Shown piece by piece: positions 1-64,000 of a stretch of 64,000 nt of DNA (position 1 is the stretch's first letter; the number at the start of each line of letters is the position of its first letter). Source of the DNA: a bacterium (GTDB lineage: Bacteria; Cyanobacteriota; Vampirovibrionia; Gastranaerophilales; Gastranaerophilaceae). The notes under the pieces were generated by a model that ran no database searches, was not told the origin of the DNA, and saw nothing but the letters and a program-made list of their open reading frames with translations. A program made the position numbers and the translations under genes. The stretch is from positions 62,001 to 126,000 of the forward strand of contig JAFXHF010000016.1 of the NCBI GenBank assembly GCA_017536545.1. Reading direction: 5' to 3'.

Positions 1-977
1 CTTAATTGCATCGGGTCAGCCTCAATCAAGCATTCTGGTTTTATTGGTGTGAATTTTATTTTTAACTTGGCTTCTGTTGCAAGTGGTTTTACTTCTGAAA
101 CAATTTCTTCAATAAATGAGTTTAACTCAAATTTTTCTTTAACAAGTTGGATACCTTTTTCTTTTAGTTTGTAGGTTTCAAGAAGAATTTGTACAAGGTC
201 AAGTAAGCTTTTATTAGAAGCTTTCATATTATCTAGTGCAAATTTTTGCTTATCTGAAATTTCACCAAATTTGTTTGCCAAAAATAAATCAATCATATTC
301 GATGCTGCAACAATTGGGACTTTCAGGTCGTGAGTTAGGGTTGCAACGAAGTCCTCTTTAAGAGTTTCAATTTCTTTTTCTGTTGTGATGTCTTTAATAA
401 TTAGGACATATCTTTTTTTCTCAAGGGAAGATAATGCTTGAGAGCTTATTACAAAATTGTTTGTAGGTGTATGTTTGATAAAGATTTCGATATTATTTAA
501 TTCTGATGAGATTTCAAAATTTTCATCGTTAACAGGTTGAATAAATTCAAACACATTTTTACCGATAATATCTTTTCCTTTAATCCCAAACCATTTTAGG
601 ATTTTTGGGGTGGCTCTGAGAATATCAAACTTTTCATTAATAATTAATATACCGTCAGAAAGAGAGTTGATTACAGATTCAAGCAATTTGTTTTGACGCA
701 TAAGTTCTGCTTGGTATTCGATAATCATTTTTTCACGGTCATTAAGTGTTTCTACCATTCTGTTAATACTATCAGTAACGTTTTGGTATGTTGGGTGCTC
801 GATTTTTTCGATTTTAGTTGATAGGTTACCATAACGAATAGAATCAACTGTTGTTGTAACCTTGCCTAAGTAATCGTTGATTTTTGACCAACGTTTGTTG
901 GTTCTTCTTGTGATGAAAAACAAACAGATAAATACAATGATTACACATATATTAATTACGTAAAAATATGAAAACAT
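1..977 (-). CDS. Membrane sensor histidine kinase (3' part outside window)
   Basis: Two-component sensor kinase, truncated by the window edge. Translating downward from the ATG at 977 gives one N-terminal membrane segment (about residues 4-24), a HAMP-like linker containing repeated NRMVETL-type helices, a PAS-like domain (about 95-200), and a HisKA domain whose phospho-acceptor His is residue 216 in THDLKVPI. The beginning of the ATPase domain runs off the edge. It has little or no periplasmic sensor loop, so signal sensing is probably by the cytoplasmic PAS domain or the membrane segment. It is transcribed divergently from the KdsC-like gene. No response regulator is visible; a partner may lie beyond the edge. 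The family is clear but the signal and target are unknown. Confidence 0.9.
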   Translation of the reverse strand, partial: MFSYFYVINICVIIVFICLFFITRRTNKRWSKINDYLGKVTTTVDSIRYGNLSTKIEKIEHPTYQNVTDSINRMVETLNDREKMIIEYQAELMRQNKLLESVINSLSDGILIINEKFDILRATPKILKWFGIKGKDIIGKNVFEFIQPVNDENFEISSELNNIEIFIKHTPTNNFVISSQALSSLEKKRYVLIIKDITTEKEIETLKEDFVATLTHDLKVPIVAASNMIDLFLANKFGEISDKQKFALDNMKASNKSLLDLVQILLETYKLKEKGIQLVKEKFELNSFIEEIVSEVKPLATEAKLKIKFTPIKPECLIEADPMQL

Positions 978-1022
978 TTATTACTTTTTTTACTCTTTCC
1001 ACTTATAAAGTATTGACGACTA

Positions 1023-1031
1023 TGTTATAAT
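1023..1031 (+). promoter_or_regulatory. Extended -10 promoter for the kdsC-like gene
   Basis: TGTTATAAT reads as an extended -10 (TGnTATAAT) about 50 bases upstream of the KdsC-like gene, in the spacer shared with the divergent kinase gene. No convincing -35 sits 17 bases upstream, which is acceptable for extended -10 promoters. Confidence 0.4.
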
Positions 1032-1082
1032 TATATCAAATAGTAGCGGGTTTGTTAATACGTGAGGGAAAGTAGTAAACCA

Positions 1083-1565
1083 ATGTCAAATTTAAAACTG
1101 CCAAACTCAATAAAAATGGTGATTACAGATTTTGACGGAGTTGTTACGGATAATTGCGTTTATATTAACGAAGACTTTACAATGTCTCGAAAACTCAACT
1201 TTAAAGATGTAATGGGTTTTTCAATTTTGAAGAAAAATGGTTACGATGTTGCAATTATTTCAGGGGAAGCAAATCCTGCTATTACAGTGCTTTCTGAAAA
1301 GTTTAATATTTCGGAAGTTCATCAGAAAATTAGAATTAAGATTGATGTATTAAAAGCAATTATTGAAAAATATAATTTGACACAAGATGAATATGTTTAT
1401 ATCGGTGATGATGTAAACGATTTGGAGTGTTTAAATTATGCACAATACAAAATTACTGTTCCACACGCAGTAAAAAAAGTTAAAGCAGTAGAAGGTATTC
1501 AAATAACGGAAAATGCAGCTGGTGAGGGTGCATTTAGAGAGGTAGCAGATTGTCTAGTTGGATAA
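1083..1565 (+). CDS. kdsC: KdsC-like HAD phosphatase (KDO-8-phosphate phosphatase family)
   Basis: HAD-superfamily phosphatase of the YrbI/KdsC type, which removes phosphate from KDO-8-phosphate before KDO enters lipopolysaccharide. Visible motifs are the nucleophile motif DFDGVVTDN near the N-terminus, IISGE in the middle and the Mg-binding YIGDDVNDLECL near residue 110. About 160 residues without a cap domain is typical of this tetrameric family. I chose the ATG at 1083; an in-frame GTG at 1062 would add seven residues, but the purine-rich GAGGGAA lies just inside that extension and serves the ATG better. The stop overlaps the next gene by 16 bases, so the two are translationally coupled. 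Related sialic-acid-type phosphatases share these motifs, so the exact substrate is not certain. Confidence 0.8.
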   Translation: MSNLKLPNSIKMVITDFDGVVTDNCVYINEDFTMSRKLNFKDVMGFSILKKNGYDVAIISGEANPAITVLSEKFNISEVHQKIRIKIDVLKAIIEKYNLTQDEYVYIGDDVNDLECLNYAQYKITVPHAVKKVKAVEGIQITENAAGEGAFREVADCLVG

Positions 1566-3037
1566 AAAATGTTATTGATAGAATTAAAGATTTGAATGTA
1601 TCTGTAGACTCATATAGAAAAGACTCAATTATTCAGTCAATCCCGACTGTTGCTTACGTTAATAAAGCGAAAAAACTTATCGAAAATAAAAGATACGATG
1701 AAGCTGAAGTTGTCTTAAGAGAGGCTTTGGATATTTCTACTCAAGATTCTAGGGTTTATAAATATCTTGGTAAAATATATGAATATAATTATAACTATAC
1801 TGAAGCGATTGGTTTTTATAAGAAATCTTCAAAGTTAAATCCACAAGACAAAGAGATTTGGTTACGTTTGGGGATGAGCCAATTAAATGCAAAATTGTAT
1901 GATGAGTCTTTGAAATCTTTTGAAAAAGCTAATAAAGTTGCTCCAATGAATACAGATGTTCATACTGGTTGGGGTATGGCTTTGATGAAATTGAAAAAAT
2001 ATGCTCTTGCTCGAGATAAATTTATTACTGCAACTCAAATAAGTAAATATAATTACACCGCAATCTTATTATCTGCCATTATGGAAATTCGTTTATATGA
2101 TTATGAATCAGCAGAAACGAAGTTGAGTTTCTTGGCAAAAGTTGCACCAAATGAAAGTAGTACATATGAGTATGCGAATTTAAAATTACTTAAATCCGAT
2201 TATCGAGATGCTGAAAAGTATGCAAAAAAATCCATTGAATATAATAAATTAATGTTACCAGCATATTTTGTTTTGGGTGAAGTTTATTCTATCCAAAATA
2301 ATTTAGCAAAAACCGAAGAAACATTTAGACTTGCTATTGAAAGAGGGTTGGAAAATGAAACGCTACACTTTGAATGGGGTAAGGCTTATGTTAGATTTTT
2401 TGATTTTGAAAAAGCAAAAGAACATTTTATGATTGCATTGGAAAAGGATAATGAGTATTTAGATGCAAAAATTGGTATGGCGTTAGTTAATGCTCATAAT
2501 AATGATTTTTCTTTACTCAAAGAATTAAAAGAAAAAAATGGTGAAAATGTTTATATTCAAGAAGGTATTGCATTGGAGCGATTTGCTGACGGTAAATATG
2601 AAGATGCAATTGATATGTTCAAAAAAGCCTTAAGAACTGATGCAAAACAAACTTACAACTATTTGAATATTGCAAGAGCGTACCAAGCTTTGGATAATAA
2701 AGATAAGACAAGAGAATTTTTTGAAAAATTTATTCATGAATGTCCGCATTATTTTAACGGAATTTTGGAATATTCAAAATGGTTAATAAATATTTCTGAT
2801 TTTGCTGATGCTCAAAGAAAGCTAAGAAAGGCTGATAAGTTGTGTAAAAACGACCCCGAAGTTATGAACTTGATGTTCTATACTTCATATAGACTTGTCA
2901 AGGAAAATGTTTGCGAATATAATATAAAGGAAGCAATTTCTATTGCTGAAAAAACTAAATCTATTGGAAATTTTGATTACGAAACCGAAAAAGTAGAATT
3001 AGAAAATTTATTAGTAAATATACAGGGAAACAATTAA
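1550..3037 (+). CDS. Tetratricopeptide repeat protein
   Basis: A 495-residue protein composed mostly of TPR helices. From about residue 35 onward there are around ten 34-residue repeats with the usual pattern (for example YDEAEVVLREALDIS and YTEAIGFYKKSSKLNP). It has no signal peptide or membrane segment, so it is probably a cytoplasmic scaffold. The start is TTG at 1550, preceded by a good ribosome-binding site (AGAGAGG) and lying inside the end of the KdsC-like gene. The next gene, aspartokinase, starts one base after its stop, so kdsC, this gene and lysC look like one operon. TPR domains bind proteins, but no partner can be named from sequence. Confidence 0.85.
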   Translation: MSSWIKNVIDRIKDLNVSVDSYRKDSIIQSIPTVAYVNKAKKLIENKRYDEAEVVLREALDISTQDSRVYKYLGKIYEYNYNYTEAIGFYKKSSKLNPQDKEIWLRLGMSQLNAKLYDESLKSFEKANKVAPMNTDVHTGWGMALMKLKKYALARDKFITATQISKYNYTAILLSAIMEIRLYDYESAETKLSFLAKVAPNESSTYEYANLKLLKSDYRDAEKYAKKSIEYNKLMLPAYFVLGEVYSIQNNLAKTEETFRLAIERGLENETLHFEWGKAYVRFFDFEKAKEHFMIALEKDNEYLDAKIGMALVNAHNNDFSLLKELKEKNGENVYIQEGIALERFADGKYEDAIDMFKKALRTDAKQTYNYLNIARAYQALDNKDKTREFFEKFIHECPHYFNGILEYSKWLINISDFADAQRKLRKADKLCKNDPEVMNLMFYTSYRLVKENVCEYNIKEAISIAEKTKSIGNFDYETEKVELENLLVNIQGNN

Positions 3038-3038
3038 A

Positions 3039-4304
3039 TTGAAAAAGATAATAGTACAAAAGTTTGGTGGAACATCTGTTGCTGACACAGATAAAATCAA
3101 AAATGTTGCCCAAACTGTTATAAGGGAGAAAAATAACGGGAATGATGTAGTTGTAGTAGTTTCAGCTATGGGACATACAACAGATCATCTTGTAAAAATG
3201 GCAAAAGATTTAAACCCTAATCCATCTGCAAGAGAAATGGATATGCTTTTGTCAACAGGTGAGTGCGTTTCAATTGCATTATTAACAATGGCAATTCAGG
3301 CTCAAGGATACAAGGCTGTAAGTTTTAATGCAACACAAATTGGAATTTTAACAGAAAATGTTCACTCAAAGGCAAGAATTGTTGATATTAAAACTGAAAA
3401 ATTGAAAAAGAATTTGGATGAAGGAAATATCATTGTTGTTGCAGGGTTCCAAGGTGTAACTGAAGATGGTGAAATCACAACTTTAGGTCGTGGTGGTTCT
3501 GATACTTCAGCTGTTGCTTTGGCTGCAGCTTTAAATGCTGAAAGATGTGATATTTATACAGATGTTGAGGGTGTTTATACAACTGATCCAAGAGTTGTTC
3601 AGAACGCTTCAAGACTTGATATTATCTCATACGAAGAAATGTTAGAATTGGCTCATGCTGGAGCTAACGTTCTTCATCCTCGCAGTGTTGAAACTGCAAA
3701 ACAATGTGCTGTACCACTAAGAGTTCGCAGTAGTTTCAAATTAGAAAACATGGGAACATTAATTTTAGGAGTTGAAAAAATGGAAATACATAAACCAGTC
3801 GCAGGTGTTGCTGCAGATTCATCACAAGTTAGAGTAGTTGTTTGTGATGTTCCAGATACACCAGGTGCTGCTGCAACTTTGTTTAGTTGTTTGGCAGATG
3901 AAAACGTATCTGTAGATATGATTATTCAATCATATGCTCGCAAAGTTTCTAATACAAATGACATTGCGTTTACAATCAATAAAGAAGATTTAGACAAAGC
4001 TACTGTTATTTTGAAAGATGTTCAAGCAAAATTGGGTGCTGCTGATGTAAAAATTGATGATGATATTGCAAAAGTTTCTATTATCGGTGCTGGCATGATT
4101 GATAGACCTGGTATTGCATCTACTATGTTTAAAACTTTAGCTGAAAACAATATCAATATTAGAATGATTTCTACAAGTGAAATCAAAATCAGCTGCTTAA
4201 TTAATAAAGAAGATGCACAAGCTGCAGTTAAAGCGTTACACGATGTATTTAATTTAGGTTGTGATGAAATCGCAGATGTAAAAGGTACTTTACCAGATGT
4301 GTAA
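3039..4304 (+). CDS. lysC: Aspartate kinase
   Basis: Catalyses ATP-dependent phosphorylation of aspartate, the first step toward lysine, threonine and methionine (and diaminopimelate for the wall). The N-terminal amino-acid kinase domain opens with VQKFGGTSV; GRGGSDTSA and TDVEGVYTTDPR follow in the middle. Two ACT regulatory domains occupy about residues 265-420 (VRVVVCDVPDTPGAAATLF and VSIIGAGMIDRPGIASTMF). The length of 421 matches the common two-ACT bacterial form rather than the roughly 600-residue, four-ACT cyanobacterial form. The start is TTG with AGGGAA upstream. A strong terminator follows. Feedback inhibition by lysine or threonine is expected from the ACT domains. Confidence 0.95.
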   Translation: MKKIIVQKFGGTSVADTDKIKNVAQTVIREKNNGNDVVVVVSAMGHTTDHLVKMAKDLNPNPSAREMDMLLSTGECVSIALLTMAIQAQGYKAVSFNATQIGILTENVHSKARIVDIKTEKLKKNLDEGNIIVVAGFQGVTEDGEITTLGRGGSDTSAVALAAALNAERCDIYTDVEGVYTTDPRVVQNASRLDIISYEEMLELAHAGANVLHPRSVETAKQCAVPLRVRSSFKLENMGTLILGVEKMEIHKPVAGVAADSSQVRVVVCDVPDTPGAAATLFSCLADENVSVDMIIQSYARKVSNTNDIAFTINKEDLDKATVILKDVQAKLGAADVKIDDDIAKVSIIGAGMIDRPGIASTMFKTLAENNINIRMISTSEIKISCLINKEDAQAAVKALHDVFNLGCDEIADVKGTLPDV

Positions 4305-4322
4305 ATAAAATAGGGATTAGAA

Positions 4323-4350
4323 AAGGCTCCTTTAACAAAGGGGCCTTTTT
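4323..4350 (+). terminator. Rho-independent terminator after lysC
   Basis: An 11-bp stem (AAGGCTCCTTT / AAAGGGGCCTT with one G-U pair), a four-base loop and a T run. It closes the kdsC-TPR-lysC unit. Confidence 0.9.
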
Positions 4351-4411
4351 TATTGAAATTTTATGCAAAATATTATATAATAATAAAGGAAGTTAATCTT
4401 GAGGAATGAGT

Positions 4412-5191
4412 ATGAACCACAATAATAGCGGGAGGATTCATGGAGTTTCTAAATACTCCATGTTAGGTGCCAAATTGGGTTTTACGCTTGCTGAGGTTTT
4501 GATTACCCTTGGGATAATTGGTGTTGTTGCGGCAATGACTATTCCTACTTTGATAAGTAATATATATGGGACTCGTTATAAATCCCAATTAAAAAAAACT
4601 ATTTCAACTCTTGCTCAAGCTGGAAAATTAAATCAAGCTCGTTATGATTGGACTTATTCTGATATTGGTGAACAGTGTGGTGGTACTGATTTTATGAAAC
4701 ACACCTCAGAAACAAAAACTTCACTGTGTGCGATATTAAATAGTAATTTATCAGGTATTCAAGGTATATATAGAAATCAAGAATTAAAACAACGCTATGG
4801 GTATAATTTAAAAACTTATACACCAGATTTTAAAAGTACGGATAACCAGTTTACGATGTATTTGTTAAATGATGGAGCTATTGTAGGGATTCGTTCTATT
4901 TCTACTGCAAGCGGTTGCGAATTGAAGGTTGGAGCACGTTTGGGTGCAGAATTAGCTAAACCAAACCTAAAAGGAAACATATGGGTTTGTACTGGTTATA
5001 TTGATGTAAATGGTGTGAGTTTGCCGAATGAAGAAACAAGATGTTCTGATGGAACGACCAATAAAGATATTGATGCACCTTGTGTTGTAAAAAACAAAGA
5101 CATAAAAGATGTTTATCCAATTGTATTCTATAATGACACAGTATCTCCTGCGACTAATGCTGGTAAATTTGTTTTACAATCTACAAAATAG
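4412..5191 (+). CDS. Type IV prepilin-like (pseudopilin) protein
   Basis: Secreted protein with a type III (prepilin) signal. A short charged leader ends at Gly, followed by FTLAEVLITLGIIGVVAA, which is the cleavage site, the methylatable Phe, Glu at +5 and the hydrophobic assembly helix. The remaining roughly 200 residues are a globular domain with several Cys (CGG, SLCAI, SGCEL, VCTGY, TRCS, APCV), which could form disulfides outside the cell. I chose the second ATG (4412) because GAGGA at 4401-4405 is spaced correctly for it and abuts the first ATG. No assembly ATPase, inner-membrane protein or peptidase gene lies nearby, so it is an orphan pilin gene. It could be a major pilin, minor pilin or type II secretion pseudopilin. 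Confidence 0.85.
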   Translation: MNHNNSGRIHGVSKYSMLGAKLGFTLAEVLITLGIIGVVAAMTIPTLISNIYGTRYKSQLKKTISTLAQAGKLNQARYDWTYSDIGEQCGGTDFMKHTSETKTSLCAILNSNLSGIQGIYRNQELKQRYGYNLKTYTPDFKSTDNQFTMYLLNDGAIVGIRSISTASGCELKVGARLGAELAKPNLKGNIWVCTGYIDVNGVSLPNEETRCSDGTTNKDIDAPCVVKNKDIKDVYPIVFYNDTVSPATNAGKFVLQSTK

Positions 5192-5257
5192 TTTTGTTTG
5201 CGAAAAGTATACAATTATCTAGAATCACTAGCAAAAAAATAAATTTTCTGTATTAAT

Positions 5258-6697
5258 ATGCATGGGGAATGTGGTCTTCATATGGTGAACTTAATTACAG
5301 AAAAAATTATAACAATTTCAACAATCAGTCCAGTTCAGACGACTGTAAAACCTGTTGCCCCTATTCAACTAGAACCAGTTGTTACCCCTGAAGTAGAGTC
5401 TAAAAATAAGAAGAAATCAGTTTTACCTTTAAGCTTGATTGCTGGTGGTGGAATTTTATTGTATTTTGGTCTACGACGACCTTCTCCACAAAAATTGTAT
5501 AATGAGTTTGTAAAAGGTAAGGTTTCTGAAATGCAAAGAAGAGTTCAGAAATACTCTGCATTTGTAAGGACAACACTAGACTCAGAATTCTCTGGTGCTG
5601 CAAAATATATGGAAGATTTTAAAAGTACTAGACTTGTGGATCCTGCAGCTGACTTAGGACCATTAAGAGTTTTAAAAGACCCAAGGAAACTTTTAAGTGC
5701 TCAGGATATTGCATTTGAAGCGATTATGGATGTTGATAAAGCTCAACATAGGTTAGGTGCTCCAGAATTTTATGAGTTTGCATCTAAAATGGGTCAATGG
5801 GGACGCTCTGCAAATTCTTCTATTGAGCGTGAACAACGTATTGTTAAATTGGAGCTGAGTGATTATGTAAAACTTTCTGGATTGCGAAATGAAAAATATT
5901 CCGATTATGTTGAAGCTAGTGAAAATAGATTGATTGAGATGGTCAATTTCTTAGGTGAACAGACTGTTAGAATTGGAGAATCTCAAACTTCTGCTTATAC
6001 AAAACGTCTGTATGTTCAAATGGCGGATTTGATTTTAGAATCTCGTAGTCGTATAAGACAAGCCAAGGCGAATGTTATTGATACAACTTTTGCAAGAATG
6101 CGTCAATTATTAGATATGAAGGATTTAAGACCTACCTATCACTTAATTCCTGAGGCTTCAGAATTTGCAGAATTATCAGCTCGAGAATTAGCTCCTACAA
6201 AATTACCTAAAAAATTGAAGAAATTAACAGATGCTAATGTATTTTTAAATGCAATTCAAACAAAAGATTTTGCAAAATTAACAGATGAAGATATAGCAGA
6301 AATTTTCTGGCGTTCACAATATAGTAACAACTTGCAAGACTTAGGATTTTTGATTGATAGATTACGTTTAAAACGAGCTGTTGATAAAGCAAATGCTCCA
6401 GATAAAAAAACTGTTTATGATGTAATTATTCCAAAATTAGAGTATTTATCAAAACGTTTACACGAATTTGGAAAACGTGAACTTCTTAAAACTGCAGATA
6501 AAAATTTTGACACTATGTCATTAGAGCATAAGAAGGTCAATTTGTGGTATGTTGCACGTATAGCAAGACGTTTGGGTTATATCGGCATTCAAGAAATGGA
6601 TGAGGCTCTGCTCAAAGAAAGTTCGGCATACGCAGATTATAATATTCGAAAATATATGTCGATTTTCAAAAATAATCCTAATTTATATTTTAATTAA
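5258..6697 (+). CDS. Unknown membrane-anchored helical protein
   Basis: I do not recognise this 479-residue protein. It has a Thr/Pro/Val-rich N-terminal stretch, a Lys patch (KNKKK) and then one hydrophobic segment (LPLSLIAGGGILLYFGL, about residues 56-72). The rest is long, charged and predicted helical, rich in Leu, Lys, Arg and Glu. This arrangement suggests a single-pass membrane anchor with a helical cytoplasmic or periplasmic domain. The start is uncertain: neither the ATG at 5258 nor the in-frame ATG at 5282 has a good ribosome-binding site. It is flanked by the prepilin-like gene and ppdK on the same strand, but the spacers of roughly 70 and 120 bases suggest separate transcription. 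Coding character is strong because the frame is open for 1.4 kb. Confidence 0.75.
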   Translation: MHGECGLHMVNLITEKIITISTISPVQTTVKPVAPIQLEPVVTPEVESKNKKKSVLPLSLIAGGGILLYFGLRRPSPQKLYNEFVKGKVSEMQRRVQKYSAFVRTTLDSEFSGAAKYMEDFKSTRLVDPAADLGPLRVLKDPRKLLSAQDIAFEAIMDVDKAQHRLGAPEFYEFASKMGQWGRSANSSIEREQRIVKLELSDYVKLSGLRNEKYSDYVEASENRLIEMVNFLGEQTVRIGESQTSAYTKRLYVQMADLILESRSRIRQAKANVIDTTFARMRQLLDMKDLRPTYHLIPEASEFAELSARELAPTKLPKKLKKLTDANVFLNAIQTKDFAKLTDEDIAEIFWRSQYSNNLQDLGFLIDRLRLKRAVDKANAPDKKTVYDVIIPKLEYLSKRLHEFGKRELLKTADKNFDTMSLEHKKVNLWYVARIARRLGYIGIQEMDEALLKESSAYADYNIRKYMSIFKNNPNLYFN

Positions 6698-6819
6698 ATA
6701 ATCATGTTAAAAGATATAAACAAAACTCCTTATATAAAATAGTATAAAAGCATGTTCATGATAGAATTTTATTAACAATTATCTAGAGAGATATTTTTAC
6801 TAAAAGGAGAAAGAAAATT

Positions 6820-9465
6820 ATGACAGAAAAACGAGTATGGCTTTTCAGAGAGGGCGACGCTTCTATGCGTAATCTTCTTGGTGGTAAAGGTGCAAACTTG
6901 GCAGAAATGACAAACTTAGGTTTACCAGTTCCTCCAGGTTTAACTATCACAACTGAAACTTGTATGGCTTACATCAATAATGGTAATAAAATGCCAGAAG
7001 GTTTAATGGATGAAGTTAAAACAGCTTTAAAAGAAGTTGAAGCACAAAAAGGTCAAAAATTTGGCGATCCAGTAAACCCACTTTTAGTATCAGTTAGATC
7101 TGGTGCTAGAGTTTCAATGCCTGGTATGATGGAAACTATTCTTAACCTAGGTTTGAATGATCAAACTGTTGAAGCAATGATTAAATTAACAAACAATCCA
7201 AGATTCTGCTATGACTCTTATAGAAGATTCTTAACTATGTTTGGTTCAGTTGCTTGGGAAATGGATAGACAAAAATACTTCGAATCTGAACTTGAAAAAG
7301 TTAAAGAAAGAGAAGGCGTAAAACAAGATACAGAAATTTCAGCAGAAGGTTTGAAATCTCTTATTCCTGTTTACAAAAACGTAATTAAAGAAGTTACAGG
7401 TAAAGAATTCCCACAAGATCCATATGTACAACTTCAAGAAGCTATTGAAGCTGTATTCAGATCTTGGAATATTCCACGTGCTGTTGCTTACAGAAATATG
7501 AACAAAATCGATCACAATTTCGGTACAGCAGTTAACGTTCAATCAATGGTATTCGGTAATATGGGTGATGATTGTGCGACTGGTGTATCATTCACTAGAA
7601 ACCCTGCTACTGGTGAAAACAAATTCTACGGCGAATACTTAACAAACGCTCAAGGAGAAGACGTTGTTGCCGGTATCAGAACACCAAAACCTATCGCAGA
7701 ATTAGAAACAGAAATGCCTGATCTTTACAGACAATATGTTGATATCGCTAAAAAACTTGAACTTGGTTACAAAGACGTTCAAGATATGGAATTTACAATT
7801 GAAAAAGGTAAACTATACATTCTTCAAACTCGTAACGGTAAAAGAACTGCAGCTGCAGCTGTAAGAATTGCTGTTGAAATGTGTGAAGAAGGAATCATCT
7901 CTAAAGAAAGAGCAATCCAATTAGTTGATCCTTATTCAGTTAACCAAATTTTACTTCCATGTTTTGATGCTAAAGCTATGGAAGAAGCTAAGAAAATTTC
8001 TTCAGGTGTAAACGCATCTCCTGGTGCCGCTGTTGGTAAAATCGTATTCGATACAGAAGAAGCTGCTCAAAGAGGCGAAGCTGGCGAAAAAGTTATCTTA
8101 GTTCGTATCGAAACTTGTCCAGATGATATTCACGGTATGGCAGTTGCTCAAGGTGTATTGACTCTACGTGGTGGTGCTACTTCTCACGCAGCAGTAGTTG
8201 CTAAAGGTATGGGTAAACCTTGTGTATCTGGTTGTGAAGATATTAAAATCGATTTAGATAATGAAACATTAACAGCTGCTGATGGTACTGTTTACAGAAA
8301 AGACGACATCATTTCATTAGACGGTGGTAAAGGTCTTGTAATGGCTGGAGCTGTTAAATTAGTTGAAGCTCAAATTGATGATAATTGGAACAAATTCTTC
8401 TCTTGGGTTGACGAAATCAGAACAATCAAAGTAGAAGCTAACGCTGATACTCCAAAAGATATTATCAACGCTAAGAAATTCGGTGCTGAAGGTGTTGGTC
8501 TTTGCCGTACAGAACACATGTTCATGGATCCAGAAAGACTTCCTTGGGTACAAAAAATGATTATTGCAGGAACTCCAGAAGCTAGAAAAGAAGCTTTAGC
8601 TAAACTTCTTCCAATGCAATATGCAGACTTCTATGCAATGTTCAAAGAATTAGGCGACAAACCTCTAACAGTTCGTCTATTAGACCCACCACTTCACGAA
8701 TTCTTACCTAACAAAGAAGATTTAATCGCTGAAGTTGCAACATTGAAAGCTCTTGGTAAAGATTCTAAAGAAAAAGAAGAAATGCTTCACATTGTTGAAG
8801 GTCTTTCAGAATCTAACCCAATGATGGGTCTAAGAGGTTGCCGTTTAGGTTTAACTTATCCTGAAATTAACGAAATGCAAGTAAGAGCAATCTTCGAAGC
8901 ATGCTGCGATTTGAAAAAAGAAGGTTATGCAGTTAAACCTTGGGTAATGATTCCACTTATCGGTCACGTTAACGAATTAAAAGTTGCTAAAGAAATCTTA
9001 GTAAGAGTAGCAAAAGATGTTATGACTGAAAAAGGTGTTGAAGTTGAGTACAAATTTGGTACAATGATTGAAATTCCACGTGCAGCATTAACAGCTGATG
9101 AAATTGCTGAATACGCAGAATTCTTCTCATTCGGTACAAACGACTTAACTCAAATGACATTCGGTTACTCTCGTGACGATGCTGAAGGTAAATTCTTAAA
9201 CAGATATGTTGAACAAAAAATCTTAGCATCTAACCCATTTGAAACACTTGATACAAAAGGTGTTGGTCAATTGGTTGAAATGTCAATGACAAAAGGTAAA
9301 GCTGTAAACGCATCATTAGTTGGTGGTGTTTGTGGTGAACACGGTGGCGATCCTGATTCAGTTAAATTCTGTCACAGAATTGGCTTGAACTATGTATCAT
9401 GCTCACCATTCAGAATTCCTCAAGCAAAATTAGCTGCAGCTCAAGCAGTTGTTGAAGGAAAATAA
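6820..9465 (+). CDS. ppdK: Pyruvate, phosphate dikinase
   Basis: Interconverts pyruvate, ATP and phosphate with PEP, AMP and pyrophosphate. In anaerobes it often serves glycolysis in the ATP-forming direction. The 881 residues match the family. The N-terminal ATP-grasp domain begins after RNLLGGKGANLAEM and includes RSGARVSMPGMMETILNLG. The swivelling phosphohistidine domain has GGATSHAAVVAKGMGKPCV (about 450-470). The C-terminal PEP/pyruvate barrel has GLCRTEHMF, SFGTNDLTQMTFG and the catalytic Cys in GGVCGEHGGDP. There is a strong AAGGAG site upstream and a terminator downstream, so it is monocistronic. Codon use is biased toward a restricted set, as in highly expressed genes such as the ribosomal proteins at the end of the window. 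Confidence 0.97.
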   Translation: MTEKRVWLFREGDASMRNLLGGKGANLAEMTNLGLPVPPGLTITTETCMAYINNGNKMPEGLMDEVKTALKEVEAQKGQKFGDPVNPLLVSVRSGARVSMPGMMETILNLGLNDQTVEAMIKLTNNPRFCYDSYRRFLTMFGSVAWEMDRQKYFESELEKVKEREGVKQDTEISAEGLKSLIPVYKNVIKEVTGKEFPQDPYVQLQEAIEAVFRSWNIPRAVAYRNMNKIDHNFGTAVNVQSMVFGNMGDDCATGVSFTRNPATGENKFYGEYLTNAQGEDVVAGIRTPKPIAELETEMPDLYRQYVDIAKKLELGYKDVQDMEFTIEKGKLYILQTRNGKRTAAAAVRIAVEMCEEGIISKERAIQLVDPYSVNQILLPCFDAKAMEEAKKISSGVNASPGAAVGKIVFDTEEAAQRGEAGEKVILVRIETCPDDIHGMAVAQGVLTLRGGATSHAAVVAKGMGKPCVSGCEDIKIDLDNETLTAADGTVYRKDDIISLDGGKGLVMAGAVKLVEAQIDDNWNKFFSWVDEIRTIKVEANADTPKDIINAKKFGAEGVGLCRTEHMFMDPERLPWVQKMIIAGTPEARKEALAKLLPMQYADFYAMFKELGDKPLTVRLLDPPLHEFLPNKEDLIAEVATLKALGKDSKEKEEMLHIVEGLSESNPMMGLRGCRLGLTYPEINEMQVRAIFEACCDLKKEGYAVKPWVMIPLIGHVNELKVAKEILVRVAKDVMTEKGVEVEYKFGTMIEIPRAALTADEIAEYAEFFSFGTNDLTQMTFGYSRDDAEGKFLNRYVEQKILASNPFETLDTKGVGQLVEMSMTKGKAVNASLVGGVCGEHGGDPDSVKFCHRIGLNYVSCSPFRIPQAKLAAAQAVVEGK

Positions 9466-9486
9466 TTCTGAATAGAATAACATTAA

Positions 9487-9514
9487 AAGCCTCGAGGAAA
9501 CTCGGGGCTTTTTT
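9487..9514 (+). terminator. Terminator after ppdK
   Basis: AAGCCTCGAG and CTCGGGGCTT form a 10-bp stem with one G-U pair, a GAAA loop and a six-base T run. Confidence 0.9.
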
Positions 9515-9591
9515 AATTGAAACGATTTATTACATAAATTTGTAACAATAGTGAAAATTTTTCGTGTTTTTGTTACACTTAAATTAAAGAC

Positions 9592-9873
9592 ATGATTACA
9601 AGACTTGGACAACTTGATTTTGTAAGACCAATAAGGTCTTTTGAGTTTAATCCGTCGAGACATGCTTCAGAGGTAGATAATTACTTGGATGCGATACAGA
9701 CGACGGGGGTAGGGGACTACATATCCAAAACAGGTTCAAGTGATACATTTGAAAGGGAAGACAAGAGAAACAAATCAAATGTTTCTTTGACAGCTCGAGA
9801 TGAAAATTTTGAAAAAAGGGCTGATAGAGATAGAAATTGGATGTCAGCAATAACAGGATTATTTGACTGGTAG
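9592..9873 (+). CDS. Small unknown hydrophilic protein
   Basis: A 93-residue open frame between the ppdK terminator and the tRNA-Ala promoter. The product is charged and hydrophilic (DNYLDAIQ; FEREDKRNKSN; FEKRADRDRNW) and ends ITGLFDW. It has no signal peptide or membrane segment and no family I recognise. The ribosome-binding site is weak, since the sequence before the ATG is only A-rich. Two overlapping antisense frames exist, but their Cys/Leu/Phe-rich translations look like shadows. The plus frame is favoured for its balanced composition and because it fills the gap between a terminator and the next promoter. Moderate confidence that it is a real gene. Confidence 0.5.
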   Translation: MITRLGQLDFVRPIRSFEFNPSRHASEVDNYLDAIQTTGVGDYISKTGSSDTFEREDKRNKSNVSLTARDENFEKRADRDRNWMSAITGLFDW

Positions 9874-9904
9874 GATAAAAAATAAAATTTTTTTAACAAA
9901 CCCC

Positions 9905-9932
9905 TTTACAAAAAAAAATTAGCATGTATTAT
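9905..9932 (+). promoter_or_regulatory. Promoter of tRNA-Ala
   Basis: TTTACA, a 16-base spacer and TATTAT, about 45 bases upstream of the tRNA. Two small hairpins (GAAATTAAATTTC and CCATCGAAAAGATGG) lie between promoter and tRNA; the second runs into the first two bases of the tRNA and may mark 5' processing. Confidence 0.55.
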
Positions 9933-9978
9933 ATATCTTGTAGCCGAAATTAAATTTCGACTGCACCATCGAAAAGAT

Positions 9979-10054
9979 GGGGGTTTAGCTCAGCTGGTAG
10001 AGCACCTGCTTTGCACGCAGGGGGTCAGGAGTTCGAATCTCCTAACCTCCACCA
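9979..10054 (+). tRNA. tRNA-Ala (anticodon TGC)
   Basis: A complete cloverleaf. The 7-bp acceptor stem is GGGGGTT with AACCTCC. The D arm is GCTCAGCTGGTAGAGC. The anticodon stem is CCTGC/GCAGG with loop TTTGCAC (anticodon TGC at 10012-10014). The T arm is AGGAGTTCGAATCTCCT, and CCA is encoded at the 3' end. It stands alone rather than between 16S and 23S rRNA genes, where this isoacceptor often sits. Confidence 0.97.
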
Positions 10055-10063
10055 ATTAAAATA

Positions 10064-10090
10064 AGAGACCGATTAAGGTCTCTTTTTTTA
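10064..10090 (+). terminator. Terminator after tRNA-Ala
   Basis: AGAGACC, a six-base loop, GGTCTCT and then a run of T. A perfect 7-bp stem. Confidence 0.9.
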
Positions 10091-10091
10091 T

Positions 10092-10408
10092 GCAAAAATC
10101 CCGCACCACGCGGGCTTTAGCCGTTTAGTAAAATTCTCTAAATTTCATTTTCTAGAGAATTTCTCAGTTATTTGTGGCGAATTCTCTTTCGCCAATGTTG
10201 TGTATCAGGGATTTTGACATAAAGTATCGCAAGTTTGACAGATTTAGTCGGAAGTTTTTGAAAAATTTGCAAAATTTTAAACAGCGTTTAAAAGCTGTTT
10301 AAAAAGTGTTTAAATGGTGTTCAAAAATAAATTTACATTTTATCAATATATCAAACCGAAATCCCAAAGTGATTAAAATTTTATTGTAAAAAGCTTATTT
10401 AACTCACT
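10092..10408. other. Hairpin-rich non-coding spacer
   Basis: About 315 bases without a credible gene. It holds three inverted repeats: CCCGC/GCGGG at 10100-10114, ATTCTCTA/TAGAGAAT at about 10132-10161, and GGCGAA/TTCGCC in the next 50 bases. A loosely repeated GTTTAAA unit (four copies at 10284-10325) follows. The function is unknown; it may encode small structured RNA or be degraded repeat sequence. Confidence 0.4.
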
Positions 10409-11656
10409 TTACTTATTAGCAACTTTTTCTAGAAAAGTTTCCATAGAGTTGTTATTATTTGATTGTGGTGTTGCATTGTTTTTAACATAATTATCAACAT
10501 CTTTTTTAATCATTTTATTTAATGTTAAAGGTAATGCCCACCCCATAAATCCTGCTAAACTTGCTAAATTAATCCAAAAAAGAGCTGCACCGATATTTCT
10601 TGAACGCCCTGTCAAATTTTCAAGTTTTTTAGTTGGTGGAACAATTTTATTCAATAAAGTTTTAGGAGCATTTTTCTCTAGTAAGTCAGTTTTCAAAAAT
10701 TTGTCTGAAAGTCTAGCTAATGTACTACCAATTAATAAGTCTCCTCCAAAAAATGCAGTTAATGAGAATACCGAACGAATGGCATTGTCTTTAATTTCTG
10801 TTTCATTCCTTGAGGCACCAAATATACCAAGATATGAACCAATCGCCATTAAGAAAAATGGGAATCTGCTCATAAAAATACCATCTTTGTAATCAAATTT
10901 GTCTGCATGTTTTTTTATAAAAGAATTCAATTTTGTGGGGTTATTTGCCAACATACCCTTCCTTAATGCTAAAGGGAGCAATGTAAGTCCTGCAAGAGTT
11001 CCAATATAAGCTTTTTTGAACTTATCGCTGGTTTTGTTAAACCCTTCGGTACGAGCTTCAACAGTTTGTTTATCAGCCATCTCAAACTCAGCAGAAAAAC
11101 CTTTTTGACCTGTTTTCTTTTTTGTTTGTGCATTGTTAAGAAAACCTATAGAACCAGCCATAAAAGTTGTAATTAGAAAATCAAAACTTGTAACCGCAGT
11201 TTTAGCATTTGTGAGTTTTTTCCTTAATACTCCATAATCCCCATTACACTTTTTCAAAACTTCAGATAAATTGATATCAAATTTTTGTGATATTTCTTTT
11301 GCACCATTTTTGAGTAATTCATTAGAAGTTAAAAACTTATTAGAAATTTTAATTAGATTCGTCTCATTTCCATTAAAAGAAGATAATTTTGCTATATGTT
11401 TCATAGCTAAACGATTTGTCAAAGGTAATGTTATAAAAGGACTTGCATAAGCAATTAGCCAAGGGATAATTGCACGATTAAACCTTTCTCTTCTCTCAAC
11501 TTTGTTATTAGCATTCAAAACTATAGGCACATCACAAGCGACATCTAAAGCAGCCTTATTCATCAATACTCGACTATCTAAGAACGCAGCAGTACTAACC
11601 AAAGGATTCCCTTTAAATGCTTGTAGATTTTGTTTTGTACTTATACCCATAATCAT
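10409..11656 (-). CDS. Unknown polytopic membrane protein, F-x-G family A
   Basis: A 415-residue protein without a recognised family. Near the N-terminus is the short motif LQAFKGNP (residues 12-19), then several hydrophobic segments (for example IIPWLIAYASPFITLPL, FLITTFMAGSIGFL, FPFFLMAIGSYLGIFG and the Trp/Leu/Gly-rich segment near the C-terminus). A central KKKTGQKGF resembles KRTGKKGF in the protein at 34525-36060, and both have an Asp/Arg-rich helix followed by a Phe/Gly-rich membrane segment, so I infer they are paralogues. No Shine-Dalgarno sequence precedes either of the two in-frame ATGs (11656, 11650). TATTATACT lies only 5 bases before the first ATG, which could mean a leaderless message. 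The shared upstream element GCAAAAAATATTTT occurs about 34 bases before the start. Confidence 0.7.
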   Translation of the reverse strand: MIMGISTKQNLQAFKGNPLVSTAAFLDSRVLMNKAALDVACDVPIVLNANNKVERRERFNRAIIPWLIAYASPFITLPLTNRLAMKHIAKLSSFNGNETNLIKISNKFLTSNELLKNGAKEISQKFDINLSEVLKKCNGDYGVLRKKLTNAKTAVTSFDFLITTFMAGSIGFLNNAQTKKKTGQKGFSAEFEMADKQTVEARTEGFNKTSDKFKKAYIGTLAGLTLLPLALRKGMLANNPTKLNSFIKKHADKFDYKDGIFMSRFPFFLMAIGSYLGIFGASRNETEIKDNAIRSVFSLTAFFGGDLLIGSTLARLSDKFLKTDLLEKNAPKTLLNKIVPPTKKLENLTGRSRNIGAALFWINLASLAGFMGWALPLTLNKMIKKDVDNYVKNNATPQSNNNNSMETFLEKVANK

Positions 11657-11714
11657 ATTTAGTATAATAACTCAACAAAATATTTTTTGCATTCAAATCT
11701 AATGTTAGAAGAAT

Positions 11715-13454
11715 TTATTTATCGCAGATGATTTCGTCTAAGATTTTATTTTGTTGTTCTACAATTTGTGCTAATTCTGTTTGATTTGGATATTTATTTG
11801 TTGAATCAACAAGTTCTATTGTTTTATTCATAAAGTTTTCGTACAGATCTTCAACTTCGCACTGTTTTTCTATCGCAAGTCGCTTAACAGATTTTGTCAA
11901 TTCTTGCCCTTTTTCGAGTGTATATTTTGGTGCTACTTTATCTAAAAATTCAAATAATTCTGGTCTGAATTTTGAATAATAATCATCATAATTTTTTCCA
12001 CCTAGATATTTTCTTCGAATTTCTTTTGCAAAATCTTTTAAAATCTCATTATCAAAAATTGGTTCAGAAAACTCATCATCAATAAAGATTTTTTCTTTTC
12101 TAAGTGCCAAGATTTCATTGTCTGTACTTTCAAAAAGATTATAAATAGGCGAATTTTTATCAATAATTCCAGTGTTAATTGTTGGTTCAATTTCTTCAAC
12201 TAATCTGCTTGGTAAGGTGTCTTTTTCCTGCTCGAAAAATTGAATGTTTTTATAGTATTGATATTCAAGAGGGAATCTTTTCATAAAAAGTTCTTCATAT
12301 TGGCTTTTAGTTTTTGTGAAAAGATCTTCATTTTGTTGTGCAAGCTTTTTATTTGCATAACGAATTTCATTTATTGGTTCGCATATTGTAAACATAATTT
12401 TGAAGACTTCTTGAACATCTTCTCTTGTATCTATTGTGTATTGTTTATCAATAGAATTCCATATTTTTGCGTTTTGTTTAGGATGTTTTTTTGCTGGAGG
12501 ATGTAGTGTAATCTTATCTTCTATTAAAGGTTTTTTGTCTGAATATTGTTCATCTAGTAGCATAAATCCGAATAATTTTTTTAATTGAATTTCTTTTTTC
12601 TTGCCAAATTGGGTATAATTTGCCGCGGTTGCGATATTTTCAATTTTGGTATGAAGATTATCAACGTAAGAGTATTTTTTGAATTCACAAGAGTTTAACA
12701 TTTGATCTAAGGCATGATGTATAGGATGACCTGTAAGACCAGTAATATCAGCCATGCTTGCAGTTGTAATGTTCCGTTTTTTATTACCTAAAAGTTCGTT
12801 AGAAGTCAGAATCGTATAAGCTCCAGCTAGGGATTTGCCAGATGCGGTATAGTCCATAATAATATATTGTTTGCCCGAATTTTCTATGTTTTTTTTGTTA
12901 AGTCCGATTGAACTTAAATATTGTTTGAAAATATCAAATCCTGGGCTTTCTGTTATTGTTCTAACGCTTCTTTTGTACTCATTAAAATCATCTCCTACAA
13001 CAAAAAGATCGCTAACTGCTGAGAGTGGGATGTTTTTAACATTGTTTGCTCCGATTTTTATTTCTAAAGCTTTAGAAATCGAAGATAAAGATCGACCAAT
13101 GGTTATTACTACATATTTATTTTTGCCATATTGTTTGTCGAAAGTTTCTTTAATTGCATTTGCTGCGAAATTATGAATTCTTATATCTCTATCAAGTGGC
13201 ATCAGCCCTTTTTCTATGCGTAATCTATTTTCTGAACGTAGAAAATCTTTTTCTGCTTCAGTCAAAGACATATATTCTTCTTTAGTTAATTTGTTTAGCT
13301 TTGAGTAAACTTGTTTAGCTCTGGCTTGATATGATAACTCAAAAAAGTCAGTTTCTGGGGCTTTTTTAGCACAAAAAGATATCCCTGTATTTTTCTTATT
13401 ATTTGCAGGGGTTAAGTATATGGATGAGAACAAATTTGTTGCCAGAATTTTCAT
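11715..13454 (-). CDS. Unknown protein with possible phosphoribosyltransferase-like region
   Basis: A 579-residue soluble protein of unknown function. The N-terminus carries the F-x-G-type motif TGISFCAKKAP (about 23-33). Residues about 105-215 alternate hydrophobic strands and loops, including VVITIGRSLSSISKALE and IIMDYTASGKSLAGAY. The latter has the shape of a PRPP loop (hydrophobic strand, acidic residue, small/Thr-rich loop, Lys-Ser), although the usual second acidic residue is Tyr. The C-terminal 250 residues are charged and helical. There is no signal peptide. It shares the upstream element GCAAAAA...TTTTTACACGT with the metallopeptidase-like gene at 19008. Assignment to the phosphoribosyltransferase fold is a guess from one motif. 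Confidence 0.65.
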   Translation of the reverse strand: MKILATNLFSSIYLTPANNKKNTGISFCAKKAPETDFFELSYQARAKQVYSKLNKLTKEEYMSLTEAEKDFLRSENRLRIEKGLMPLDRDIRIHNFAANAIKETFDKQYGKNKYVVITIGRSLSSISKALEIKIGANNVKNIPLSAVSDLFVVGDDFNEYKRSVRTITESPGFDIFKQYLSSIGLNKKNIENSGKQYIIMDYTASGKSLAGAYTILTSNELLGNKKRNITTASMADITGLTGHPIHHALDQMLNSCEFKKYSYVDNLHTKIENIATAANYTQFGKKKEIQLKKLFGFMLLDEQYSDKKPLIEDKITLHPPAKKHPKQNAKIWNSIDKQYTIDTREDVQEVFKIMFTICEPINEIRYANKKLAQQNEDLFTKTKSQYEELFMKRFPLEYQYYKNIQFFEQEKDTLPSRLVEEIEPTINTGIIDKNSPIYNLFESTDNEILALRKEKIFIDDEFSEPIFDNEILKDFAKEIRRKYLGGKNYDDYYSKFRPELFEFLDKVAPKYTLEKGQELTKSVKRLAIEKQCEVEDLYENFMNKTIELVDSTNKYPNQTELAQIVEQQNKILDEIICDK

Positions 13455-13508
13455 TATGTAATCTATAACACGTGTAAAAATTTTTTTTGCTTTAAAAATA
13501 TATGAATT

Positions 13509-13524
13509 GTTCTTATACGAGAAC
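13509..13524. promoter_or_regulatory. Inverted repeat upstream of the LicD operon
   Basis: GTTCT and AGAAC arms flank six bases, about 70 bases before the first LicD gene; another GTTCT follows 16 bases downstream of the repeat. A possible operator. It does not have the arm order or spacing of known LexA boxes. Confidence 0.3.
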
Positions 13525-13595
13525 GAAATTTAAAGGGTTTTGTTCTAAGATGTCAGTATGTTGGATTTAAGGTAAGTAACACTGGTGATTACAGT

Positions 13596-14558
13596 ATGGG
13601 AAGTGTTTTTGATTACATATATAAGAAAGAACGATGCGATGCAACTCATTATAGAGTAACTCTGTTAAATTGTATCAAATTTAGTTATTTGAATGAAAAT
13701 GCTAAAGAATTAAGCAAAGAAAATGATTTTCTGCAATATAAAAAACAAAATATTGATATTACAACAGTGCCAAAAGCAAAAGGGCAACTACGTAAGATTC
13801 AATTAGCTAATTTAGTTTTACTATTGGAATTAGATAATGTATGTAAGGCTAATGGGCTTAGATATTGGCTTGATTTTGGTAATGCTATCGGGGCAATTCG
13901 ACATAAAGGATACATCCCTTGGGATGATGATATTGATTGTGGAATGTTGCGTGAGGATTACGACAAAATAGCTAAAGCTTTTGAAAAAAGTTCATCAAAT
14001 CCAGATATATATGTTGAATATTTTAGAGGTCGTGTTGAATGCTTTTTGAAAGTTCGTCATAGAAAAAATCCACACGTTTTTGTTGATATATTTCCATATG
14101 ATTTGTATGATAGAAAACTTTCTGAATCAGAGCGTAAAGCTGTTAGTAAAATTGCAATTGAAACAAGGGATTATATAAAGGTAAAACAAAATAAAAAATC
14201 TTCTAACGAAGAACATTTAGATTGGATTTTTAAACTTAGAGATGAAAGAATTTTGAAAAATGGTTCAGGTAAAGAGGAAGATTGTCCAGATGTTTTCTGG
14301 GGTTTAGATTATAATCATCCATATAAAAATTGGTTCTTTGATTACGAAACATTTTTCCCACTTAAGACTACTGAATATGAAGGGTTTCAATTCCCTGTAA
14401 TTAATAAATTAGAAGTATATTTGGAAAATCTTTTTGGAAATTACATGTCATATCCAAGTGTAAAAGATATGAAACACAAGCATGGTATGTTAGCTCATAT
14501 GTCAAAAGAAGAGTTAGAAATTTTAGATTCTTTGGCAAATTTGATAAGTGAAAATTAA
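13596..14558 (+). CDS. LicD-family phosphotransferase
   Basis: LicD-type nucleotidyltransferase-fold enzyme. Known members move phosphocholine or related groups from a CDP-activated donor onto cell-surface glycans or teichoic acids. The metal-binding signature is clear: YWLDFGNAIGAIRHKG followed by WDDDID at residues 109-114. Downstream VDIFPYD matches the family. The length of 320 is normal. A helical region of about 60 residues precedes the catalytic domain. It is the first gene of a tight operon with an aminotransferase, a cytidylyltransferase, an acyltransferase and a second LicD. The acceptor is probably a lipopolysaccharide or other surface sugar. The transferred group is not known: choline, ethanolamine or an aminophosphonate are all possible. 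Confidence 0.85.
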   Translation: MGSVFDYIYKKERCDATHYRVTLLNCIKFSYLNENAKELSKENDFLQYKKQNIDITTVPKAKGQLRKIQLANLVLLLELDNVCKANGLRYWLDFGNAIGAIRHKGYIPWDDDIDCGMLREDYDKIAKAFEKSSSNPDIYVEYFRGRVECFLKVRHRKNPHVFVDIFPYDLYDRKLSESERKAVSKIAIETRDYIKVKQNKKSSNEEHLDWIFKLRDERILKNGSGKEEDCPDVFWGLDYNHPYKNWFFDYETFFPLKTTEYEGFQFPVINKLEVYLENLFGNYMSYPSVKDMKHKHGMLAHMSKEELEILDSLANLISEN

Positions 14559-14591
14559 TTAGGAATTAGAAAGATTTAAGGATTGTTATAT

Positions 14592-15695
14592 ATGACAAAA
14601 AATAAACAATTTATTGTAGGACCAGTTGAATTATACCAAAATACACGAGATGTTTATCAAAAGAATTTTACATATTTTAGAACATCTGATTTTGGAGATA
14701 TGGTAAAAGCCTCAATAAAAGAACTAAACCATTTAGTAGGTAATGATTTAGAAAATTCTATGATTTATCTTACAGCATCAGGAACTGCTGCAATGGAAGC
14801 AGTGATTGAAAATTGTACAAATCCAACAGATAAAGCTATTGTCATTAATGGTGGTACATTTGGTCATAGATTCTGTGAACTTCTTGAGTACCACGATGTT
14901 GAATATACTGCAATCAATCTTGAATGGAATGAAACATTAACAATTGAACATTTAAAAGAATATGAAAATAAAGATTATACAATGCTTTTTGCAAATTTGC
15001 ATGAAACATCTACGGGGCAACTGTACGATATAAAAATGTTGAGTGAATTCGCAAAAAGAAATAACTTATTATTAGTTGTAGACGCTATTAGCACATTTTT
15101 AGCAGATGAATACAATATGAGTAAATACGGAATTGATACAACAATCATCAGCTCACAAAAAGGATTATGTTTATCTGCTGGATTATCATTTGTTTCATTT
15201 AGTCAAAGAATGTTAGATAAAATTTCTAATAAGGTTAAATCAGCATCAAAATATTTTGATTTCAAAGATTACTTAGTAAATATCACAAGAGGTCAAACTC
15301 CATATACTCCTGCAGTATTCATTATGTATGAGCTTCAAGATATGTTAGAACTTATCAAAATAGAAGGTGGGTTACAAGCTAGATTAGACTTTATTGAAAA
15401 GAAATGTAATTATTTCAGACAAAAAGTTAGTGAAATTGGGTTAAACATCCCTGATTATCCTCTATCTAATATGCTAACACCTATTATCTTTGAAGATATC
15501 AAAGCTAGTGATGTTATTAGAATTTTAAAAGATAAATATAATATTTTCGTAAATCCTTGTGGAGGCAAACTTGCAGACAAAATTATTAGAGTTTCACACA
15601 TAGGAAATACAACTCTTGAAGATATTGATAACTTAGTAGAAAAAATGCAATTAGCTATTGCTGAAGTTAAGGAGGCTCAATATGCTAGGAAATAA
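14592..15695 (+). CDS. Class V PLP-dependent aminotransferase
   Basis: Fold-type I aminotransferase of class V (alanine-glyoxylate, serine-glyoxylate and 2-aminoethylphosphonate-pyruvate transaminase relatives). The Schiff-base Lys is in SSQKGLCLSAGLS; the cofactor-binding Asp is in VVDAISTF; an N-terminal TASGTAAMEA loop binds PLP phosphate. I chose the ATG at 14592 because AAGGA at 14578-14582 is spaced nine bases from it and directly abuts the alternative TTG at 14583. Between a LicD gene and a cytidylyltransferase gene it probably makes the amine-bearing head group that is CDP-activated and transferred. A phosphonate route would need PEP mutase, which is not seen here. The specific substrate is unresolved. 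Confidence 0.85.
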   Translation: MTKNKQFIVGPVELYQNTRDVYQKNFTYFRTSDFGDMVKASIKELNHLVGNDLENSMIYLTASGTAAMEAVIENCTNPTDKAIVINGGTFGHRFCELLEYHDVEYTAINLEWNETLTIEHLKEYENKDYTMLFANLHETSTGQLYDIKMLSEFAKRNNLLLVVDAISTFLADEYNMSKYGIDTTIISSQKGLCLSAGLSFVSFSQRMLDKISNKVKSASKYFDFKDYLVNITRGQTPYTPAVFIMYELQDMLELIKIEGGLQARLDFIEKKCNYFRQKVSEIGLNIPDYPLSNMLTPIIFEDIKASDVIRILKDKYNIFVNPCGGKLADKIIRVSHIGNTTLEDIDNLVEKMQLAIAEVKEAQYARK

Positions 15696-16143
15696 AACTG
15701 TTGTTTATACTTCAGGAACTTTTGATATGTTGCATATCAATCACTTAAAAATGATTGAATACGCTAGAGCATTAGGAGATATCCTCATTGTAGGGGTTAA
15801 CACTGATGAATTGGTTGCTAGCTACAAATCAGAGCCTATTATTCCCTTTGAAGAGCGAATTGCATTAATGAAGGCTATTAAGGGGCCAGATATTGTTATT
15901 CCTCAACGTTCTTTAGATCATACAGATAAAGTTAAAAAATTGAATTTCGATATTTTTGTAGTTGGCGATGATTGGGTTGGTAAGTATGATTATTTAAAAG
16001 AGCAAGGTGTAGAAGTTGTTTATTTCCCATATGGTGCAGGTATAAGTTCTTCTGGTTTGAAGAAAAGAATATATAACAACTACAAAAAATTACAAGATAA
16101 AGCAAATAGTCACTTACCTGCTGATACGGAGATTAAAAAATAA
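15682..16143 (+). CDS. Cytidylyltransferase (TagD/GCT-like)
   Basis: Small nucleotidyltransferase that couples a phosphorylated alcohol or amino-alcohol to CTP. Motifs: TFDMLHINHLKMIEYA with the HxxH-type active site (HINH replacing the usual HxGH), a central FVVGDDWVGK and a C-terminal GISSSGLKKRI that corresponds to the R-x-GISTT signature of glycerol-3-phosphate cytidylyltransferase. The 153 residues match that family. The start ATG at 15682 follows a near-perfect TAAGGAGG by six bases; it overlaps the end of the aminotransferase by 14 bases. The next gene overlaps its stop by one base. In this operon it should make the CDP donor used by one or both LicD enzymes. Confidence 0.85.
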   Translation: MLGNKTVVYTSGTFDMLHINHLKMIEYARALGDILIVGVNTDELVASYKSEPIIPFEERIALMKAIKGPDIVIPQRSLDHTDKVKKLNFDIFVVGDDWVGKYDYLKEQGVEVVYFPYGAGISSSGLKKRIYNNYKKLQDKANSHLPADTEIKK

Positions 16144-16952
16144 TGTTAAAAATATTTCGAAGAATTAGGAATGTCTTTAGTGGAAATAGATTCTTTAATT
16201 TTAATGGGGTGAATAATAAACTTATTATAGATAAATATAATCTAAATCTACTTTGGTTGTTTGCTTTTTCTAAGTTCAAGATAAAAGGAAATAATAATGT
16301 AATAATTTTTAGAGGTAATTTTAGATTAAAACATTATTTTAATATAATTAAATCTTTAAAACTGTATATATATGGGGACAACAATCTTATCGATATTGAA
16401 TTTCCTATGAGGTTTGATGCGGTACTTATTGGATTACAAAAGGATAATAATTCTTTTAAAATAAAGGAAACAATTCATCCTATTCGTGATGCGAGGTTCT
16501 TTGTTGAAGATGGTGGGAGTGTTTCTATTGGCAAAAACTCTGAGCTTAAAAATAGAGGATTACATGTTGTTGTGAATAATGGCTATAAAAATAAACCAAA
16601 ACTTGTTATTGGTGATAATGTTTTTATCGCCAAAGATGCGATTATTAGAACTTCTGATGGGCACTCATTGATAGATCCGATAAGTAAAATAGCTATAAAT
16701 GAACCTGAAGATGTTATTATTGGGAATAATGTATGGATAACATCACGTTGTACAATTTTAAAAGGTTCTCATATTCCAGATAATTCTGTAGTTGGTGCTT
16801 GTTCTTTGGTTAATAAGAAATTTACAGAACCAAATGTCGTTATTGCTGGGGTTCCTGCAAAAGTTATTAGAGAAAATATATGTTGGGATTTTAGAAATTT
16901 CGGAAGTTATATGAGTCATTATGAATCATTAAAGGAGAGCATAAATGGTTGA
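16143..16952 (+). CDS. Hexapeptide-repeat acyltransferase
   Basis: Left-handed beta-helix O-acetyltransferase-like enzyme (269 residues). The C-terminal half contains the hexapeptide repeats (VSIGKNSELKNRG; LVIGDNVFIAKDAII; VIIGNNVWITSRCTILKG) and the typical end VVIAGVPAKVIREN. The catalytic His is likely in SDGHSL. The N-terminal 100 residues are Asn/Phe-rich and could form further irregular helix turns. The start overlaps the previous stop (TAATG), showing translational coupling. It probably acetylates a sugar in the surface polymer decorated by the neighbouring LicD enzymes. Confidence 0.8.
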   Translation: MLKIFRRIRNVFSGNRFFNFNGVNNKLIIDKYNLNLLWLFAFSKFKIKGNNNVIIFRGNFRLKHYFNIIKSLKLYIYGDNNLIDIEFPMRFDAVLIGLQKDNNSFKIKETIHPIRDARFFVEDGGSVSIGKNSELKNRGLHVVVNNGYKNKPKLVIGDNVFIAKDAIIRTSDGHSLIDPISKIAINEPEDVIIGNNVWITSRCTILKGSHIPDNSVVGACSLVNKKFTEPNVVIAGVPAKVIRENICWDFRNFGSYMSHYESLKESING

Positions 16953-17823
16953 AAAGTTCATATCTATTACTGATAAACATATAATAATAAACTTTTTTAA
17001 TATCAGAGTAAGTATTAGAAAAAAGAACTATTATTTATTAAAAGAGCTTGAATATCAAAGAGCTTTAATTATAAATAATTTAAACATTACAGAATTAAAA
17101 CCTGCGATTGGTCGACTTAGAGAAACACAACTTTCATGTATCGAGATTTTAAAAAAGGTTAAACAAATTTGTAAAGAGCACAACTTAGATTATTGGCTAG
17201 ATTCTGGTACCCTTTTGGGAGCGGTAAGGCATAAAGGTTTTATTCCTTGGGATAACGATATAGACATTTGTATGTTGCGTGATGACTATGAAAAAATCCT
17301 TCCTCTTTTAATTGCTGAGTTTGAAAATGATGATAATTTTTATGTACGAGAACGTGATTTGAAGCTTAATAATTTTCAAATTCGTATAAGAAATAAAGTT
17401 AAAAACATCGGGTTAGATATTTTCCCTGTAGATTATTATACAAAATCAGAATTATCACTTGGGGACAAAATTAGAATTACAAAAAGAATAAAATTAGCAA
17501 CAAAAAAGTTAGAAAAAAAATATAATCATAAAAAAATATCTGATTTGAAAACAATTAGAAAGGCAAAACGAGAACTATTATCAATTCAAAAAGATGTTAT
17601 TTTAGATAACCAAGAATGCAATTGCAAAACCCCAGCATTATTCTTCGGTATTGATTATCCTAGTGATGCCAAAGAATTGATTTTTGAAAATAATATGGTA
17701 TTCCCTTTAAAAGAAATTATTTTTGAAGGAGAAATGTATTCTTGTCCAAATAATACAGATGCTTACCTAAAAAACTTCTATACTAATTATATGGATTGGC
17801 CAGGTAAATTTTTTATTGAATAA
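16945..17823 (+). CDS. LicD-family phosphotransferase, second copy
   Basis: Second LicD-type enzyme in the operon, overlapping the acyltransferase end by eight bases. It has YWLDSGTLLGAVRHKG followed by WDNDID at residues 102-107 and then LDIFPVDYY. Compared with the first copy one Asp of the acidic cluster is Asn (DND for DDD), which is common in the family. The 292 residues are complete. The N-terminal 60 residues form a short beta/helical lead also hinted at in the first copy (PAIGRLRETQLSCIEILK versus AKGQLRKIQLANLVLLLE), so the two look like diverged duplicates. Having two suggests two acceptor positions or two sequential transfers. Confidence 0.85.
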   Translation: MVEKFISITDKHIIINFFNIRVSIRKKNYYLLKELEYQRALIINNLNITELKPAIGRLRETQLSCIEILKKVKQICKEHNLDYWLDSGTLLGAVRHKGFIPWDNDIDICMLRDDYEKILPLLIAEFENDDNFYVRERDLKLNNFQIRIRNKVKNIGLDIFPVDYYTKSELSLGDKIRITKRIKLATKKLEKKYNHKKISDLKTIRKAKRELLSIQKDVILDNQECNCKTPALFFGIDYPSDAKELIFENNMVFPLKEIIFEGEMYSCPNNTDAYLKNFYTNYMDWPGKFFIE

Positions 17824-17829
17824 AAGCTT

Positions 17830-19008
17830 TTACAACAATTCTTTAGGAATGTGGGGGAGGGATTGGCGAAGTTTTTCGCCTTGGCGGTCGTACTTTTCTC
17901 GGGTTAGGCGACCTTCTCTATGTGCCTCTGCTTCAATGTAGTTTCTTAAATACGCTTGGTAATCTTTGGTGAATTCTACATAATTTTCAATAGCATCAGT
18001 GCATTTGTTTGCTTCTTGTTGCAAAGTCTTATTTTTTATTGGGCCAAATTGTTGAAACATTGTAGCTTGCCAAGTTCCGTCTTCGTGTCCACCATTTCTT
18101 GCATCTAATAAATAGTGCCAAATATGTTCAACTTCGTGTCTTGCTGTTCCGATTACCGCTGTTTTAGATTTGGGTTTGTGTAACATATTAAAACTTACAG
18201 ATCCCGTTGATGGGAAAAAACACGCTGCAAGTCTTGTTTTTTCTTCATCATCTGCTGGGATATATTGTGTGTCTACTGTTACTCCCAATTTATCAACTTT
18301 TCTGTCGTGCATAAATTTGCGTGTGGCAGGTTCTTTCACTCCGTCAATATCGTATGCTCTGAATTGTAAAAACTGATCCCCTCTATGGAATTTAATCCCG
18401 TCAGAAAATATTGAATCTTGAAGAACTTTTCCGCTTGCATTATCAACTTCAAAATACAAAAATTTAGTAATATATTTTTTAATCTTTCCTCCAAGAACAT
18501 GTGGAAATTCAACAAATCTATGAATTTGTTTACCTATATTTTCCATATTAATTATACTTGTTCTAGATAAAATCTTTTCACCTGTATTTATGTTTTCCGA
18601 CAAATGATTTGTTTCGGTTTTGTTATGTGTCCAAAGAAAAGTTTTTGCTCTTATCTCATTCAAAGCCTGTTGAAATTCTTTATATGTTTTTAGAATTGTT
18701 CGAGGAATTGAATATTCTTTTCGTGTGGTAGATTTTACATACTCTTCTTCACCTATTACGTGATCTGAATGTGTGTAAACGACATTTCGTAGTGGCTTTC
18801 TTGGATAGTCAAAAGAACGCTCAATAATTTCGCCTTTGGCATTTCTAAAGGTTGTAACTATTCTTTGTCCTTTTACACCACGACGTCCAACGATAACTTC
18901 CTCAACTGTATGTGGAAACTCATTTGATAGACGTTGAGCTTTCCCTTTATATTGAGCAAATAATATTCTCGGTGTTTTTGATATCAAATAAAAATCACTT
19001 CGTGTCAT
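17830..19008 (-). CDS. Putative zinc metallopeptidase-like protein (HEVEH)
   Basis: A 392-residue protein of unknown family with a zincin motif: ARHEVEHIWHYLLD, the HExxH being residues 291-295. Glu residues about 40-55 positions downstream (DAIENYVEF; YIEAEAHREG) could provide a third zinc ligand. There is no signal peptide or membrane segment. The N-terminal 200 residues are beta-rich and basic. It is transcribed toward the LicD operon and ends seven bases from it, convergently. The upstream sequence GCAAAAAATATTTTTACACG matches that of the gene at 13454, so both may be co-regulated. Peptidase activity is inferred from the motif only. Confidence 0.65.
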   Translation of the reverse strand: MTRSDFYLISKTPRILFAQYKGKAQRLSNEFPHTVEEVIVGRRGVKGQRIVTTFRNAKGEIIERSFDYPRKPLRNVVYTHSDHVIGEEEYVKSTTRKEYSIPRTILKTYKEFQQALNEIRAKTFLWTHNKTETNHLSENINTGEKILSRTSIINMENIGKQIHRFVEFPHVLGGKIKKYITKFLYFEVDNASGKVLQDSIFSDGIKFHRGDQFLQFRAYDIDGVKEPATRKFMHDRKVDKLGVTVDTQYIPADDEEKTRLAACFFPSTGSVSFNMLHKPKSKTAVIGTARHEVEHIWHYLLDARNGGHEDGTWQATMFQQFGPIKNKTLQQEANKCTDAIENYVEFTKDYQAYLRNYIEAEAHREGRLTREKYDRQGEKLRQSLPHIPKELL

Positions 19009-19080
19009 GTGTTTTTTAAAACGTGTAAAAATATTTTTTGCTATTTATGTATGTAGAAAAAGACAAAAAACGATTATTAT

Positions 19081-19109
19081 TTGACATTGGTTTTTGTTAG
19101 ATTTATAAC
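19081..19109 (+). promoter_or_regulatory. Sigma-70-type promoter of the Hyf-like operon
   Basis: TTGACA, 17 bases, TATAAC. The transcript would have a leader of roughly 100 bases containing two TTTACCCAA repeats (19125-19133 and 19161-19169), candidate regulator sites. Confidence 0.65.
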
Positions 19110-19213
19110 GGATTTATGAGAGAATTTACCCAAGATTTTTGACGTAAATTTAGAGTAAATTTTACCCAAATATTTATAAAAATCTAAAATAAAAATTAAG
19201 GTGGAAAATATAT

Positions 19214-21202
19214 ATGAATAGCTATTTTATCGGAATAATAATCCTGTTGTTGAGTGGATTTATTGCCGCAAGTTTTAGCAAAAATTTTAAAACAATTGTT
19301 TTGACAATTTTGAGTGCAATTGGCTCTGTATTTTGCTTAGTTCCTGCGTGTAATGTTTTATTAGGAAAAGATATTTTAGTTAAAACTTTTGACTTTAATG
19401 AATTATTCGGTGCGGTGAATTTTGTTATTGATCCACTTTCCGCATTTTTCATTATTGTAATTTGTGTGATGAGTTTTGTTTCAGTGGTTTATTCAAACGG
19501 ATATTTGAAACCTTATTTAGAATCAAAAAATATTAATTCTCACTTGGTATTTTTACCGATGTTAATTGCATCAATGCTTGCAGTTGTTACTTGTCAAAAC
19601 GCATTGATGTTTTTAATTTGTTGGGAAATAATGTCGTTAAGTTCATTTTTCCTTGTGATTTTTGAAAGTAATAAAAAAGAAGTTGTAAAGGCTGGTATTA
19701 AGTATTTAGTATTTATGCATGTATCAGTTTTATTTATTATTATTGCTTTTGCACTTCTATCAATCAAGGCTGGAAGTTTTGATTTTGCAGTATTTAAAGA
19801 TGTTTTAGCTCATAATAAATCACTAGCAAATGTCGTATTTTTATTGGCATTTGTTGGATTTGGTACAAAATCTGGTTTTGTACCTTTTCATAACTGGTTA
19901 CCTGATGCTCACCCAGCAGCACCATCACATGTTAGTGCGATTATGTCTGGGGTTATGATTAAGACTGGATTTTATGGAATTTTAAGAGGAATTGATTTAA
20001 TCGGTATTCCATCTAAAACAATTTCTTTTGTAGTCTTAACTATTGCTGGTATTTCAGCATTATATGGTATATTATACGCAATTACTCAGCATGATTTGAA
20101 AAGATTTTTGGCATATTCTTCAATTGAAAACGTTGGGGTAATTGGTATGGGTATTGGTGTTGGTATGTTAGGTATGGCATATCATAATCCTGCAGTTGCT
20201 TTGATTGGTTTAGTGGGTGGGATTTTCCATATTTTGAACCATTCTATTTTTAAAGAATTGATGTTTTTAACAGCAGGTAGCGTATATTTAAAAACTCATA
20301 CAAGAGATATTGAAATTATGGGTGGTCTTGCTAAGTCTATGCCAATAACTGCTGTATTATTTTTAATCGGTGCAGTTGCAATTTGTGGCTTGCCACCATT
20401 TAATGGATTTATAAGTGAATTTTTGATTTATTTTGGTATGTTTAAAGGTTTATCTATTAATAATTTTGAAGCTGTAATTGTTATGTTGTTTGCGATTTCA
20501 GCGTTGGCTTTTGTTGGCACAATGGCAATTTTATGTTTCACAAAAGCATTCAGTATTGTATTTTTAGGTTTACCAAGAAGTGAAAAAATCGCTCAAGTAA
20601 AAGAAGATTGTGAAAAAGTTATGTTAATCCCAATGGGATTTTTGGCAACTTTGATTTTATTTATCGGTATTTTTCCACAAAAAATTCTATTAAAGATTAA
20701 TAAAATTGTATTTTCTATAATCCCATCAACATCAATGAATGTATGGTCAGGTTGTTCTGAAATCTTTATGACAATTTTGACTATTGCGTTGGTTGTTGGT
20801 TGTTTTGCAGCATTTGTTTTAGTTTTAGTTGTTTTGAAATTGAGATTAACAAAATCAAAAATTCAAATGCACGAAACTTGGGGTTGTGGTTATGATAGAG
20901 CAAATAATCATATGCAATATACCGCTTCATCATACGCAAGCCCACTATTGTCAATGTTAAAACCTCTATTCAAAAAGGTTTTTGATGTTGAGAAACCAAG
21001 AAAACTATTCCCACATAGTGCTCACTTTAGTTTACAGTTTGAAGATATTGAGGAAGCATATGTAATCAATCCTTTATTAAAAATTGATGAGTGGTTTTTA
21101 TCAAAATTTGAAAGTTTACAAAGTGGAAATATCCAATCTTATATCAAATATGGTTTGATATTTTTGCTAATCGTAATCATTGGAAGTCTATTTATAGGAT
21201 AA
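19214..21202 (+). CDS. Hyf/Ehr-type antiporter-like membrane subunit (HyfB-like)
   Basis: Large proton-translocating subunit related to NuoL/Mrp antiporters. The 662 residues contain about 15 membrane segments. Family motifs are GFGTKSGFVPFHNWLPDAHPAAPSHVSA (here split as GFGTKSGFVPFHNWLPDA and PAAPSHVSAIMSG) with the proton-path Lys and His, plus KRFLAYSSIENVG. The C-terminal section HETWGCGYDRANNHMQYTASS is typical of HyfB/HycC rather than complex I NuoL. It is the first of six closely spaced genes in the order B-C-E-F-G-HI. The second antiporter-like subunit HyfD of E. coli is absent. It is likely to couple electron transfer in the peripheral arm to ion pumping. Confidence 0.9.
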   Translation: MNSYFIGIIILLLSGFIAASFSKNFKTIVLTILSAIGSVFCLVPACNVLLGKDILVKTFDFNELFGAVNFVIDPLSAFFIIVICVMSFVSVVYSNGYLKPYLESKNINSHLVFLPMLIASMLAVVTCQNALMFLICWEIMSLSSFFLVIFESNKKEVVKAGIKYLVFMHVSVLFIIIAFALLSIKAGSFDFAVFKDVLAHNKSLANVVFLLAFVGFGTKSGFVPFHNWLPDAHPAAPSHVSAIMSGVMIKTGFYGILRGIDLIGIPSKTISFVVLTIAGISALYGILYAITQHDLKRFLAYSSIENVGVIGMGIGVGMLGMAYHNPAVALIGLVGGIFHILNHSIFKELMFLTAGSVYLKTHTRDIEIMGGLAKSMPITAVLFLIGAVAICGLPPFNGFISEFLIYFGMFKGLSINNFEAVIVMLFAISALAFVGTMAILCFTKAFSIVFLGLPRSEKIAQVKEDCEKVMLIPMGFLATLILFIGIFPQKILLKINKIVFSIIPSTSMNVWSGCSEIFMTILTIALVVGCFAAFVLVLVVLKLRLTKSKIQMHETWGCGYDRANNHMQYTASSYASPLLSMLKPLFKKVFDVEKPRKLFPHSAHFSLQFEDIEEAYVINPLLKIDEWFLSKFESLQSGNIQSYIKYGLIFLLIVIIGSLFIG

Positions 21203-21208
21203 GTTGAA

Positions 21209-22126
21209 ATGATAATGAAATTGATAAATTTAATAATTCTTTTATTTGTTCCATTTTTAATGATGGGATTGATTAAGAAAACAAAATCATTCTGGGGTGG
21301 ACGAAAAGGGCCATCAATTATGCAACCTTGGTTTGATTTTGTCAGACTTATGAAAAAGGATTTTGTAATAAGTAATACAACATCAGCGGTATTTAAAATC
21401 ACTCCTGTTATTACATTTGCTAGTGTGATTTTTGCGGGGTTATTTGTACCTTTGGCAAGTGGTAGTGCGATTGTAAATATCCCAGTTGGATTGATTGTAT
21501 TTGCTTATATTTTAGGTTTAGGTAAGTTCTTTGCATTGATTTCAGCAATGGATACAGGAAGCAGTTTTGAAGGTATGGGGGCTTCTCGTGAGGCTTGTTT
21601 TACCTCAATTGTTGAGCCTGCATTTTTTATGGTAATCGGTTCAATTATGGCTTTGACTGGAAATTGTACTTTCGATTCTTTAGGTAAAATTTTATCAAGT
21701 GCAGGGACTTATGGAATTTTGATTATTGTATTCACTGCTTTAGTTTTATTTATCATGTTATTAACTGAGGGTTCAAGAGTTCCTGTTGATGATCCAGCAA
21801 CTCACTTGGAATTAACAATGATTCATGAAGTTATGATTTTAGATAACTCTGGTAGTGATTTAGCTTTATTAACTTGGGCAAATGGAATTAAGATGCTTTT
21901 GATTTCGTCTTTAATTGCTTATATGGTTATCCCAAGTAATGTTTCAGATTTTGTAGGTGTATTGCTTTATTTGGGAGTAATCGCACTACTTTCAGTGATT
22001 ATAGGTACTGTTGAATCTAGTATGGCAAGAATAAGAATGTCACACGTTTTTGAATTTGTATTTATTATGAGTTCATTAGCACTTGTTGTTTTATCTCTTG
22101 TTATGGCAAGGATGTTTGGAGGTTAA
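21209..22126 (+). CDS. HyfC/NuoH-like membrane subunit
   Basis: Membrane anchor subunit related to NuoH/HycD. It joins the hydrophilic module to the membrane arm. Typical stretches are KTKSFWGGRKGPSIMQPWFD at the N-terminus, DTGSSFEGMGASREA in the first cytoplasmic loop and EGSRVPVDDPATHLELTMIH in the central loop, which carries the conserved acidic residues. The 305 residues with about eight membrane segments agree with the family. It starts six bases after hyfB and ends one base before the next start. Confidence 0.92.
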   Translation: MIMKLINLIILLFVPFLMMGLIKKTKSFWGGRKGPSIMQPWFDFVRLMKKDFVISNTTSAVFKITPVITFASVIFAGLFVPLASGSAIVNIPVGLIVFAYILGLGKFFALISAMDTGSSFEGMGASREACFTSIVEPAFFMVIGSIMALTGNCTFDSLGKILSSAGTYGILIIVFTALVLFIMLLTEGSRVPVDDPATHLELTMIHEVMILDNSGSDLALLTWANGIKMLLISSLIAYMVIPSNVSDFVGVLLYLGVIALLSVIIGTVESSMARIRMSHVFEFVFIMSSLALVVLSLVMARMFGG

Positions 22127-22127
22127 G

Positions 22128-22778
22128 ATGGCAACAGGATTTATTATTCTTTTCGGATTAACAATGTTATATTTAGCCGCAACAAGCAGAATTATTGCAC
22201 ATATCAGAATTTTAATCGTGCAAGGATTTTTGTTATTTTTAATTTGTTGCTGTGGAATGGAACATAATAATTGGTTAAACTTTGCGTTTTTAACAGTTGA
22301 AACTTTGGTTGTAAAATCAATTGTTATTCCTTGGTTTCTGTACAAGGTTACTAAGAAAACTCATTCAAATCGTGACGTTGCAGCAAATATCCCACATTTT
22401 TATTGTTTGGTAATTGCAACATTGATTTTGTTGGGTGGATTTTTGGCATCAAATTATTATTTCTCATCAATGAAAATGATTGCTCCGATTTATTTTGGGG
22501 TTTCAGTTGCAACAATTATTATCAGCTTATGGCTTATTACAATTAAGCATAAAATTATTTCTAACGTAATTGAATTTATTACAATGGAAAATGGTATTTT
22601 CTTATTATCTTTATCAGTATCAAAAGAGATGCCAATGTTAGTTAATATGGGTGTTTTACTTGACGTATTTATTGCGGTTTATATCTTAGGATTGTTCGTA
22701 AATGAAATTAATAAAGAGTTTAACGACCTTGAAGTTTCTCACTTATCAGATTTAAAGGATTATGAATATAATGATTAG
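22128..22778 (+). CDS. HyfE-like membrane subunit (NuoK-related)
   Basis: Small hydrophobic subunit of about 216 residues with roughly six membrane segments, positioned as HyfE in group 4 hydrogenase and hydrogenase-related operons. It corresponds to NuoK plus an extension. ITMENGIFLLSLSVSKEMP resembles the conserved NuoK/HyfE segment containing the membrane Glu. I chose the ATG at 22128 because GGAGG lies just upstream and it begins right after the HyfC stop; an earlier in-frame start would lie inside hyfC. The next gene overlaps its 3' end. Confidence 0.85.
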   Translation: MATGFIILFGLTMLYLAATSRIIAHIRILIVQGFLLFLICCCGMEHNNWLNFAFLTVETLVVKSIVIPWFLYKVTKKTHSNRDVAANIPHFYCLVIATLILLGGFLASNYYFSSMKMIAPIYFGVSVATIIISLWLITIKHKIISNVIEFITMENGIFLLSLSVSKEMPMLVNMGVLLDVFIAVYILGLFVNEINKEFNDLEVSHLSDLKDYEYND

Positions 22779-24198
22779 TACAATTTTAATATTTCCAATA
22801 GTTGCATGTTTTTTGGTAATGCTTGTTAAGAAAAAAGCATTTGCAACTTTTATGGTGAATGCTTATTCTATTATTCACTTTGTTTGCACTTTATTATTGG
22901 TAACAGGTGTTGGAAATAAATCAGTTCCATATTTTGCCGTTGATAGCACAAATTCAATATTTTTACTTGTATTATCTTTGGTATTTTTAATGGTTGCGAT
23001 GTATAACACAGGTTATGTAAGACATCTAGATGTTAGTGATAAAAAATTATGCCATTATTCATTTATGATTTTGGTATTTGTTTTATCAATGACTGGAACT
23101 CTATTGAGTACAGATTTAGGTATTTCTTGGATTTTGATTGAGGGAACTACTTTATCTAGTGCGTACTTGATTTATTTTAATAAAACAAAACACTCAATTG
23201 AGGCAGCTTGGAAATATGTATTTATCTGTTCAATTGGGATTGCGTTAGCATTTGTTGGAATTATTTTGTTGAATATTTCATCAGGTGCGGTAAACTCAAT
23301 GAGTTTTGCCGAATTGTATAGACACGCATCAGAGTTTGATTTGATGTGGTTGAAGCTAGCCTTTGTATTTATGCTATTTGGTTTTGGTGCAAAAATGGGA
23401 TTGGCTCCTGCACATTTCTGGTTGCCTGATGCTCACTCAGAAGCTCCATCTCCAATTTCAGCATTGTTATCAGCTACATTATTAAACTCAGCGTTCTTAG
23501 TTATTGTAAGAGTTTTTAAAATAATGGAATTAGCTAATTGTACAAATTATGCAAGATTGATGTTACTTGTAATGGGATTTTTATCATTATTTGTGACTGC
23601 AGTTTTTGTATATCATATTAAAAATTACAAAAGAATGTTGGCTTATTCTTCAATTGAAAATATGGGAATTTTAGCTATTGGTATGGCATTAGGTGGAGTA
23701 GCTTATTATGCAGTTGTGTTGCATTTGATTGGGCATTCACTTGCGAAAGCATCATTCTTTTTAACTTCAGGAAATATTTTAGAATTATTTGAAACAAAAA
23801 GAATAAAATCTGTTAAAGGTTTAAATAGTGCAGATAGCAAAACTTGTTGGTTGTGGGTGGCATCATTTCTGGCAATTTGTGCTTTCCCAACATCATTATT
23901 GTTTATTAGTGAATTTATAATGATTAAGACAATGATTTTAGATAAACACTATGTTTTATGTGGTTTGTTTGTATTCCTTTTAACAATTATTCTTTATGGT
24001 ATTGGTAGGGTTGTTATTAAGATGGCTTTTGATGAATTGAGTGAAAATAAGGCAAAAGTTGTTGAGAAAAATATAAACAAAGTTTCAATTTTAATGTATG
24101 TTCCGCAAGTAATATTACTTGTTATGGTGTTCACTTTTGGGATTTATATTCCACAGTGGTTAAATGAGATTATCAAACTTGCAGCAGGAACTTTTTAA
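22771..24198 (+). CDS. HyfF/NuoN-like antiporter-like membrane subunit
   Basis: Second antiporter-like subunit of the complex, with about 14 membrane segments. It has GFGAKMGLAPAHFWLPDA followed by SEAPSPISALLSA and KRMLAYSSIENMG, the equivalents of the proton-channel Lys/His segments in NuoN/HyfF. The 475 residues match HyfF. Two start codons are possible: 22762 (AAAGGA only two bases away) and 22771 (11 bases away). I prefer 22771, without certainty; either overlaps hyfE. It shares several motifs with the first antiporter-like subunit, as expected for paralogous pump modules. Confidence 0.88.
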   Translation: MISTILIFPIVACFLVMLVKKKAFATFMVNAYSIIHFVCTLLLVTGVGNKSVPYFAVDSTNSIFLLVLSLVFLMVAMYNTGYVRHLDVSDKKLCHYSFMILVFVLSMTGTLLSTDLGISWILIEGTTLSSAYLIYFNKTKHSIEAAWKYVFICSIGIALAFVGIILLNISSGAVNSMSFAELYRHASEFDLMWLKLAFVFMLFGFGAKMGLAPAHFWLPDAHSEAPSPISALLSATLLNSAFLVIVRVFKIMELANCTNYARLMLLVMGFLSLFVTAVFVYHIKNYKRMLAYSSIENMGILAIGMALGGVAYYAVVLHLIGHSLAKASFFLTSGNILELFETKRIKSVKGLNSADSKTCWLWVASFLAICAFPTSLLFISEFIMIKTMILDKHYVLCGLFVFLLTIILYGIGRVVIKMAFDELSENKAKVVEKNINKVSILMYVPQVILLVMVFTFGIYIPQWLNEIIKLAAGTF

Positions 24199-24211
24199 GG
24201 CAGGATAAATT

Positions 24212-25681
24212 ATGGTTAAATGGATTAAAGTTAAAAACAATACAAGAATAGATATAAATAAGATTCCTATTATTGAAATCTCTGATATGCGAAGCGAGGT
24301 TAAAGCTTTCAATTTACGACCTATCGGATTTTTTGGTAAAGAATGGGGATTTGGTTGCGTAAGATTGTTTGTAATTTTAGCTGATGATGCTAATGCAGAC
24401 TTGTATTTGTCTTCTAGCGTTTTTGGTAATGACGTGAAATCTTATGAATCATTTACTCAAGAAGTTCCTGCTTTTCATATTTTTGAAAGAGAATTTTATG
24501 AGCAGTTTGGGATTGAACCATTGCATCATCCTTGGTTAAAACCAGTTAGGGTGAACCAAGACAAATATCCATTTTTTGAAATGGAAGGTGAAGAAGTTCA
24601 CCAAGTTGCAGTTGGCCCAATTCACGCAGGTGTAATTGAGCCTGGGCACTTTAGATTTATGTGTAATGGTGAAACTGTTTACCATTTAGAAATTATGCTT
24701 GGCTATCAACATCGTGGAGTTGAAGATATGATGTTGAAAAATCCATCAAATCAACTCGCAGAATCAATTTGTGGGGATAGTGTAATTGCATATAATACAG
24801 CATATTCTCAAGTTATGGAAACATTAAAAGCTATAAACATTTCTAGAAAAGCTCAACTTATTAGAAAAATGGCACTAGAAATGGAAAGGATTGCTGTCCA
24901 TATTGGTGATTTAGGAGCAATTTCAGGTGATATTGCTTATTTGATGGGGGCTTCTGTTTTTGGAGCAACAAGAACCCTTGTTATCAATACAACTTTAGAG
25001 ATGTGCGGTAGTAGATTGGGTCGTGGTTTTGTAACTGTTGGTGGTGTTAATTATGATCCATCAGAGGAGGTTATCGACCGTGCTGTTGAAACTTTGAATA
25101 AAGTTAGAACTGATGTAGATAGAATGGTAAAAACTATGCTTAAAAACTCTACTGTAATGTCTAGATTAGAAAAAACAGGTACAGTAAGTTTGGAAAAAGC
25201 AAAAGATATTGGGCTTGTTGGTATGGCAGCAAGAACTTGTGGTGTTGATTTAGATTCACGTTTTGATTTCCCAGACAAATGGGTTGAAGAATTAGGGTTT
25301 ACTCGTAAAACAATGAACCTTAAAGGGGATGTTAATGCTCGTTTCAAACTTAGATATAAAGAAATCAAAGAATCTATTTCAATGGTTAAAAAGATTTTAG
25401 CTAAGTTGAAAGAATATAAAAACGAACCAATTATTGCAGAAGGCGTGAATAACAAACTCACTCCAGATTCAATGGTAATCTCTATTGTTGAGGGTTGGAG
25501 AGGTGAAGTTGTGCATATTGCTATGACTGATCTTCATGGAAAAATGACACGATATAAAATTAAAGACCCATCATTTAATAATTGGTATGGATTAGGTTTA
25601 GCGGTTAGAAACAACGGAATTTCAGATTTCCCACTATGTAATAAAAGTTTCAATTTATCATATTGCGGAAATGATTTATAA
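24212..25681 (+). CDS. Hydrogenase-like large subunit lacking two nickel cysteines (Ehr-type, HyfG-like)
   Basis: Fusion of a NuoC-like domain (residues 1-125; FEREFYEQFGIEPLHHP) and a NuoD/hydrogenase large-subunit domain. In true [NiFe] hydrogenases two CxxC pairs hold the metal centre. Here the first reads ESICGDSVIAYN and the second DFPLCNKSFNLSYCGNDL, so both are CxxS and there is no maturation peptide after the second. This pattern, with NKSFNLSY at the C-terminus, is what I know from energy-converting hydrogenase-related (Ehr) complexes, which are thought not to bind Ni-Fe. The Cys at the first position of each motif is unusual even for that group as I remember it. H2 chemistry is therefore unlikely. 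The natural electron acceptor or donor of such complexes is unknown. Confidence 0.88.
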   Translation: MVKWIKVKNNTRIDINKIPIIEISDMRSEVKAFNLRPIGFFGKEWGFGCVRLFVILADDANADLYLSSSVFGNDVKSYESFTQEVPAFHIFEREFYEQFGIEPLHHPWLKPVRVNQDKYPFFEMEGEEVHQVAVGPIHAGVIEPGHFRFMCNGETVYHLEIMLGYQHRGVEDMMLKNPSNQLAESICGDSVIAYNTAYSQVMETLKAINISRKAQLIRKMALEMERIAVHIGDLGAISGDIAYLMGASVFGATRTLVINTTLEMCGSRLGRGFVTVGGVNYDPSEEVIDRAVETLNKVRTDVDRMVKTMLKNSTVMSRLEKTGTVSLEKAKDIGLVGMAARTCGVDLDSRFDFPDKWVEELGFTRKTMNLKGDVNARFKLRYKEIKESISMVKKILAKLKEYKNEPIIAEGVNNKLTPDSMVISIVEGWRGEVVHIAMTDLHGKMTRYKIKDPSFNNWYGLGLAVRNNGISDFPLCNKSFNLSYCGNDL

Positions 25682-25693
25682 GGAAAGAAAATT

Positions 25694-26437
25694 ATGTTTG
25701 ATACATTAAAATCAAGAATTTATCAAGGTAGTCAATTTATAAAAGATATAGAAAACGCTCCAATGCGAGAACAATTTAGAGGTTTTCCAAAGTTTAATGC
25801 TGGTGAAGATTTCTCAGCTTGCAAAGATGTTTGTCCAACAGGAGCTTTGTCTTTAGAGCCATTATCAATTGATATGGGCAAATGTACATTCTGTGGTGCT
25901 TGTGAAAGAGTTTGTAAAGGGATTGAACTTACAAACGGTTATAAATTGGCATCTTCTTCTCGTGAAAAACTTGTAATTACACCAGAGGTTGATTATGAAA
26001 ATTATCTAAAATCAGCGGTTGAAGTTAGAGAAGAAATTCATAAAATTTTTGGCCGTTCAATTAAATTCCGTCAAGTATCAGCAGGGGGTTGTAATGGATG
26101 CGAGATGGAATTGAACGCTTGTTCAAACGTAAACTTTGATATGGGAAGATACGGAATTGAGTTTGTGGCATCTCCTCGTCATGCAGATGGTATTGTAATC
26201 ACAGGACCAATCACAGAAAATATGGCATACGCTTTAGAAGATTGTTATAAATCTGTACCTGATCCAAAAGTTGTGGTACTTTGTGGTGCGTGTGCTATTT
26301 CTGGTGGAGTTTTCCAAGAAAGTGAAAAATTAAATAGAGAATTTTTGGAAAAATATCCGATAGATTTGTATATTCCAGGATGTCCAACTCACCCATTAAC
26401 ATTTATCAATGCGGTTTTGAGTTTTATAAAAAAATAG
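25694..26437 (+). CDS. Fused ferredoxin and NuoB-like small subunit (HyfH-HyfI-like)
   Basis: A 247-residue iron-sulfur subunit joining two modules that are separate in E. coli. The N-terminal half is ferredoxin-like with CKDVCPTGAL and a full CTFCGACERVC set. The C-terminal half is the NuoB/hydrogenase small subunit with GGCNGCEMEL, CGACAISGG and PGCPTHP, which ligate the proximal [4Fe-4S] cluster. The cluster-binding residues are intact, in contrast to the altered metal site of the large subunit, so the complex should still carry electrons. It is the last gene of the operon and ends ten bases from a convergent gene. Confidence 0.9.
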   Translation: MFDTLKSRIYQGSQFIKDIENAPMREQFRGFPKFNAGEDFSACKDVCPTGALSLEPLSIDMGKCTFCGACERVCKGIELTNGYKLASSSREKLVITPEVDYENYLKSAVEVREEIHKIFGRSIKFRQVSAGGCNGCEMELNACSNVNFDMGRYGIEFVASPRHADGIVITGPITENMAYALEDCYKSVPDPKVVVLCGACAISGGVFQESEKLNREFLEKYPIDLYIPGCPTHPLTFINAVLSFIKK

Positions 26438-26447
26438 AATAAAAAAC

Positions 26448-26927
26448 TTATAAATATTTTTGTAAAATAAGTTTTTTCAGAGCCTTTGCCATAATTGCAT
26501 CAGGTTCAATTTCCAAAACTCTATCTAAATATTCAATAGCTTTATTATAATTTCCTAATTTTTTCTGAGCGGCACCCATTGCAAATAATGCACTTACAAA
26601 TTTGTCATCTAATTCAATAGCTTTTTCTAAATCAGCAACCGCTCTTTCAATATCAGGATTTTCAATATCTTTTCTTGATAATAGAATATCTGCACGATTG
26701 TAATACGCATCAGTCATTTTTGGATTAATTTGAAGTGCTTTTGTATAATCTAAAATTGCATCATCAAAATTTTTCAATGCTTGGTTTACAACTGCACGAT
26801 AAAAATATGAAATATCCCAATCGTTTCTAAGTTCAATTGATTTATTCATATTATCTAAAGCGATATCCAAATCGCCTGTTCTTAATTCTTCTATTCCTTT
26901 ATCTAAATATTCTTTATAAGTTGTCAT
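26448..26927 (-). CDS. Small TPR protein
   Basis: About 160 residues forming four TPR units (YLDKGIEELRTGDLDIALDN; FDDAILDYTKALQINP; IERAVADLEKAIELD; YNKAIEYLDRVLEIEP). It is cytoplasmic with no signal peptide. I use the ATG at 26927; an in-frame TTG at 26945 would add six residues that look like promoter sequence. TATAAT lies about eight bases upstream of the ATG and no Shine-Dalgarno sequence is seen, so the message may be leaderless. It is divergent from the transporter gene at 26983. No specific partner can be inferred. Confidence 0.8.
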   Translation of the reverse strand: MTTYKEYLDKGIEELRTGDLDIALDNMNKSIELRNDWDISYFYRAVVNQALKNFDDAILDYTKALQINPKMTDAYYNRADILLSRKDIENPDIERAVADLEKAIELDDKFVSALFAMGAAQKKLGNYNKAIEYLDRVLEIEPDAIMAKALKKLILQKYL

Positions 26928-26982
26928 AAATTTATTATATACCAAACAAATTCATGCTATAATTTTGGAAAAGAGAGGATTT

Positions 26983-27927
26983 ATGAACAAAAAAATCTTA
27001 GCCAATTTTGCACTATTTTTAACCGCTCTAATTTGGGGTTTGTCATTTGTTGCACAAAAAGCAGGGATGGATTTTGTTGGACCTTTCAGTTTTAACTTTG
27101 TAAGAAGTATCCTTGGCGGATTCAGCTTGTTGCCAGTAATTGGTATTGTAAAATTGATGCAAGAGGATAAAAGAACTCCTATCAGAAAAGATGTTCAACA
27201 TATTAGACTTGCTCAAGGTGGTATTGCTTGCGGTGTAGCTTTATGGATTGCAATGTCAATTCAACAATACTGTATGCTTTACGCCCCAGCAGGAAAAGCA
27301 GGATTTATCACAGCATTGTACATAATTTATGTGCCACTTATTGCAATGTTTTTTGGTAAAAAAGTTACCAAAAATGTGTGGATAAGCGTAGGTTTAGCCG
27401 TTATTGGTTTATATTTATTATGCTTTAAAGATTCAATTGGCGGGTTTAGTGTATGGGATTTGTGGCTACTTTTGGCAGCATTTTTCTATGGTTTACACAT
27501 TATTGTTGTCAACCATTTTGCAAGAAAAGCTAATGCTACAAAAATGTCTTGCGTTCAATTTTTTGTTGTAGGTTTGTTATCAATACCATTGATGTTAATT
27601 TTTGAAGAACCTACTTGGGCGGGATTTGTAGCTTGTAAAACACCTATTTTATACGCAGGGATTTTAACCTGTGGGGTTGCCTATACTATCCAAATTTTCG
27701 GTCAAAAATTCACATCTTCACCTACTGTTGCATCATTGATTTTAAGTTTAGAATCAGTATTTGCAGTTGTGGGTGGATGCTTAATTTTACATGAAATAAT
27801 GTCAGTAAAAGAAGTTATTGGTTGTATATTTATGATTACTGCGGTAATTTTATCTCAACTTAACGCAAAACCTAAAAAAGTTGAGCCTTCATCAGAGGAT
27901 GAAGACCCAATACCAGTTTCAAAATAA
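26983..27927 (+). CDS. EamA/DMT-family transporter
   Basis: Ten-membrane-segment drug/metabolite transporter with two EamA repeats. The first opens ALFLTALIWGLSFVAQKAG, the second covers about residues 150-300 and contains PTVASLILSLESVFAVVGG and LHEIMSVKEVIGC. The 314-residue length is typical. The start is the ATG at 26983 with GAGAGGA upstream; an upstream in-frame TTG has no binding site. Family members export amino acids, nucleobases or metabolites; the substrate here is unknown. It is probably transcribed alone from a promoter overlapping the divergent TPR gene. Confidence 0.85.
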   Translation: MNKKILANFALFLTALIWGLSFVAQKAGMDFVGPFSFNFVRSILGGFSLLPVIGIVKLMQEDKRTPIRKDVQHIRLAQGGIACGVALWIAMSIQQYCMLYAPAGKAGFITALYIIYVPLIAMFFGKKVTKNVWISVGLAVIGLYLLCFKDSIGGFSVWDLWLLLAAFFYGLHIIVVNHFARKANATKMSCVQFFVVGLLSIPLMLIFEEPTWAGFVACKTPILYAGILTCGVAYTIQIFGQKFTSSPTVASLILSLESVFAVVGGCLILHEIMSVKEVIGCIFMITAVILSQLNAKPKKVEPSSEDEDPIPVSK

Positions 27928-27935
27928 GTTATATT

Positions 27936-28742
27936 TTATAAGTAACATTTTCTTTCTTGACCAGCAACCCCTGCATATAATTCAACGAATTGTTTTGCTG
28001 GACTTGCGTCGATTTTAGAAAGCAGTACTTCCTCAATTTGGAAGAAACCTACATCACCTGACATCTCAATATCAATTTTAATAGGTTTGCGTTCGCCCTT
28101 GTGGATAGAAATTCTATTTATTGCATTAGCAGAGTACTTGTGAATATCACCAACACGAGGTGTTGTATTCAATTGCATAGGGATTCTTGCTCTACCTTTT
28201 GTCATATCGCAGCCATCAGCAATCAAAATTATACCTGCTTCTATTGAGTGGATTTTCTTGGTTGACATGTGACCAACAATTGCTTCTGTGGCAACGGCTC
28301 TAATAATTACACGTCGGTGTAAATCATTAGGGAATACATGCATCAAAGCTCTTTGGATAATTGGTTGAGCAAGCATTGCTGACATTTTTTCGTGTCCCTG
28401 ACGGCCGATAGACATACCCAAATCGTGCATCATACCAGCTAAAATTACGGCACACATACTGTCTTCAAATGTACCCATTTCTTCTTGCTCTAGAGATGTT
28501 TTAATTTCGAATTCGTGTAAAATATTTAACATCTTAATAGCATTACCAACCACCTGACGCATATGCACAGGTCCGTGATCGTTATACCCAAGACGTCTGA
28601 TTGAAACGTTGTTTGCGTATTCTTGCATCTCTTGTAATTCTTCGTCATTAAACAAAAATCTTACAAGTTCCAAACATTCTGGGTGATTTTTTAATCTATC
28701 TTGAATCTTTGATTCTGTTGCTAACTCTTTAACTGATTTCAT
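27936..28742 (-). CDS. HD-domain phosphohydrolase-like protein
   Basis: A 269-residue cytoplasmic protein with an HD metal-dependent phosphohydrolase core: NDHGPVHMRQV supplies an early His, AGMMHDLGMSIGRQGHEK carries the HD pair and the following His, and IADGCDMTKGRARIP contains the final Asp. These are the ligands expected for a mono- or binuclear metal site. Substrates in this superfamily include nucleotides, ppGpp and cyclic dinucleotides. The C-terminal 60 residues are a small beta-rich extension. I chose the ATG at 28742; an in-frame TTG at 28754 would add four residues. Confidence 0.82.
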   Translation of the reverse strand: MKSVKELATESKIQDRLKNHPECLELVRFLFNDEELQEMQEYANNVSIRRLGYNDHGPVHMRQVVGNAIKMLNILHEFEIKTSLEQEEMGTFEDSMCAVILAGMMHDLGMSIGRQGHEKMSAMLAQPIIQRALMHVFPNDLHRRVIIRAVATEAIVGHMSTKKIHSIEAGIILIADGCDMTKGRARIPMQLNTTPRVGDIHKYSANAINRISIHKGERKPIKIDIEMSGDVGFFQIEEVLLSKIDASPAKQFVELYAGVAGQERKCYL

Positions 28743-28811
28743 AGCTTTTTCCAATTTCTTTAAATTCGTACTATTTATATTTTAACGCATTTTTTGAAAA
28801 ATTAAAAGAGG

Positions 28812-29130
28812 GAAGGGGAAAATTAATATAACCCCTCCCCTTGGAAAGAGCCAGAGAGAGGGTGAGAAGTAGACAATCCTCTCTGACCCTACGTGACATC
28901 TCCCCCGAGAGGAGATTACTATTTATGACCCTCTCTTGAATTTCTAAGTTCGCAATAGCTCACTAAGAAATTCTTTTCTCCCCCAAGGGAGATAATTTGT
29001 TATGTTCCCTCTCCTATGGAGAGGGTTAGGGAGAGGGTGTAAATTTTCACGAAGTGACAGGAGAGGTATTGGAATTAAAAAATAAACTTTCCCTCCCTAG
29101 GGGGAGGGTGTCACGAAGTGACAGGAGAGG
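28812..29130. repeat. Array of hairpin-forming CCCTCTCC/GGAGAGGG repeats upstream of DUF559 gene
   Basis: Roughly 320 bases of related units with little coding capacity. It begins with degenerate units (28825-28925), continues with an intact 116-bp copy (28928-29043) and ends with a CCCTCCCTAGGGGGAGGG hairpin between two identical 20-base copies of TCACGAAGTGACAGGAGAGG (29047-29066 and 29111-29130). The GC-rich palindromes stand out sharply from the AT-rich background. See the matching copy after the nuclease gene. Confidence 0.8.
28928..29043 (+). repeat. 116-bp direct repeat, left copy
   Basis: Same length and about 106 of 116 positions identical (counted by eye) to 29506-29621. Three stem-loops: GAATTTCT.../...AGAAATTC, CTCCC/GGGAG and CCCTCTCC/GGAGAGGG. 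Confidence 0.85.
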
Positions 29131-29137
29131 GTATTAA

Positions 29138-29500
29138 TTGTATAATCAAATTATGTATTACAATTCAAAGAACTTGAAATTTGCAAAAAAGATGCGTTCA
29201 AATATGACTGAAGAAGAAGCTAAACTTTGGTCTATATTGAGGGCAAAGCGATTTTATGGATATAAATTTAAAAGACAAGTTCTTATTGGTGATTATATTG
29301 TAGATTTTTTGTGCCCTGAAAAGAAATTGATAGTAGAAGTTGATGGAGGTCAACATAATGAACCTAATGAAATTGAATATGATAATCAAAGAACTGTATA
29401 TTTAAGTAATTTAGGTTATAAAGTTCTTAGATTTTGGAATAATGATGTAAATCAAAATATAGATGGTGTCTGTGAAGTAATAAAAAAATCTTTAGATTAA
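29138..29500 (+). CDS. DUF559 endonuclease-like protein
   Basis: Small DUF559 protein, related to the very short patch repair (Vsr) and restriction-endonuclease fold. It has the family core MTEEEAKLWSILRAKRF, YKFKRQVLIGDYIVDFLC and KLIVEVDGGQH, giving the acidic D...ExD-type catalytic residues, and ends YKVLRFWNNDV. The 120 residues are complete. The TTG at 29138 is six bases from a good binding site (AGGAGAGG) that belongs to the flanking repeat; an ATG at 29153 is the alternative start. It is enclosed by 116-bp direct repeats, and in my experience DUF559 genes are often embedded in such palindromic repeats, so the two may move together. Confidence 0.88.
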   Translation: MYNQIMYYNSKNLKFAKKMRSNMTEEEAKLWSILRAKRFYGYKFKRQVLIGDYIVDFLCPEKKLIVEVDGGQHNEPNEIEYDNQRTVYLSNLGYKVLRFWNNDVNQNIDGVCEVIKKSLD

Positions 29501-29505
29501 ATTTT

Positions 29506-29621
29506 ACCCTCTCTTGAATTTGTAAATTCGCAATAGCTCATTAACAAATTCTTATCCCCCCCAGGGGAGATAATTTGTTATGTTCCCTCTCCCTTGGAGA
29601 GGGGTAGGGAGAGGGTGTAAA
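29506..29621 (+). repeat. 116-bp direct repeat, right copy
   Basis: Begins five bases after the nuclease stop codon. Compared with the left copy, the first stem has two paired changes (C to G with G to C; G to A with C to T) that keep the hairpin intact. Confidence 0.85.
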
Positions 29622-29633
29622 GACAAAACATAA

Positions 29634-29667
29634 TAAAAAACGAGGGATTGGTTACCCAATCCCTCGT
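29634..29667 (-). terminator. Terminator of the TolC-fusion gene
   Basis: CGAGGGATTGG and CCAATCCCTCG form an 11-bp perfect stem; reading the minus strand it is followed by a T run. Confidence 0.85.
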
Positions 29668-29684
29668 TCAATTTCTTCAACTCT

Positions 29685-32105
29685 CTATAATGAGAAGTCA
29701 GCTTCTGCAGGTAGAACTTTTGGAATATTGTGGATAAATTCCTTAGCTCTGTCGTGAGCTTTTGTCCAGTTCATTGCGATTAGACCTCTTTGTACCCAAA
29801 GTAATTCTTTGAAGAATTCATTTTGAGAGTTTATAGCTTCAACTTTTGAATGGAAATACATATGTTGAGCATCTGCGATTTGGTTGATTGGTGCAGTACC
29901 CATTAAGTATTTTGCTTTAACCATTTGGAAGTTTTCAGCTTCAGCAAACATTGCTTTGTATGATTTTTCGATGATGAAATACTTAGCAATAGCTCTGTTT
30001 ACAACGCTTCTAACGTTCATTTCTAACTCAGTATTAACTTGTTCTAAATAAGCGTTAAGTTCGTTTAACTCAGCTTTTGCTCTTGCGATTTCAGCAATCT
30101 TTGTACCACCTTCGATAGGTTTCCATTGAGCTGCAACAAAGAATCTAGCATAGTTTTTATCTAGATAATGTCCTAAGTAACCAGGTGCATATTGTTGCTG
30201 AAGATACATTTGTTGTGGTCTTCCTGCTTCTGCAAATGGTAAGCTTCTATCAAATTGAGTTACATAATCAAGTGATAATTTAGCATTTGGCATAATGAAT
30301 TTTTGAGCATAATTTGAAATTTCTGCTTTTTTCATTGCAATAGCTGCTTTTAGTTTAGTTGTTTCTGGTGACATGTAGATTACTTCAGCAACTAACATAT
30401 CAGTAAATTTAGCTAATTTTTCAGGTGTTCTTACGTGATCAATAATGTGTAATTCTGATGTGAAGAACGCTGGATCAGTAGCTGTCAATGGGTTAAGAAC
30501 GAAGTGTTCTTTTTGATCTCTGTATAATAGTTTGTTGATGTGAATTTTGATGTTATCGTATTCAGCTTTCATGCTAAGAAGTTTTTTCTCAGCTTCTGAA
30601 ACTTCACCAGCCCAACGTAGAATTTCTTCGTTACCGCATTTGCCAGTTTGTTGACGAACTCTTGCCATTGCAAGAATTTCTCTTGTTTCGTTTACATATT
30701 CTTCTTGAACTTTGATAACGTTTTCAAGCATTAACATTTCAACGTATAGGTTTGCAGTTTCAAATCCCATTGTTACGTCAGTCAAAGCTTTTTCAGCTTT
30801 ATCAAATTTCAATTTTTTGTGTTTAACAATGATGTTTGTTACAAGGTCTGGTGCATAAATCATTTGGTCCATACCAACTGCAAATTGACCAGCTCTAACA
30901 GGTACATCAGAGTATGAGTGAGCATATGTACTATTAAATGTTTGGTGACCTAAATCAAGTCTTAATGTTGGAAGATATTTCAAGTACGCTGCAGTAGTTG
31001 ATCTTCTAGCTGCTTGTACTAAGTATTTTTTACGTAGCATATCTAAGTTGCTTTCTTCCAAAGCAGTTAATAAACCGTTAAGGTCATATTTTTTAATTTC
31101 TTTGTTAGAAACGATTTCAGCATTGTTTAACAATCTCAATGGAGCTGCATAACCTAATGCTTCACCAGTATCTTTGTTGTAGAAAATTACCTTGTCATCA
31201 AAGAAAGGAATTTTTTCTGTTTTTACAGCGTTACCGTGTAATACACCGTGAATGCTGAATGATGTAGCTTCTGCTAATTTTTTATCAACGTTGAATGCTG
31301 ATGTACCTAGTAATGCACCATAGCCAACATCTTCTTTACCAACAGATGAGAATGAATACAATTTTTTAGCTGTGATAGCGTTGTATAATTCTTTTTTCTG
31401 TTCAGCTGTAATGTTGTATAGTGGTGTAACAAATACAGAGTCAACATCTGCAGGAATTCTGTTGATAACTGCTTTAACGTCGTTACCTACTGGAAGAACA
31501 ACGTAGTTCATTTCAACATTTTTTTCTTTTAATTTTTTGTCAATTAAAGTGTTCCAGTTAGCTCTTGTTTTGTAGAAGTTTTCGTTCATAAGAACTGCAA
31601 CTTTCTTTTGTTGTGGAACTAATTTTTTGAACAAAATAAAATCGTTAACTGACTGTTGTACTGGGTTGAAGAATTTGTCACCGAAATCTCTTAAACCGTA
31701 CTGGTCAATTGTTACTACGTATTTGTTTTTGTTTGGTTTGTCAACGTAGTAAGAGCTAGACATATAGCCTAGTGAAATTACCATGAAAGCTCTTGATGCT
31801 AAAGCTTTATCAGAAGCTTTTATTGCACCTTGTTCACTCCAGTCACCAGTGAAGATTAAATCTTGTGGGAATGAAGCTTTGTACTCTGGTAATAATGATC
31901 TTGTGATCTGTGTTTGGAAAGTTTTCAAAACTTCTGCGTTTTTGTCTGATGGCCCGTCAAAAACGAAAGCCAATTCAACTGTTTTTGCATTTGGAGCTGC
32001 TTGTAGTTGTTTTCTTGCTGCAGGGTTTTCGCTAATAGCAAATGTTGCTCCCCCGAAAGAAATCATGAAAACAAAAGTCAGCAATGCGCAAATAATTCTT
32101 TTCAT
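29685..32105 (-). CDS. Substrate-binding domain fused to TolC-like outer-membrane efflux protein
   Basis: An 806-residue exported protein with a Sec signal peptide (RIICALLTFVFMISFGGATFA). Residues about 40-330 resemble the periplasmic substrate-binding domain of uncharacterised ABC systems (VELAFVFDGPSDKN; KKVAVLMNENF; VDSVFVTPLYNITAEQ). Residues about 345-800 are an outer-membrane efflux (TolC) domain with two long coiled-coil repeats and alternating beta strands (LLTALEESNLDMLRKKYLV; YLPTLRLDLGHQTF; IAKYFIIEKSYKAMFAEAENF). TolC alone is usually 420-500 residues. The fusion suggests an outer-membrane channel that binds a ligand in the periplasm. No pump genes are adjacent. It has a strong AAGGAGTTAGGG-type binding site and a private terminator. 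Confidence 0.82.
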   Translation of the reverse strand: MKRIICALLTFVFMISFGGATFAISENPAARKQLQAAPNAKTVELAFVFDGPSDKNAEVLKTFQTQITRSLLPEYKASFPQDLIFTGDWSEQGAIKASDKALASRAFMVISLGYMSSSYYVDKPNKNKYVVTIDQYGLRDFGDKFFNPVQQSVNDFILFKKLVPQQKKVAVLMNENFYKTRANWNTLIDKKLKEKNVEMNYVVLPVGNDVKAVINRIPADVDSVFVTPLYNITAEQKKELYNAITAKKLYSFSSVGKEDVGYGALLGTSAFNVDKKLAEATSFSIHGVLHGNAVKTEKIPFFDDKVIFYNKDTGEALGYAAPLRLLNNAEIVSNKEIKKYDLNGLLTALEESNLDMLRKKYLVQAARRSTTAAYLKYLPTLRLDLGHQTFNSTYAHSYSDVPVRAGQFAVGMDQMIYAPDLVTNIIVKHKKLKFDKAEKALTDVTMGFETANLYVEMLMLENVIKVQEEYVNETREILAMARVRQQTGKCGNEEILRWAGEVSEAEKKLLSMKAEYDNIKIHINKLLYRDQKEHFVLNPLTATDPAFFTSELHIIDHVRTPEKLAKFTDMLVAEVIYMSPETTKLKAAIAMKKAEISNYAQKFIMPNAKLSLDYVTQFDRSLPFAEAGRPQQMYLQQQYAPGYLGHYLDKNYARFFVAAQWKPIEGGTKIAEIARAKAELNELNAYLEQVNTELEMNVRSVVNRAIAKYFIIEKSYKAMFAEAENFQMVKAKYLMGTAPINQIADAQHMYFHSKVEAINSQNEFFKELLWVQRGLIAMNWTKAHDRAKEFIHNIPKVLPAEADFSL

Positions 32106-32208
32106 TTTCTTTTCCCTAACTCCTTACTCTTAATCCTTTTATTTAAACTAATAAATAAAAAATCTTCTTAATCGAGTTTAGTATAGCAAAAACATGCCAA
32201 AATGGAAA

Positions 32209-32898
32209 TTATTTTGTTACAATTAAAAATAAAATTAGGCAAAACGCAATCACAGAGAAGATTATAACTGTAAACCAATATGGTGAAATTCCTGTTGGTT
32301 TTTTGCAAGATTTCATAGAAGTTTGTTGTTTTGTTGTTTTTGATTTTGTATTTTTTTCTGCTTTTTCTTTATTAGTTTTCTTAGCAGAACGGATTGCAGA
32401 ACTCTTTGCTCGAGCTTTTTCTTTAGCTTTTTTATATTTTTGTTCTAATGTTTTATCACGTTTTCCTGTCGCTAAAAGTTCAATGTCATAATGAAGATCT
32501 AATACTTCTTTGTTTCCTTTTTTATTATAGACAATATAATTAATAGCAACTTCAAAAGCACGTTGAAGACATTCCAACGCATCAATTGCATTTTGTTTTA
32601 CTGATGATGCGTGAACTGATTGGTTTCCGCATTTTTTCAAAAAGTACAAATCATCGATAAATTCTTTTTCTTGTTCGGAACCCTGAGAATTATCTTTTAA
32701 TGTCGCAAGCATTTGATCAAATGTGTTTTCAGTTGTTCTTTTGTCCCCTAAAACATTTTTGCAAACGTTTTCTGCAAAGCGTCTAGTTTGTCCCATGCAT
32801 TGCTCAAAATACTCATCTCTATATAGTTTTTCGGCATCAGAGATGATTTCGTATAAATTCTTATCTGTACTTTTTAAAAAATCGAAATTAGTTACCAT
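32209..32898 (-). CDS. HEPN-like (DUF4145-type) tail-anchored protein
   Basis: A 229-residue protein in three parts. Residues 1-125 are a four-helix domain resembling DUF4145/HEPN (AEKLYRDEYFEQCMGQTRRFAENVC; here cited as YFEQCMGQTRRFAENVC, then LYFLKKCGNQSVHASS, the position of the conserved N-x-x-x-H). Residues 130-200 are a Lys/Ala/Ser-rich linker. The C-terminus is one hydrophobic segment (WFTVIIFSVIAFCLILFLIV), so the protein is probably tail-anchored in the inner membrane. Such domains occur as accessory parts of restriction and toxin systems, some with ribonuclease activity; the classic R-x4-6-H motif is only partly present. Function unknown. Confidence 0.7.
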   Translation of the reverse strand: MVTNFDFLKSTDKNLYEIISDAEKLYRDEYFEQCMGQTRRFAENVCKNVLGDKRTTENTFDQMLATLKDNSQGSEQEKEFIDDLYFLKKCGNQSVHASSVKQNAIDALECLQRAFEVAINYIVYNKKGNKEVLDLHYDIELLATGKRDKTLEQKYKKAKEKARAKSSAIRSAKKTNKEKAEKNTKSKTTKQQTSMKSCKKPTGISPYWFTVIIFSVIAFCLILFLIVTK

Positions 32899-32977
32899 GT
32901 ATATTAATATATTAATTAATCTCTTCCGAAATTAATCTTACATTGTATAGGGGTAAATGTAAAGGGGATAATATAAA

Positions 32978-33061
32978 ACCCTCTCTGCCCCTAAAGGGGC
33001 ATCTCCCCCAAGGGAGATTTTGTTATATTCCCTCTCCTTGGAGAGGGTTAGGGAGAGGGTG
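32978..33061 (+). repeat. Third copy of the CCCTCTCC hairpin repeat
   Basis: The last 60 bases match the 116-bp repeats (CTCCCCCAAGGGAGA; then CCCTCTCCTTGGAGAGGG; then TTAGGGAGAGGGTG). The first hairpin is replaced by GCCCC-TAAA-GGGGC. No nuclease gene is attached, so the unit occurs alone upstream of pgi. Confidence 0.8.
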
Positions 33062-33072
33062 AAAGAATAATA

Positions 33073-33101
33073 TTTACACATTCTTTTTATTTTTATATTA
33101 C
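33073..33101 (+). promoter_or_regulatory. Promoter of pgi
   Basis: TTTACA, 17 bases, TATTAC, about 37 bases before the start codon and immediately downstream of the repeat copy. Confidence 0.5.
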
Positions 33102-33138
33102 AATGTAGGAAAATTGCACTAAAAAAAGGAGAGAATAC

Positions 33139-34437
33139 ATGTTAACAAAAAATTCATCAGTAAAAACAAGTTTCTCAGGTGTTGATTTCTCAAAATATTC
33201 TTCAAAAACATCTGAATTTGTTAAAGAATTTGTAGCTCGTGCTAACAAACCAGGTTATTTCCTAAACTGGGTTAACCTACCACAAGAACAACTAAAAAGA
33301 GTTGATGAACTTTATTCAATGGTTGAATCTTTCAAAGCTCAAACAGGTGCTAAAAAACTTAGCGTTATGGGTATTGGTGGTTCAAAACACACTGTTGAAC
33401 ATATGCTTTCTATCAATGGTTTGAACATTTGTGGTGATGTTGTAGATTTCTATTCAGATGTTGATTCAATTTCATTGGCTAGATTTCTTCACAGAATCGG
33501 TGATGTTACAACTTCAAACTTCATGATCGCATCAAAATCAGGTTCAACTTTTGAAACTAAAGATGGTTTCTTAAGAGTTCAACAAATGTTGATTGATTCT
33601 TATGTTTCTAAAGGTCAATCAGAAGAAGAAGCTAAAAAATCAGCTGCAAAACACTTTATCGCTGTAACTGATGCTAATAATGAAAAAAGTGAACTTCGTA
33701 GAACTTCAATCGAAAATGGTTGGTTAGGCGATTTGTTTATTCACGATGATGTTGGTGGAAGATTCTCAGCATTTGATGATCACGCTCTATTCACTTTAAT
33801 CTGGGCTGGTTTATCAAAATCAGATATGGTTTCATTACTTTCAGCAGCTCAAGAAGTTTCTTCTCAATCTTTATCAGAAGATTTAGAAATTAACGATGCA
33901 TTAAAAGAAGGTATTTTCTGGGCAGATGCTAAAATGAATGGTATTTCAGCTTCAGTTCACCAATATATGGGTTCAATGTTTGAAAATACTGTTTACTGGC
34001 ATGCTCAAATGCAAAACGAATCTGTAAAAGATACACTAAAACAAGTTGCTAAAGTTCCAGATGCTATGCACCACTCAGCAGAAGCTCACTTCAACCCAGC
34101 AAACAAATTAGTTTTTGCTTTGACAGTTCCTGTTGATAACGGCGTATGTTCTGAAAACGCTCAAGCATATATTAAAGCTTTGGCTTCATCTTATGAAGTT
34201 ACTGGTGCATTCTTCCTAGAAGAAGTTGAAACGTCATCTATGGGATTGACTGCAGCAGCAGCTGGTGCAGTTACTCAATTAAGAGCATTTGCTACTTGCT
34301 ACCAAGAAATCGTTGAAGCTGTAACATCTGGTAGAGAACTTCCTGAAGTTCTTGACAGTGTACTTCAACCACACGTTGAGTTCTACAAAAAAGCTCTTAA
34401 AGGTGGCGTTGTAGTTCCAGGTAGAATTTCTAAATAA
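33139..34437 (+). CDS. pgi: Glucose-6-phosphate isomerase
   Basis: Interconverts glucose-6-phosphate and fructose-6-phosphate in glycolysis. SIS-fold motifs: VMGIGGSKHTVEHML, IASKSGSTFETKDGF (phosphate-binding), GGRFSAFDDHALFTL, and NESVKDTLKQV and HHSAEAHF near the active site. The 432 residues belong to the shorter bacterial form (about 430-450). The N-terminal segment NSSVKTSFSGVDFSKYS contains a Phe-x-Gly resembling the motif of the unknown proteins in this window, perhaps by chance. The start has AAGGAGAG upstream. It is monocistronic with its own promoter and terminator, and its codon use is strongly biased as in highly expressed genes. Confidence 0.95.
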   Translation: MLTKNSSVKTSFSGVDFSKYSSKTSEFVKEFVARANKPGYFLNWVNLPQEQLKRVDELYSMVESFKAQTGAKKLSVMGIGGSKHTVEHMLSINGLNICGDVVDFYSDVDSISLARFLHRIGDVTTSNFMIASKSGSTFETKDGFLRVQQMLIDSYVSKGQSEEEAKKSAAKHFIAVTDANNEKSELRRTSIENGWLGDLFIHDDVGGRFSAFDDHALFTLIWAGLSKSDMVSLLSAAQEVSSQSLSEDLEINDALKEGIFWADAKMNGISASVHQYMGSMFENTVYWHAQMQNESVKDTLKQVAKVPDAMHHSAEAHFNPANKLVFALTVPVDNGVCSENAQAYIKALASSYEVTGAFFLEEVETSSMGLTAAAAGAVTQLRAFATCYQEIVEAVTSGRELPEVLDSVLQPHVEFYKKALKGGVVVPGRISK

Positions 34438-34460
34438 TAATTTTATTATTTGACAAAAGG

Positions 34461-34488
34461 AAAAGAGCCAAGAAATTGGCTCTTTTTT
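34461..34488 (+). terminator. Terminator after pgi
   Basis: AAAAGAGCCA / TGGCTCTTTT, ten-base stem with AGAAAT loop and T run; it may serve both directions. Confidence 0.85.
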
Positions 34489-34524
34489 GTTCTCTCTATT
34501 CTGTTGGTTCGTAATTTTCTATAT

Positions 34525-36060
34525 TTACCCCTGTTTTTGAGCACGCATTTTTGTCATTTTGTCGTTAATCATAGGTAGTAAATATCCTAAAGTTATCGCT
34601 GAATATGCTAAACCAGAAATGTGAGCTACATTTAGTTTCCACAAGTTTTTCTTAGCAAATGCTTTTCCTTTTGCAGCAACTTCTGCGTGAGTTTTTAAGC
34701 TAATATCATTTAACCAGTGTTTGATACCTTTTCCTTCTTTTCTGATATTGAATAGGTTTTCACGTTTTGGATCCAAGATATTTGCAACGCCTTTAGAAGC
34801 AAAACCTCCTAAAACAAGCCAGTTCAAGAATCCGAAATAGTCACGAACAACTGATTCCCTAAGTTCAGTATCATTATCAGCAGCCATAAATCTTCCAACG
34901 ATGTTTGATGCGTAAACTGTTTTAATTGCGTTTCCGCTTGTAACAGGTCCTGTGAATTGTAATTTTTTAACAAAATCTGCTGGGTTTTTAACTTTCATAA
35001 CACCTAAAACCATTGCAAGCATACCAGCACTTGCTGCAATTTTTTTAGCCCAAAGAGCTTTTGTTTTTTCTGGAGCTGTTTGAGGTTTTGTATCTTTTTC
35101 TCTTGTTACGTAATCAACATCCCCAACAAAACCTTTTTTACCAGTACGTTTTTCAGTCATTTTTCTGTTGATGTATTGGTTTGTTAAGCCTAAAACTGAA
35201 GCTCCAGCCAAAGCTCCAAATATTTTAATTCTGTTGATTTTTGCAACTTTTTTCAATGCTGTTTCGATATTTACGTTTTTGTTTGTGAAGATGTCTTTGC
35301 CCATATCACAAGCATCACGTAAAATGATTTCTAATCTGTCAGCCCATTTAGCATCGCCTAGATTTACTGAAACTTCTCTGTTTGCTTTAAGTGCGTTTGT
35401 AATTCGAGCTTCCATAATTTTTAAGATATTGTTTTTATCTTTTTTAGCTATGGTTTTGTTTTCTAAAACTTCTGTGAATGTATCTAGGATACCTTTTCTA
35501 GTTTTTAGAACTTCTGGGATATTTGCATATTTTTTGTCTTGCCAATTGATTCGTTTCCATGCGTTTTCATCAATCCAATCAATGTTTTCCCAATCGATTT
35601 GATTGAATTTATTTAGTTTAATTCCATCTTGTCCGCTTAAGTTATCAAATACATTTTCAACATATTTTGCAGTGTTATTATCTGCAGTTTTCCATGCTTT
35701 TGTTAACACATTTACTGAATCATCACTGTACCAAGTATCTGGTCTTAGTTTTGTGTCAGGCATGATTTTGTTTGAAATCAAATGAGAAATACCATAAGCA
35801 AATAATCCAGCTGATAAGCAGTTGATAAATGTTCCGCTGATTTCTCTGAAAAATGTTTCAAACCCTGCATCTTTGTTTCTGTTTTTTGTATCGTAATAAG
35901 TTCTTGGAGCAACCATTGCACCTAAATCAATAAGTACTGCATTTGCCATTTCGTTAGTGTCTAGTGTTCTAAGAGCTGCTGTCAAAACGCCGTCTAGTGC
36001 CCCTCTGAATTGAGGTTGGTAGTGTCTATTTATATCATAATTATTTACAGTTAAATTCAT
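34525..36060 (-). CDS. Unknown polytopic membrane protein, F-x-G family A
   Basis: An unrecognised 511-residue protein. The N-terminus is polar and Asn/Tyr/Gln-rich and ends in YQPQFRGAL, an F-x-G motif. There are several membrane segments (for example FINCLSAGLFAYGISHLI, IFGALAGASVLGLTNQYI, IAASAGMLAMVLGVM and the C-terminal AYSAITLGYLLPMI). KRTGKKGF after the third segment and a following charged loop resemble the protein at 10409-11656. I start at the ATG at 36060 because GGAGAA precedes it; the frame extends further upstream but that part overlaps the terminator of the peptide gene. The middle 200 residues are helical and charged. Function unknown. Confidence 0.75.
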   Translation of the reverse strand: MNLTVNNYDINRHYQPQFRGALDGVLTAALRTLDTNEMANAVLIDLGAMVAPRTYYDTKNRNKDAGFETFFREISGTFINCLSAGLFAYGISHLISNKIMPDTKLRPDTWYSDDSVNVLTKAWKTADNNTAKYVENVFDNLSGQDGIKLNKFNQIDWENIDWIDENAWKRINWQDKKYANIPEVLKTRKGILDTFTEVLENKTIAKKDKNNILKIMEARITNALKANREVSVNLGDAKWADRLEIILRDACDMGKDIFTNKNVNIETALKKVAKINRIKIFGALAGASVLGLTNQYINRKMTEKRTGKKGFVGDVDYVTREKDTKPQTAPEKTKALWAKKIAASAGMLAMVLGVMKVKNPADFVKKLQFTGPVTSGNAIKTVYASNIVGRFMAADNDTELRESVVRDYFGFLNWLVLGGFASKGVANILDPKRENLFNIRKEGKGIKHWLNDISLKTHAEVAAKGKAFAKKNLWKLNVAHISGLAYSAITLGYLLPMINDKMTKMRAQKQG

Positions 36061-36093
36061 CTTTTCTCCACAATGTTCAAAAAAAGTCCACGC

Positions 36094-36117
36094 AAAAAAG
36101 CCCCGCAAAATCGGGAC
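36094..36117 (-). terminator. Terminator of the small peptide gene
   Basis: On the minus strand AGTCCCG and CGGGGCT pair around ATTTTG, followed by TTTTTT. It lies between the 25-codon gene and the membrane-protein gene. Confidence 0.75.
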
Positions 36118-36165
36118 TCACTATATAAAATCTTAAAGTATAATTATCAAAAACAATTTAAAAAA

Positions 36166-36243
36166 TTACACGCTAAAACCACCAAGTCCCGATAATGTTG
36201 ACTTGGAGGATGAGGATGAAGTTGTTGCGTATAATTTGATCAT
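36166..36243 (-). CDS. 25-residue peptide gene
   Basis: A short open frame that has every signal of a real gene. Upstream on the minus strand are TTGACA, 18 bases and TATACT; then a binding site AAGGAAAAGGA about five bases before ATG at 36243; then 25 codons and TAA; then a rho-independent terminator (36094-36117) about 50 bases on. The peptide starts MIKLYATT, has a run of five Ser with a Lys after it, and ends SGLGGFSV. It has no Cys and no hydrophobic signal helix. The Ser/Gly-rich body and defined C-terminus could fit a signalling peptide, a modified-peptide precursor or a small structural protein. Alternatively the transcript is a small RNA and the frame is incidental, but the well-spaced binding site argues against that. 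Confidence 0.6.
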   Translation of the reverse strand: MIKLYATTSSSSSKSTLSGLGGFSV

Positions 36244-36264
36244 AATTTCCTTTTCCTTGAGCTT

Positions 36265-36294
36265 AGTATAAATCTAAACTTTTAATTTTGTCAA
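36265..36294 (-). promoter_or_regulatory. Promoter of the small peptide gene
   Basis: Minus strand TTGACA (36294-36289), 18 bases, TATACT (36270-36265). One of the best matches to the sigma-70 consensus in the window. Confidence 0.7.
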
Positions 36295-36524
36295 TAGGTA
36301 AAAACTCGGGCATGGAAAAATTTTTTACAAATAAGTGTAAATTTTACAAATGTTAATCTTACTTATCATGATTTAATATTTTAGTTAAAACCTTGCATGG
36401 AGCATGCCCCCCACTAAATCTATCTTTGAGAGTAATTGTTTAGTTTTTTTACAAAATTCATCAACCCAAAGATTCATTTTTTTATAATTTAACTTAATTT
36501 TTGTATTAATCCATGATAGAATAA

Positions 36525-36632
36525 TTGAATAGAGATTAAGGGAAGTAAAGGTGAAAGTCCTTCACTGGTCCGCAACTGTGATAGTCAGAATACTTGATCT
36601 AGCATGCGACTTACGAGACTGAGGAGATTTAT
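36525..36632 (+). promoter_or_regulatory. Cobalamin riboswitch upstream of nrdDG
   Basis: The spacer holds the B12-element core in order: GGGAAGTAAAGGTGAAAGTC, CTTCACTGGTCCGCAACTGT and AGTCAGAATACTTGATC, corresponding to the conserved GGTGAAA...CCGCAACTGT...AGYCAG-A-ACYTG pattern. It ends about 10 bases before the nrdD binding site GAGGAG, and no terminator is seen, so control is probably by blocking ribosome access when B12 is bound. The region from 36301 to 36515 upstream holds only AT-rich sequence plus a small hairpin (GCATGGAGCATGC, about 36396-36408). Confidence 0.9.
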
Positions 36633-36637
36633 TTATT

Positions 36638-38902
36638 ATGCAAAATGCGGTTAACAAGAACGAGAGTGAAAATGTAGTAGGAATTTCATCTGCTCATGTA
36701 TCTGATGCAATCAGAAGAGTACATGAGTCAAATGCTATGTTTGCCCAAGAAGTTATCGATAACGCTTCTAGAGTGACTGATAGTGTTTGCATTGTAAAAA
36801 AAGATGGTACAAAAGAACAGTTTAACGTTGAAAAAGTAGTTAATGCTGTTAAAAAATCTGCAACACGTATGATGATTTCTTTTAGTGAGGAAGATACTAA
36901 AAGAATTTGTGATTTCGTTAATAAAAATGTTAGCGATATGCAGAAAAATGAAATTTCAATTTGGGAAATTCATAACATTGTTGAAAGTGCTCTAGAAAGT
37001 ATCAATCCTAGAGTAGCTCAAAGTTATAGAAATTATAGAAACTATAAAACTGATTTCGTAGCTATGCTTGATAAAGTTTATCAAGAAAGCCAAAAAATCA
37101 TGTATATTGGTGATAAAGAAAATTCAAATTCAGATTCAGCTTTGGTTTCAACTAAACGTTCGTTGATTTTCAACCAATTAAACAAAGAATTATACAAAAA
37201 ATTCTTCCTAACTGTTGATGATTTACAAGCAATTAGAGAAGGTTATATTTATATCCACGATATGTCAGCTCGTCGTGATACTATGAACTGCTGTTTATTC
37301 AACGTTGCAGAAGTTCTTAAAGGTGGCTTTGAAATGGGTAACCTTTGGTATAACGAACCAAAAACATTAGATGTAGCTTTTGATGTTATTGGGGATATTG
37401 TTATGGCAGCTGCAAGCCAACAATATGGTGGCTTTACAGTTCCTGAAGTTGATAAGATTTTAGCTCCTTATGCTGAAAAATCTTATGAAAAAATGTATAA
37501 CAGATATATTTGCATGGGCTTATCTTTTGAAAAAGCTAGAGAAGAAGCTATGTTGGATGTTCAAAATGATTTTGAACAAGGTTTCCAAGGTTGGGAATAT
37601 AAATTCAATACTGTTGCTTCATCTCGTGGTGATTATCCATTTATCACAATGACTATGGGTCTTGGATGTGGAGAATTCGAAAGAATGGCTTCTATGACAA
37701 TGTTAAAAATTAGAGAAAAAGGACAAGGTAAAAAAGATAACAAAAAACCTGTTCTATTCCCTAAAATTGTATTCTTGTATGATGAAGAACTTCACGGCGA
37801 AGGTGGTCAACTACATGACTTATTTGAAGCTGGTGTTGAATGTTCTAAACGTGCAATGTACCCTGACTGGTTGTCATTAACTGGTGATGGTTATGTTGCA
37901 AGCATGTACAAAAAATATAAACGTGTAATTTCACCAATGGGATGCAGAGCTTTCTTATCACCTTGGTTTGAAAAAGGTGGAATGTACCCAGCGGATGAAA
38001 ATGATAAACCAATTTTCGTTGGTAGATTTAATATTGGTGCAGTTTCACTTCATTTACCAATGATTCTTGCAAAAGCTAGACACGAAAGCAAAGATTTCTA
38101 TGAAGTTCTTGATTATTATATGGAACTTATCAGAAATATTCACATCAGAACTTATGAATATCTTGGTGAAATGAAAGCATCAGTAAACCCTCTAGCTTAT
38201 TGCGAAGGTGGTTTCTATGGTGGACATTTAAAACCTTCTGATAAAATTAAACCATTATTGAAAGCTGCAACTGCTTCATTCGGTATTACAGCTTTGAATG
38301 AATTGCAAGAACTTTATAATGGCAAATCATTAGTTGAAGATGGTGAATTTGCAGTTGAAGTTATGGAATATATCAACAAAAAAGTTAACCAATACAAAGA
38401 AGAAGATGGAAACCTATATGCAATTTATGGTACTCCTGCTGAAAATCTTTGCGGTTTGCAAGTTCAACAATTCCGTAAAAAATATGGTATTAAAGATAAA
38501 GTTTCTGATAGAGGATATGTTTCAAACAGTTTCCATTGTCATGTTGCTGAAAAAATTTCACCTATCGAAAAACAAAATTTAGAAAACAGATTCTGGAATT
38601 TGTTCAATGGTGGAAAAATCCAATATGTAAAATATCCAATTTCTTATAATTCAGATGCTATCAAAACTTTATTAAAAAGAGCTATGGATAAAGGTTTCTA
38701 TGAAGGTGTGAACTTATCATTAGCATATTGTGATGATTGCGGACACCAAGAATTATCAATGGATTCTTGTCCAAAATGTGGTAGCAGAAACCTTACAAAA
38801 ATTGACAGAATGAACGGATATCTTTCATATTCTCGTGTGAACGGTGATACTCGTTTGAACGAAGCAAAAATGGAAGAAATTAAAGATAGGGTGAGCATGT
38901 AA
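36638..38902 (+). CDS. nrdD: Anaerobic (class III) ribonucleoside-triphosphate reductase
   Basis: Makes deoxyribonucleotides under strictly anaerobic conditions with a glycyl radical. The N-terminal ATP-cone occupies about residues 45-140 (VCIVKKDGTKEQFNVEKVV). The barrel contains SARRDTMNCCLFN, QYGGFTVPEVD and SPMGCRAFLSPW. The C-terminal zinc site is CDDCGHQELSMDSCPKCGS, and the radical Gly is most likely in RMNGYLSYSRVN. The 754 residues are full length. A GAGGAG site sits right after the cobalamin riboswitch. The stop overlaps the nrdG start. The riboswitch implies shut-off when B12 is available, which makes sense if a B12-dependent class II enzyme is encoded elsewhere. Confidence 0.95.
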   Translation: MQNAVNKNESENVVGISSAHVSDAIRRVHESNAMFAQEVIDNASRVTDSVCIVKKDGTKEQFNVEKVVNAVKKSATRMMISFSEEDTKRICDFVNKNVSDMQKNEISIWEIHNIVESALESINPRVAQSYRNYRNYKTDFVAMLDKVYQESQKIMYIGDKENSNSDSALVSTKRSLIFNQLNKELYKKFFLTVDDLQAIREGYIYIHDMSARRDTMNCCLFNVAEVLKGGFEMGNLWYNEPKTLDVAFDVIGDIVMAAASQQYGGFTVPEVDKILAPYAEKSYEKMYNRYICMGLSFEKAREEAMLDVQNDFEQGFQGWEYKFNTVASSRGDYPFITMTMGLGCGEFERMASMTMLKIREKGQGKKDNKKPVLFPKIVFLYDEELHGEGGQLHDLFEAGVECSKRAMYPDWLSLTGDGYVASMYKKYKRVISPMGCRAFLSPWFEKGGMYPADENDKPIFVGRFNIGAVSLHLPMILAKARHESKDFYEVLDYYMELIRNIHIRTYEYLGEMKASVNPLAYCEGGFYGGHLKPSDKIKPLLKAATASFGITALNELQELYNGKSLVEDGEFAVEVMEYINKKVNQYKEEDGNLYAIYGTPAENLCGLQVQQFRKKYGIKDKVSDRGYVSNSFHCHVAEKISPIEKQNLENRFWNLFNGGKIQYVKYPISYNSDAIKTLLKRAMDKGFYEGVNLSLAYCDDCGHQELSMDSCPKCGSRNLTKIDRMNGYLSYSRVNGDTRLNEAKMEEIKDRVSM

Positions 38903-39393
38903 TGAATTATCACGATATAACAAAAGATGATATGCTAAACGGTGATGGCCTTAGAGTTGTGTTGTGGGTTTCAGGTTGCACACACCGTTGCCAAGGTTGC
39001 CAAAATCCAATTACTTGGGATGTAACTAGTGGTTTGCCATTTGACGAAGAGGCTGAAAAAGAATTGTTTGATGCTTTGGCAAAACCTCATTGTGCAGGTA
39101 TCACATTCAGTGGTGGCGATCCTTTCCATCCATTTAACAGACCTGAGGTTTTTCGTTTAGCGAAAAAATGTAAGGAATTATTCCCAGAAAAATCTGTTTG
39201 GTCATATACAGGTTTTGAATGGGCTGATGTTAAAGATGAAGAAGGAATGCAGTATATTGATGTTCTAGCCGAGGGAAGATTTGTAGAAGAATTGTTAGAC
39301 AATAATCTTCACTGGGTAGGAAGTTCAAATCAAAAAGTTATAAACGTTCCAGAATCATTAAAAACAGGTGAAATTATTTTACACGAATCATAA
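38902..39393 (+). CDS. nrdG: Anaerobic ribonucleotide reductase activating protein
   Basis: Radical-SAM activase that installs the glycyl radical on NrdD. The [4Fe-4S] motif is CTHRCQGCQNP near residue 30 (C-x3-C-x2-C), followed by FSGGDPFHP, the SAM-binding GGD motif. The 163 residues match the family. It overlaps nrdD by one base (TAATG), so the two are co-translated under the same riboswitch. A bidirectional terminator follows directly. Confidence 0.95.
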   Translation: MNYHDITKDDMLNGDGLRVVLWVSGCTHRCQGCQNPITWDVTSGLPFDEEAEKELFDALAKPHCAGITFSGGDPFHPFNRPEVFRLAKKCKELFPEKSVWSYTGFEWADVKDEEGMQYIDVLAEGRFVEELLDNNLHWVGSSNQKVINVPESLKTGEIILHES

Positions 39394-39395
39394 AT

Positions 39396-39425
39396 AAAAA
39401 AGTGGGAGTTAAATCCCACTTTTTT
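39396..39425. terminator. Bidirectional terminator between nrdG and the convergent gene
   Basis: AAAAAGTGGGA and TCCCACTTTTT form an 11-bp stem with A and T runs on both sides. Confidence 0.88.
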
Positions 39426-39900
39426 AGTATTCCATTTTTGATCTTTTTATTTTTGGTTTTGAGCTTGGTTGAGGAGGAGCTTCTTCAACTACCTCTGGCT
39501 CTATTGGTTTTATTTCTTCAATTTGTTCTTCAACTTTGCCAAATTTACGCTCTAAACGTCTTTGCTCTTTCATTGCTTTTGGTAGAGGTGCTGGATTTTT
39601 TCCTTTTTGATTAAAATCTCTTGCATCCAATTTCTGTTTAATAAATAAATCTAGTCCATCAGCACCGATATTTTCGCCGTCAAATTTTTGGAAAACTTTA
39701 TAGCCAATACCTTTTAATTTGCGAACAAAGTTTTCATCTTCGCTATCTGGCATTGATACTCTGGCGTATCCTTGTTTGCTTTTACCAATCAAACCGTTTG
39801 GGTATGATTCAATAAGTTCTCTTAATTTCATTTTTTTAGCATTGTTTACTCCAGCTTGAGTAATTGGAATTCTATATGTAGATGTAAAACTAATTTCCAT
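39424..39900 (-). CDS. Unknown soluble protein with N-terminal ISFTS motif
   Basis: A 158-residue cytoplasmic-looking protein. It begins MEISFTSTYRIPITQAGV, an F-x-[GAS] motif at the very N-terminus like other unknown proteins here. Residues 25-95 form a compact mixed domain (KLRELIESYPNGLIG; ARVSMPDSEDENFV; GYKVFQKFDGE). The C-terminal 50 residues are a disordered charged and Pro-rich tail (EEIKPIEPEVVEEAPPQP then KPKIKRSK). A good AAGGAG site precedes the ATG. The upstream element GCAAAAATTATTTTCACAAG resembles that of the genes at 11656, 13454 and 19008. Function unknown. Confidence 0.75.
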   Translation of the reverse strand: MEISFTSTYRIPITQAGVNNAKKMKLRELIESYPNGLIGKSKQGYARVSMPDSEDENFVRKLKGIGYKVFQKFDGENIGADGLDLFIKQKLDARDFNQKGKNPAPLPKAMKEQRRLERKFGKVEEQIEEIKPIEPEVVEEAPPQPSSKPKIKRSKMEY

Positions 39901-40052
39901 TTTATACTCCTTTTTTGTATTAAAACTTGTGAAAATAATTTTTGCCCAATTTTTATTAAAAATTATTAAGGCATACTAAAAAATATCGCAAAATTTTTCA
40001 TTTTTGAATTTTAAAGTGTGCATAAATTTAACCCTAAAAGGATTTTAAATAT

Positions 40053-41555
40053 ATGTTGCTGCAAATAAATAGTTTATCAAATCCACAATATATTCATAAT
40101 TATAATAATATAAAACCTGTAAAACAGTATCCTAATTTAATGCCATTAAACACAGATACAGTTACTTTTACAGGGATGTCTTCGCCATCTGAATACAAAA
40201 CAGTATTTCAGTATTTGGCGTCAAAAATATTGGCAGGAAATAAGGCTTACAAAATTGATGGCAGTTTGTTGTCTTCAAAAAAAATTGGACAAGCTATTCA
40301 GCAGCTTATTGATCAAGATAGGTTATTTTTACCTTATAAATTTACAAATCATGAGAAAATTAAATGGAAAAGCTATATTCCCGAAGATATTCGAGTATTC
40401 TCAGTGGATAAGATAAATGAGGCTCGAGTTGAAAGAATGAAGTACTGGGAAGAATTTTTGAGGTACTTGGAACCAATATCAAGTGACGGGATTCCAAGAG
40501 ATCCCCAGTTATTGGCAAAGATACAAAAAAATCCATCATTAAAACTCGTTATTTGGGATGCGGTTCGTAGTGAATTGAAAGATTCGAATAGACATATTCC
40601 TGTTCCATTTAATGAGAGGGCCTTGTTAGAAACTATTCAAGGGTTTGAAAAAATTGATCCTAAAGATAGAGCCGTACGTTGTGCTTCCCCATCATTCTTG
40701 GAAATGTACACTCACAGGTTGCGTGACAACCTACTTACAGAATTAGGGGTTTCTACAAAACAAGAGTTTTGGGTAAGGATTCCATCAATAAAGCATGATC
40801 CTGCAAATCGAGCTCGTAATATTGAAAGGTTAGAAATTTTAAGTTGTAAGAATTGGTGTACACGTTCAAGTGTTGATAAAGCTGAAGCTGCATTACAAGA
40901 TGGTGACTTTTACATTTACTTACAGCGTAATAAACAAAATCTCTGGGAACCTTTAGTTGGGATGACAACTGCAAAAGGTAGAATAGATCAGATTCAAGGG
41001 ACAGAGAATAATAATATCGTTCCATTGAATTTATTAGATGAAATCAAATCATTTATTTCAGAAAAAGGATTGAAGTGTCATTCTGCGATTGTTGATGAAG
41101 GACCAAAAGCTTCTCAAGCAATTATGATTAGTGAAAAATTGAGTGAAGTTGATGTATTCAAGAAAACTTTTGCAAAAGCTATTAAAGATAATGATGATAT
41201 TTCAATGTTTAAGTTTTTAGGCGTTAATGTAAAATTACTTGATGAAGATTATTTAGAAATCGGAACATATCGTCCTGTTTATAGTTTAAATCGACAACGT
41301 GGTATTTCTGTTCCATATTCAATGTTTGGTTTAAACGAAGATGATTTACTAGCTAATGTAAGAGTGATTAATGGTGATTTGATATTGAATCATAAGAATA
41401 AAATTTTTGAGTCAAGAATTACCAAATTCCCGCCTTCATTAGAAATTGTTACAGGTAGAATTCATTGTACTGCTGAGCAATATGAAAGATTTGCAGCTGA
41501 TATTAATAGAGTTATTGGGGATGATAAATCTAAAGTAATAATTCATAGATTATAA
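40053..41555 (+). CDS. Unknown 500-residue protein with N-terminal VTFTG motif
   Basis: A large soluble protein without a recognised family. The N-terminal 45 residues are Asn/Tyr/Pro-rich and end with TDTVTFTGMSS, an F-x-G motif. Residues about 50-200 are helical. About residues 265-315 contain LSCKNWCTRSSVDKAEAAL followed by DGDFYIYLQR, a Cys/Trp-Cys-Thr-Arg signature set in a strand-helix pattern that I cannot assign. The C-terminal third is mixed alpha/beta. There is no signal peptide or membrane segment. The start has AAAAGGA about ten bases upstream. A terminator follows. It is convergent with the His-tailed membrane-protein gene. Confidence 0.75.
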   Translation: MLLQINSLSNPQYIHNYNNIKPVKQYPNLMPLNTDTVTFTGMSSPSEYKTVFQYLASKILAGNKAYKIDGSLLSSKKIGQAIQQLIDQDRLFLPYKFTNHEKIKWKSYIPEDIRVFSVDKINEARVERMKYWEEFLRYLEPISSDGIPRDPQLLAKIQKNPSLKLVIWDAVRSELKDSNRHIPVPFNERALLETIQGFEKIDPKDRAVRCASPSFLEMYTHRLRDNLLTELGVSTKQEFWVRIPSIKHDPANRARNIERLEILSCKNWCTRSSVDKAEAALQDGDFYIYLQRNKQNLWEPLVGMTTAKGRIDQIQGTENNNIVPLNLLDEIKSFISEKGLKCHSAIVDEGPKASQAIMISEKLSEVDVFKKTFAKAIKDNDDISMFKFLGVNVKLLDEDYLEIGTYRPVYSLNRQRGISVPYSMFGLNEDDLLANVRVINGDLILNHKNKIFESRITKFPPSLEIVTGRIHCTAEQYERFAADINRVIGDDKSKVIIHRL

Positions 41556-41567
41556 TTCCATAATAAA

Positions 41568-41588
41568 AAAGAGGCATTTGCCTCTTTA
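41568..41588. terminator. Bidirectional terminator
   Basis: AAAGAGGC, ATTT loop, GCCTCTTT, with A run upstream and short T run downstream. Confidence 0.75.
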
Positions 41589-41620
41589 AGTGTACAGTTG
41601 TGGGGTAGATAAATAAGGTA

Positions 41621-41644
41621 AAGTGTTAGTCTAGCCTAACACTT
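41621..41644. promoter_or_regulatory. 24-bp palindrome resembling the DtxR/MntR operator
   Basis: AAGTGTTAG and CTAACACTT arms surround a CTAG centre. The right part CCTAACACTT is identical to part of the operator in the regulator's own promoter at 43111-43130. No promoter is evident here and the site lies between converging genes, so its role is unclear. Confidence 0.5.
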
Positions 41645-41662
41645 ATGTCGTAAAAAATGAGC

Positions 41663-42652
41663 TTATTTTTCGTTACAAGTGCGGTTATGGTGATGATGAT
41701 TTCTGTAGCCAATACCTGCACGGTAACCTGAGATTGAGTACAACAGCGGCAGTGCTGGTTCAATCCATTTTAGTCCTGATAATAATGAGACTGTTGCAAT
41801 ATCATCAACGTGTAAGCCAATATCAAGAAGTTCTGGTCGTCTTGTCTCTTGAGGTTTGTCTTTACACATAATTGGGTTGATGATTTTTTTGCCAATAAAG
41901 TTTGCGATTGCACTACCTCCAATTACTCCTGTTAGTAGAATACCACCTACCATACCTAGGCATCTTGCAGATTTTGATGTGATATTTTTCTTTTCTAGTA
42001 CTGCTAAAGCGGCACCTGCCCCAATGTTACATAAGAAAATATTTGCTAAGTATTGGTATAAGCCCTCATTGATTTTGTTTGGTATTCCTTGTTTCCAATT
42101 TTTTTCAGTTAAAGAATCAGCAACAATCCCTCCAGCAATTCCGCCTGCAATTGGAACTGCTCCATAAATTGATAACCACCCGATTTCTTTGAAAATATCT
42201 TTTGCTTGAATATTTTCTGGTGGTGGAATTAATTTATCAATGAATGGTTTATGTTCTTTTGTATTTAGTTGTGCTACTTCTTTAAGTGATAAAACTTTTG
42301 TTTTTGCTTTTTCTAAAATTGAGCGAATGCTTTCATCAACGTTGGTTTTCGATATGTATTCATCAATAATTTTTGTGTTATTTTCCTGAATTTTAGAAAT
42401 AGGTTTTGCAAGTTCTCTTTTTGTAATTTTGGCTGCGATTTTTGGTGCATAAACTGCGGATACCCCTGTTGCACCTAATATAATTGCAGTTTTAATTCCT
42501 GTTTTAAATCTTTTATTTTTTTGAGATTTGTCCATTTCATGTGCTAAAACTCCAGCTCCGCCAATAGCTAATAGTGTTGGAACATGTTTTTGTATTTTCG
42601 CTGTTAATAATGGTTGATCTAAATATTTCCCAATTGCTGATATAGGGGTCAT
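41663..42652 (-). CDS. Unknown membrane protein with His-rich tail, linked to a DtxR-type regulator
   Basis: A 329-residue protein with several Gly/Ala/Ile-rich hydrophobic segments (ILGATGVSAVYAPKIAA; IYGAVPIAGGIAGGIVA; FLCNIGAGAALAVL; GGILLTGVIGGSAIANFIG) and a central charged loop. The C-terminus is YRNHHHHNRTCNEK, a plausible metal-binding tail. It starts six bases after the stop of a DtxR/MntR-like regulator and so is co-transcribed from the metal-regulated promoter at 43108-43136. I do not recognise the family, and it is not an NRAMP, ZIP or P-type ATPase by motif. A role in iron or manganese handling is inferred from context and the His tail. Confidence 0.7.
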   Translation of the reverse strand: MTPISAIGKYLDQPLLTAKIQKHVPTLLAIGGAGVLAHEMDKSQKNKRFKTGIKTAIILGATGVSAVYAPKIAAKITKRELAKPISKIQENNTKIIDEYISKTNVDESIRSILEKAKTKVLSLKEVAQLNTKEHKPFIDKLIPPPENIQAKDIFKEIGWLSIYGAVPIAGGIAGGIVADSLTEKNWKQGIPNKINEGLYQYLANIFLCNIGAGAALAVLEKKNITSKSARCLGMVGGILLTGVIGGSAIANFIGKKIINPIMCKDKPQETRRPELLDIGLHVDDIATVSLLSGLKWIEPALPLLYSISGYRAGIGYRNHHHHNRTCNEK

Positions 42653-42658
42653 TTTTTC

Positions 42659-43084
42659 TTATTTGTCCTTTTTTAATTTTTCTATTGATTCTCTATTTTT
42701 CTTATAAAAATCAGTGAAATTAATCATTCTGTCTAACACGTTTTGAGAAATTATATGCTCGATTTTGCAAGCATTTTCACTAGCTTCTTCTGCAGGAATT
42801 TCTAAAACTTCTTCAAAGAAATTCTTTAGAATGTGGTGTTTTGCATAAACTTTTTGTGCATCTTCTAAGCCTTTTGGTGTTAAAGAAATTGCTTCATAAC
42901 TGTTGTATTTGATTAAATCTCTTGATACAAGTTTTGATAATGCTTCAGAAACGGATGCTCTTGAAATGTTCAATTTGCGAGCAAGTTCAGCACCTTTTAA
43001 TGGTGTTTCATTTAAATGAGCAATATAAATCTCTTCTAAATAATCTTCAAGTCCTGATGATAGCGTTTGAGTTTTTGCACACAT
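42659..43084 (-). CDS. DtxR/MntR-family metal-dependent transcriptional regulator
   Basis: A 141-residue repressor with the family plan: an N-terminal winged helix (LEDYLEEIYIAHL; GAELARKLNISRASVSEALSK; YEAISLTPKGLEDA) and a dimerisation/metal-binding region with KHHILKNFFEEVLEI and ENACKIEHIIS, which carry the His, Glu and Cys ligands expected. There is no SH3-like third domain, as in MntR and IdeR-short forms. The promoter (TTGACA-17-TACAAT on the minus strand) contains an AGGTTTACCT-type palindrome between -35 and -10, so autoregulation is likely. Iron versus manganese cannot be settled: a Cys in the metal-binding region leans toward iron. Confidence 0.9.
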   Translation of the reverse strand: MCAKTQTLSSGLEDYLEEIYIAHLNETPLKGAELARKLNISRASVSEALSKLVSRDLIKYNSYEAISLTPKGLEDAQKVYAKHHILKNFFEEVLEIPAEEASENACKIEHIISQNVLDRMINFTDFYKKNRESIEKLKKDK

Positions 43085-43107
43085 GTGTCTAACCTTTCTT
43101 CATGAAG

Positions 43108-43136
43108 ATTGTAAGGTAAACCTAACACTTTGTCAA
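43108..43136 (-). promoter_or_regulatory. Promoter with embedded DtxR/MntR-type operator
   Basis: Minus strand TTGACA (43136-43131), 17-base spacer, TACAAT (43113-43108). The spacer contains AGTGTTAGGTTTACCTTA, an imperfect palindrome similar to DtxR boxes (TTAGGTTAGCCTAACCTAA type). A bound repressor would block RNA polymerase. Confidence 0.7.
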
Positions 43137-43226
43137 GCGGTAATATTTATAAAAATCTCAATCATATAGAGTATGTTAAATTTTTGCGAAAGTTTTATAC
43201 TAGAAGCGTGGAGAGGTAGGTATTCT

Positions 43227-43607
43227 ATGTTAGCAACAACTGTTAGAAGTAATTTGAAAGATATTAATAATTTGAAAATGAGAACTAAAACAACTAAGTT
43301 TAGTCGTTTGTTTCAAACTGTGCCAGTTATAGAATCAGATGAATCTGAAATGAGACAAGTTCTTATGAGAGAAGGTTTGGTTGAGCTACCTAAAGATGAA
43401 GACTTTGAAGATATCACAGTTGTTGATGTTGAAGATTCTGAACCTGAATTTGATGATATTGATATCACAGAAGAAGATGATGAATTATATGAAATTGTTG
43501 AAGATCCGAATGAATTGGTTGTTCAGTTGCCTGTGATTTCAGATATTAATTTTGAGGAAAGATTACCATTTTTTAAATCTATCAGTTTGAAGTTAGCAAG
43601 TTTATAA
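43227..43607 (+). CDS. Small acidic protein of unknown function
   Basis: A 126-residue protein. The N-terminal 35 residues are basic (VRSNLKDINNLKMRTKTTK), while the middle is extremely acidic (DEDFEDITVVDVEDSEPEF; EEDDELYEIVEDPNE). It ends with a mixed hydrophobic segment. The start is ATG at 43227 with GAGAGGTAGG eight bases upstream; the open frame extends 18 codons further up but without a binding site. A TATACT box lies about 26 bases before the ATG. Possibly a nucleic-acid-mimic or adaptor protein, but this is speculation. No family recognised. Confidence 0.65.
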   Translation: MLATTVRSNLKDINNLKMRTKTTKFSRLFQTVPVIESDESEMRQVLMREGLVELPKDEDFEDITVVDVEDSEPEFDDIDITEEDDELYEIVEDPNELVVQLPVISDINFEERLPFFKSISLKLASL

Positions 43608-43620
43608 TTTTAGGAATTTT

Positions 43621-43655
43621 TGTGTCATTCAGAGGGCTTAAGCCCGTGGAATCTC
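43621..43655. repeat. Possible remnant of a dispersed CATTC...GAATCTC palindromic repeat
   Basis: TGTCATTCAGAGGGCTTAAG followed by CCCGTGGAATCTC. The GGGCTTAAGCCC palindrome and flanking words resemble widely scattered intergenic repeats known from several bacteria. Only one copy is visible in the window. Confidence 0.4.
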
Positions 43656-43686
43656 AAAAATTTTAAAAAATAAGAAGAGAGATAGT

Positions 43687-43717
43687 TGAAGGCTTTTAAA
43701 AAGGCCTTCATTTTTTT
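43687..43717 (+). terminator. Terminator before the SulP gene
   Basis: TGAAGGC and GGCCTTCA arms around TTTTAAAAA, then seven T. Confidence 0.85.
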
Positions 43718-43763
43718 GTGCTAAAATTAGCAGAAAGGTGATTATAAAAGAGAGAATTGAAAA

Positions 43764-45386
43764 TTGAATACAATTAGTGAAAGATTAAATATATTTAAAG
43801 ATGATTTATTTGGTGCAATTATTGCAAGTATTATTGCTTTTCCTCAAGCGTTAGCATTTGGTGTAGCTTCGGGCTTAGGTGCTAGTGCAGGTATTTGGGG
43901 GGCAATTATTTTATCTTTAGTTGCAGGTGTTCTTGGGTGTAATTTACCTTTGATATCTGGTCCGACAGGTCCAGTCGCAATTATTACTGCTGTTATTGTC
44001 GCAAGTGTTGGTGGTAACTTAGCAAATGTTATTCCGATTCTTGTAATGGCTGCAGTTTTTCAAATGATTATTGCTATAACTCCAATTCCTAGAATGATTA
44101 AATACGTTCCCTATCCTGTAATTTCAGGTTTTTTAACAGGAATTGGTTTAATTATTATAATTTTACAGTTATCGCCATTATTGGGTGGCGTGACTTATTC
44201 ATCGACAATAAAAACAATTTTGTATTATCCAGAGTTGTTTTCAAATATTAATATTCATGCAATGATATTGGGTTTAGCAACACTTGTAATGTTATTTTTT
44301 ACACCTAAATTTATTACTAGATTTATTCCAGCTCAGTTGTTAGCATTGGTTATAATGACTTATGTTGCGTATAAATTTGGTTTGAATGTAGAAAAAATTT
44401 CTGGGGTAAGCTTTGTTTTACCTCATGCGTATAACCCACATATTACGTTGGATTCAATAGTGCGAGATACCCCGATAGCCTTGACTTTAGCATTTATCGC
44501 AACAAGTGAAAGCTTGTTAACTGGAATTATTATGGATTCATTGGCAAAGATTAAACATAATTCAAAACGTCTTGTTGCTTCTCAAGGTATAGGAAATTTA
44601 TTCTGTGCATTAACTGGCTCAATGTACGGGACAGCGGCAACTATGCGTAGTGTAGCTGCGGTTAAGGTTGGTGCAACAACTAAAGTTTCAGCAATTTTGT
44701 GTGCATTAATTTTAGGGGTTGTATTTTGGAAATTTACAGGTTTTATTTCTCAAATTCCGATTTGTGTATTAGCTGCAATATTGATTAAAATTGGTTATGA
44801 TATTTTGGATTTGAAAGTTATAAAAGTTTTGCGTTATGCTCCGAAAGATGATTTATACGTTCTTTTGACTGTCTTATTTTTAACTGTATTTTATAATTTG
44901 ATTTTTGCATTAGGAGTTGGTGTGATTTTGGCGGCACTGCTTTATGCTAAACGTATTGCGGATGATACAAATATCAAAGTTAATACGTATAGTCCTGAAA
45001 AATATACTGATTTTGAAACAAAAATTGAGCGTGAATCTCACTATAAAATAAGAATTCTACACATTGATGGTCAGTTTTTCTTTGGTTCAATTACCCAAAT
45101 TGTTTCTCACTTTGATGAACTTTTAGAAACTGAGTATATTATTTTAAATTATTCTTCAAATATTGAATTAGATATGTCTGCGATATTTGCATTGGAAGAT
45201 ATTATTGTGCGTTTAGAATCCCAAAAGATTAAATTGTATCTTGCGATTTCAAATGAAAAAGTTTTTAATCAAATTAAATCTTTAGATGTTATTTCGCAAA
45301 TTGGAGAAGATTCTTTATTCACAGATGAAAATGACGCAATTAAAAAAGCGGTAGAGGCTGCTCATTTAGAAAATTTATATAAATAA
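43764..45386 (+). CDS. SulP-family anion transporter with STAS domain
   Basis: Inner-membrane anion transporter of the SLC26/SulP type (sulfate, bicarbonate or organic anions). The membrane domain occupies about residues 1-400, with FGAIIASIIAFPQALAFGVA at the start, GPTGPVAIITAVI in the signature region and TGSMYGTAATMRSVAA in the middle. The C-terminal STAS domain is about residues 430-540 (YKIRILHIDGQFFFGS). Total 540 residues, as expected. The start is TTG at 43764 with GAGAGAA upstream. The substrate cannot be read from sequence. A small gene follows closely and may be co-transcribed. Confidence 0.9.
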   Translation: MNTISERLNIFKDDLFGAIIASIIAFPQALAFGVASGLGASAGIWGAIILSLVAGVLGCNLPLISGPTGPVAIITAVIVASVGGNLANVIPILVMAAVFQMIIAITPIPRMIKYVPYPVISGFLTGIGLIIIILQLSPLLGGVTYSSTIKTILYYPELFSNINIHAMILGLATLVMLFFTPKFITRFIPAQLLALVIMTYVAYKFGLNVEKISGVSFVLPHAYNPHITLDSIVRDTPIALTLAFIATSESLLTGIIMDSLAKIKHNSKRLVASQGIGNLFCALTGSMYGTAATMRSVAAVKVGATTKVSAILCALILGVVFWKFTGFISQIPICVLAAILIKIGYDILDLKVIKVLRYAPKDDLYVLLTVLFLTVFYNLIFALGVGVILAALLYAKRIADDTNIKVNTYSPEKYTDFETKIERESHYKIRILHIDGQFFFGSITQIVSHFDELLETEYIILNYSSNIELDMSAIFALEDIIVRLESQKIKLYLAISNEKVFNQIKSLDVISQIGEDSLFTDENDAIKKAVEAAHLENLYK

Positions 45387-45422
45387 ATTTATGTGATAAA
45401 ATTTAGAAAAAAGGAGATAAAA

Positions 45423-45632
45423 ATGTTTCAAGTTTACACATCAACAGACAAATCACAAGATTCAAAGAAATTTATAGCAGAATTCAAAGAATGGGATGAT
45501 GCTATGGATTGTGCTGAAGCTGCGATTGAAGGCAAAACAGGCATAAGATACGTTGTTGAAGAAACAAATGGTACTGTAAATAGCTATGGTGAATTAATCG
45601 CATCTGTAGTTGCAGAAAGCGATTTTAACTAG
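45423..45632 (+). CDS. Small unknown protein downstream of the SulP gene
   Basis: A 69-residue soluble protein (MFQVYTSTDKSQDSKK at the N-terminus; DDAMDCAEAAIEGKTGIRYV in the middle; one Cys). A strong AAGGAG site lies seven bases upstream of the ATG at 45423. The spacing of 36 bases from the SulP gene suggests the same operon. It is predicted as a small alpha/beta fold. No family recognised. Confidence 0.75.
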   Translation: MFQVYTSTDKSQDSKKFIAEFKEWDDAMDCAEAAIEGKTGIRYVVEETNGTVNSYGELIASVVAESDFN

Positions 45633-45700
45633 GGTGGGGTAAATAAGATTTATTGAGCTGATTTGCTTTGCTATATTTAGTCTTAGGTGCTTAGCTTCTA

Positions 45701-46045
45701 TTAACCTCTCATTTTTTCTAGTAATTTTGTATAACGCTTATAGTCTTTCCCCCACCCTTTTAGGGAATCTAAAACAGGTCTAAGGCTATATCCGATATCA
45801 GTTAGAGTGTATTCAACTTTTGGTGGAATTTGAGGATAAATTTTGCGTTCTAAAAGACCTAACTCTTCCATTTCTCTAAGTTTTGATGTTAAAACTTTTT
45901 GAGTTATCCCAACAACAGCTTTTTTTAATTCTCCAAAACGTTTTGTGCCGTCAAGCAGCTCTCTGATTATCAGAACCTTCCATTTGCAGCCTAACATCTT
46001 GAGTGTGGTTTCGATTGGGCACTTTGGTAAGTCTTTATAGTTCAT
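45701..46045 (-). CDS. HxlR-family transcriptional regulator
   Basis: A 114-residue winged-helix regulator of the HxlR/MarR-like group. The N-terminal CPIETTLKMLGCKWKVLIIR contains the conserved early Cys and Trp-Lys, followed by RFGELKKAVVGITQKVLTS (recognition helix), LREMEELGLLERK and PPKVEYTLTDIGYSL, the wing. The early Cys can act as a redox or electrophile sensor in relatives. The upstream region has paired TATA/GTAT words (46055-46090) that could be its operator. No divergent target gene is adjacent, since aroB is transcribed toward the same side. Confidence 0.88.
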   Translation of the reverse strand: MNYKDLPKCPIETTLKMLGCKWKVLIIRELLDGTKRFGELKKAVVGITQKVLTSKLREMEELGLLERKIYPQIPPKVEYTLTDIGYSLRPVLDSLKGWGKDYKRYTKLLEKMRG

Positions 46046-46121
46046 CTTTACTCCATTAGTATATTTTAGTAACTGTATCTTATACCTATACTATCAGCAC
46101 TATAATTGAATTGCAAGTATG

Positions 46122-47201
46122 TTAAGAGTAAATCATCTCTTTTAATTCATCTGGAGTAAAATCGTACTCTTCAACGGTAGCATATCTAGTCGGAAGTATG
46201 AATTTTATGTGGTTTTCAGTAGCTTTTTTGTCGTTGAGCATGGCATCAACCACTTTTTCTTTTTCAAATTTCAATAATGGTTCGTAGTTATATTTTTTGA
46301 TTAAATCTTCGCAAAGAAATTTGTATTCTTTGTCGATTAAATTTAGATTAAATGCAAGTCTGAGTGCAAAAGAAATGCCTTCAACAACTGTTTCTCCGTG
46401 AGTATATTTTTTGTAATTTGTTAATTTTTCTAGAGCGTGTCCGTATGTGTGTCCGTAGTTTAGGATTTTTCTTAGACCGCTTTCTTTTTCATCGTGTTCA
46501 ACTACAGATTTTTTTAGTTCAACACACATTTTAATAAGTTCTTTTAAAATTAACACATCACGAGCAATAATTTTTTCTTGGTGTTCGTTTAAGAAATTAA
46601 TTAGATGTGCATCGTTATCAAAATTGCAACTTTTTTCTATAAATCCATATTTAATAACTTCACCTAATCCGCTTTTGAATTGCTTTTCGTCAAGAGTTTT
46701 TAAAAAATTAACATTAATGTAAACGGCTTTTGGTTGATAAAATGAACCAATTAAATTTTTGCCGAATTTTGTGTTAATTGCGACTTTGCCTCCAACAGAA
46801 CTGTCTGTCATTGCAAGAAGTGTTGTAGGTACTTGGATAAAATTTATTCCTCTCATATAAGTTGATGCAACAAAGCCTGCCAAATCTCCAACTACACCAC
46901 CTCCGATTGCAATAATTGCATCTTCTCGTTTTAGTTTTCTTTTTAATGCAAAGTCTAAAACTTTTCCATAATTTTGATAATTTTTTTCTTTTTCACCGTC
47001 TTTTAAAATAAAGATTTTATCTTTAGGAAAATCCAAAATTTTTGAATATAATTTGTGAACTTTTTGGCTAATTACAACAATATAATTTTTGTAATGAATC
47101 TCTTCTAAAATTGCATTTTTTAATTTATCCAAATCATTGTTGTTAATGTGGATTGGATAAGATTTTTCTCGGCCTTTTATATTTACGAATAATTCTATCA
47201 T
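46122..47201 (-). CDS. aroB: 3-dehydroquinate synthase
   Basis: Second step of the shikimate pathway: converts DAHP to 3-dehydroquinate with NAD and a divalent metal. Motifs are AIGGGVVGDLAGFVASTYMR (NAD-binding), PTTLLAMTDSSVGGKVAIN, GLGEVIKYG and LNYGHTYGHALEKL (metal-binding His and Glu). The 359 residues are full length. It overlaps the shikimate kinase stop by one base (TAATG on the minus strand), forming an aroK-aroB pair with the frameshifted upstream gene. Confidence 0.95.
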   Translation of the reverse strand: MIELFVNIKGREKSYPIHINNNDLDKLKNAILEEIHYKNYIVVISQKVHKLYSKILDFPKDKIFILKDGEKEKNYQNYGKVLDFALKRKLKREDAIIAIGGGVVGDLAGFVASTYMRGINFIQVPTTLLAMTDSSVGGKVAINTKFGKNLIGSFYQPKAVYINVNFLKTLDEKQFKSGLGEVIKYGFIEKSCNFDNDAHLINFLNEHQEKIIARDVLILKELIKMCVELKKSVVEHDEKESGLRKILNYGHTYGHALEKLTNYKKYTHGETVVEGISFALRLAFNLNLIDKEYKFLCEDLIKKYNYEPLLKFEKEKVVDAMLNDKKATENHIKFILPTRYATVEEYDFTPDELKEMIYS

Positions 47202-47699
47202 TACAAAACTCCTATAATTTCTTCAGCTATTTTGTTTGGTGTTTTATTATCAGTTGTAATTGTGTAGGTTGCAGATTGATAATTTTCTATTCTTTTTTCT
47301 AAAATTTCAGATATTTTTTCTACTGACATATTACCACAAAGTAGCGGCCTTGAGGTGTTATTTTTTATTCTTTCATAGATTATTTCAGGAGATGTTTTTA
47401 GATAAATTACTGTTGAATTATTTAATAAAAATTCTCTAGTTTCTAAATTTTCTAATGCTCCACCACCTAAAGAGATTACTAAATTTTTAGGGAAAAATAT
47501 ATTTTTTATTGTTTTTTTTTTCAATTTTTCTAAAATATTCTTCACCCTTATTAGAAAAAATTTCAGAGATTTTTTCTCCCTCATTCTGTTCAATGAGAGT
47601 ATCAATATCTATTGATTTTATATTTAATTTTTCTCCTAAGATGTGAGCAATTGTAGTTTTCCCAGCTCCCATCATTCCAGTTAAGATTATTGTTTTCAT
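47201..47699 (-). CDS. aroK: Shikimate kinase, interrupted by a one-base frameshift at a run of ten A
   Basis: Phosphorylates shikimate. The N-terminal part (47699 to about 47512) has the P-loop GMMGAGKTTIAHILGEKL, the DID of IDIDTLIE and FSNKGEEYFRKIE. The C-terminal part, in another frame, has the shikimate-binding LGGGALEN, the lid region NNTSRPLLCG and RIENYQSATYTI. The frames meet at ten T on the plus strand (47512-47521). Removing one A from the coding strand joins them as RKIEKKTIKNIFFP with no residue lost, giving a normal length of about 165. It may be a real slippage-dependent gene, a recent mutation or a sequence error. Because aroB follows directly and the pathway needs this kinase, I think the gene is functional or the base count is wrong. 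Confidence 0.85.
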
Positions 47700-47757
47700 G
47701 GCTTTTATAATAGCTTAATTTTAAAAATTTTCAAGTTTATTAACAACTTTTACCACT

Positions 47758-47786
47758 TTGACTTGTGTATAAATTGGGGTATTATA
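47758..47786 (+). promoter_or_regulatory. Promoter of the substrate-binding lipoprotein gene
   Basis: TTGACT, 17 bases, ATTATA (or TATTAT with 16), about 20 bases before the start codon. Confidence 0.5.
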
Positions 47787-47805
47787 AGGAAAAGAGGACA
47801 GAGTT

Positions 47806-48594
47806 ATGATTAAAAAAATAATTACATTATTGATGTTAGTTATGATTGTTTGTACTGGTTGCGGTAAAAAACAAAAAGAAGAACAACTTGCAAATGATTT
47901 GGAAACAATTATAAAAAGAGATACCCTTGTTGTTGGTATAAAAACTGATTCATATCCATTTGGTTATATTGATGAAAAAGGTCACTATGCGGGATATGAT
48001 GCATCGCTAGGTAGAATTATTGCAAGAGGAATCTTAGGCAGTGATAAAAAAGTTAAATTTGTACCTGTTACAACTGCTGATAGAATGATGAAACTGTATT
48101 CTGGTGAAGTTGATATATTGATAGCAACAATGTCTATTACTCCAAAACGTCAAGAAATTATTGATTTTTCTAATCCTTATCATATAGCAGGTCAAGCAGT
48201 TTTGGTTAAAAAAGGTAGTCCTGTTAAATCATTAAGAGATTTGAGTGGTAAAACTGCTATTATTGTTTTTGGTTCAACAAGTGAACAAAGCTTAAGAAAT
48301 GCAATCCCAAATCTTCGTGTTATTGGTTATAAAACATACCAAGATGCACTTAAAGCCCTAAAAGAAGATAAAGCAGATGCAATAGTTTCGGATGATACAA
48401 TTCTTTTAGGTATGCAATTAAAAGATGACAGTGTAAAACTACTTCCAAAACGTTATTCAAAAGAACCTTATGCTGTTGCATTTAGAAAAGGTATCGAATC
48501 AAGAGATTTGATTCGTGCAGTGAATAATGTTATTGATATTGAAACCCGTAACGGTCAATTGAAAAAGATAAAATTAACTTTCGGAATTAAATAA
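47806..48594 (+). CDS. Amino-acid-type ABC transporter substrate-binding lipoprotein
   Basis: Periplasmic solute-binding protein of family 3 (polar amino acids). A lipoprotein signal (IIKKIITLLMLVMI-type hydrophobic core ending CTGC, mature Cys at 19) is followed by TLVVGIKTDSYPFGYIDEKG, a typical first lobe, then MLATMS-like IATMSITPKRQEIIDFSNPY and the hinge. The 262 residues are complete. No permease or ATPase gene is adjacent, so it either serves a transporter encoded elsewhere or acts as a sensor. It has its own promoter and a GAGGACAGAG binding site, and is convergent with the CCA-type enzyme gene, overlapping it by eight bases. Confidence 0.85.
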   Translation: MIKKIITLLMLVMIVCTGCGKKQKEEQLANDLETIIKRDTLVVGIKTDSYPFGYIDEKGHYAGYDASLGRIIARGILGSDKKVKFVPVTTADRMMKLYSGEVDILIATMSITPKRQEIIDFSNPYHIAGQAVLVKKGSPVKSLRDLSGKTAIIVFGSTSEQSLRNAIPNLRVIGYKTYQDALKALKEDKADAIVSDDTILLGMQLKDDSVKLLPKRYSKEPYAVAFRKGIESRDLIRAVNNVIDIETRNGQLKKIKLTFGIK

Positions 48595-49684
48595 TATTAA
48601 AAAAGTTTTTAGCAATTTGAATTTCCTGAGCTATACCAAGTTCAGGATTTTCTAATTTTTGGGCTAATACATAGTCAAAACATTCTTGATATTTTGGTGA
48701 AGGGTTAATTCCTAGTTCTTGTAAATCTTTACCCGATATCCCAAGTTTTATATGTTGTAAATTCTCTAGATAATGAGTTACAAGTTCATAATTTTGGGTT
48801 GCATACATTAAAATAGATTCAATGTTTAACTCATTAAATGTTTTGTAAATATCAAAATTTGAAGTTAGATTTATATTACATAATTTTTTATAATCTTCAA
48901 TAATAGTTTTCTCAATTTTTGTTAGTGGAAGATTTGAAATATCTGGTAAAAGTCCAACATAAATCAACCAAATATTTTCTGGGTTGTATTTGTTGATTAG
49001 TTCTTCTAAATTCGTTTTTGGTAATTCAAATTTTTTAGGTGATATTAGTTTATAAATTCCTTGTTCGATAAATTTTTCAAAAGCTTTTGTTGAATTTAGA
49101 TTAAATGTTTCAATAAGTTCTTTTTTTAATCTTTTAAAAGACATATCGTAATTTATATTTTTTAAGTATTCATCTTGAAGTTTTTTTGTGTGTTCATCTA
49201 GTTCAAATTCAAAACGAATAGCAAATTTCAAACCTCTAACAATTCTTGTTGGGTCATCAATAAAACTTTCATCATGTAAAACTTTTAAAATTTTATTTTT
49301 GATATCTTCAAGTCCATTTGTGTAGTCTATAATTTCACCTGTTAGAGTTGATTTTGCAAGAGCATTGATTGTGAAATCTCGACGCAAGATATCTTCTTTT
49401 AATGGACATCCAATATTTTTTACTTCTGGAAGATGCCCTTTTTGAGGATAAGATTCACTTCTGGTGGAAGCAATATCAATTTCTTCGTTATTAAATTTTA
49501 TTCTCACTGTTCCAAAAGGTTCATTAATTTGCACAATCTCAGCACCATCAATAGTTTTGGCAAATTCTATTGCATCGCCTTGATATGTTAAGTCGATGTC
49601 AAAACTTTCTTTGCCGAGTAGTTCGTCTCTGACTACTCCACCTATAAAAAATAAGTTTTTATCCTGTATATTGATGATGTCCAT
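48587..49684 (-). CDS. tRNA CCA-adding enzyme / poly(A) polymerase family nucleotidyltransferase
   Basis: Class II tRNA nucleotidyltransferase. The catalytic head contains FFIGGVVRDELLGKESFDID with GG and DxD, then RRDFTINALA and DPTRIVRGLKFAIRF. The 365 residues cover head, neck and body; the longer tail seen in some members is missing. The tRNA-Ala in this window has CCA encoded, so the enzyme may mainly repair ends, or be an A-adding or C-adding specialist. No HD domain is seen. Confidence 0.88.
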   Translation of the reverse strand: MDIINIQDKNLFFIGGVVRDELLGKESFDIDLTYQGDAIEFAKTIDGAEIVQINEPFGTVRIKFNNEEIDIASTRSESYPQKGHLPEVKNIGCPLKEDILRRDFTINALAKSTLTGEIIDYTNGLEDIKNKILKVLHDESFIDDPTRIVRGLKFAIRFEFELDEHTKKLQDEYLKNINYDMSFKRLKKELIETFNLNSTKAFEKFIEQGIYKLISPKKFELPKTNLEELINKYNPENIWLIYVGLLPDISNLPLTKIEKTIIEDYKKLCNINLTSNFDIYKTFNELNIESILMYATQNYELVTHYLENLQHIKLGISGKDLQELGINPSPKYQECFDYVLAQKLENPELGIAQEIQIAKNFFNII

Positions 49685-49749
49685 ACATTGATTTTAGCGT
49701 AAAATAGTGTAAAATGAAAGATGTATAAATTTTTAAGAAGGTCAGTTTT

Positions 49750-52700
49750 ATGTTACAAGAAGCAACGAAAGCACTTAATTCAGCGTTTAATAATAGTTTT
49801 ATCAAGAAATTGAGCTTATATTTGCACGATTGTGTTAGAGAAGAAGTTAAAAGCTCAACTTTTAGAAATTTAAAAGGTGATAAGGATAATAAATGGATTT
49901 TTCTAAAAGAGCAAGAAACTCTTTTAACTCAAGGTTTAGATTATTTAAAACTTGATGGTTCTAACCCGAATTTAACTGAATTGATGTTGCAAGGTGTTGC
50001 TAGTGCTCGTGACAAATATTTGATTTATGGTTATATGTTTTTGGTTGGTCGCAATGGTAAATCAAAACGTCATAATGAATTCTTAACACCATTATTATAT
50101 GTTCCTTGTAAGTTGGAACGTAATGGGGTGAATATTAATTGTATGCTTCAAGATGAAGTGTTGTCATTAAACACAGGTGCATTGGCTGCGTTACTTAAAA
50201 AAGGTGACGATGATGATGAAGTAGATTTATTTTTGGAAGGTATTTTGGATGTTGTTCCTGAGCTTCCAATTACTAAAGAAAAAATGGATATTTTCTTAAC
50301 TACTTTGAAATCATTAATTCCAGATTTAGAAATTGCGACAGATTCATCTGAAAACGTTGATGAAGATAACGTATCTAAAGATGAAGGTCCAGCTAGAGAT
50401 TTATCTGATGTTCAAATTACTGGCGAAAATTATGATGAAATTATAGAAGATGAAATTCAAGAACAAAAGCAAAAAGCTGCTGTTGGTGAAATTAAAAAAC
50501 TTAGTGTAACTTATCAAAGTGCTATTATTTTGACCAAACGCCCAGCTGTTACTGCTGGTGTTCTGCACGAATTGACTCAAATTTCTGAAAAACCAAGTGG
50601 TGTATTTAGAGAAACTACATTAAGTGTAATCAATGACGAATATACTCAATCTGTTGAAAAAGCGTTTCCATTAAAAGATAGTGAAGGTGAATTTTATCCA
50701 ATTACGCCATTAGCGTTAAGTGATTCTCAAGAAAGAGTTATCAAAAATATTGAACATAATAAGTTAGTAGCAGTTCAAGGTCCTCCTGGAACTGGTAAAT
50801 CTCAAACTATCGTAAACCTTGTTGCACACTTGATTGCAAATGGTAAAACTGTTCTTGTTGCATCACGTATGGACAAGGCGGTTGACGTTGTTGCAGATAG
50901 ATTGAATGACTTAGGTGCACCTTATTTAGCACTTCGTGCAGGTAGAATGAATTACCAAAAACAATTAAGTCACCAATTACAAGAATTAACTTCTGGGAAA
51001 TTTGCACTAGATGATGATGTTGAAGATTTTATTTTTGCGGATGTGAAAGATATGCGTCAACATCTTGATTGTTTGCGAGAAACTGAAGAAAAATGTGAAC
51101 GCATCTTAAAGTTAGAAAAAGAGTGGTATGACCTAAAAAATGAAATCAAAGAACAAACTTCGGTTGTTGGAGAGATGGAATATATTCGTCGTCCACTTAA
51201 AAAATCTGAAATTGATAACATTAATGATGTGATTAAATCGTTGACGGCAAATATGGAAAAATCAGGATTTTTTGCTGGTATTGCGAATATGTCTAGTTTA
51301 AGACAATTAAAGAAAATTCTTGATATAAAAGACTTTGAAGTTGAACCAGAAAATCTTGATAGATTAAAAGTTGAACTTGATTTTATGACTCAAAAATGGA
51401 GATTGCGTAAGATTGAATCAGATATTCAAAAAACTGGTAACCTTCATGTTATGAGTGAACAAATTCGCCAAATGAAACGTAAACAAGGGCCTTTGGCTGT
51501 TAATATTTTAAAAAGTACAAGACGAGAAGCTCTAAAAGCTCTTTTACGTGATGCAAAAAAAGTTAGAAGAATTAAGGTTCATTCACTTTCACTTGTAGAA
51601 CGTAAAAAGAAAAAATCTAATCAAATTATGGAAGATGAAGATTTTAGACCATTGTTAGATGCATTCCCTTGCTGGTGTGTAACAACTTATGCAGTGTCTG
51701 ATTCTCTTCCACTAAAACCAGGGATGTTTGATGTGGCGATTATTGATGAGGCTTCTCAATGTGATATTGCAAGTTGTTTCCCAATTATGTATCGTGCAAA
51801 GAAAACTGTTGTAGTTGGTGATGATAAACAACTTCCTCACTTATCATTCTTGGAAAAAGCTAAAGAACAATCATTCTTAAGTCAATATGGAATTCCAGAT
51901 AAATATCAATTGATGTGGAGATTTAGAACTAATTCAATGTTTGATTTAGCAGATTATTATTCAATGAATTCTGTAATGTTAGACGAACATTTTAGAAGTT
52001 TGCCTCCAATTATTGATTTTTCAAATAAAGAATTTTACAACGATAGAATTCGTATTATGAAAAAAGATACATCTGAAGATATGGCAATTGATATTATCAA
52101 TGTTCCTGATGGTAAAGTTGATTCTGATGCAACAAGAAACTTACCTGAAATCGAAGCATTGGTAAAAACTTTACACGAAATCATTATCGAAGATGAAAGA
52201 AATAATCCAGATAAACCAGTAAGTATTGGTATTATTTCACCATTCAGAGCTCAAGTTGAACAGTTAAAAATATCTGTTCCAAAAGTTCTATCAGATTATA
52301 TGATTAAAAAACACCAAATCGAAATTGGTACTGCTCACACATTCCAAGGTGATGAAAGAGATATTATTTTAATGTCTTGGGCATTTGCAAATAATTCTTA
52401 TCCACAGAGTATTACATTCTTGCAAAAGCCAAATCTGTTTAACGTAGCAATTACTCGTGCAAGAAGTAAATGTATAAACTTTGTGTCTCACGATTTGGAT
52501 ACAATGCCTGATGGACATTTTAGACATTATGTTTCTTATCTAAAACAATATAAAGATAGAAAAGAAGCGTTAAAGAATAATGAAATAGACGAAAACATTT
52601 ATAAAAATGCTCTAGAGCGTGAAATTGCTCAGGCAATAAGAGAACTTGATCATAAAGTTGATGCAGGTGTAGAAATTGCTGGCTTAAGTGCAGATTTAGT

Positions 52701-52884
52701 TGTAGATGATAAATTTATTGTTGAAATTGACGGTATGGATGATAACAAAAAACTTCACCATATGTCTAATATGAAAAAACAAGCGATTCTTGAACGTTGC
52801 GGATTTAAGGTTAAGCGTATAACATTCAGAGAATGGCAGTATTCATCAAAAGCTTGTTTAGATAGAATTTTAAATATTGAATAA
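49750..52884 (+). CDS. Superfamily 1 helicase-nuclease (UPF1-like, with restriction-like C-terminal domain)
   Basis: A 1044-residue protein. Residues 1-330 are a divergent N-terminal region with an acidic linker. The UPF1/DNA2-like SF1 helicase core has Walker A VQGPPGTGKSQTIVNLV (about 340), Walker B VAIIDEASQCDIA (about 660), GDDKQLPHLSFL, MLDEHFRSLPP and GTAHTFQGDERDII, then VAITRARS. Residues about 945-1044 form a restriction-endonuclease-like domain (AGLSADLVVDDKFIVEIDG) with D...ExD acidic residues related to DUF559/MTES-type domains. Such architectures occur in mobile and antiphage gene sets. Here it stands alone between housekeeping genes, so its role in defence or repair is not decided. 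Confidence 0.88.
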   Translation: MLQEATKALNSAFNNSFIKKLSLYLHDCVREEVKSSTFRNLKGDKDNKWIFLKEQETLLTQGLDYLKLDGSNPNLTELMLQGVASARDKYLIYGYMFLVGRNGKSKRHNEFLTPLLYVPCKLERNGVNINCMLQDEVLSLNTGALAALLKKGDDDDEVDLFLEGILDVVPELPITKEKMDIFLTTLKSLIPDLEIATDSSENVDEDNVSKDEGPARDLSDVQITGENYDEIIEDEIQEQKQKAAVGEIKKLSVTYQSAIILTKRPAVTAGVLHELTQISEKPSGVFRETTLSVINDEYTQSVEKAFPLKDSEGEFYPITPLALSDSQERVIKNIEHNKLVAVQGPPGTGKSQTIVNLVAHLIANGKTVLVASRMDKAVDVVADRLNDLGAPYLALRAGRMNYQKQLSHQLQELTSGKFALDDDVEDFIFADVKDMRQHLDCLRETEEKCERILKLEKEWYDLKNEIKEQTSVVGEMEYIRRPLKKSEIDNINDVIKSLTANMEKSGFFAGIANMSSLRQLKKILDIKDFEVEPENLDRLKVELDFMTQKWRLRKIESDIQKTGNLHVMSEQIRQMKRKQGPLAVNILKSTRREALKALLRDAKKVRRIKVHSLSLVERKKKKSNQIMEDEDFRPLLDAFPCWCVTTYAVSDSLPLKPGMFDVAIIDEASQCDIASCFPIMYRAKKTVVVGDDKQLPHLSFLEKAKEQSFLSQYGIPDKYQLMWRFRTNSMFDLADYYSMNSVMLDEHFRSLPPIIDFSNKEFYNDRIRIMKKDTSEDMAIDIINVPDGKVDSDATRNLPEIEALVKTLHEIIIEDERNNPDKPVSIGIISPFRAQVEQLKISVPKVLSDYMIKKHQIEIGTAHTFQGDERDIILMSWAFANNSYPQSITFLQKPNLFNVAITRARSKCINFVSHDLDTMPDGHFRHYVSYLKQYKDRKEALKNNEIDENIYKNALEREIAQAIRELDHKVDAGVEIAGLSADLVVDDKFIVEIDGMDDNKKLHHMSNMKKQAILERCGFKVKRITFREWQYSSKACLDRILNIE

Positions 52885-52885
52885 T

Positions 52886-52915
52886 AAAAAAGCCGGTTTA
52901 AATACCGGCTTTTTT
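52886..52915. terminator. Bidirectional terminator overlapping the next gene's stop
   Basis: AGCCGGT / ACCGGCT stem with A and T runs. The minus-strand gene's last codons (Lys-Ala-Gly-Ile-stop) are written inside the stem. Confidence 0.85.
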
Positions 52916-53896
52916 GTATTCCTCCATAAAGTATTCAGGAGAATTGTACTTGTTTTTGTATTTTTCTATTTTATCGGTTTTGTTTGCTACGTATAATATA
53001 TGTCCAAAAATTTCATTAACAAATTCATGATGTCTTTCTGGCAAATATTGAGGAGATAAAGATAAAGTTATTATTCTAGGTTGTGCATTTTTATTTTTTA
53101 ATGTTTCAAATATAGAATAGAATGTAGCATTAATACCAGCACTATTTTTGATAAATCTAAAATCGTCAACGGTATCAAATCCAGAGTTACTTGTATAATC
53201 AGCGTCAATGCTTAATAATATATCTTTATCTTTTAAATCTGGTAATGTTTTTTCTGTACAAGTTATGAGTTTAACTTTTCTAAGTTTTGATTTATCTTTT
53301 CCGAATAGTTTTTTTATAAGTTCATCATCTGTTGTATTTTCGTTAATCATTCCAGTTGCTGGGTCAATCAAAAGCTCTTGTTCATAAGCTTTTTTTGTTA
53401 ATGGATTAGATACAAAATGAAAGAAACTTATTTTTGCATTTGTAGAATTACCAAAGAAGGTCTGAGGGGTGTCTAAGTAGTTTAAATCATTACTTGCGAA
53501 TAACCCTTGTAGCCCTATATCTGTTGCAAGTTCTGTTGGCATAACCCAATATACTTCATTTATTTCAGGATATTTTGCAAGTGCATTATTTATCCAAGTT
53601 GCAACACTAGATTCTTTAATGCTTAAAACTTTTGCATTCAAAAGGATGTCACTATGTGTATCAAAATTTATTAAAGTCGATGGAACTTTGATTTTATTGG
53701 CTTTCATATATTCTACAACATCAAGAACTTGATTATGATCAGTATTAATATCGACTAAATCTACAGATTTTGTCACTTGGCGTACATTAGATGTAATATC
53801 AAGTTTGTAATAATCTTGTGTGCTTTTTTTTGAACAAATTACGGCAGTAATTATCAATATTATTATTGCTATTATTGTTATTAATCTATGTTTCAT
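52898..53896 (-). CDS. UPF0489-like (arginase-fold) membrane-anchored protein
   Basis: A 332-residue protein with an N-terminal membrane segment or uncleaved signal (LITIIAIIILIITAVIC) and a soluble domain outside the cytoplasm. The domain has LINFDTHSDILL and ILLSIDADYTSNSG, resembling the DxHxD and SxDxD metal ligands of the ureohydrolase/arginase fold as found in the UPF0489 family. ERHHEFVNEIFG near the C-terminus supplies further His. Enzymatic substrate is unknown. Ile/Thr-rich lead and Asp-rich core fit an extracytoplasmic hydrolase. It ends inside a shared terminator. Confidence 0.65.
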   Translation of the reverse strand: MKHRLITIIAIIILIITAVICSKKSTQDYYKLDITSNVRQVTKSVDLVDINTDHNQVLDVVEYMKANKIKVPSTLINFDTHSDILLNAKVLSIKESSVATWINNALAKYPEINEVYWVMPTELATDIGLQGLFASNDLNYLDTPQTFFGNSTNAKISFFHFVSNPLTKKAYEQELLIDPATGMINENTTDDELIKKLFGKDKSKLRKVKLITCTEKTLPDLKDKDILLSIDADYTSNSGFDTVDDFRFIKNSAGINATFYSIFETLKNKNAQPRIITLSLSPQYLPERHHEFVNEIFGHILYVANKTDKIEKYKNKYNSPEYFMEEYKKAGI

Positions 53897-54018
53897 TCGT
53901 TCTCCTTTTTTAAAATTATATTTGTTTAAGAATTTTAGGTCAAATACGTTTCATTTTACAAACGATATTTTTCAGATAAGATAAAAGAACAATTAGTCGA
54001 AATACGAGGTATGAAATA

Positions 54019-55344
54019 ATGAAAAAAGTTTATATAGAAACAATGGGTTGCCAGATGAATAAATCAGATACTGAACGTATGTTTGGTATGTTGTCTAACT
54101 TTGGATACGAGGAAACAAAGGTTCCAAAAGAAGCGGATTTATTAATGGTAAACACTTGTTCTATTAGACAATTATCAGAAGATAAAGCATATAGTTTAAT
54201 TGGTACATGGGGTAAGTGGAAAAAATCTAGACCTGAGTTAAAAATTGGTTTTTGTGGTTGCGTAGCACAACAAAAAGCTGAACAAATTTTTAAACGTGCA
54301 CATTATGTAGATTTCGTTTTGGGTACTCATAAAATTTATTCATTACCTGAAATTATTAAAACTATTGAAGCTGGCGAAAAAGTTTGTGTATGTGAAGAAA
54401 CTCACAAAAACGAAGATGATAAAGCTATTCAATATCAAATCAATCGTGTAAAATCTGTAAATGCTTGGATTCCGATTACTGAAGGTTGTAATAATTTCTG
54501 TACTTATTGTATTGTTCCATACACTCGTGGTAGAGAACGTTCAAGGTTACCTGAAACTATTTTAAAAGAAGTAAAAGATGCTTTAAATGATGGCTTTAAA
54601 GAAATAACATTGTTAGGTCAAAACGTTGATAGTTATGGTAAAGATTTTACAGATAGAGAATATCGTTTGGCAGATTTGTTGCGTGAAGTAAATGCTATTG
54701 AAGGTAAATTTAGAATTCGTTTTGTAACATCTTATCCAACAGATATTACTGATAATTTAATTGAAACAGTTGTTGAATTAGATAAGGTGTGCGAATATTT
54801 TCATATTCCAATGCAATCAGGTAGCAGTGAAGTTTTGAAAAAGATGAATCGTCGTTATGATAGAGAAACTTATTTTAAAATTGCGAATAAAGTTCGTGCA
54901 ATGGTTCCAGATGTTACTATTACAAGTGATTTTATTGCAGGCTTCCCAGGAGAAACTGAGGAGCAATTTATTGAAACTTTGACTGCAATGGAAGAAATTG
55001 GTCTGGATTATTCAAATACTGCAGCTTATTCTCCTCGTGAAAAGACAGTTGCTGCAAAATGGGTTGATAAATATATTGATGAAGATACAAAATTTGAGCG
55101 TTTGGCTAGACTTAACGAGCAAAATAGAAAATGTTGTTTAGCTTCAAATAAAAAATTCTTAGGTCGAGAAATGGAAGTTCTTGTTGAAAACTTTGAAAAT
55201 CACAAAGGTAAAAATGTGATTACAGGTAGAACAAGGAACAATAAAATCGTTCACATTCCTTGTGATAAAGATTTGACTGGTGAATTTATAAACGTTAAAA
55301 TTACTGGTGTAAAAACTTGGTACTTAAACGGTGAGATTATCTAA
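54019..55344 (+). CDS. miaB: tRNA-2-methylthio-N6-dimethylallyladenosine synthase
   Basis: Radical-SAM methylthiotransferase that modifies A37 of tRNAs reading UNN codons. The N-terminal UPF0004 domain holds three Cys (ETMGCQMNKSD, NTCSIRQ, GFCGCVAQ) for the auxiliary cluster. The radical-SAM CNNFCTYCIVPYTRGRERSR follows at about residue 155, and the C-terminal TRAM domain covers about 375-441. The motif SRLPETILKEV and the length of 441 favour MiaB over MtaB or RimO. A GAGGTATG site precedes the ATG. The M48 gene begins at the next base after the stop. Confidence 0.94.
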   Translation: MKKVYIETMGCQMNKSDTERMFGMLSNFGYEETKVPKEADLLMVNTCSIRQLSEDKAYSLIGTWGKWKKSRPELKIGFCGCVAQQKAEQIFKRAHYVDFVLGTHKIYSLPEIIKTIEAGEKVCVCEETHKNEDDKAIQYQINRVKSVNAWIPITEGCNNFCTYCIVPYTRGRERSRLPETILKEVKDALNDGFKEITLLGQNVDSYGKDFTDREYRLADLLREVNAIEGKFRIRFVTSYPTDITDNLIETVVELDKVCEYFHIPMQSGSSEVLKKMNRRYDRETYFKIANKVRAMVPDVTITSDFIAGFPGETEEQFIETLTAMEEIGLDYSNTAAYSPREKTVAAKWVDKYIDEDTKFERLARLNEQNRKCCLASNKKFLGREMEVLVENFENHKGKNVITGRTRNNKIVHIPCDKDLTGEFINVKITGVKTWYLNGEII

Positions 55345-56133
55345 TTGGTAATTAAGAAATTAATAGCGATATTATTAATATTGTTCATGTCGACTTGTTG
55401 TTTTGCAATTGATACAACTTTGCCAAATGACGTTTTGCAAGGTTCTGTTTCTGTGCAGATAAAACCTTATTATGACAACTGGTCGTCAAATGAAGCGTTT
55501 AATAAAATTAACCGAATTGGAACAAAGTTAGTTCTAGCAAATGGTATTGAAGAAGATATCGTTTTTGTTGTTACAGATAAAGATGAAGCGAATGCTTCGA
55601 CAAATATTCACGATAGAATTTCAATTTATAGTGGCTTGTTAAAATATGTTGAAACAGAAGATGAACTGGCTTTTGTTATTGGTCACGAGATGGGACATGT
55701 TACCAAAAATCATGTCAAAAAAAGTTTAGCAAGAAGAGTTGTAACTGGTATAACAGGTGCAACTGGAACGGTTTTATCAGTTCTAGGGATTATAAAAGAT
55801 TCATCAAGTTTAACTAAAGCGGGTGCGATTTTAGCGGGAACAACTGTTGTTGGTGGAGTCGCAAATAAAAAGTTTTCTCGTAATCAAGAGATAAAAGCAG
55901 ATAGGGAAAGCATTGATTACATGGTTAAAGCAGGTTATAATCCGCTTGCTACAATTTCAATTTTAAATAAAATTTCTGGTAATTATTTTGATTTCTTTTC
56001 ATCTCATCCGTCTGGCGAAAAAAGAATTAAAAAAGCATATAAATACATTGAAGATGAGTATCCTCAATATATTGAGCAAGGTTACGGTACAACCTCATAC
56101 GAAAGAGCTTTGAAAATAATCAATGAAGACTAA
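55345..56133 (+). CDS. M48-family metalloprotease, secreted
   Basis: A 262-residue extracytoplasmic zinc peptidase like BepA/LoiP. It has a signal peptide (VIKKLIAILLILFMSTCCFA), the active site FVIGHEMGHVTKNHVKKSL with HEMGH at residues 114-118, a hydrophobic Gly/Ala/Thr segment after it, and the third-ligand motif EIKADRESIDYMVKAGYNP. SSHPSGEKRIKKA near the C-terminus is typical. The start is TTG immediately after the miaB stop, using GGTGAG inside miaB as binding site, so the two are co-transcribed. It probably takes part in outer-membrane protein quality control. Confidence 0.88.
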   Translation: MVIKKLIAILLILFMSTCCFAIDTTLPNDVLQGSVSVQIKPYYDNWSSNEAFNKINRIGTKLVLANGIEEDIVFVVTDKDEANASTNIHDRISIYSGLLKYVETEDELAFVIGHEMGHVTKNHVKKSLARRVVTGITGATGTVLSVLGIIKDSSSLTKAGAILAGTTVVGGVANKKFSRNQEIKADRESIDYMVKAGYNPLATISILNKISGNYFDFFSSHPSGEKRIKKAYKYIEDEYPQYIEQGYGTTSYERALKIINED

Positions 56134-56993
56134 TCAACGGTTGTTCCAGCTTTGTATGAACCTAAGTATCTAAAGAATGATGTTTTAGGTTTAATTTCGT
56201 TGATCGCTTTCAACATATTCGAACCTTTGATATGTCCGTCAAAGTTTACAATAAAAATATATTCATTTGGTTCAACTTTTGATGGACGGGATGAAATATA
56301 AGATAAGTTTATATTATTTTCTAAAAATATTTTCAAAATTTCTAACAAAGCACCAGGAGTGTTGTTAGTTCTAAATGCAACTGTAGTCTTGTCTTTGCCT
56401 GTTTGTTTTGTTTCAATATCTCCGATTAAAATATATCTGGTTTTGTTATTTTTATCATCGTGAATATTTTCTTTTAAGATGTTTAGCATACAAGTATCGG
56501 CAATTTTTTTATTACCAATTGATGCGTAAGTTAGGTTATGGTTTCGTAAATCGTACGCAGATTCTAACATTGATGGAGCTTCAATAATGTCTAAGCTAAA
56601 AGGCATTTCATTTTTAATAAAATCTTGGCATTTACCAATTAATCTAGGTGCACCGATTAAGCCTGTGATACTATAAAATTCTGTTGTTCTTGAGAGTAAG
56701 CAATATTCAATTGGCATAACTAATTCTGAGATAATTCTTATATTAGGGTTTTTAGAAAGGATTAAACTATCTAAAGATTCTCTAATTGTTCCGTCTAATG
56801 TATTTTCAACAGGAAGAACTCCAGCTGTATCTGGGTTTTCACAAACATATTCTACAATTTGTTTGATTGTAGTTAATGGTGTTGAATAACAATTCAATCC
56901 TAATTGATGGCAGAATTCATCTTTAGCCATTTCAGAGAACGAATTTTGAGGTTCTAGATAGGCAATGTTTTTAATCGATGCAAAATTAGACAT
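56130..56993 (-). CDS. pheA: Prephenate dehydratase
   Basis: Converts prephenate to phenylpyruvate in phenylalanine synthesis. The catalytic periplasmic-binding-like domain has AYLEPQNSFSEMA, GVLPVENTLDGTIRESLDSL and NKTRYILIGD (the conserved Thr-Arg). The ACT regulatory domain (KTTVAFRTNNTPGALLEIL and ISSRPSKVEPNEYIFIVNF) is about residues 205-285 and normally mediates Phe inhibition. There is no chorismate mutase domain. It overlaps the M48 gene's end convergently by four bases. Confidence 0.94.
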   Translation of the reverse strand: MSNFASIKNIAYLEPQNSFSEMAKDEFCHQLGLNCYSTPLTTIKQIVEYVCENPDTAGVLPVENTLDGTIRESLDSLILSKNPNIRIISELVMPIEYCLLSRTTEFYSITGLIGAPRLIGKCQDFIKNEMPFSLDIIEAPSMLESAYDLRNHNLTYASIGNKKIADTCMLNILKENIHDDKNNKTRYILIGDIETKQTGKDKTTVAFRTNNTPGALLEILKIFLENNINLSYISSRPSKVEPNEYIFIVNFDGHIKGSNMLKAINEIKPKTSFFRYLGSYKAGTTVD

Positions 56994-57056
56994 TTACTTA
57001 ACTCCATATTTCTAGTAAGATTATAACAGAATCCGTAGAAAATTTAAAGGTTTAAT

Positions 57057-58436
57057 ATGAGTAAAATAAAATTTGGAACTGACGGTTGGAGAGCAGTTGT
57101 AGGAAAAGATTTTAACGAAGAAAATGTAGCAATTGTATCAAAAGCGGTTGGTAAATATGTTTTCGATAATTATGGAATTTATAAAACCATAATTGTTGGT
57201 TATGACCCTAGAAATATGGCAAAAGAATTTTCTATGCAATGTGCTGAAATATTAAAAAATATCGGTTTCAAAGTTTTATATAGTGATAAAGTTTTGCCAA
57301 CGCCTGTTTTGGCATTTAATGCTAAAAAGTTGGATGCTTGTGCGGTTATGTTTACAGCATCACACAATCCTCCTGAATATTTGGGGATTAAATTTATTCC
57401 AGATTATGCAGGTCCTGCAACAAGTGAAATTACAGATGAAATTGTTGCAAATTTTGGCAAAGATGTTCCATCTTGTGTTAAAGGAAAATTAATTTATACA
57501 GATTTTTCAAATGCTTATTTTAAACATATAAAAGAAATTATTGATTTTGAAAAAATTAAAGATAATTTGGATAAATCTCACATAATTTTTGATGGTTTGT
57601 ATGCCGCAAGTATTGGATATTTTGATAAATTATTGAACGAAAAGAATATAAAATTTGATAGCATAAGAATGTATCACGATCCGAATTTTGGTGGAGGAAT
57701 GCCCGAGCCAAAACCTCAATTTATGGGTGAAATGATTGATTATATTAAAGCTCATAAAAATTATGTTGGCTTTGCAAATGACGGTGATTCAGATAGATTT
57801 GGTGTAGTTAATGAAAATGGCGAATATGTTACACCAAATGAAATTATTGCAATTTTACTAAAACACTTGAAGAAAAATAAAAAGATGTCAGGTTGTTTGG
57901 TTAAAACAGTTGGAGCTAGCTTGATGCTTGATATCGTTGCGGAAAAATTGGGTGTTGAAGTTGTAGAAACTCCAGTTGGTTTTAAACACGTTGGCGAAGC
58001 TATGAGAAAATACGATCCAATTATTGCTGGTGAAGAATCTGGTGGCTTGAGTATTCAAGGACACATTCCAGAAAAAGATGGCATATTGGCAAATCTTTTG
58101 GTTCTTGAAGCGATGGCATACGAAAGAAAATCTCTAGTTCAACTTCAAAAAGAATTGAAAAAATTTGCAGGTTGTGAATTCATAAATACCCGTGTTGATA
58201 AAAAATTAGAAAAAGTTTCTGAAGTTAAACCTGTATTAGAAAAATTTGGTGCAATGGAAGAAATTGTTGGGCAAAAAGTTTCTAAAAAAGATTTCAAAGA
58301 TGGTGTGAAACTTTATCTTGAAGATGGCACAACTTGGATTTTAGTTCGACCATCAGGAACAGAACCATTGTTGAGAATTTATATTGAAAGTGATTCTCAA
58401 GATAAAATAGATTCTATTGTAAATTTTGTTAAGTAG
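57057..58436 (+). CDS. Phosphohexomutase (phosphoglucomutase/phosphomannomutase family)
   Basis: Alpha-D-phosphohexomutase of 459 residues. The four family motifs are present: the phosphoserine loop MFTASHNPPEYLGIK, the Mg loop FANDGDSDRFG, the sugar-binding AGEESGGLSIQGH and the phosphate-binding RPSGTEPLLRIY. It could act on glucose-1-phosphate, mannose-1-phosphate or glucosamine-1-phosphate; with pgi in the window a role in supplying nucleotide sugars or glycogen is plausible. An AAAGG site precedes the ATG. The spacer following carries the putative upstream element of the FGMA gene cluster. Confidence 0.9.
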   Translation: MSKIKFGTDGWRAVVGKDFNEENVAIVSKAVGKYVFDNYGIYKTIIVGYDPRNMAKEFSMQCAEILKNIGFKVLYSDKVLPTPVLAFNAKKLDACAVMFTASHNPPEYLGIKFIPDYAGPATSEITDEIVANFGKDVPSCVKGKLIYTDFSNAYFKHIKEIIDFEKIKDNLDKSHIIFDGLYAASIGYFDKLLNEKNIKFDSIRMYHDPNFGGGMPEPKPQFMGEMIDYIKAHKNYVGFANDGDSDRFGVVNENGEYVTPNEIIAILLKHLKKNKKMSGCLVKTVGASLMLDIVAEKLGVEVVETPVGFKHVGEAMRKYDPIIAGEESGGLSIQGHIPEKDGILANLLVLEAMAYERKSLVQLQKELKKFAGCEFINTRVDKKLEKVSEVKPVLEKFGAMEEIVGQKVSKKDFKDGVKLYLEDGTTWILVRPSGTEPLLRIYIESDSQDKIDSIVNFVK

Positions 58437-58513
58437 TATTTTTATAAAATAGCAATTTTTTCTTTTATGCACGTTTGTATTTCCAGTTCAAAGTGTAGAA
58501 AGGAAAAATTAAC

Positions 58514-59137
58514 ATGGAAATTAGAAACGTTACCCCAATGAATACTGCTCCAGCATTTGGTATGGCATTTAAAGCTCCAGATGAAAAAGATATGGCAAGA
58601 TTAATTGATTATCTTTTGGATTCTGGTATGAGTGCAAAAGAAGCTAGAAAAGCATTAGTAAAAATGCAAAAAGCTCACGCTGGTGATACTCATTTTGATT
58701 TTAAATATATTCACGAAAATGGTGTTGATACTTTTGCAGTTGCTCCTAAAACAAAAAAAGCTGAGGAGATGCTAGAAAATAAAGCTGTTACTTTTGATAC
58801 TGATGTTGCAGTTGATATGGATGGTATAAAGATTTATAGCCGAGCAGATGTTTGTGAATATAGATGCGAAAAAAGACTTCAAGGCAAAAAAGGTATTGGA
58901 AAATTCTTTGCTCAAGTTGCTAATTTCTTCGATAAAAAAATGTTAGCATTTGATAGATTAACTGATCCTACAACAGCTTTACCTGCTAGCTTGAGACAAG
59001 CATCCGCTAATGTGAGACAAGCCGAAGCTAGAGTAAACAGAAGGTTAGCTGATGAGTCAACAATTAGAAGTGCATTTGCTCCAGAATTAAAACCTGTTGG
59101 CAAATCAATAGAAGAAGTTGACGGAGTTGTTAATTAA
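58514..59137 (+). CDS. FGMA-motif protein 1
   Basis: First of three tandem paralogues of an unknown family. 207 residues. It begins MEIRNVTPMNTAPAFGMAFK, has a helical section, THFDFKYI, then QGKKGIGKFFAQVANFFD (about 123-140) and LPASLRQASANVRQAEARV near the C-terminus. No signal peptide or membrane helix. AAGGAAAAA binding site. The upstream spacer holds GCAATTTTTTCTTTTATGCA, loosely like the shared upstream element. Function unknown. The common positions with the next two genes show a conserved domain of about 150 residues. Confidence 0.75.
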   Translation: MEIRNVTPMNTAPAFGMAFKAPDEKDMARLIDYLLDSGMSAKEARKALVKMQKAHAGDTHFDFKYIHENGVDTFAVAPKTKKAEEMLENKAVTFDTDVAVDMDGIKIYSRADVCEYRCEKRLQGKKGIGKFFAQVANFFDKKMLAFDRLTDPTTALPASLRQASANVRQAEARVNRRLADESTIRSAFAPELKPVGKSIEEVDGVVN

Positions 59138-59152
59138 TAAGGTAAGTGCTTA

Positions 59153-59689
59153 ATGGAAATTAGAAACAATCAACAATACTATAATCGACAAAATTTCGGG
59201 ATGGCATTTAGACTTCCTGAAAAGAAATCTGCCCAAGATGCATTCGCAAATCTTGTGTCAAATTATGGTGAAAAACCATACAATGTTGTTGAGCGTAGTT
59301 TGACTTCTTTGATTGAAAGACACGCAAATGATAAACATTTTGATTTTACATTTGATGGTGAAAAATTTGTTATTGAACCAAAAACATACTTAGCGTTAGA
59401 GATGTATACTGATGGAATTAAATTGAGTAACAAACCTCTTAAAGGAACTTGGGAAAAATTCCTGACAAATTATGGAGATTACGATGAAGTTGTTGAAAAC
59501 TTAAAAGGGTTTAATAGATTTTGTTACGAAGCAAAATATGTTGGATCTCTTTTAAAATCTTCAATTGCAGCTTTTATAAAGCCTTTTGATACTTTGCCAG
59601 TAGAATTAAGACAAGCCTCAAGAGATGTTTCTGAATTAGAAGATGCAGTTAGTAAGCATGTTGAAAAATTAAATATGAGAAATAAGTGA
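59153..59689 (+). CDS. FGMA-motif protein 2
   Basis: Second paralogue, 178 residues, starting 15 bases after the first gene's stop with AAGGTAAG as binding site. It begins MEIRNNQQYYNRQNFGMAFR, has KHFDFTFDGE and KPLKGTWEKFLTNYGDYDE in place of the KKGIG block, and LPVELRQASRDVSELEDAV near the C-terminus, matching gene 1 (LP-x-LRQAS-x-x-V). The middle section has diverged. Unknown function. Confidence 0.75.
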   Translation: MEIRNNQQYYNRQNFGMAFRLPEKKSAQDAFANLVSNYGEKPYNVVERSLTSLIERHANDKHFDFTFDGEKFVIEPKTYLALEMYTDGIKLSNKPLKGTWEKFLTNYGDYDEVVENLKGFNRFCYEAKYVGSLLKSSIAAFIKPFDTLPVELRQASRDVSELEDAVSKHVEKLNMRNK

Positions 59690-59720
59690 TAGTTATTAAA
59701 TATAAAAGGAGATTTAAATT

Positions 59721-60305
59721 ATGGATTTTAGAAATGTAAATTATGCACAAAACAACAACCCAGCATTTGGTATGGCTGTTTTAAAGCCAGTGAAACCTGA
59801 GGATGCTGCACGTTTTGTTACAGATATAACAAAAGATGTTTATTTTTCACCTAAGCAAGTAGATAAAGCTGTGACAAAGATAATGGCAAGAGCTGCTAAG
59901 AATACGCAATTTGATATTCTACCTTTTGTTGATAGACTTGTTGTTGATGGTAAATATAAAGATGTTGTTATTTATCGCTTGATGCCTAAAACAGATGATG
60001 CTCGACGCATCATGAAGGAGCAGGGGATGTCGGAAATTATTTCAACTCGTTATTACAACCCTGCTGAAGCATTAGAGCAAAGAGTATTTGAAAGATTAGA
60101 ATGTAAAAAGGGTATCGGAAGATTCTTCGCCAAAACGGCAAATTTTTTTGATGGATGTAAAACTCTGATTTCTTGTATGAGACATCCTGAGCAACTTATG
60201 GATTCTCATTTACGATATGCTGTTTCATATGCTGAAGAATGTGAAACTGCAGTTTTAAGTAGACTAAAAAATGAGAAATTGATTAATGATCTTCTAACTG
60301 ACTAG
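59721..60305 (+). CDS. FGMA-motif protein 3
   Basis: Third paralogue, 194 residues, with AAAAGGAG upstream. It begins MDFRNVNYAQNNNPAFGMAV, then TQFDILPFVD, CKKGIGRFFAKTANFFDGC (closest to gene 1) and HLRYAVSYAEECETAVLSRL in place of the LRQAS block. The set of three ends at a terminator, so they form one operon. The order of similarity (1 to 3 in the KKGIG block, 1 to 2 in the LRQAS block) suggests old duplications. Unknown function. Confidence 0.75.
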   Translation: MDFRNVNYAQNNNPAFGMAVLKPVKPEDAARFVTDITKDVYFSPKQVDKAVTKIMARAAKNTQFDILPFVDRLVVDGKYKDVVIYRLMPKTDDARRIMKEQGMSEIISTRYYNPAEALEQRVFERLECKKGIGRFFAKTANFFDGCKTLISCMRHPEQLMDSHLRYAVSYAEECETAVLSRLKNEKLINDLLTD

Positions 60306-60325
60306 AAAATTAATTAAATAAAATA

Positions 60326-60358
60326 AAAAAAGGATTAGTAATTTGCTAATCCTTTTTT
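60326..60358 (+). terminator. Terminator after the FGMA operon
   Basis: AAGGATTAG / CTAATCCTT perfect 9-bp stem within A and T runs. Confidence 0.9.
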
Positions 60359-60405
60359 ATTGATAATAGTTGTTAACAATTCTAAACAAACATGTGAAAT
60401 CTCGG

Positions 60406-60434
60406 TTGACAGGCTATTTTGTTTGTTTTAAGAT
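60406..60434 (+). promoter_or_regulatory. Promoter of the S10 ribosomal operon
   Basis: TTGACA, 17 bases, TAAGAT. The leader to rpsJ is about 100 bases and includes a GACAAG...CTTTGTC stem-loop (60485-60509), a possible autoregulatory site. Confidence 0.7.
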
Positions 60435-60543
60435 GATTATGCTTGAAGTATAGTGACCGAAATATATAGCGAAAACTTTAAGTATGACAAGGTTTCAAGA
60501 CTTTGTCAAAAGTAGTACATAGAAAAAAGAAAAAGGAATGCAA

Positions 60544-60861
60544 ATGGCAACTAGCACAAAGAAAAACAGAATCAGAGTTTGTTTGAAAGCTTATGATCAC
60601 AAACTAATTGATTTATCTGCTGAAAAAATTGTAGAAACAGCAAAAAGAACAGACGCTAAAGTAGCTGGACCTATTCCTTTACCTACAAAAAGACGTATTT
60701 ATTGTGTATTGCGTTCACCACACGTAGATAAAAAATCTCGTGAACACTTCGAAATGAGAACACACAAACGCATTATCGATATTTACGAACCAACTCAAGC
60801 CACTATGGAAGAGTTACGTAGATTAGATTTACCGGCTGGTGTAGATATCGAAGCAAGATAG
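60544..60861 (+). CDS. rpsJ: Ribosomal protein uS10
   Basis: Small-subunit protein S10 (105 residues), also a partner of NusB in antitermination. It has [20 protein letters not shown] at the N-terminus, [19 protein letters not shown] and [17 protein letters not shown], all standard. I use the second ATG (60544) because AAAAGGA is seven bases upstream, leaving the first ATG (60538) only one base away. It heads the classic S10 operon; the next gene follows after an unusually long 223-base spacer. Confidence 0.96.
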
Positions 60862-61084
60862 TTGCGACGATTCCAGTCTTTGAAAATTGAATAAGCATTA
60901 TGCATAGATAATGTGATCTACTACCCGCACGAGTCAAGTTCTAGGCGAAGAGGCGGTGGAAGGTGAAAGTCCTTCAATGAGGTAAAGAACAAGTAAGCAA
61001 AAGTAGCGCTCGCAAGAGAAAATGCAAACCTGAAATGGGGCGGAATGTGTTCGCACCAAGTAGGGCAAGCAGGAAAGGTAGAAT
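60862..61084 (+). ncRNA. Structured RNA-like element between rpsJ and rplC
   Basis: A 220-base spacer without an open frame and clearly richer in G and C than its neighbours from about 60920. Visible stems: CATTAT/ATAATG (60896-60914); GTTCT/AGAAC enclosing GAAGG-TGAAAGT-CCTTC (60938-60990); CTC-GCAA-GAG with a GNRA loop (about 61009-61018); GTG-UUCG-CAC (61047-61056); CCTG/CAGG closing the last part. It ends in AGGAAAGG, which serves as the rplC binding site. It could be an r-protein leader, or a small mobile-element-like RNA. I could not assign a family. Confidence 0.45.
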
Positions 61085-61720
61085 ATGACACTAGGTGTAA
61101 TAGGAAAAAAAGTTGGAATGACTCAAATCTTTGACGAACAAGGTTTGGCTATTCCTGTAACAGTTATCAAAGTTGACGAAACTGTTGTTACTCAAGTTAA
61201 AACAGTTGAAACTGATGGTTACAACGCTATCCAAGTTGGTACAGTTGCAGCGAAAGAAAAACACTTGACAAAAGCTCAATTGGGTCACTTCAAGAAAAAT
61301 AACTTATCAAACTACAGACATCTTCAAGAATTCAGAGTAGACAACCCACAAGACTACAAAGTAGGCGATAAAGTTGAACTTTCTGTATTAGAAAATGTTG
61401 AAAAAGTAGACGTAACAGGTAAATCTATTGGTAAAGGTTTCCAAGGTACAGTAAAAAGATGGAACTTTGGACGTGGACCAATGGCTCACGGTTCTAAAAA
61501 CCACAGAGAACCTGGTTCAATCGGTGCAGGTACAACTCCTTCACGTGTTATCAAAGGTAAAAGAATGGCTGGTAACATGGGTAACGAAAGAGTTACTATT
61601 ACTAAATTAAAATTAGTTAAAGTTGATTCAGCTAACGGTTTAATCTTAGTAAAAGGTTCAGTACCTGGATGCGAAGGTAGATTAGTTACAATCGTTCCTA
61701 CAAGAACAAAATGGAACTAA
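61085..61720 (+). CDS. rplC: Ribosomal protein uL3
   Basis: Large-subunit protein L3 (211 residues). Begins MTLGVIGKKVGMTQIFDEQG and contains GKGFQGTVKRWNFGRGPMAH followed by GSKNHREPGSIGAGTTPSRV, the loop that reaches the peptidyl-transferase centre, and GKRMAGNMGNERVT. Complete. The binding site AGGAAAGG lies at the end of the structured spacer. Confidence 0.97.
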   Translation: MTLGVIGKKVGMTQIFDEQGLAIPVTVIKVDETVVTQVKTVETDGYNAIQVGTVAAKEKHLTKAQLGHFKKNNLSNYRHLQEFRVDNPQDYKVGDKVELSVLENVEKVDVTGKSIGKGFQGTVKRWNFGRGPMAHGSKNHREPGSIGAGTTPSRVIKGKRMAGNMGNERVTITKLKLVKVDSANGLILVKGSVPGCEGRLVTIVPTRTKWN

Positions 61721-61825
61721 TTAATTAAAAGAAACAGACAAGTTTTAAAAATCCCGAGTTGCCATATAAAACGGAATTTCCGAAAGGGGTAACAGGCAAG
61801 TAGTAGAAATAAAGGAAAAAAGAAA
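61721..61825 (+). other. Spacer with hairpins between rplC and rplD
   Basis: About 105 bases. CGGAA/TTCCG and the longer pair GTTGCC/GGTAAC can fold into one stem-loop of about 40 bases. It may regulate rplD, whose product L4 controls this operon in E. coli by binding leader RNA. Weakly supported. Confidence 0.35.
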
Positions 61826-62452
61826 ATGTCAAAAGAAATATTAAGTACAAACGGTGAAAAATTAGGCGAAATTACATTAGCGAAAGAAGTTTTCGGTGTA
61901 GAACCTAACATCCATGTAATGCACTTAGCATTAAGAAGACAATTAAACAACGCTAGACAAGGTACAGCTTGTGCTAAAACAAGAGCTGAAGTATCTGGCG
62001 GTGGAAGAAAACCATGGAAACAAAAAGGTACTGGTAGAGCAAGAGCTGGTTCTCTTCGTTCACCATTATTCGCAGGCGGTGGTGTAATCTTCGGACCAAA
62101 ACCAAGAAGCTTTGCGTTCAATATGCCTCAAAAAGCTAGACAATTAGCTCTTAAATCAGCATTGTCAGCTAGAGAAGCACAAATCGTTGTAGTTAAAGAT
62201 TTCTCAACAATCACTGAACCAAAAACAAAATTAATGGTTAGTGCTTTGAAATCTCTTAACGTAAGCGGAAAAGTTTTAATCGTTGCAAATACAAAAGCTG
62301 ATGAAAATGCTAACTTAGAATTATCAGCAAGAAATATTCCAAGCGTAAAACTTTTATTACCAACAAACTTAAATGTGAAAGATTTATTGGAAGCTGATTT
62401 TGTTGTTATGACTGAATCTGCTGTAAATGAAATTACAGAAAGGTTACAATAA
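61826..62452 (+). CDS. rplD: Ribosomal protein uL4
   Basis: L4, 208 residues, a large-subunit protein lining the exit tunnel and known autoregulator of the S10 operon. It has HLALRRQLNNARQGTACAKT, the conserved GGGRKPWKQKGTGRARAG (extended tunnel loop) and GGVIFGPKPRSF. An AAGGAAAAAAG site precedes the start. The next gene overlaps by one base. Confidence 0.97.
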   Translation: MSKEILSTNGEKLGEITLAKEVFGVEPNIHVMHLALRRQLNNARQGTACAKTRAEVSGGGRKPWKQKGTGRARAGSLRSPLFAGGGVIFGPKPRSFAFNMPQKARQLALKSALSAREAQIVVVKDFSTITEPKTKLMVSALKSLNVSGKVLIVANTKADENANLELSARNIPSVKLLLPTNLNVKDLLEADFVVMTESAVNEITERLQ

Positions 62453-62748
62453 TGAGTAAAGAAACAGAAAGACTATATGACGTAATTAAAAAATCATTAA
62501 TTACAGAAAAATCAGTGGCAGCAACAGAAAATGCACAATATACTTTCGAAGTAAGAAAAGATGCAACAAAAATTGAAATTGCTAAAGCTGTAGAATTAGC
62601 TTTTCCAGGCAGAAAAGTTACAAAAGTAAGAACAATTTATATGCCATCTCACGAAAAAAGAATGGGCTACAAATTCGGTAGAACTGATTCATCTAAAAAA
62701 GCAGTTGTAACTATCGAAGGCGAACCAATCGAATTCATGGGAATTTAG
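62452..62748 (+). CDS. rplW: Ribosomal protein uL23
   Basis: L23, 98 residues, located at the tunnel exit and docking site for trigger factor and SRP. It has DVIKKSLITEKSVAATENAQ and KVTKVRTIYMPSHEKRMGYK. Overlaps rplD by one base (TAATG). Confidence 0.96.
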   Translation: MSKETERLYDVIKKSLITEKSVAATENAQYTFEVRKDATKIEIAKAVELAFPGRKVTKVRTIYMPSHEKRMGYKFGRTDSSKKAVVTIEGEPIEFMGI

Positions 62749-62823
62749 TGGATTTTGAACAGTCAATAATCCAATACAAAACAAGTAAGTACAAAAGCCA
62801 AGTAAATAGTAGGAGAAAATAAA

Positions 62824-63651
62824 ATGGCTATTAAGAAAATTAATCCGACGTCTCCGGGACAAAGAGGCATGACAAGAAGTGATTACCAAGAAATCACTAC
62901 TTCAACTCCTGAAAAATCTTTATTAAGATCATTGAAAAAAACAGCAGGAAGAAATAACACTGGTAGAATTACATGTCGTCACAAAGGCGGCGGTGTAAAA
63001 AGATCATACCGTGTAATTGACTTTAAAAGAGATAAATTTGGCGTACCAGCAACAGTTAAAACTATTGAGTACGATCCAAACAGAAACGTAAGAATTTCAC
63101 TATGTTTCTACGCTGATGGTGAAAAAAGATATATCTTGACTCCAGAAGGTTTAAACGTAGGTGATGTAATCGTTAGTGGTCCAGAAGCTCCAGTTCAAAC
63201 TGGTAACGCTCTTCCACTAGAATTGATTCCGTTAGGTTCTATCGTTCACAACGTTGAATTGAATCCAGGTCGTGGCGGAGTTATGGTTAGATCAGCTGGT
63301 AACTCAGCTCAAGTAATGGCTAAAGAAGGTAACTATGTAACTATTAAATTACCTTCAGGTGAAATGAGAATGGTAAGAAAAGAATGTATGGCTACTATCG
63401 GTACATTAGGTAACTCAGAATTCAAAAACTTATCAATCGGTAAAGCTGGTAGAAAACGTTACATGGGCATCAGACCAACTGTACGTGGTGTAACAATGAA
63501 CCCTTGCGATCACCCTCACGGTGGTGGTGAAGGTAAAACTGGTCCTGGTGGACACCCTAAAACACCTTGGGGTAAACCAGCTCTAGGTTACAAAACTCGT
63601 AAAAAAGGTAAAGCTTCTGATAAATTAATCGTTAGAAGACGTAAAAAGTAA
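62824..63651 (+). CDS. rplB: Ribosomal protein uL2
   Basis: L2, 275 residues, near the peptidyl-transferase centre. It has [45 protein letters not shown], the C-terminal [20 protein letters not shown] and [18 protein letters not shown]. Complete with a GGAGAAAA binding site. It is followed by a terminator-like hairpin before rpsS. Confidence 0.97.
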
Positions 63652-63664
63652 CAAATAATTAAAT

Positions 63665-63699
63665 AGGGCTTTAAGCCAACAAGATTTAAAGCCCTTTTT
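63665..63699 (+). terminator. Terminator-like hairpin between rplB and rpsS
   Basis: AGGGCTTTAA and TTAAAGCCCT, a perfect 10-bp stem with an 11-base loop and four to five T. Unexpected inside a ribosomal operon; may act as an attenuator or partial terminator. Confidence 0.7.
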
Positions 63700-63730
63700 A
63701 AAATAACAATAAACAATAAAGGAGAAATAA

Positions 63731-64000
63731 ATGGCACGTTCATTAAAAAAAGGTGCATATGTAGAAGAAGCTCTACAAAGAAAAATCGATAAAATGAATG
63801 CAAATTCAGAAAAGAAAGTTATCAAAACTTGGTCAAGAGCATCAATGATTGTACCTGATATGTTAAACCATACAATTGCTGTTCACAATGGTAAAACTCA
63901 CGTACCAGTATATGTAACAGAACAAATGGTAGGACATAAATTGGGCGAATTTGCACCTACAAGATTATTCAAAGGTCACGCTGGTGCAGATAAAGCGAAA
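63731..64000 (+). CDS. rpsS: Ribosomal protein uS19 (3' end outside window)
   Basis: S19, first 90 codons, cut by the window edge close to its natural end (about 92-95 residues). It begins [19 protein letters not shown] and has [40 protein letters not shown] and HAGADK. GGAGAAATAA precedes the ATG. Forms a complex with S13 in the small-subunit head. Confidence 0.96.

What the first reader, a model, noticed from the sequence alone, without database searches (positions are those of the whole stretch)
24212..26437. Hyf-like complex whose large subunit has CxxS in place of both nickel-binding CxxC pairs
ESICGDSV and DFPLCNKSF replace the canonical motifs, and the C-terminus NKSFNLSY matches what I know from Ehr complexes. 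The iron-sulfur subunit is intact and all pump subunits are present, so an ion-pumping redox complex with an unknown partner is likely. Keeping one Cys at each motif, at positions that are usually Ala and Ile in Ehr as I recall, is odd and may mean a different metal site or an evolutionary intermediate.
Basis: partly seen in the sequence, partly recalled or inferred. Interest (0 to 1): 0.7.

Follow-up and report, generated by a model that had tools for sequence, protein, structure and literature searches.

The report
Hydrogenase-like ion pump without nickel site
A gut relative of cyanobacteria carries a six-subunit membrane complex that looks like a hydrogen-making ion pump but has lost its nickel-iron site; this is a member of a known, poorly understood group (Ehr), already noticed in these bacteria, and probably an electron-driven ion pump of unknown electron acceptor.

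Summary
The complex is real, but the motif reading is half wrong. Window 19214-26437 is a six-gene operon (HyfB, C, E, F, G and a ferredoxin-HyfI fusion) in a Gastranaerophilales (Melainabacteria) genome. In the large subunit the first CxxC is C187-G-D-S190, as reported. The second is not CNKS (476-479): two alignments place the ligand cysteines at S483 and G486 (NLSYCG), and cysteine-intact cousins in the same class read NKSFNLCYAC. So one of four ligand cysteines remains, and it is not fixed (C, N, V or S among close relatives). The tree puts the protein inside a clade that all lacks CxxC (Ehr-like), so Cys187 is best read as regained, not as an intermediate. HypD is absent in 60 of 60 family genomes; HypF, complex I, Rnf and menaquinone genes (MenD over cut-off, MqnA) are absent in this one. 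It is therefore not a [NiFe] hydrogenase. One ferredoxin cluster, the proximal cluster and key pump residues are conserved, so a ferredoxin-fed ion pump with an unknown acceptor is most likely. Di Rienzi 2013 already reported such a six-subunit complex. More surprising, in passing: cousins that keep both CxxC pairs but lost the proximal cluster and HypD.

The parts
19214..21202 (+). HyfB-like antiporter subunit (662 aa)
   Evidence: NF005086 hydrogenase 4 subunit B 595 bits (below its cut-off of 667), Proton_antipo_M; E/K/K/H/E antiporter residues conserved
21209..22126 (+). HyfC/NuoH-like membrane anchor (305 aa)
   Evidence: PF00146 NADHdh 114 bits; aligned with NuoH
22128..22778 (+). HyfE-like membrane subunit (216 aa from ATG at 22128)
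   Evidence: NF008556 hydrogenase 4 membrane subunit, below cut-off; conserved in nearly all loci with the upstream DNA
22762..24198 (+). HyfF-like antiporter subunit (478 aa)
   Evidence: NF005044 hydrogenase 4 subunit F 322 bits, below cut-off; TM5 Glu, TM7 Lys, TM11 His, TM12 Glu conserved, TM8 Lys is Asn
24212..25681 (+). HyfG/EhrL-like large subunit with fused 30-kDa (NuoC-like) N-terminal domain (489 aa)
   Evidence: PF00346 and PF00329; best PDB relative HycE 7z0s, Z 33.6, rmsd 2.6 over 423 residues
24638..24640 (+). E143, equals HycE E193 (proton-donor Glu of hydrogenases); Gly in NuoD
   Evidence: role of E193 from PMC9474812
24770..24781 (+). C187-G-D-S190 in place of the N-terminal CxxC (HycE C241/C244)
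25637..25648 (+).
25658..25669 (+). S483-Y-C-G486, the true counterpart of the C-terminal CxxC (HycE C531/C534)
25694..26437 (+). HyfH-HyfI fusion: N-terminal ferredoxin domain plus NuoB/HyfI-like small subunit (247 aa)
   Evidence: PF00037, PF01058; HycF- and MbhJ/HycG-like segments
25832..25903 (+). C47, C64, C67, C70: ligands for one [4Fe-4S] of the ferredoxin domain; the second cluster is incomplete
   Evidence: conserved in 80-81 of 81 rows; C43 only 38 of 81, C74 70 of 81
26090..26383 (+). C133, C136, C200, C230: proximal (N2-like) [4Fe-4S] ligands, hydrogenase-type CxxC spacing
   Evidence: 80 of 80 rows; ungapped alignment to MbhJ of 6cfw

Best explanation
It is an Ehr-type complex: a group 4 hydrogenase relative that has lost the nickel-iron site. 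Shown: six intact genes, one conserved ferredoxin-type cluster, a conserved proximal cluster, conserved antiporter residues, loss of three of four nickel ligands, no HypD and no HypF in the genome. Inferred: reduced ferredoxin made by pyruvate:ferredoxin oxidoreductase gives electrons to the ferredoxin domain fused to the small subunit; they pass to the proximal cluster and reduce a small acceptor that enters the emptied nickel-iron cavity, with E143 able to supply a proton; the redox step drives H+ or Na+ through HyfC, HyfB and HyfF. The acceptor and the direction (pumping, or pmf-driven ferredoxin reduction) are not known.
For: Ligand positions C187, S190, S483, G486. The tree places it in a clade without CxxC, 99/94, or 94/87 without the motif columns. 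HypD 0 of 60 family genomes, HypF_C 0 of 12 genomes. Proximal and ferredoxin cluster cysteines conserved. Antiporter residues conserved. The six-gene operon is kept in nearly all loci with enough upstream DNA, with no further conserved neighbour, so no dedicated dehydrogenase is encoded alongside. Variovorax carries the same six-gene layout with the same fusion on a plasmid. POR family genes present, Rnf and complex I absent. HycE E193 and canopy Arg equivalents kept as E143 and R430.
Against: No biochemistry was found for this clade. The acceptor is unknown; complex I quinone residues (Nqo4 H38, Y87) are I142 and G188 here and no MenD over cut-off or MqnA was found. The canopy Asp, described as strictly conserved in the superfamily (PMC9474812), is N481 here. 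Other species of the same genus lack the complex, so it is dispensable. Relatives outside the family (f3 loci, Allomeiothermus) lost the proximal cluster but kept the pump, so redox activity is not required in all such complexes.
Confidence: 0.6

Rival explanations
1. Redox-inert Mrp-like antiporter: the hydrogenase-like arm is a structural or regulatory remnant and the membrane arm exchanges Na+ and H+.
For: Relatives outside the family lost the proximal-cluster ligands yet keep the six-gene set (f3 loci L107-L110, Allomeiothermus L092). No acceptor can be named for the window's genome.
Against: In the window's own lineage all four proximal ligands are kept in 80 of 80 rows and one ferredoxin cluster in 80-81 of 81, which is unexpected if electrons no longer flow.
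Confidence: 0.15
2. Quinone-reducing complex in the manner of complex I, using scavenged (demethyl)menaquinone.
For: A lone MenA-like prenyltransferase is present and could prenylate scavenged DHNA; the cavity is homologous to the quinone site.
Against: H38 and Y87 of Nqo4 are not conserved; no MenD over cut-off or MqnA; UbiA-family genes are also in relatives without the complex; published reconstructions find no respiratory chain in gut members (PMC3787301, PMC4040986).
Confidence: 0.17
3. A new metal or sulfur site formed by C187, C476 and C485 (perhaps C151), or an evolutionary intermediate.
For: C476 and C151 are invariant in the family and C187 and C485 common.
Against: C187 is N, V or S and C485 S or A in close relatives with otherwise the same protein; C476 is not at a ligand position; parsimony favours regain of C187. 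The predicted model is below pLDDT 50 at 469-489, so geometry could not be tested.
Confidence: 0.06
4. A working [NiFe] hydrogenase with altered ligands.
For: Nearest solved relative is HycE; Soo 2014 lists NiFe hydrogenases in koala Gastranaerophilales (PMC4040986).
Against: Three of four ligands replaced; no HypD or HypF; the genome has three [FeFe]-hydrogenase family genes instead.
Confidence: 0.02

Closest known systems
Ehr (energy-converting hydrogenase-related) complexes, as in Melainabacteria, Riflemargulisbacteria, Nitrospira and Geobacter
   Same: Group 4 (4f-like) relatives lacking the CxxC motifs, with Hyf-type membrane subunits (PMC6349859, PMC10284858, PMC7894505). Di Rienzi 2013 (PMC3787301) reports a six-subunit membrane NiFe hydrogenase lacking the required motifs in Melainabacteria.
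   Different: Small subunit fused to a one-cluster ferredoxin domain; Ser in place of the Arg that precedes the first motif by two residues; Cys187 regained in most members of the family.
E. coli formate hydrogenlyase / hydrogenase 4 (HycE, HyfG)
   Same: Closest solved structure, same subunit types, fused 30-kDa domain
   Different: HycE has both CxxC pairs and a separate HycF; here neither pair is complete, the ferredoxin domain is fused, and no HycI- or formate dehydrogenase-like gene lies next to the operon
MBS sulfane reductase of Pyrococcus
   Same: [NiFe] site lost, two stray cysteines kept, proximal cluster acts on the substrate there (PMC7684303)
   Different: MBS lacks the Glu equivalent to E143 and has a shortened proximal-cluster loop; here the loop aligns ungapped with MbhJ
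Respiratory complex I (NuoD/NuoB)
   Same: Homologous core
   Different: Tree places NuoD outside; no H38/Y87 equivalents; CxxC instead of tandem CC in the small subunit

Membership tests
Ehr complexes | Large subunit of the group 4 hydrogenase family lacking the Ni-binding CxxC motifs | tested here: met
   C187/S190/S483/G486 at the ligand positions
Ehr complexes | Hyf/Mrp-like membrane subunits and small subunit in one operon | tested here: met
Ehr complexes | Clusters with other motif-less group 4 relatives | tested here: met
   99/94 and 94/87 clade with plasmid-borne GD[ST] proteins
Ehr complexes | Direct kinship with a named reference such as Geobacter EhrL | not tested
Group 4 [NiFe] hydrogenase | Two CxxC pairs ligating [NiFe] | tested here: not met
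Group 4 [NiFe] hydrogenase | Hyp maturation genes in the genome | tested here: not met
   HypD absent, HypF_C absent
Group 4 [NiFe] hydrogenase | Proximal [4Fe-4S] ligands in the small subunit | tested here: met
   C133, C136, C200, C230
Complex I | Quinone head-group residues (Nqo4 H38, Y87) | tested here: not met
   I142 and G188
Complex I | NuoEFG NADH module in the operon | tested here: not met
   six genes only, no such neighbour
MBS sulfane reductase | Proximal-cluster loop three residues shorter than in MBH | tested here: not met
   ungapped alignment with MbhJ over the loop; criterion from PMC7684303
MBS sulfane reductase | Absence of the MbhL E21 (HycE E193) equivalent | tested here: not met
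   E143 present in all rows

The most novel reading that the evidence does not exclude
In Gastranaerophilales the emptied nickel-iron cavity has been refitted with new cysteines (C187, C485, C476, C151) that bind a sulfur species or metal, making a ferredoxin-driven ion pump with a new catalytic site.
Probability: 0.06. Interest if true: 0.7.

Novelty: new member of a known kind. Interest (0 to 1): 0.32.

Why it matters
Ehr complexes are widespread but none has a known reaction in the papers read. Here is one in an organism where no Hyp genes, complex I, Rnf or menaquinone pathway was found, with its own fused ferredoxin domain: a clean case for asking what the complex reduces. It also suggests that 'NiFe hydrogenases' reported for koala Gastranaerophilales (PMC4040986) may be Ehr complexes that cannot make or use H2; those genomes themselves were not examined.

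Tried and rejected
True CxxC pairs elsewhere in the large subunit that could serve as the nickel motifs: none at the aligned positions. A dedicated partner gene next to the operon: flanks are not conserved. Cysteine geometry from AlphaFold2: the C-terminus 469-489 is below pLDDT 50, so not usable, although the fold matches HycE at Z 33.6. A hairpin after the operon is no stronger than shuffles. First HycE numbering was off by an internal tag and was redone. NCBIfam hits to NuoD and Hyf models lie below their cut-offs, so names rest on alignment and tree, not on those models.

Full report
The window lies in a 99% complete, 1.9-Mb genome (G000:C15). The 55 close relatives found by tblastn come, wherever the record names an organism group, from Gastranaerophilales or Melainabacteria. 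The operon at 19214-26437 encodes HyfB, HyfC, HyfE, HyfF, a large subunit with fused 30-kDa domain, and a small subunit with a fused ferredoxin domain. The same six genes in the same order occur in nearly all loci that hold enough upstream DNA (one exception, L036), and nothing else is conserved around them among the genes tested.

Ligand positions. An alignment of 117 sequences places HycE C241, C244, C531 and C534 on C187, S190, S483 and G486. A profile of 35 family members aligned to the 7z0s chain gives the same C-terminal register. The clearest proof is in four genomes of another family (f3) of the same class, which read CGMC and NKSFNLCYACVDR. Position 187 is C in 67 of 74 family rows and N, V or S in 7; S/T190 (74 of 74), S483 and G486 (72 of 72) are fixed and D189 nearly so (73 of 74). 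Some rows are near-duplicates of one another.

Phylogeny. A maximum-likelihood tree (LG+C20) of 63 sequences puts the window protein in a clade in which no member has CxxC pairs (99/94), next to the f3 proteins, with HycE/HyfG, MbhL and NuoD outside. Removing the motif columns leaves the same picture (94/87). On that tree Cys187 needs 8 changes with regain allowed or 11 independent losses without it, seven of them outside the window's main family group. A retained intermediate is the less likely reading. Long branches (L124, L094, L091, L092) make the placements of those rows unsure.

Other site residues. E143 (HycE E193, proton donor), R430 (canopy Arg), H230, E384 and R341 are kept; the canopy Asp is N481; the Arg two residues before the first motif is S185; Nqo4 H38 and Y87 are I142 and G188. 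Functional roles are from PMC9474812 and PMC7684303.

Iron-sulfur path. C133, C136, C200 and C230 (proximal cluster) are kept in 80 of 80 family rows. C47, C64, C67 and C70 give one [4Fe-4S] in the ferredoxin domain; cysteines for the second are incomplete. The small subunit aligns without gaps to MbhJ across CxxC, unlike the shortened MBS loop. Antiporter Glu and Lys residues are present in HyfB and HyfF, except TM8 Lys in HyfF (Asn).

Genome context. HypD is absent in 60 of 60 family genomes (controls ring in E. coli and three others); HypF_C is absent in 12 of 12 genomes tested. There is one PF00346 gene, so no complex I; no Rnf; no MenD over cut-off and no MqnA; a lone MenA-like prenyltransferase. 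Two POR-type genes and three [FeFe]-hydrogenase-family genes, one in a HydABC-like trimer, are the likely handlers of ferredoxin and H2. Within the genus the complex is patchy: 4 genomes have it and at least 13 do not.

Known work. Di Rienzi 2013 (PMC3787301) lists a six-subunit membrane NiFe hydrogenase lacking the motifs in Melainabacteria; Matheus Carnevali 2019 (PMC6349859) places Melainabacteria Ehr in a tree; PMC10284858 describes Ehr as close to 4f but without CxxC and of unknown function; proteomics in Geobacter links Ehr to formate (PMC7894505). So the class of object is known; the motif details, the fusion and the regain of Cys187 are additions made here.

Mechanism. Shown: the parts listed. 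Inferred from the families: ferredoxin to the fused domain to the proximal cluster to an acceptor in the former nickel-iron cavity, coupled to ion transport. MBS is the precedent for a proximal cluster acting on a substrate after nickel loss, and there the two leftover cysteines are dispensable (PMC7684303). The acceptor is unknown.

Noticed in passing
L107:8193-15397, and L108, L109, L110 (genomes G262, G137, G147, G266): Cousin six-gene complexes in another family of the same class keep both CxxC pairs (CGMC, NLCYAC) but their small subunit lost the proximal-cluster ligands (Cys to E, G, N/D), canopy Arg/Asp are Lys/Asn, and the genomes lack HypD and HypF_C. This is the reverse of the window's case; function unexplained.
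   Followed up: partly
L107:7030-8214 and 15404-15727; L109:1552-1938: The f3 operon is preceded by an ArsR-like regulator in L107 and L109, and in L107 is followed, overlapping the small-subunit gene, by a gene that looks like a Na+/H+ antiporter (by eye).
   Followed up: no
L092:3960-11135 (Allomeiothermus silvanus plasmid pMESIL01): Ehr-like operon whose small subunit lost all four proximal-cluster cysteines but keeps the ferredoxin-domain cluster; the large subunit has GE instead of GD[ST].
   Followed up: no
L091:3917-11201 and L131:770-7954 (Variovorax sp. PBL-E5 plasmid 3): Two different Ehr-like operons about 3 kb apart on one plasmid of a soil bacterium; one has the same ferredoxin fusion as the window.
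   Followed up: partly
L036:1-10212: Locus with large and small subunit genes but no pump subunits found upstream; either a true loss or an assembly fault.
   Followed up: partly
G000:C16:7473-8432 (L142): Lone MenA-like prenyltransferase without MenD over cut-off or MqnA; possible use of scavenged DHNA. UbiA-family genes occur in all other family genomes tested.
   Followed up: partly
L118:6235-11206: Cluster of a monomeric B1-type [FeFe] hydrogenase, a second hydrogenase-like protein with a C-terminal region that looks like a sensor domain, a phosphatase-like protein and a thioredoxin-like [2Fe-2S] protein (last three by eye).
   Followed up: no
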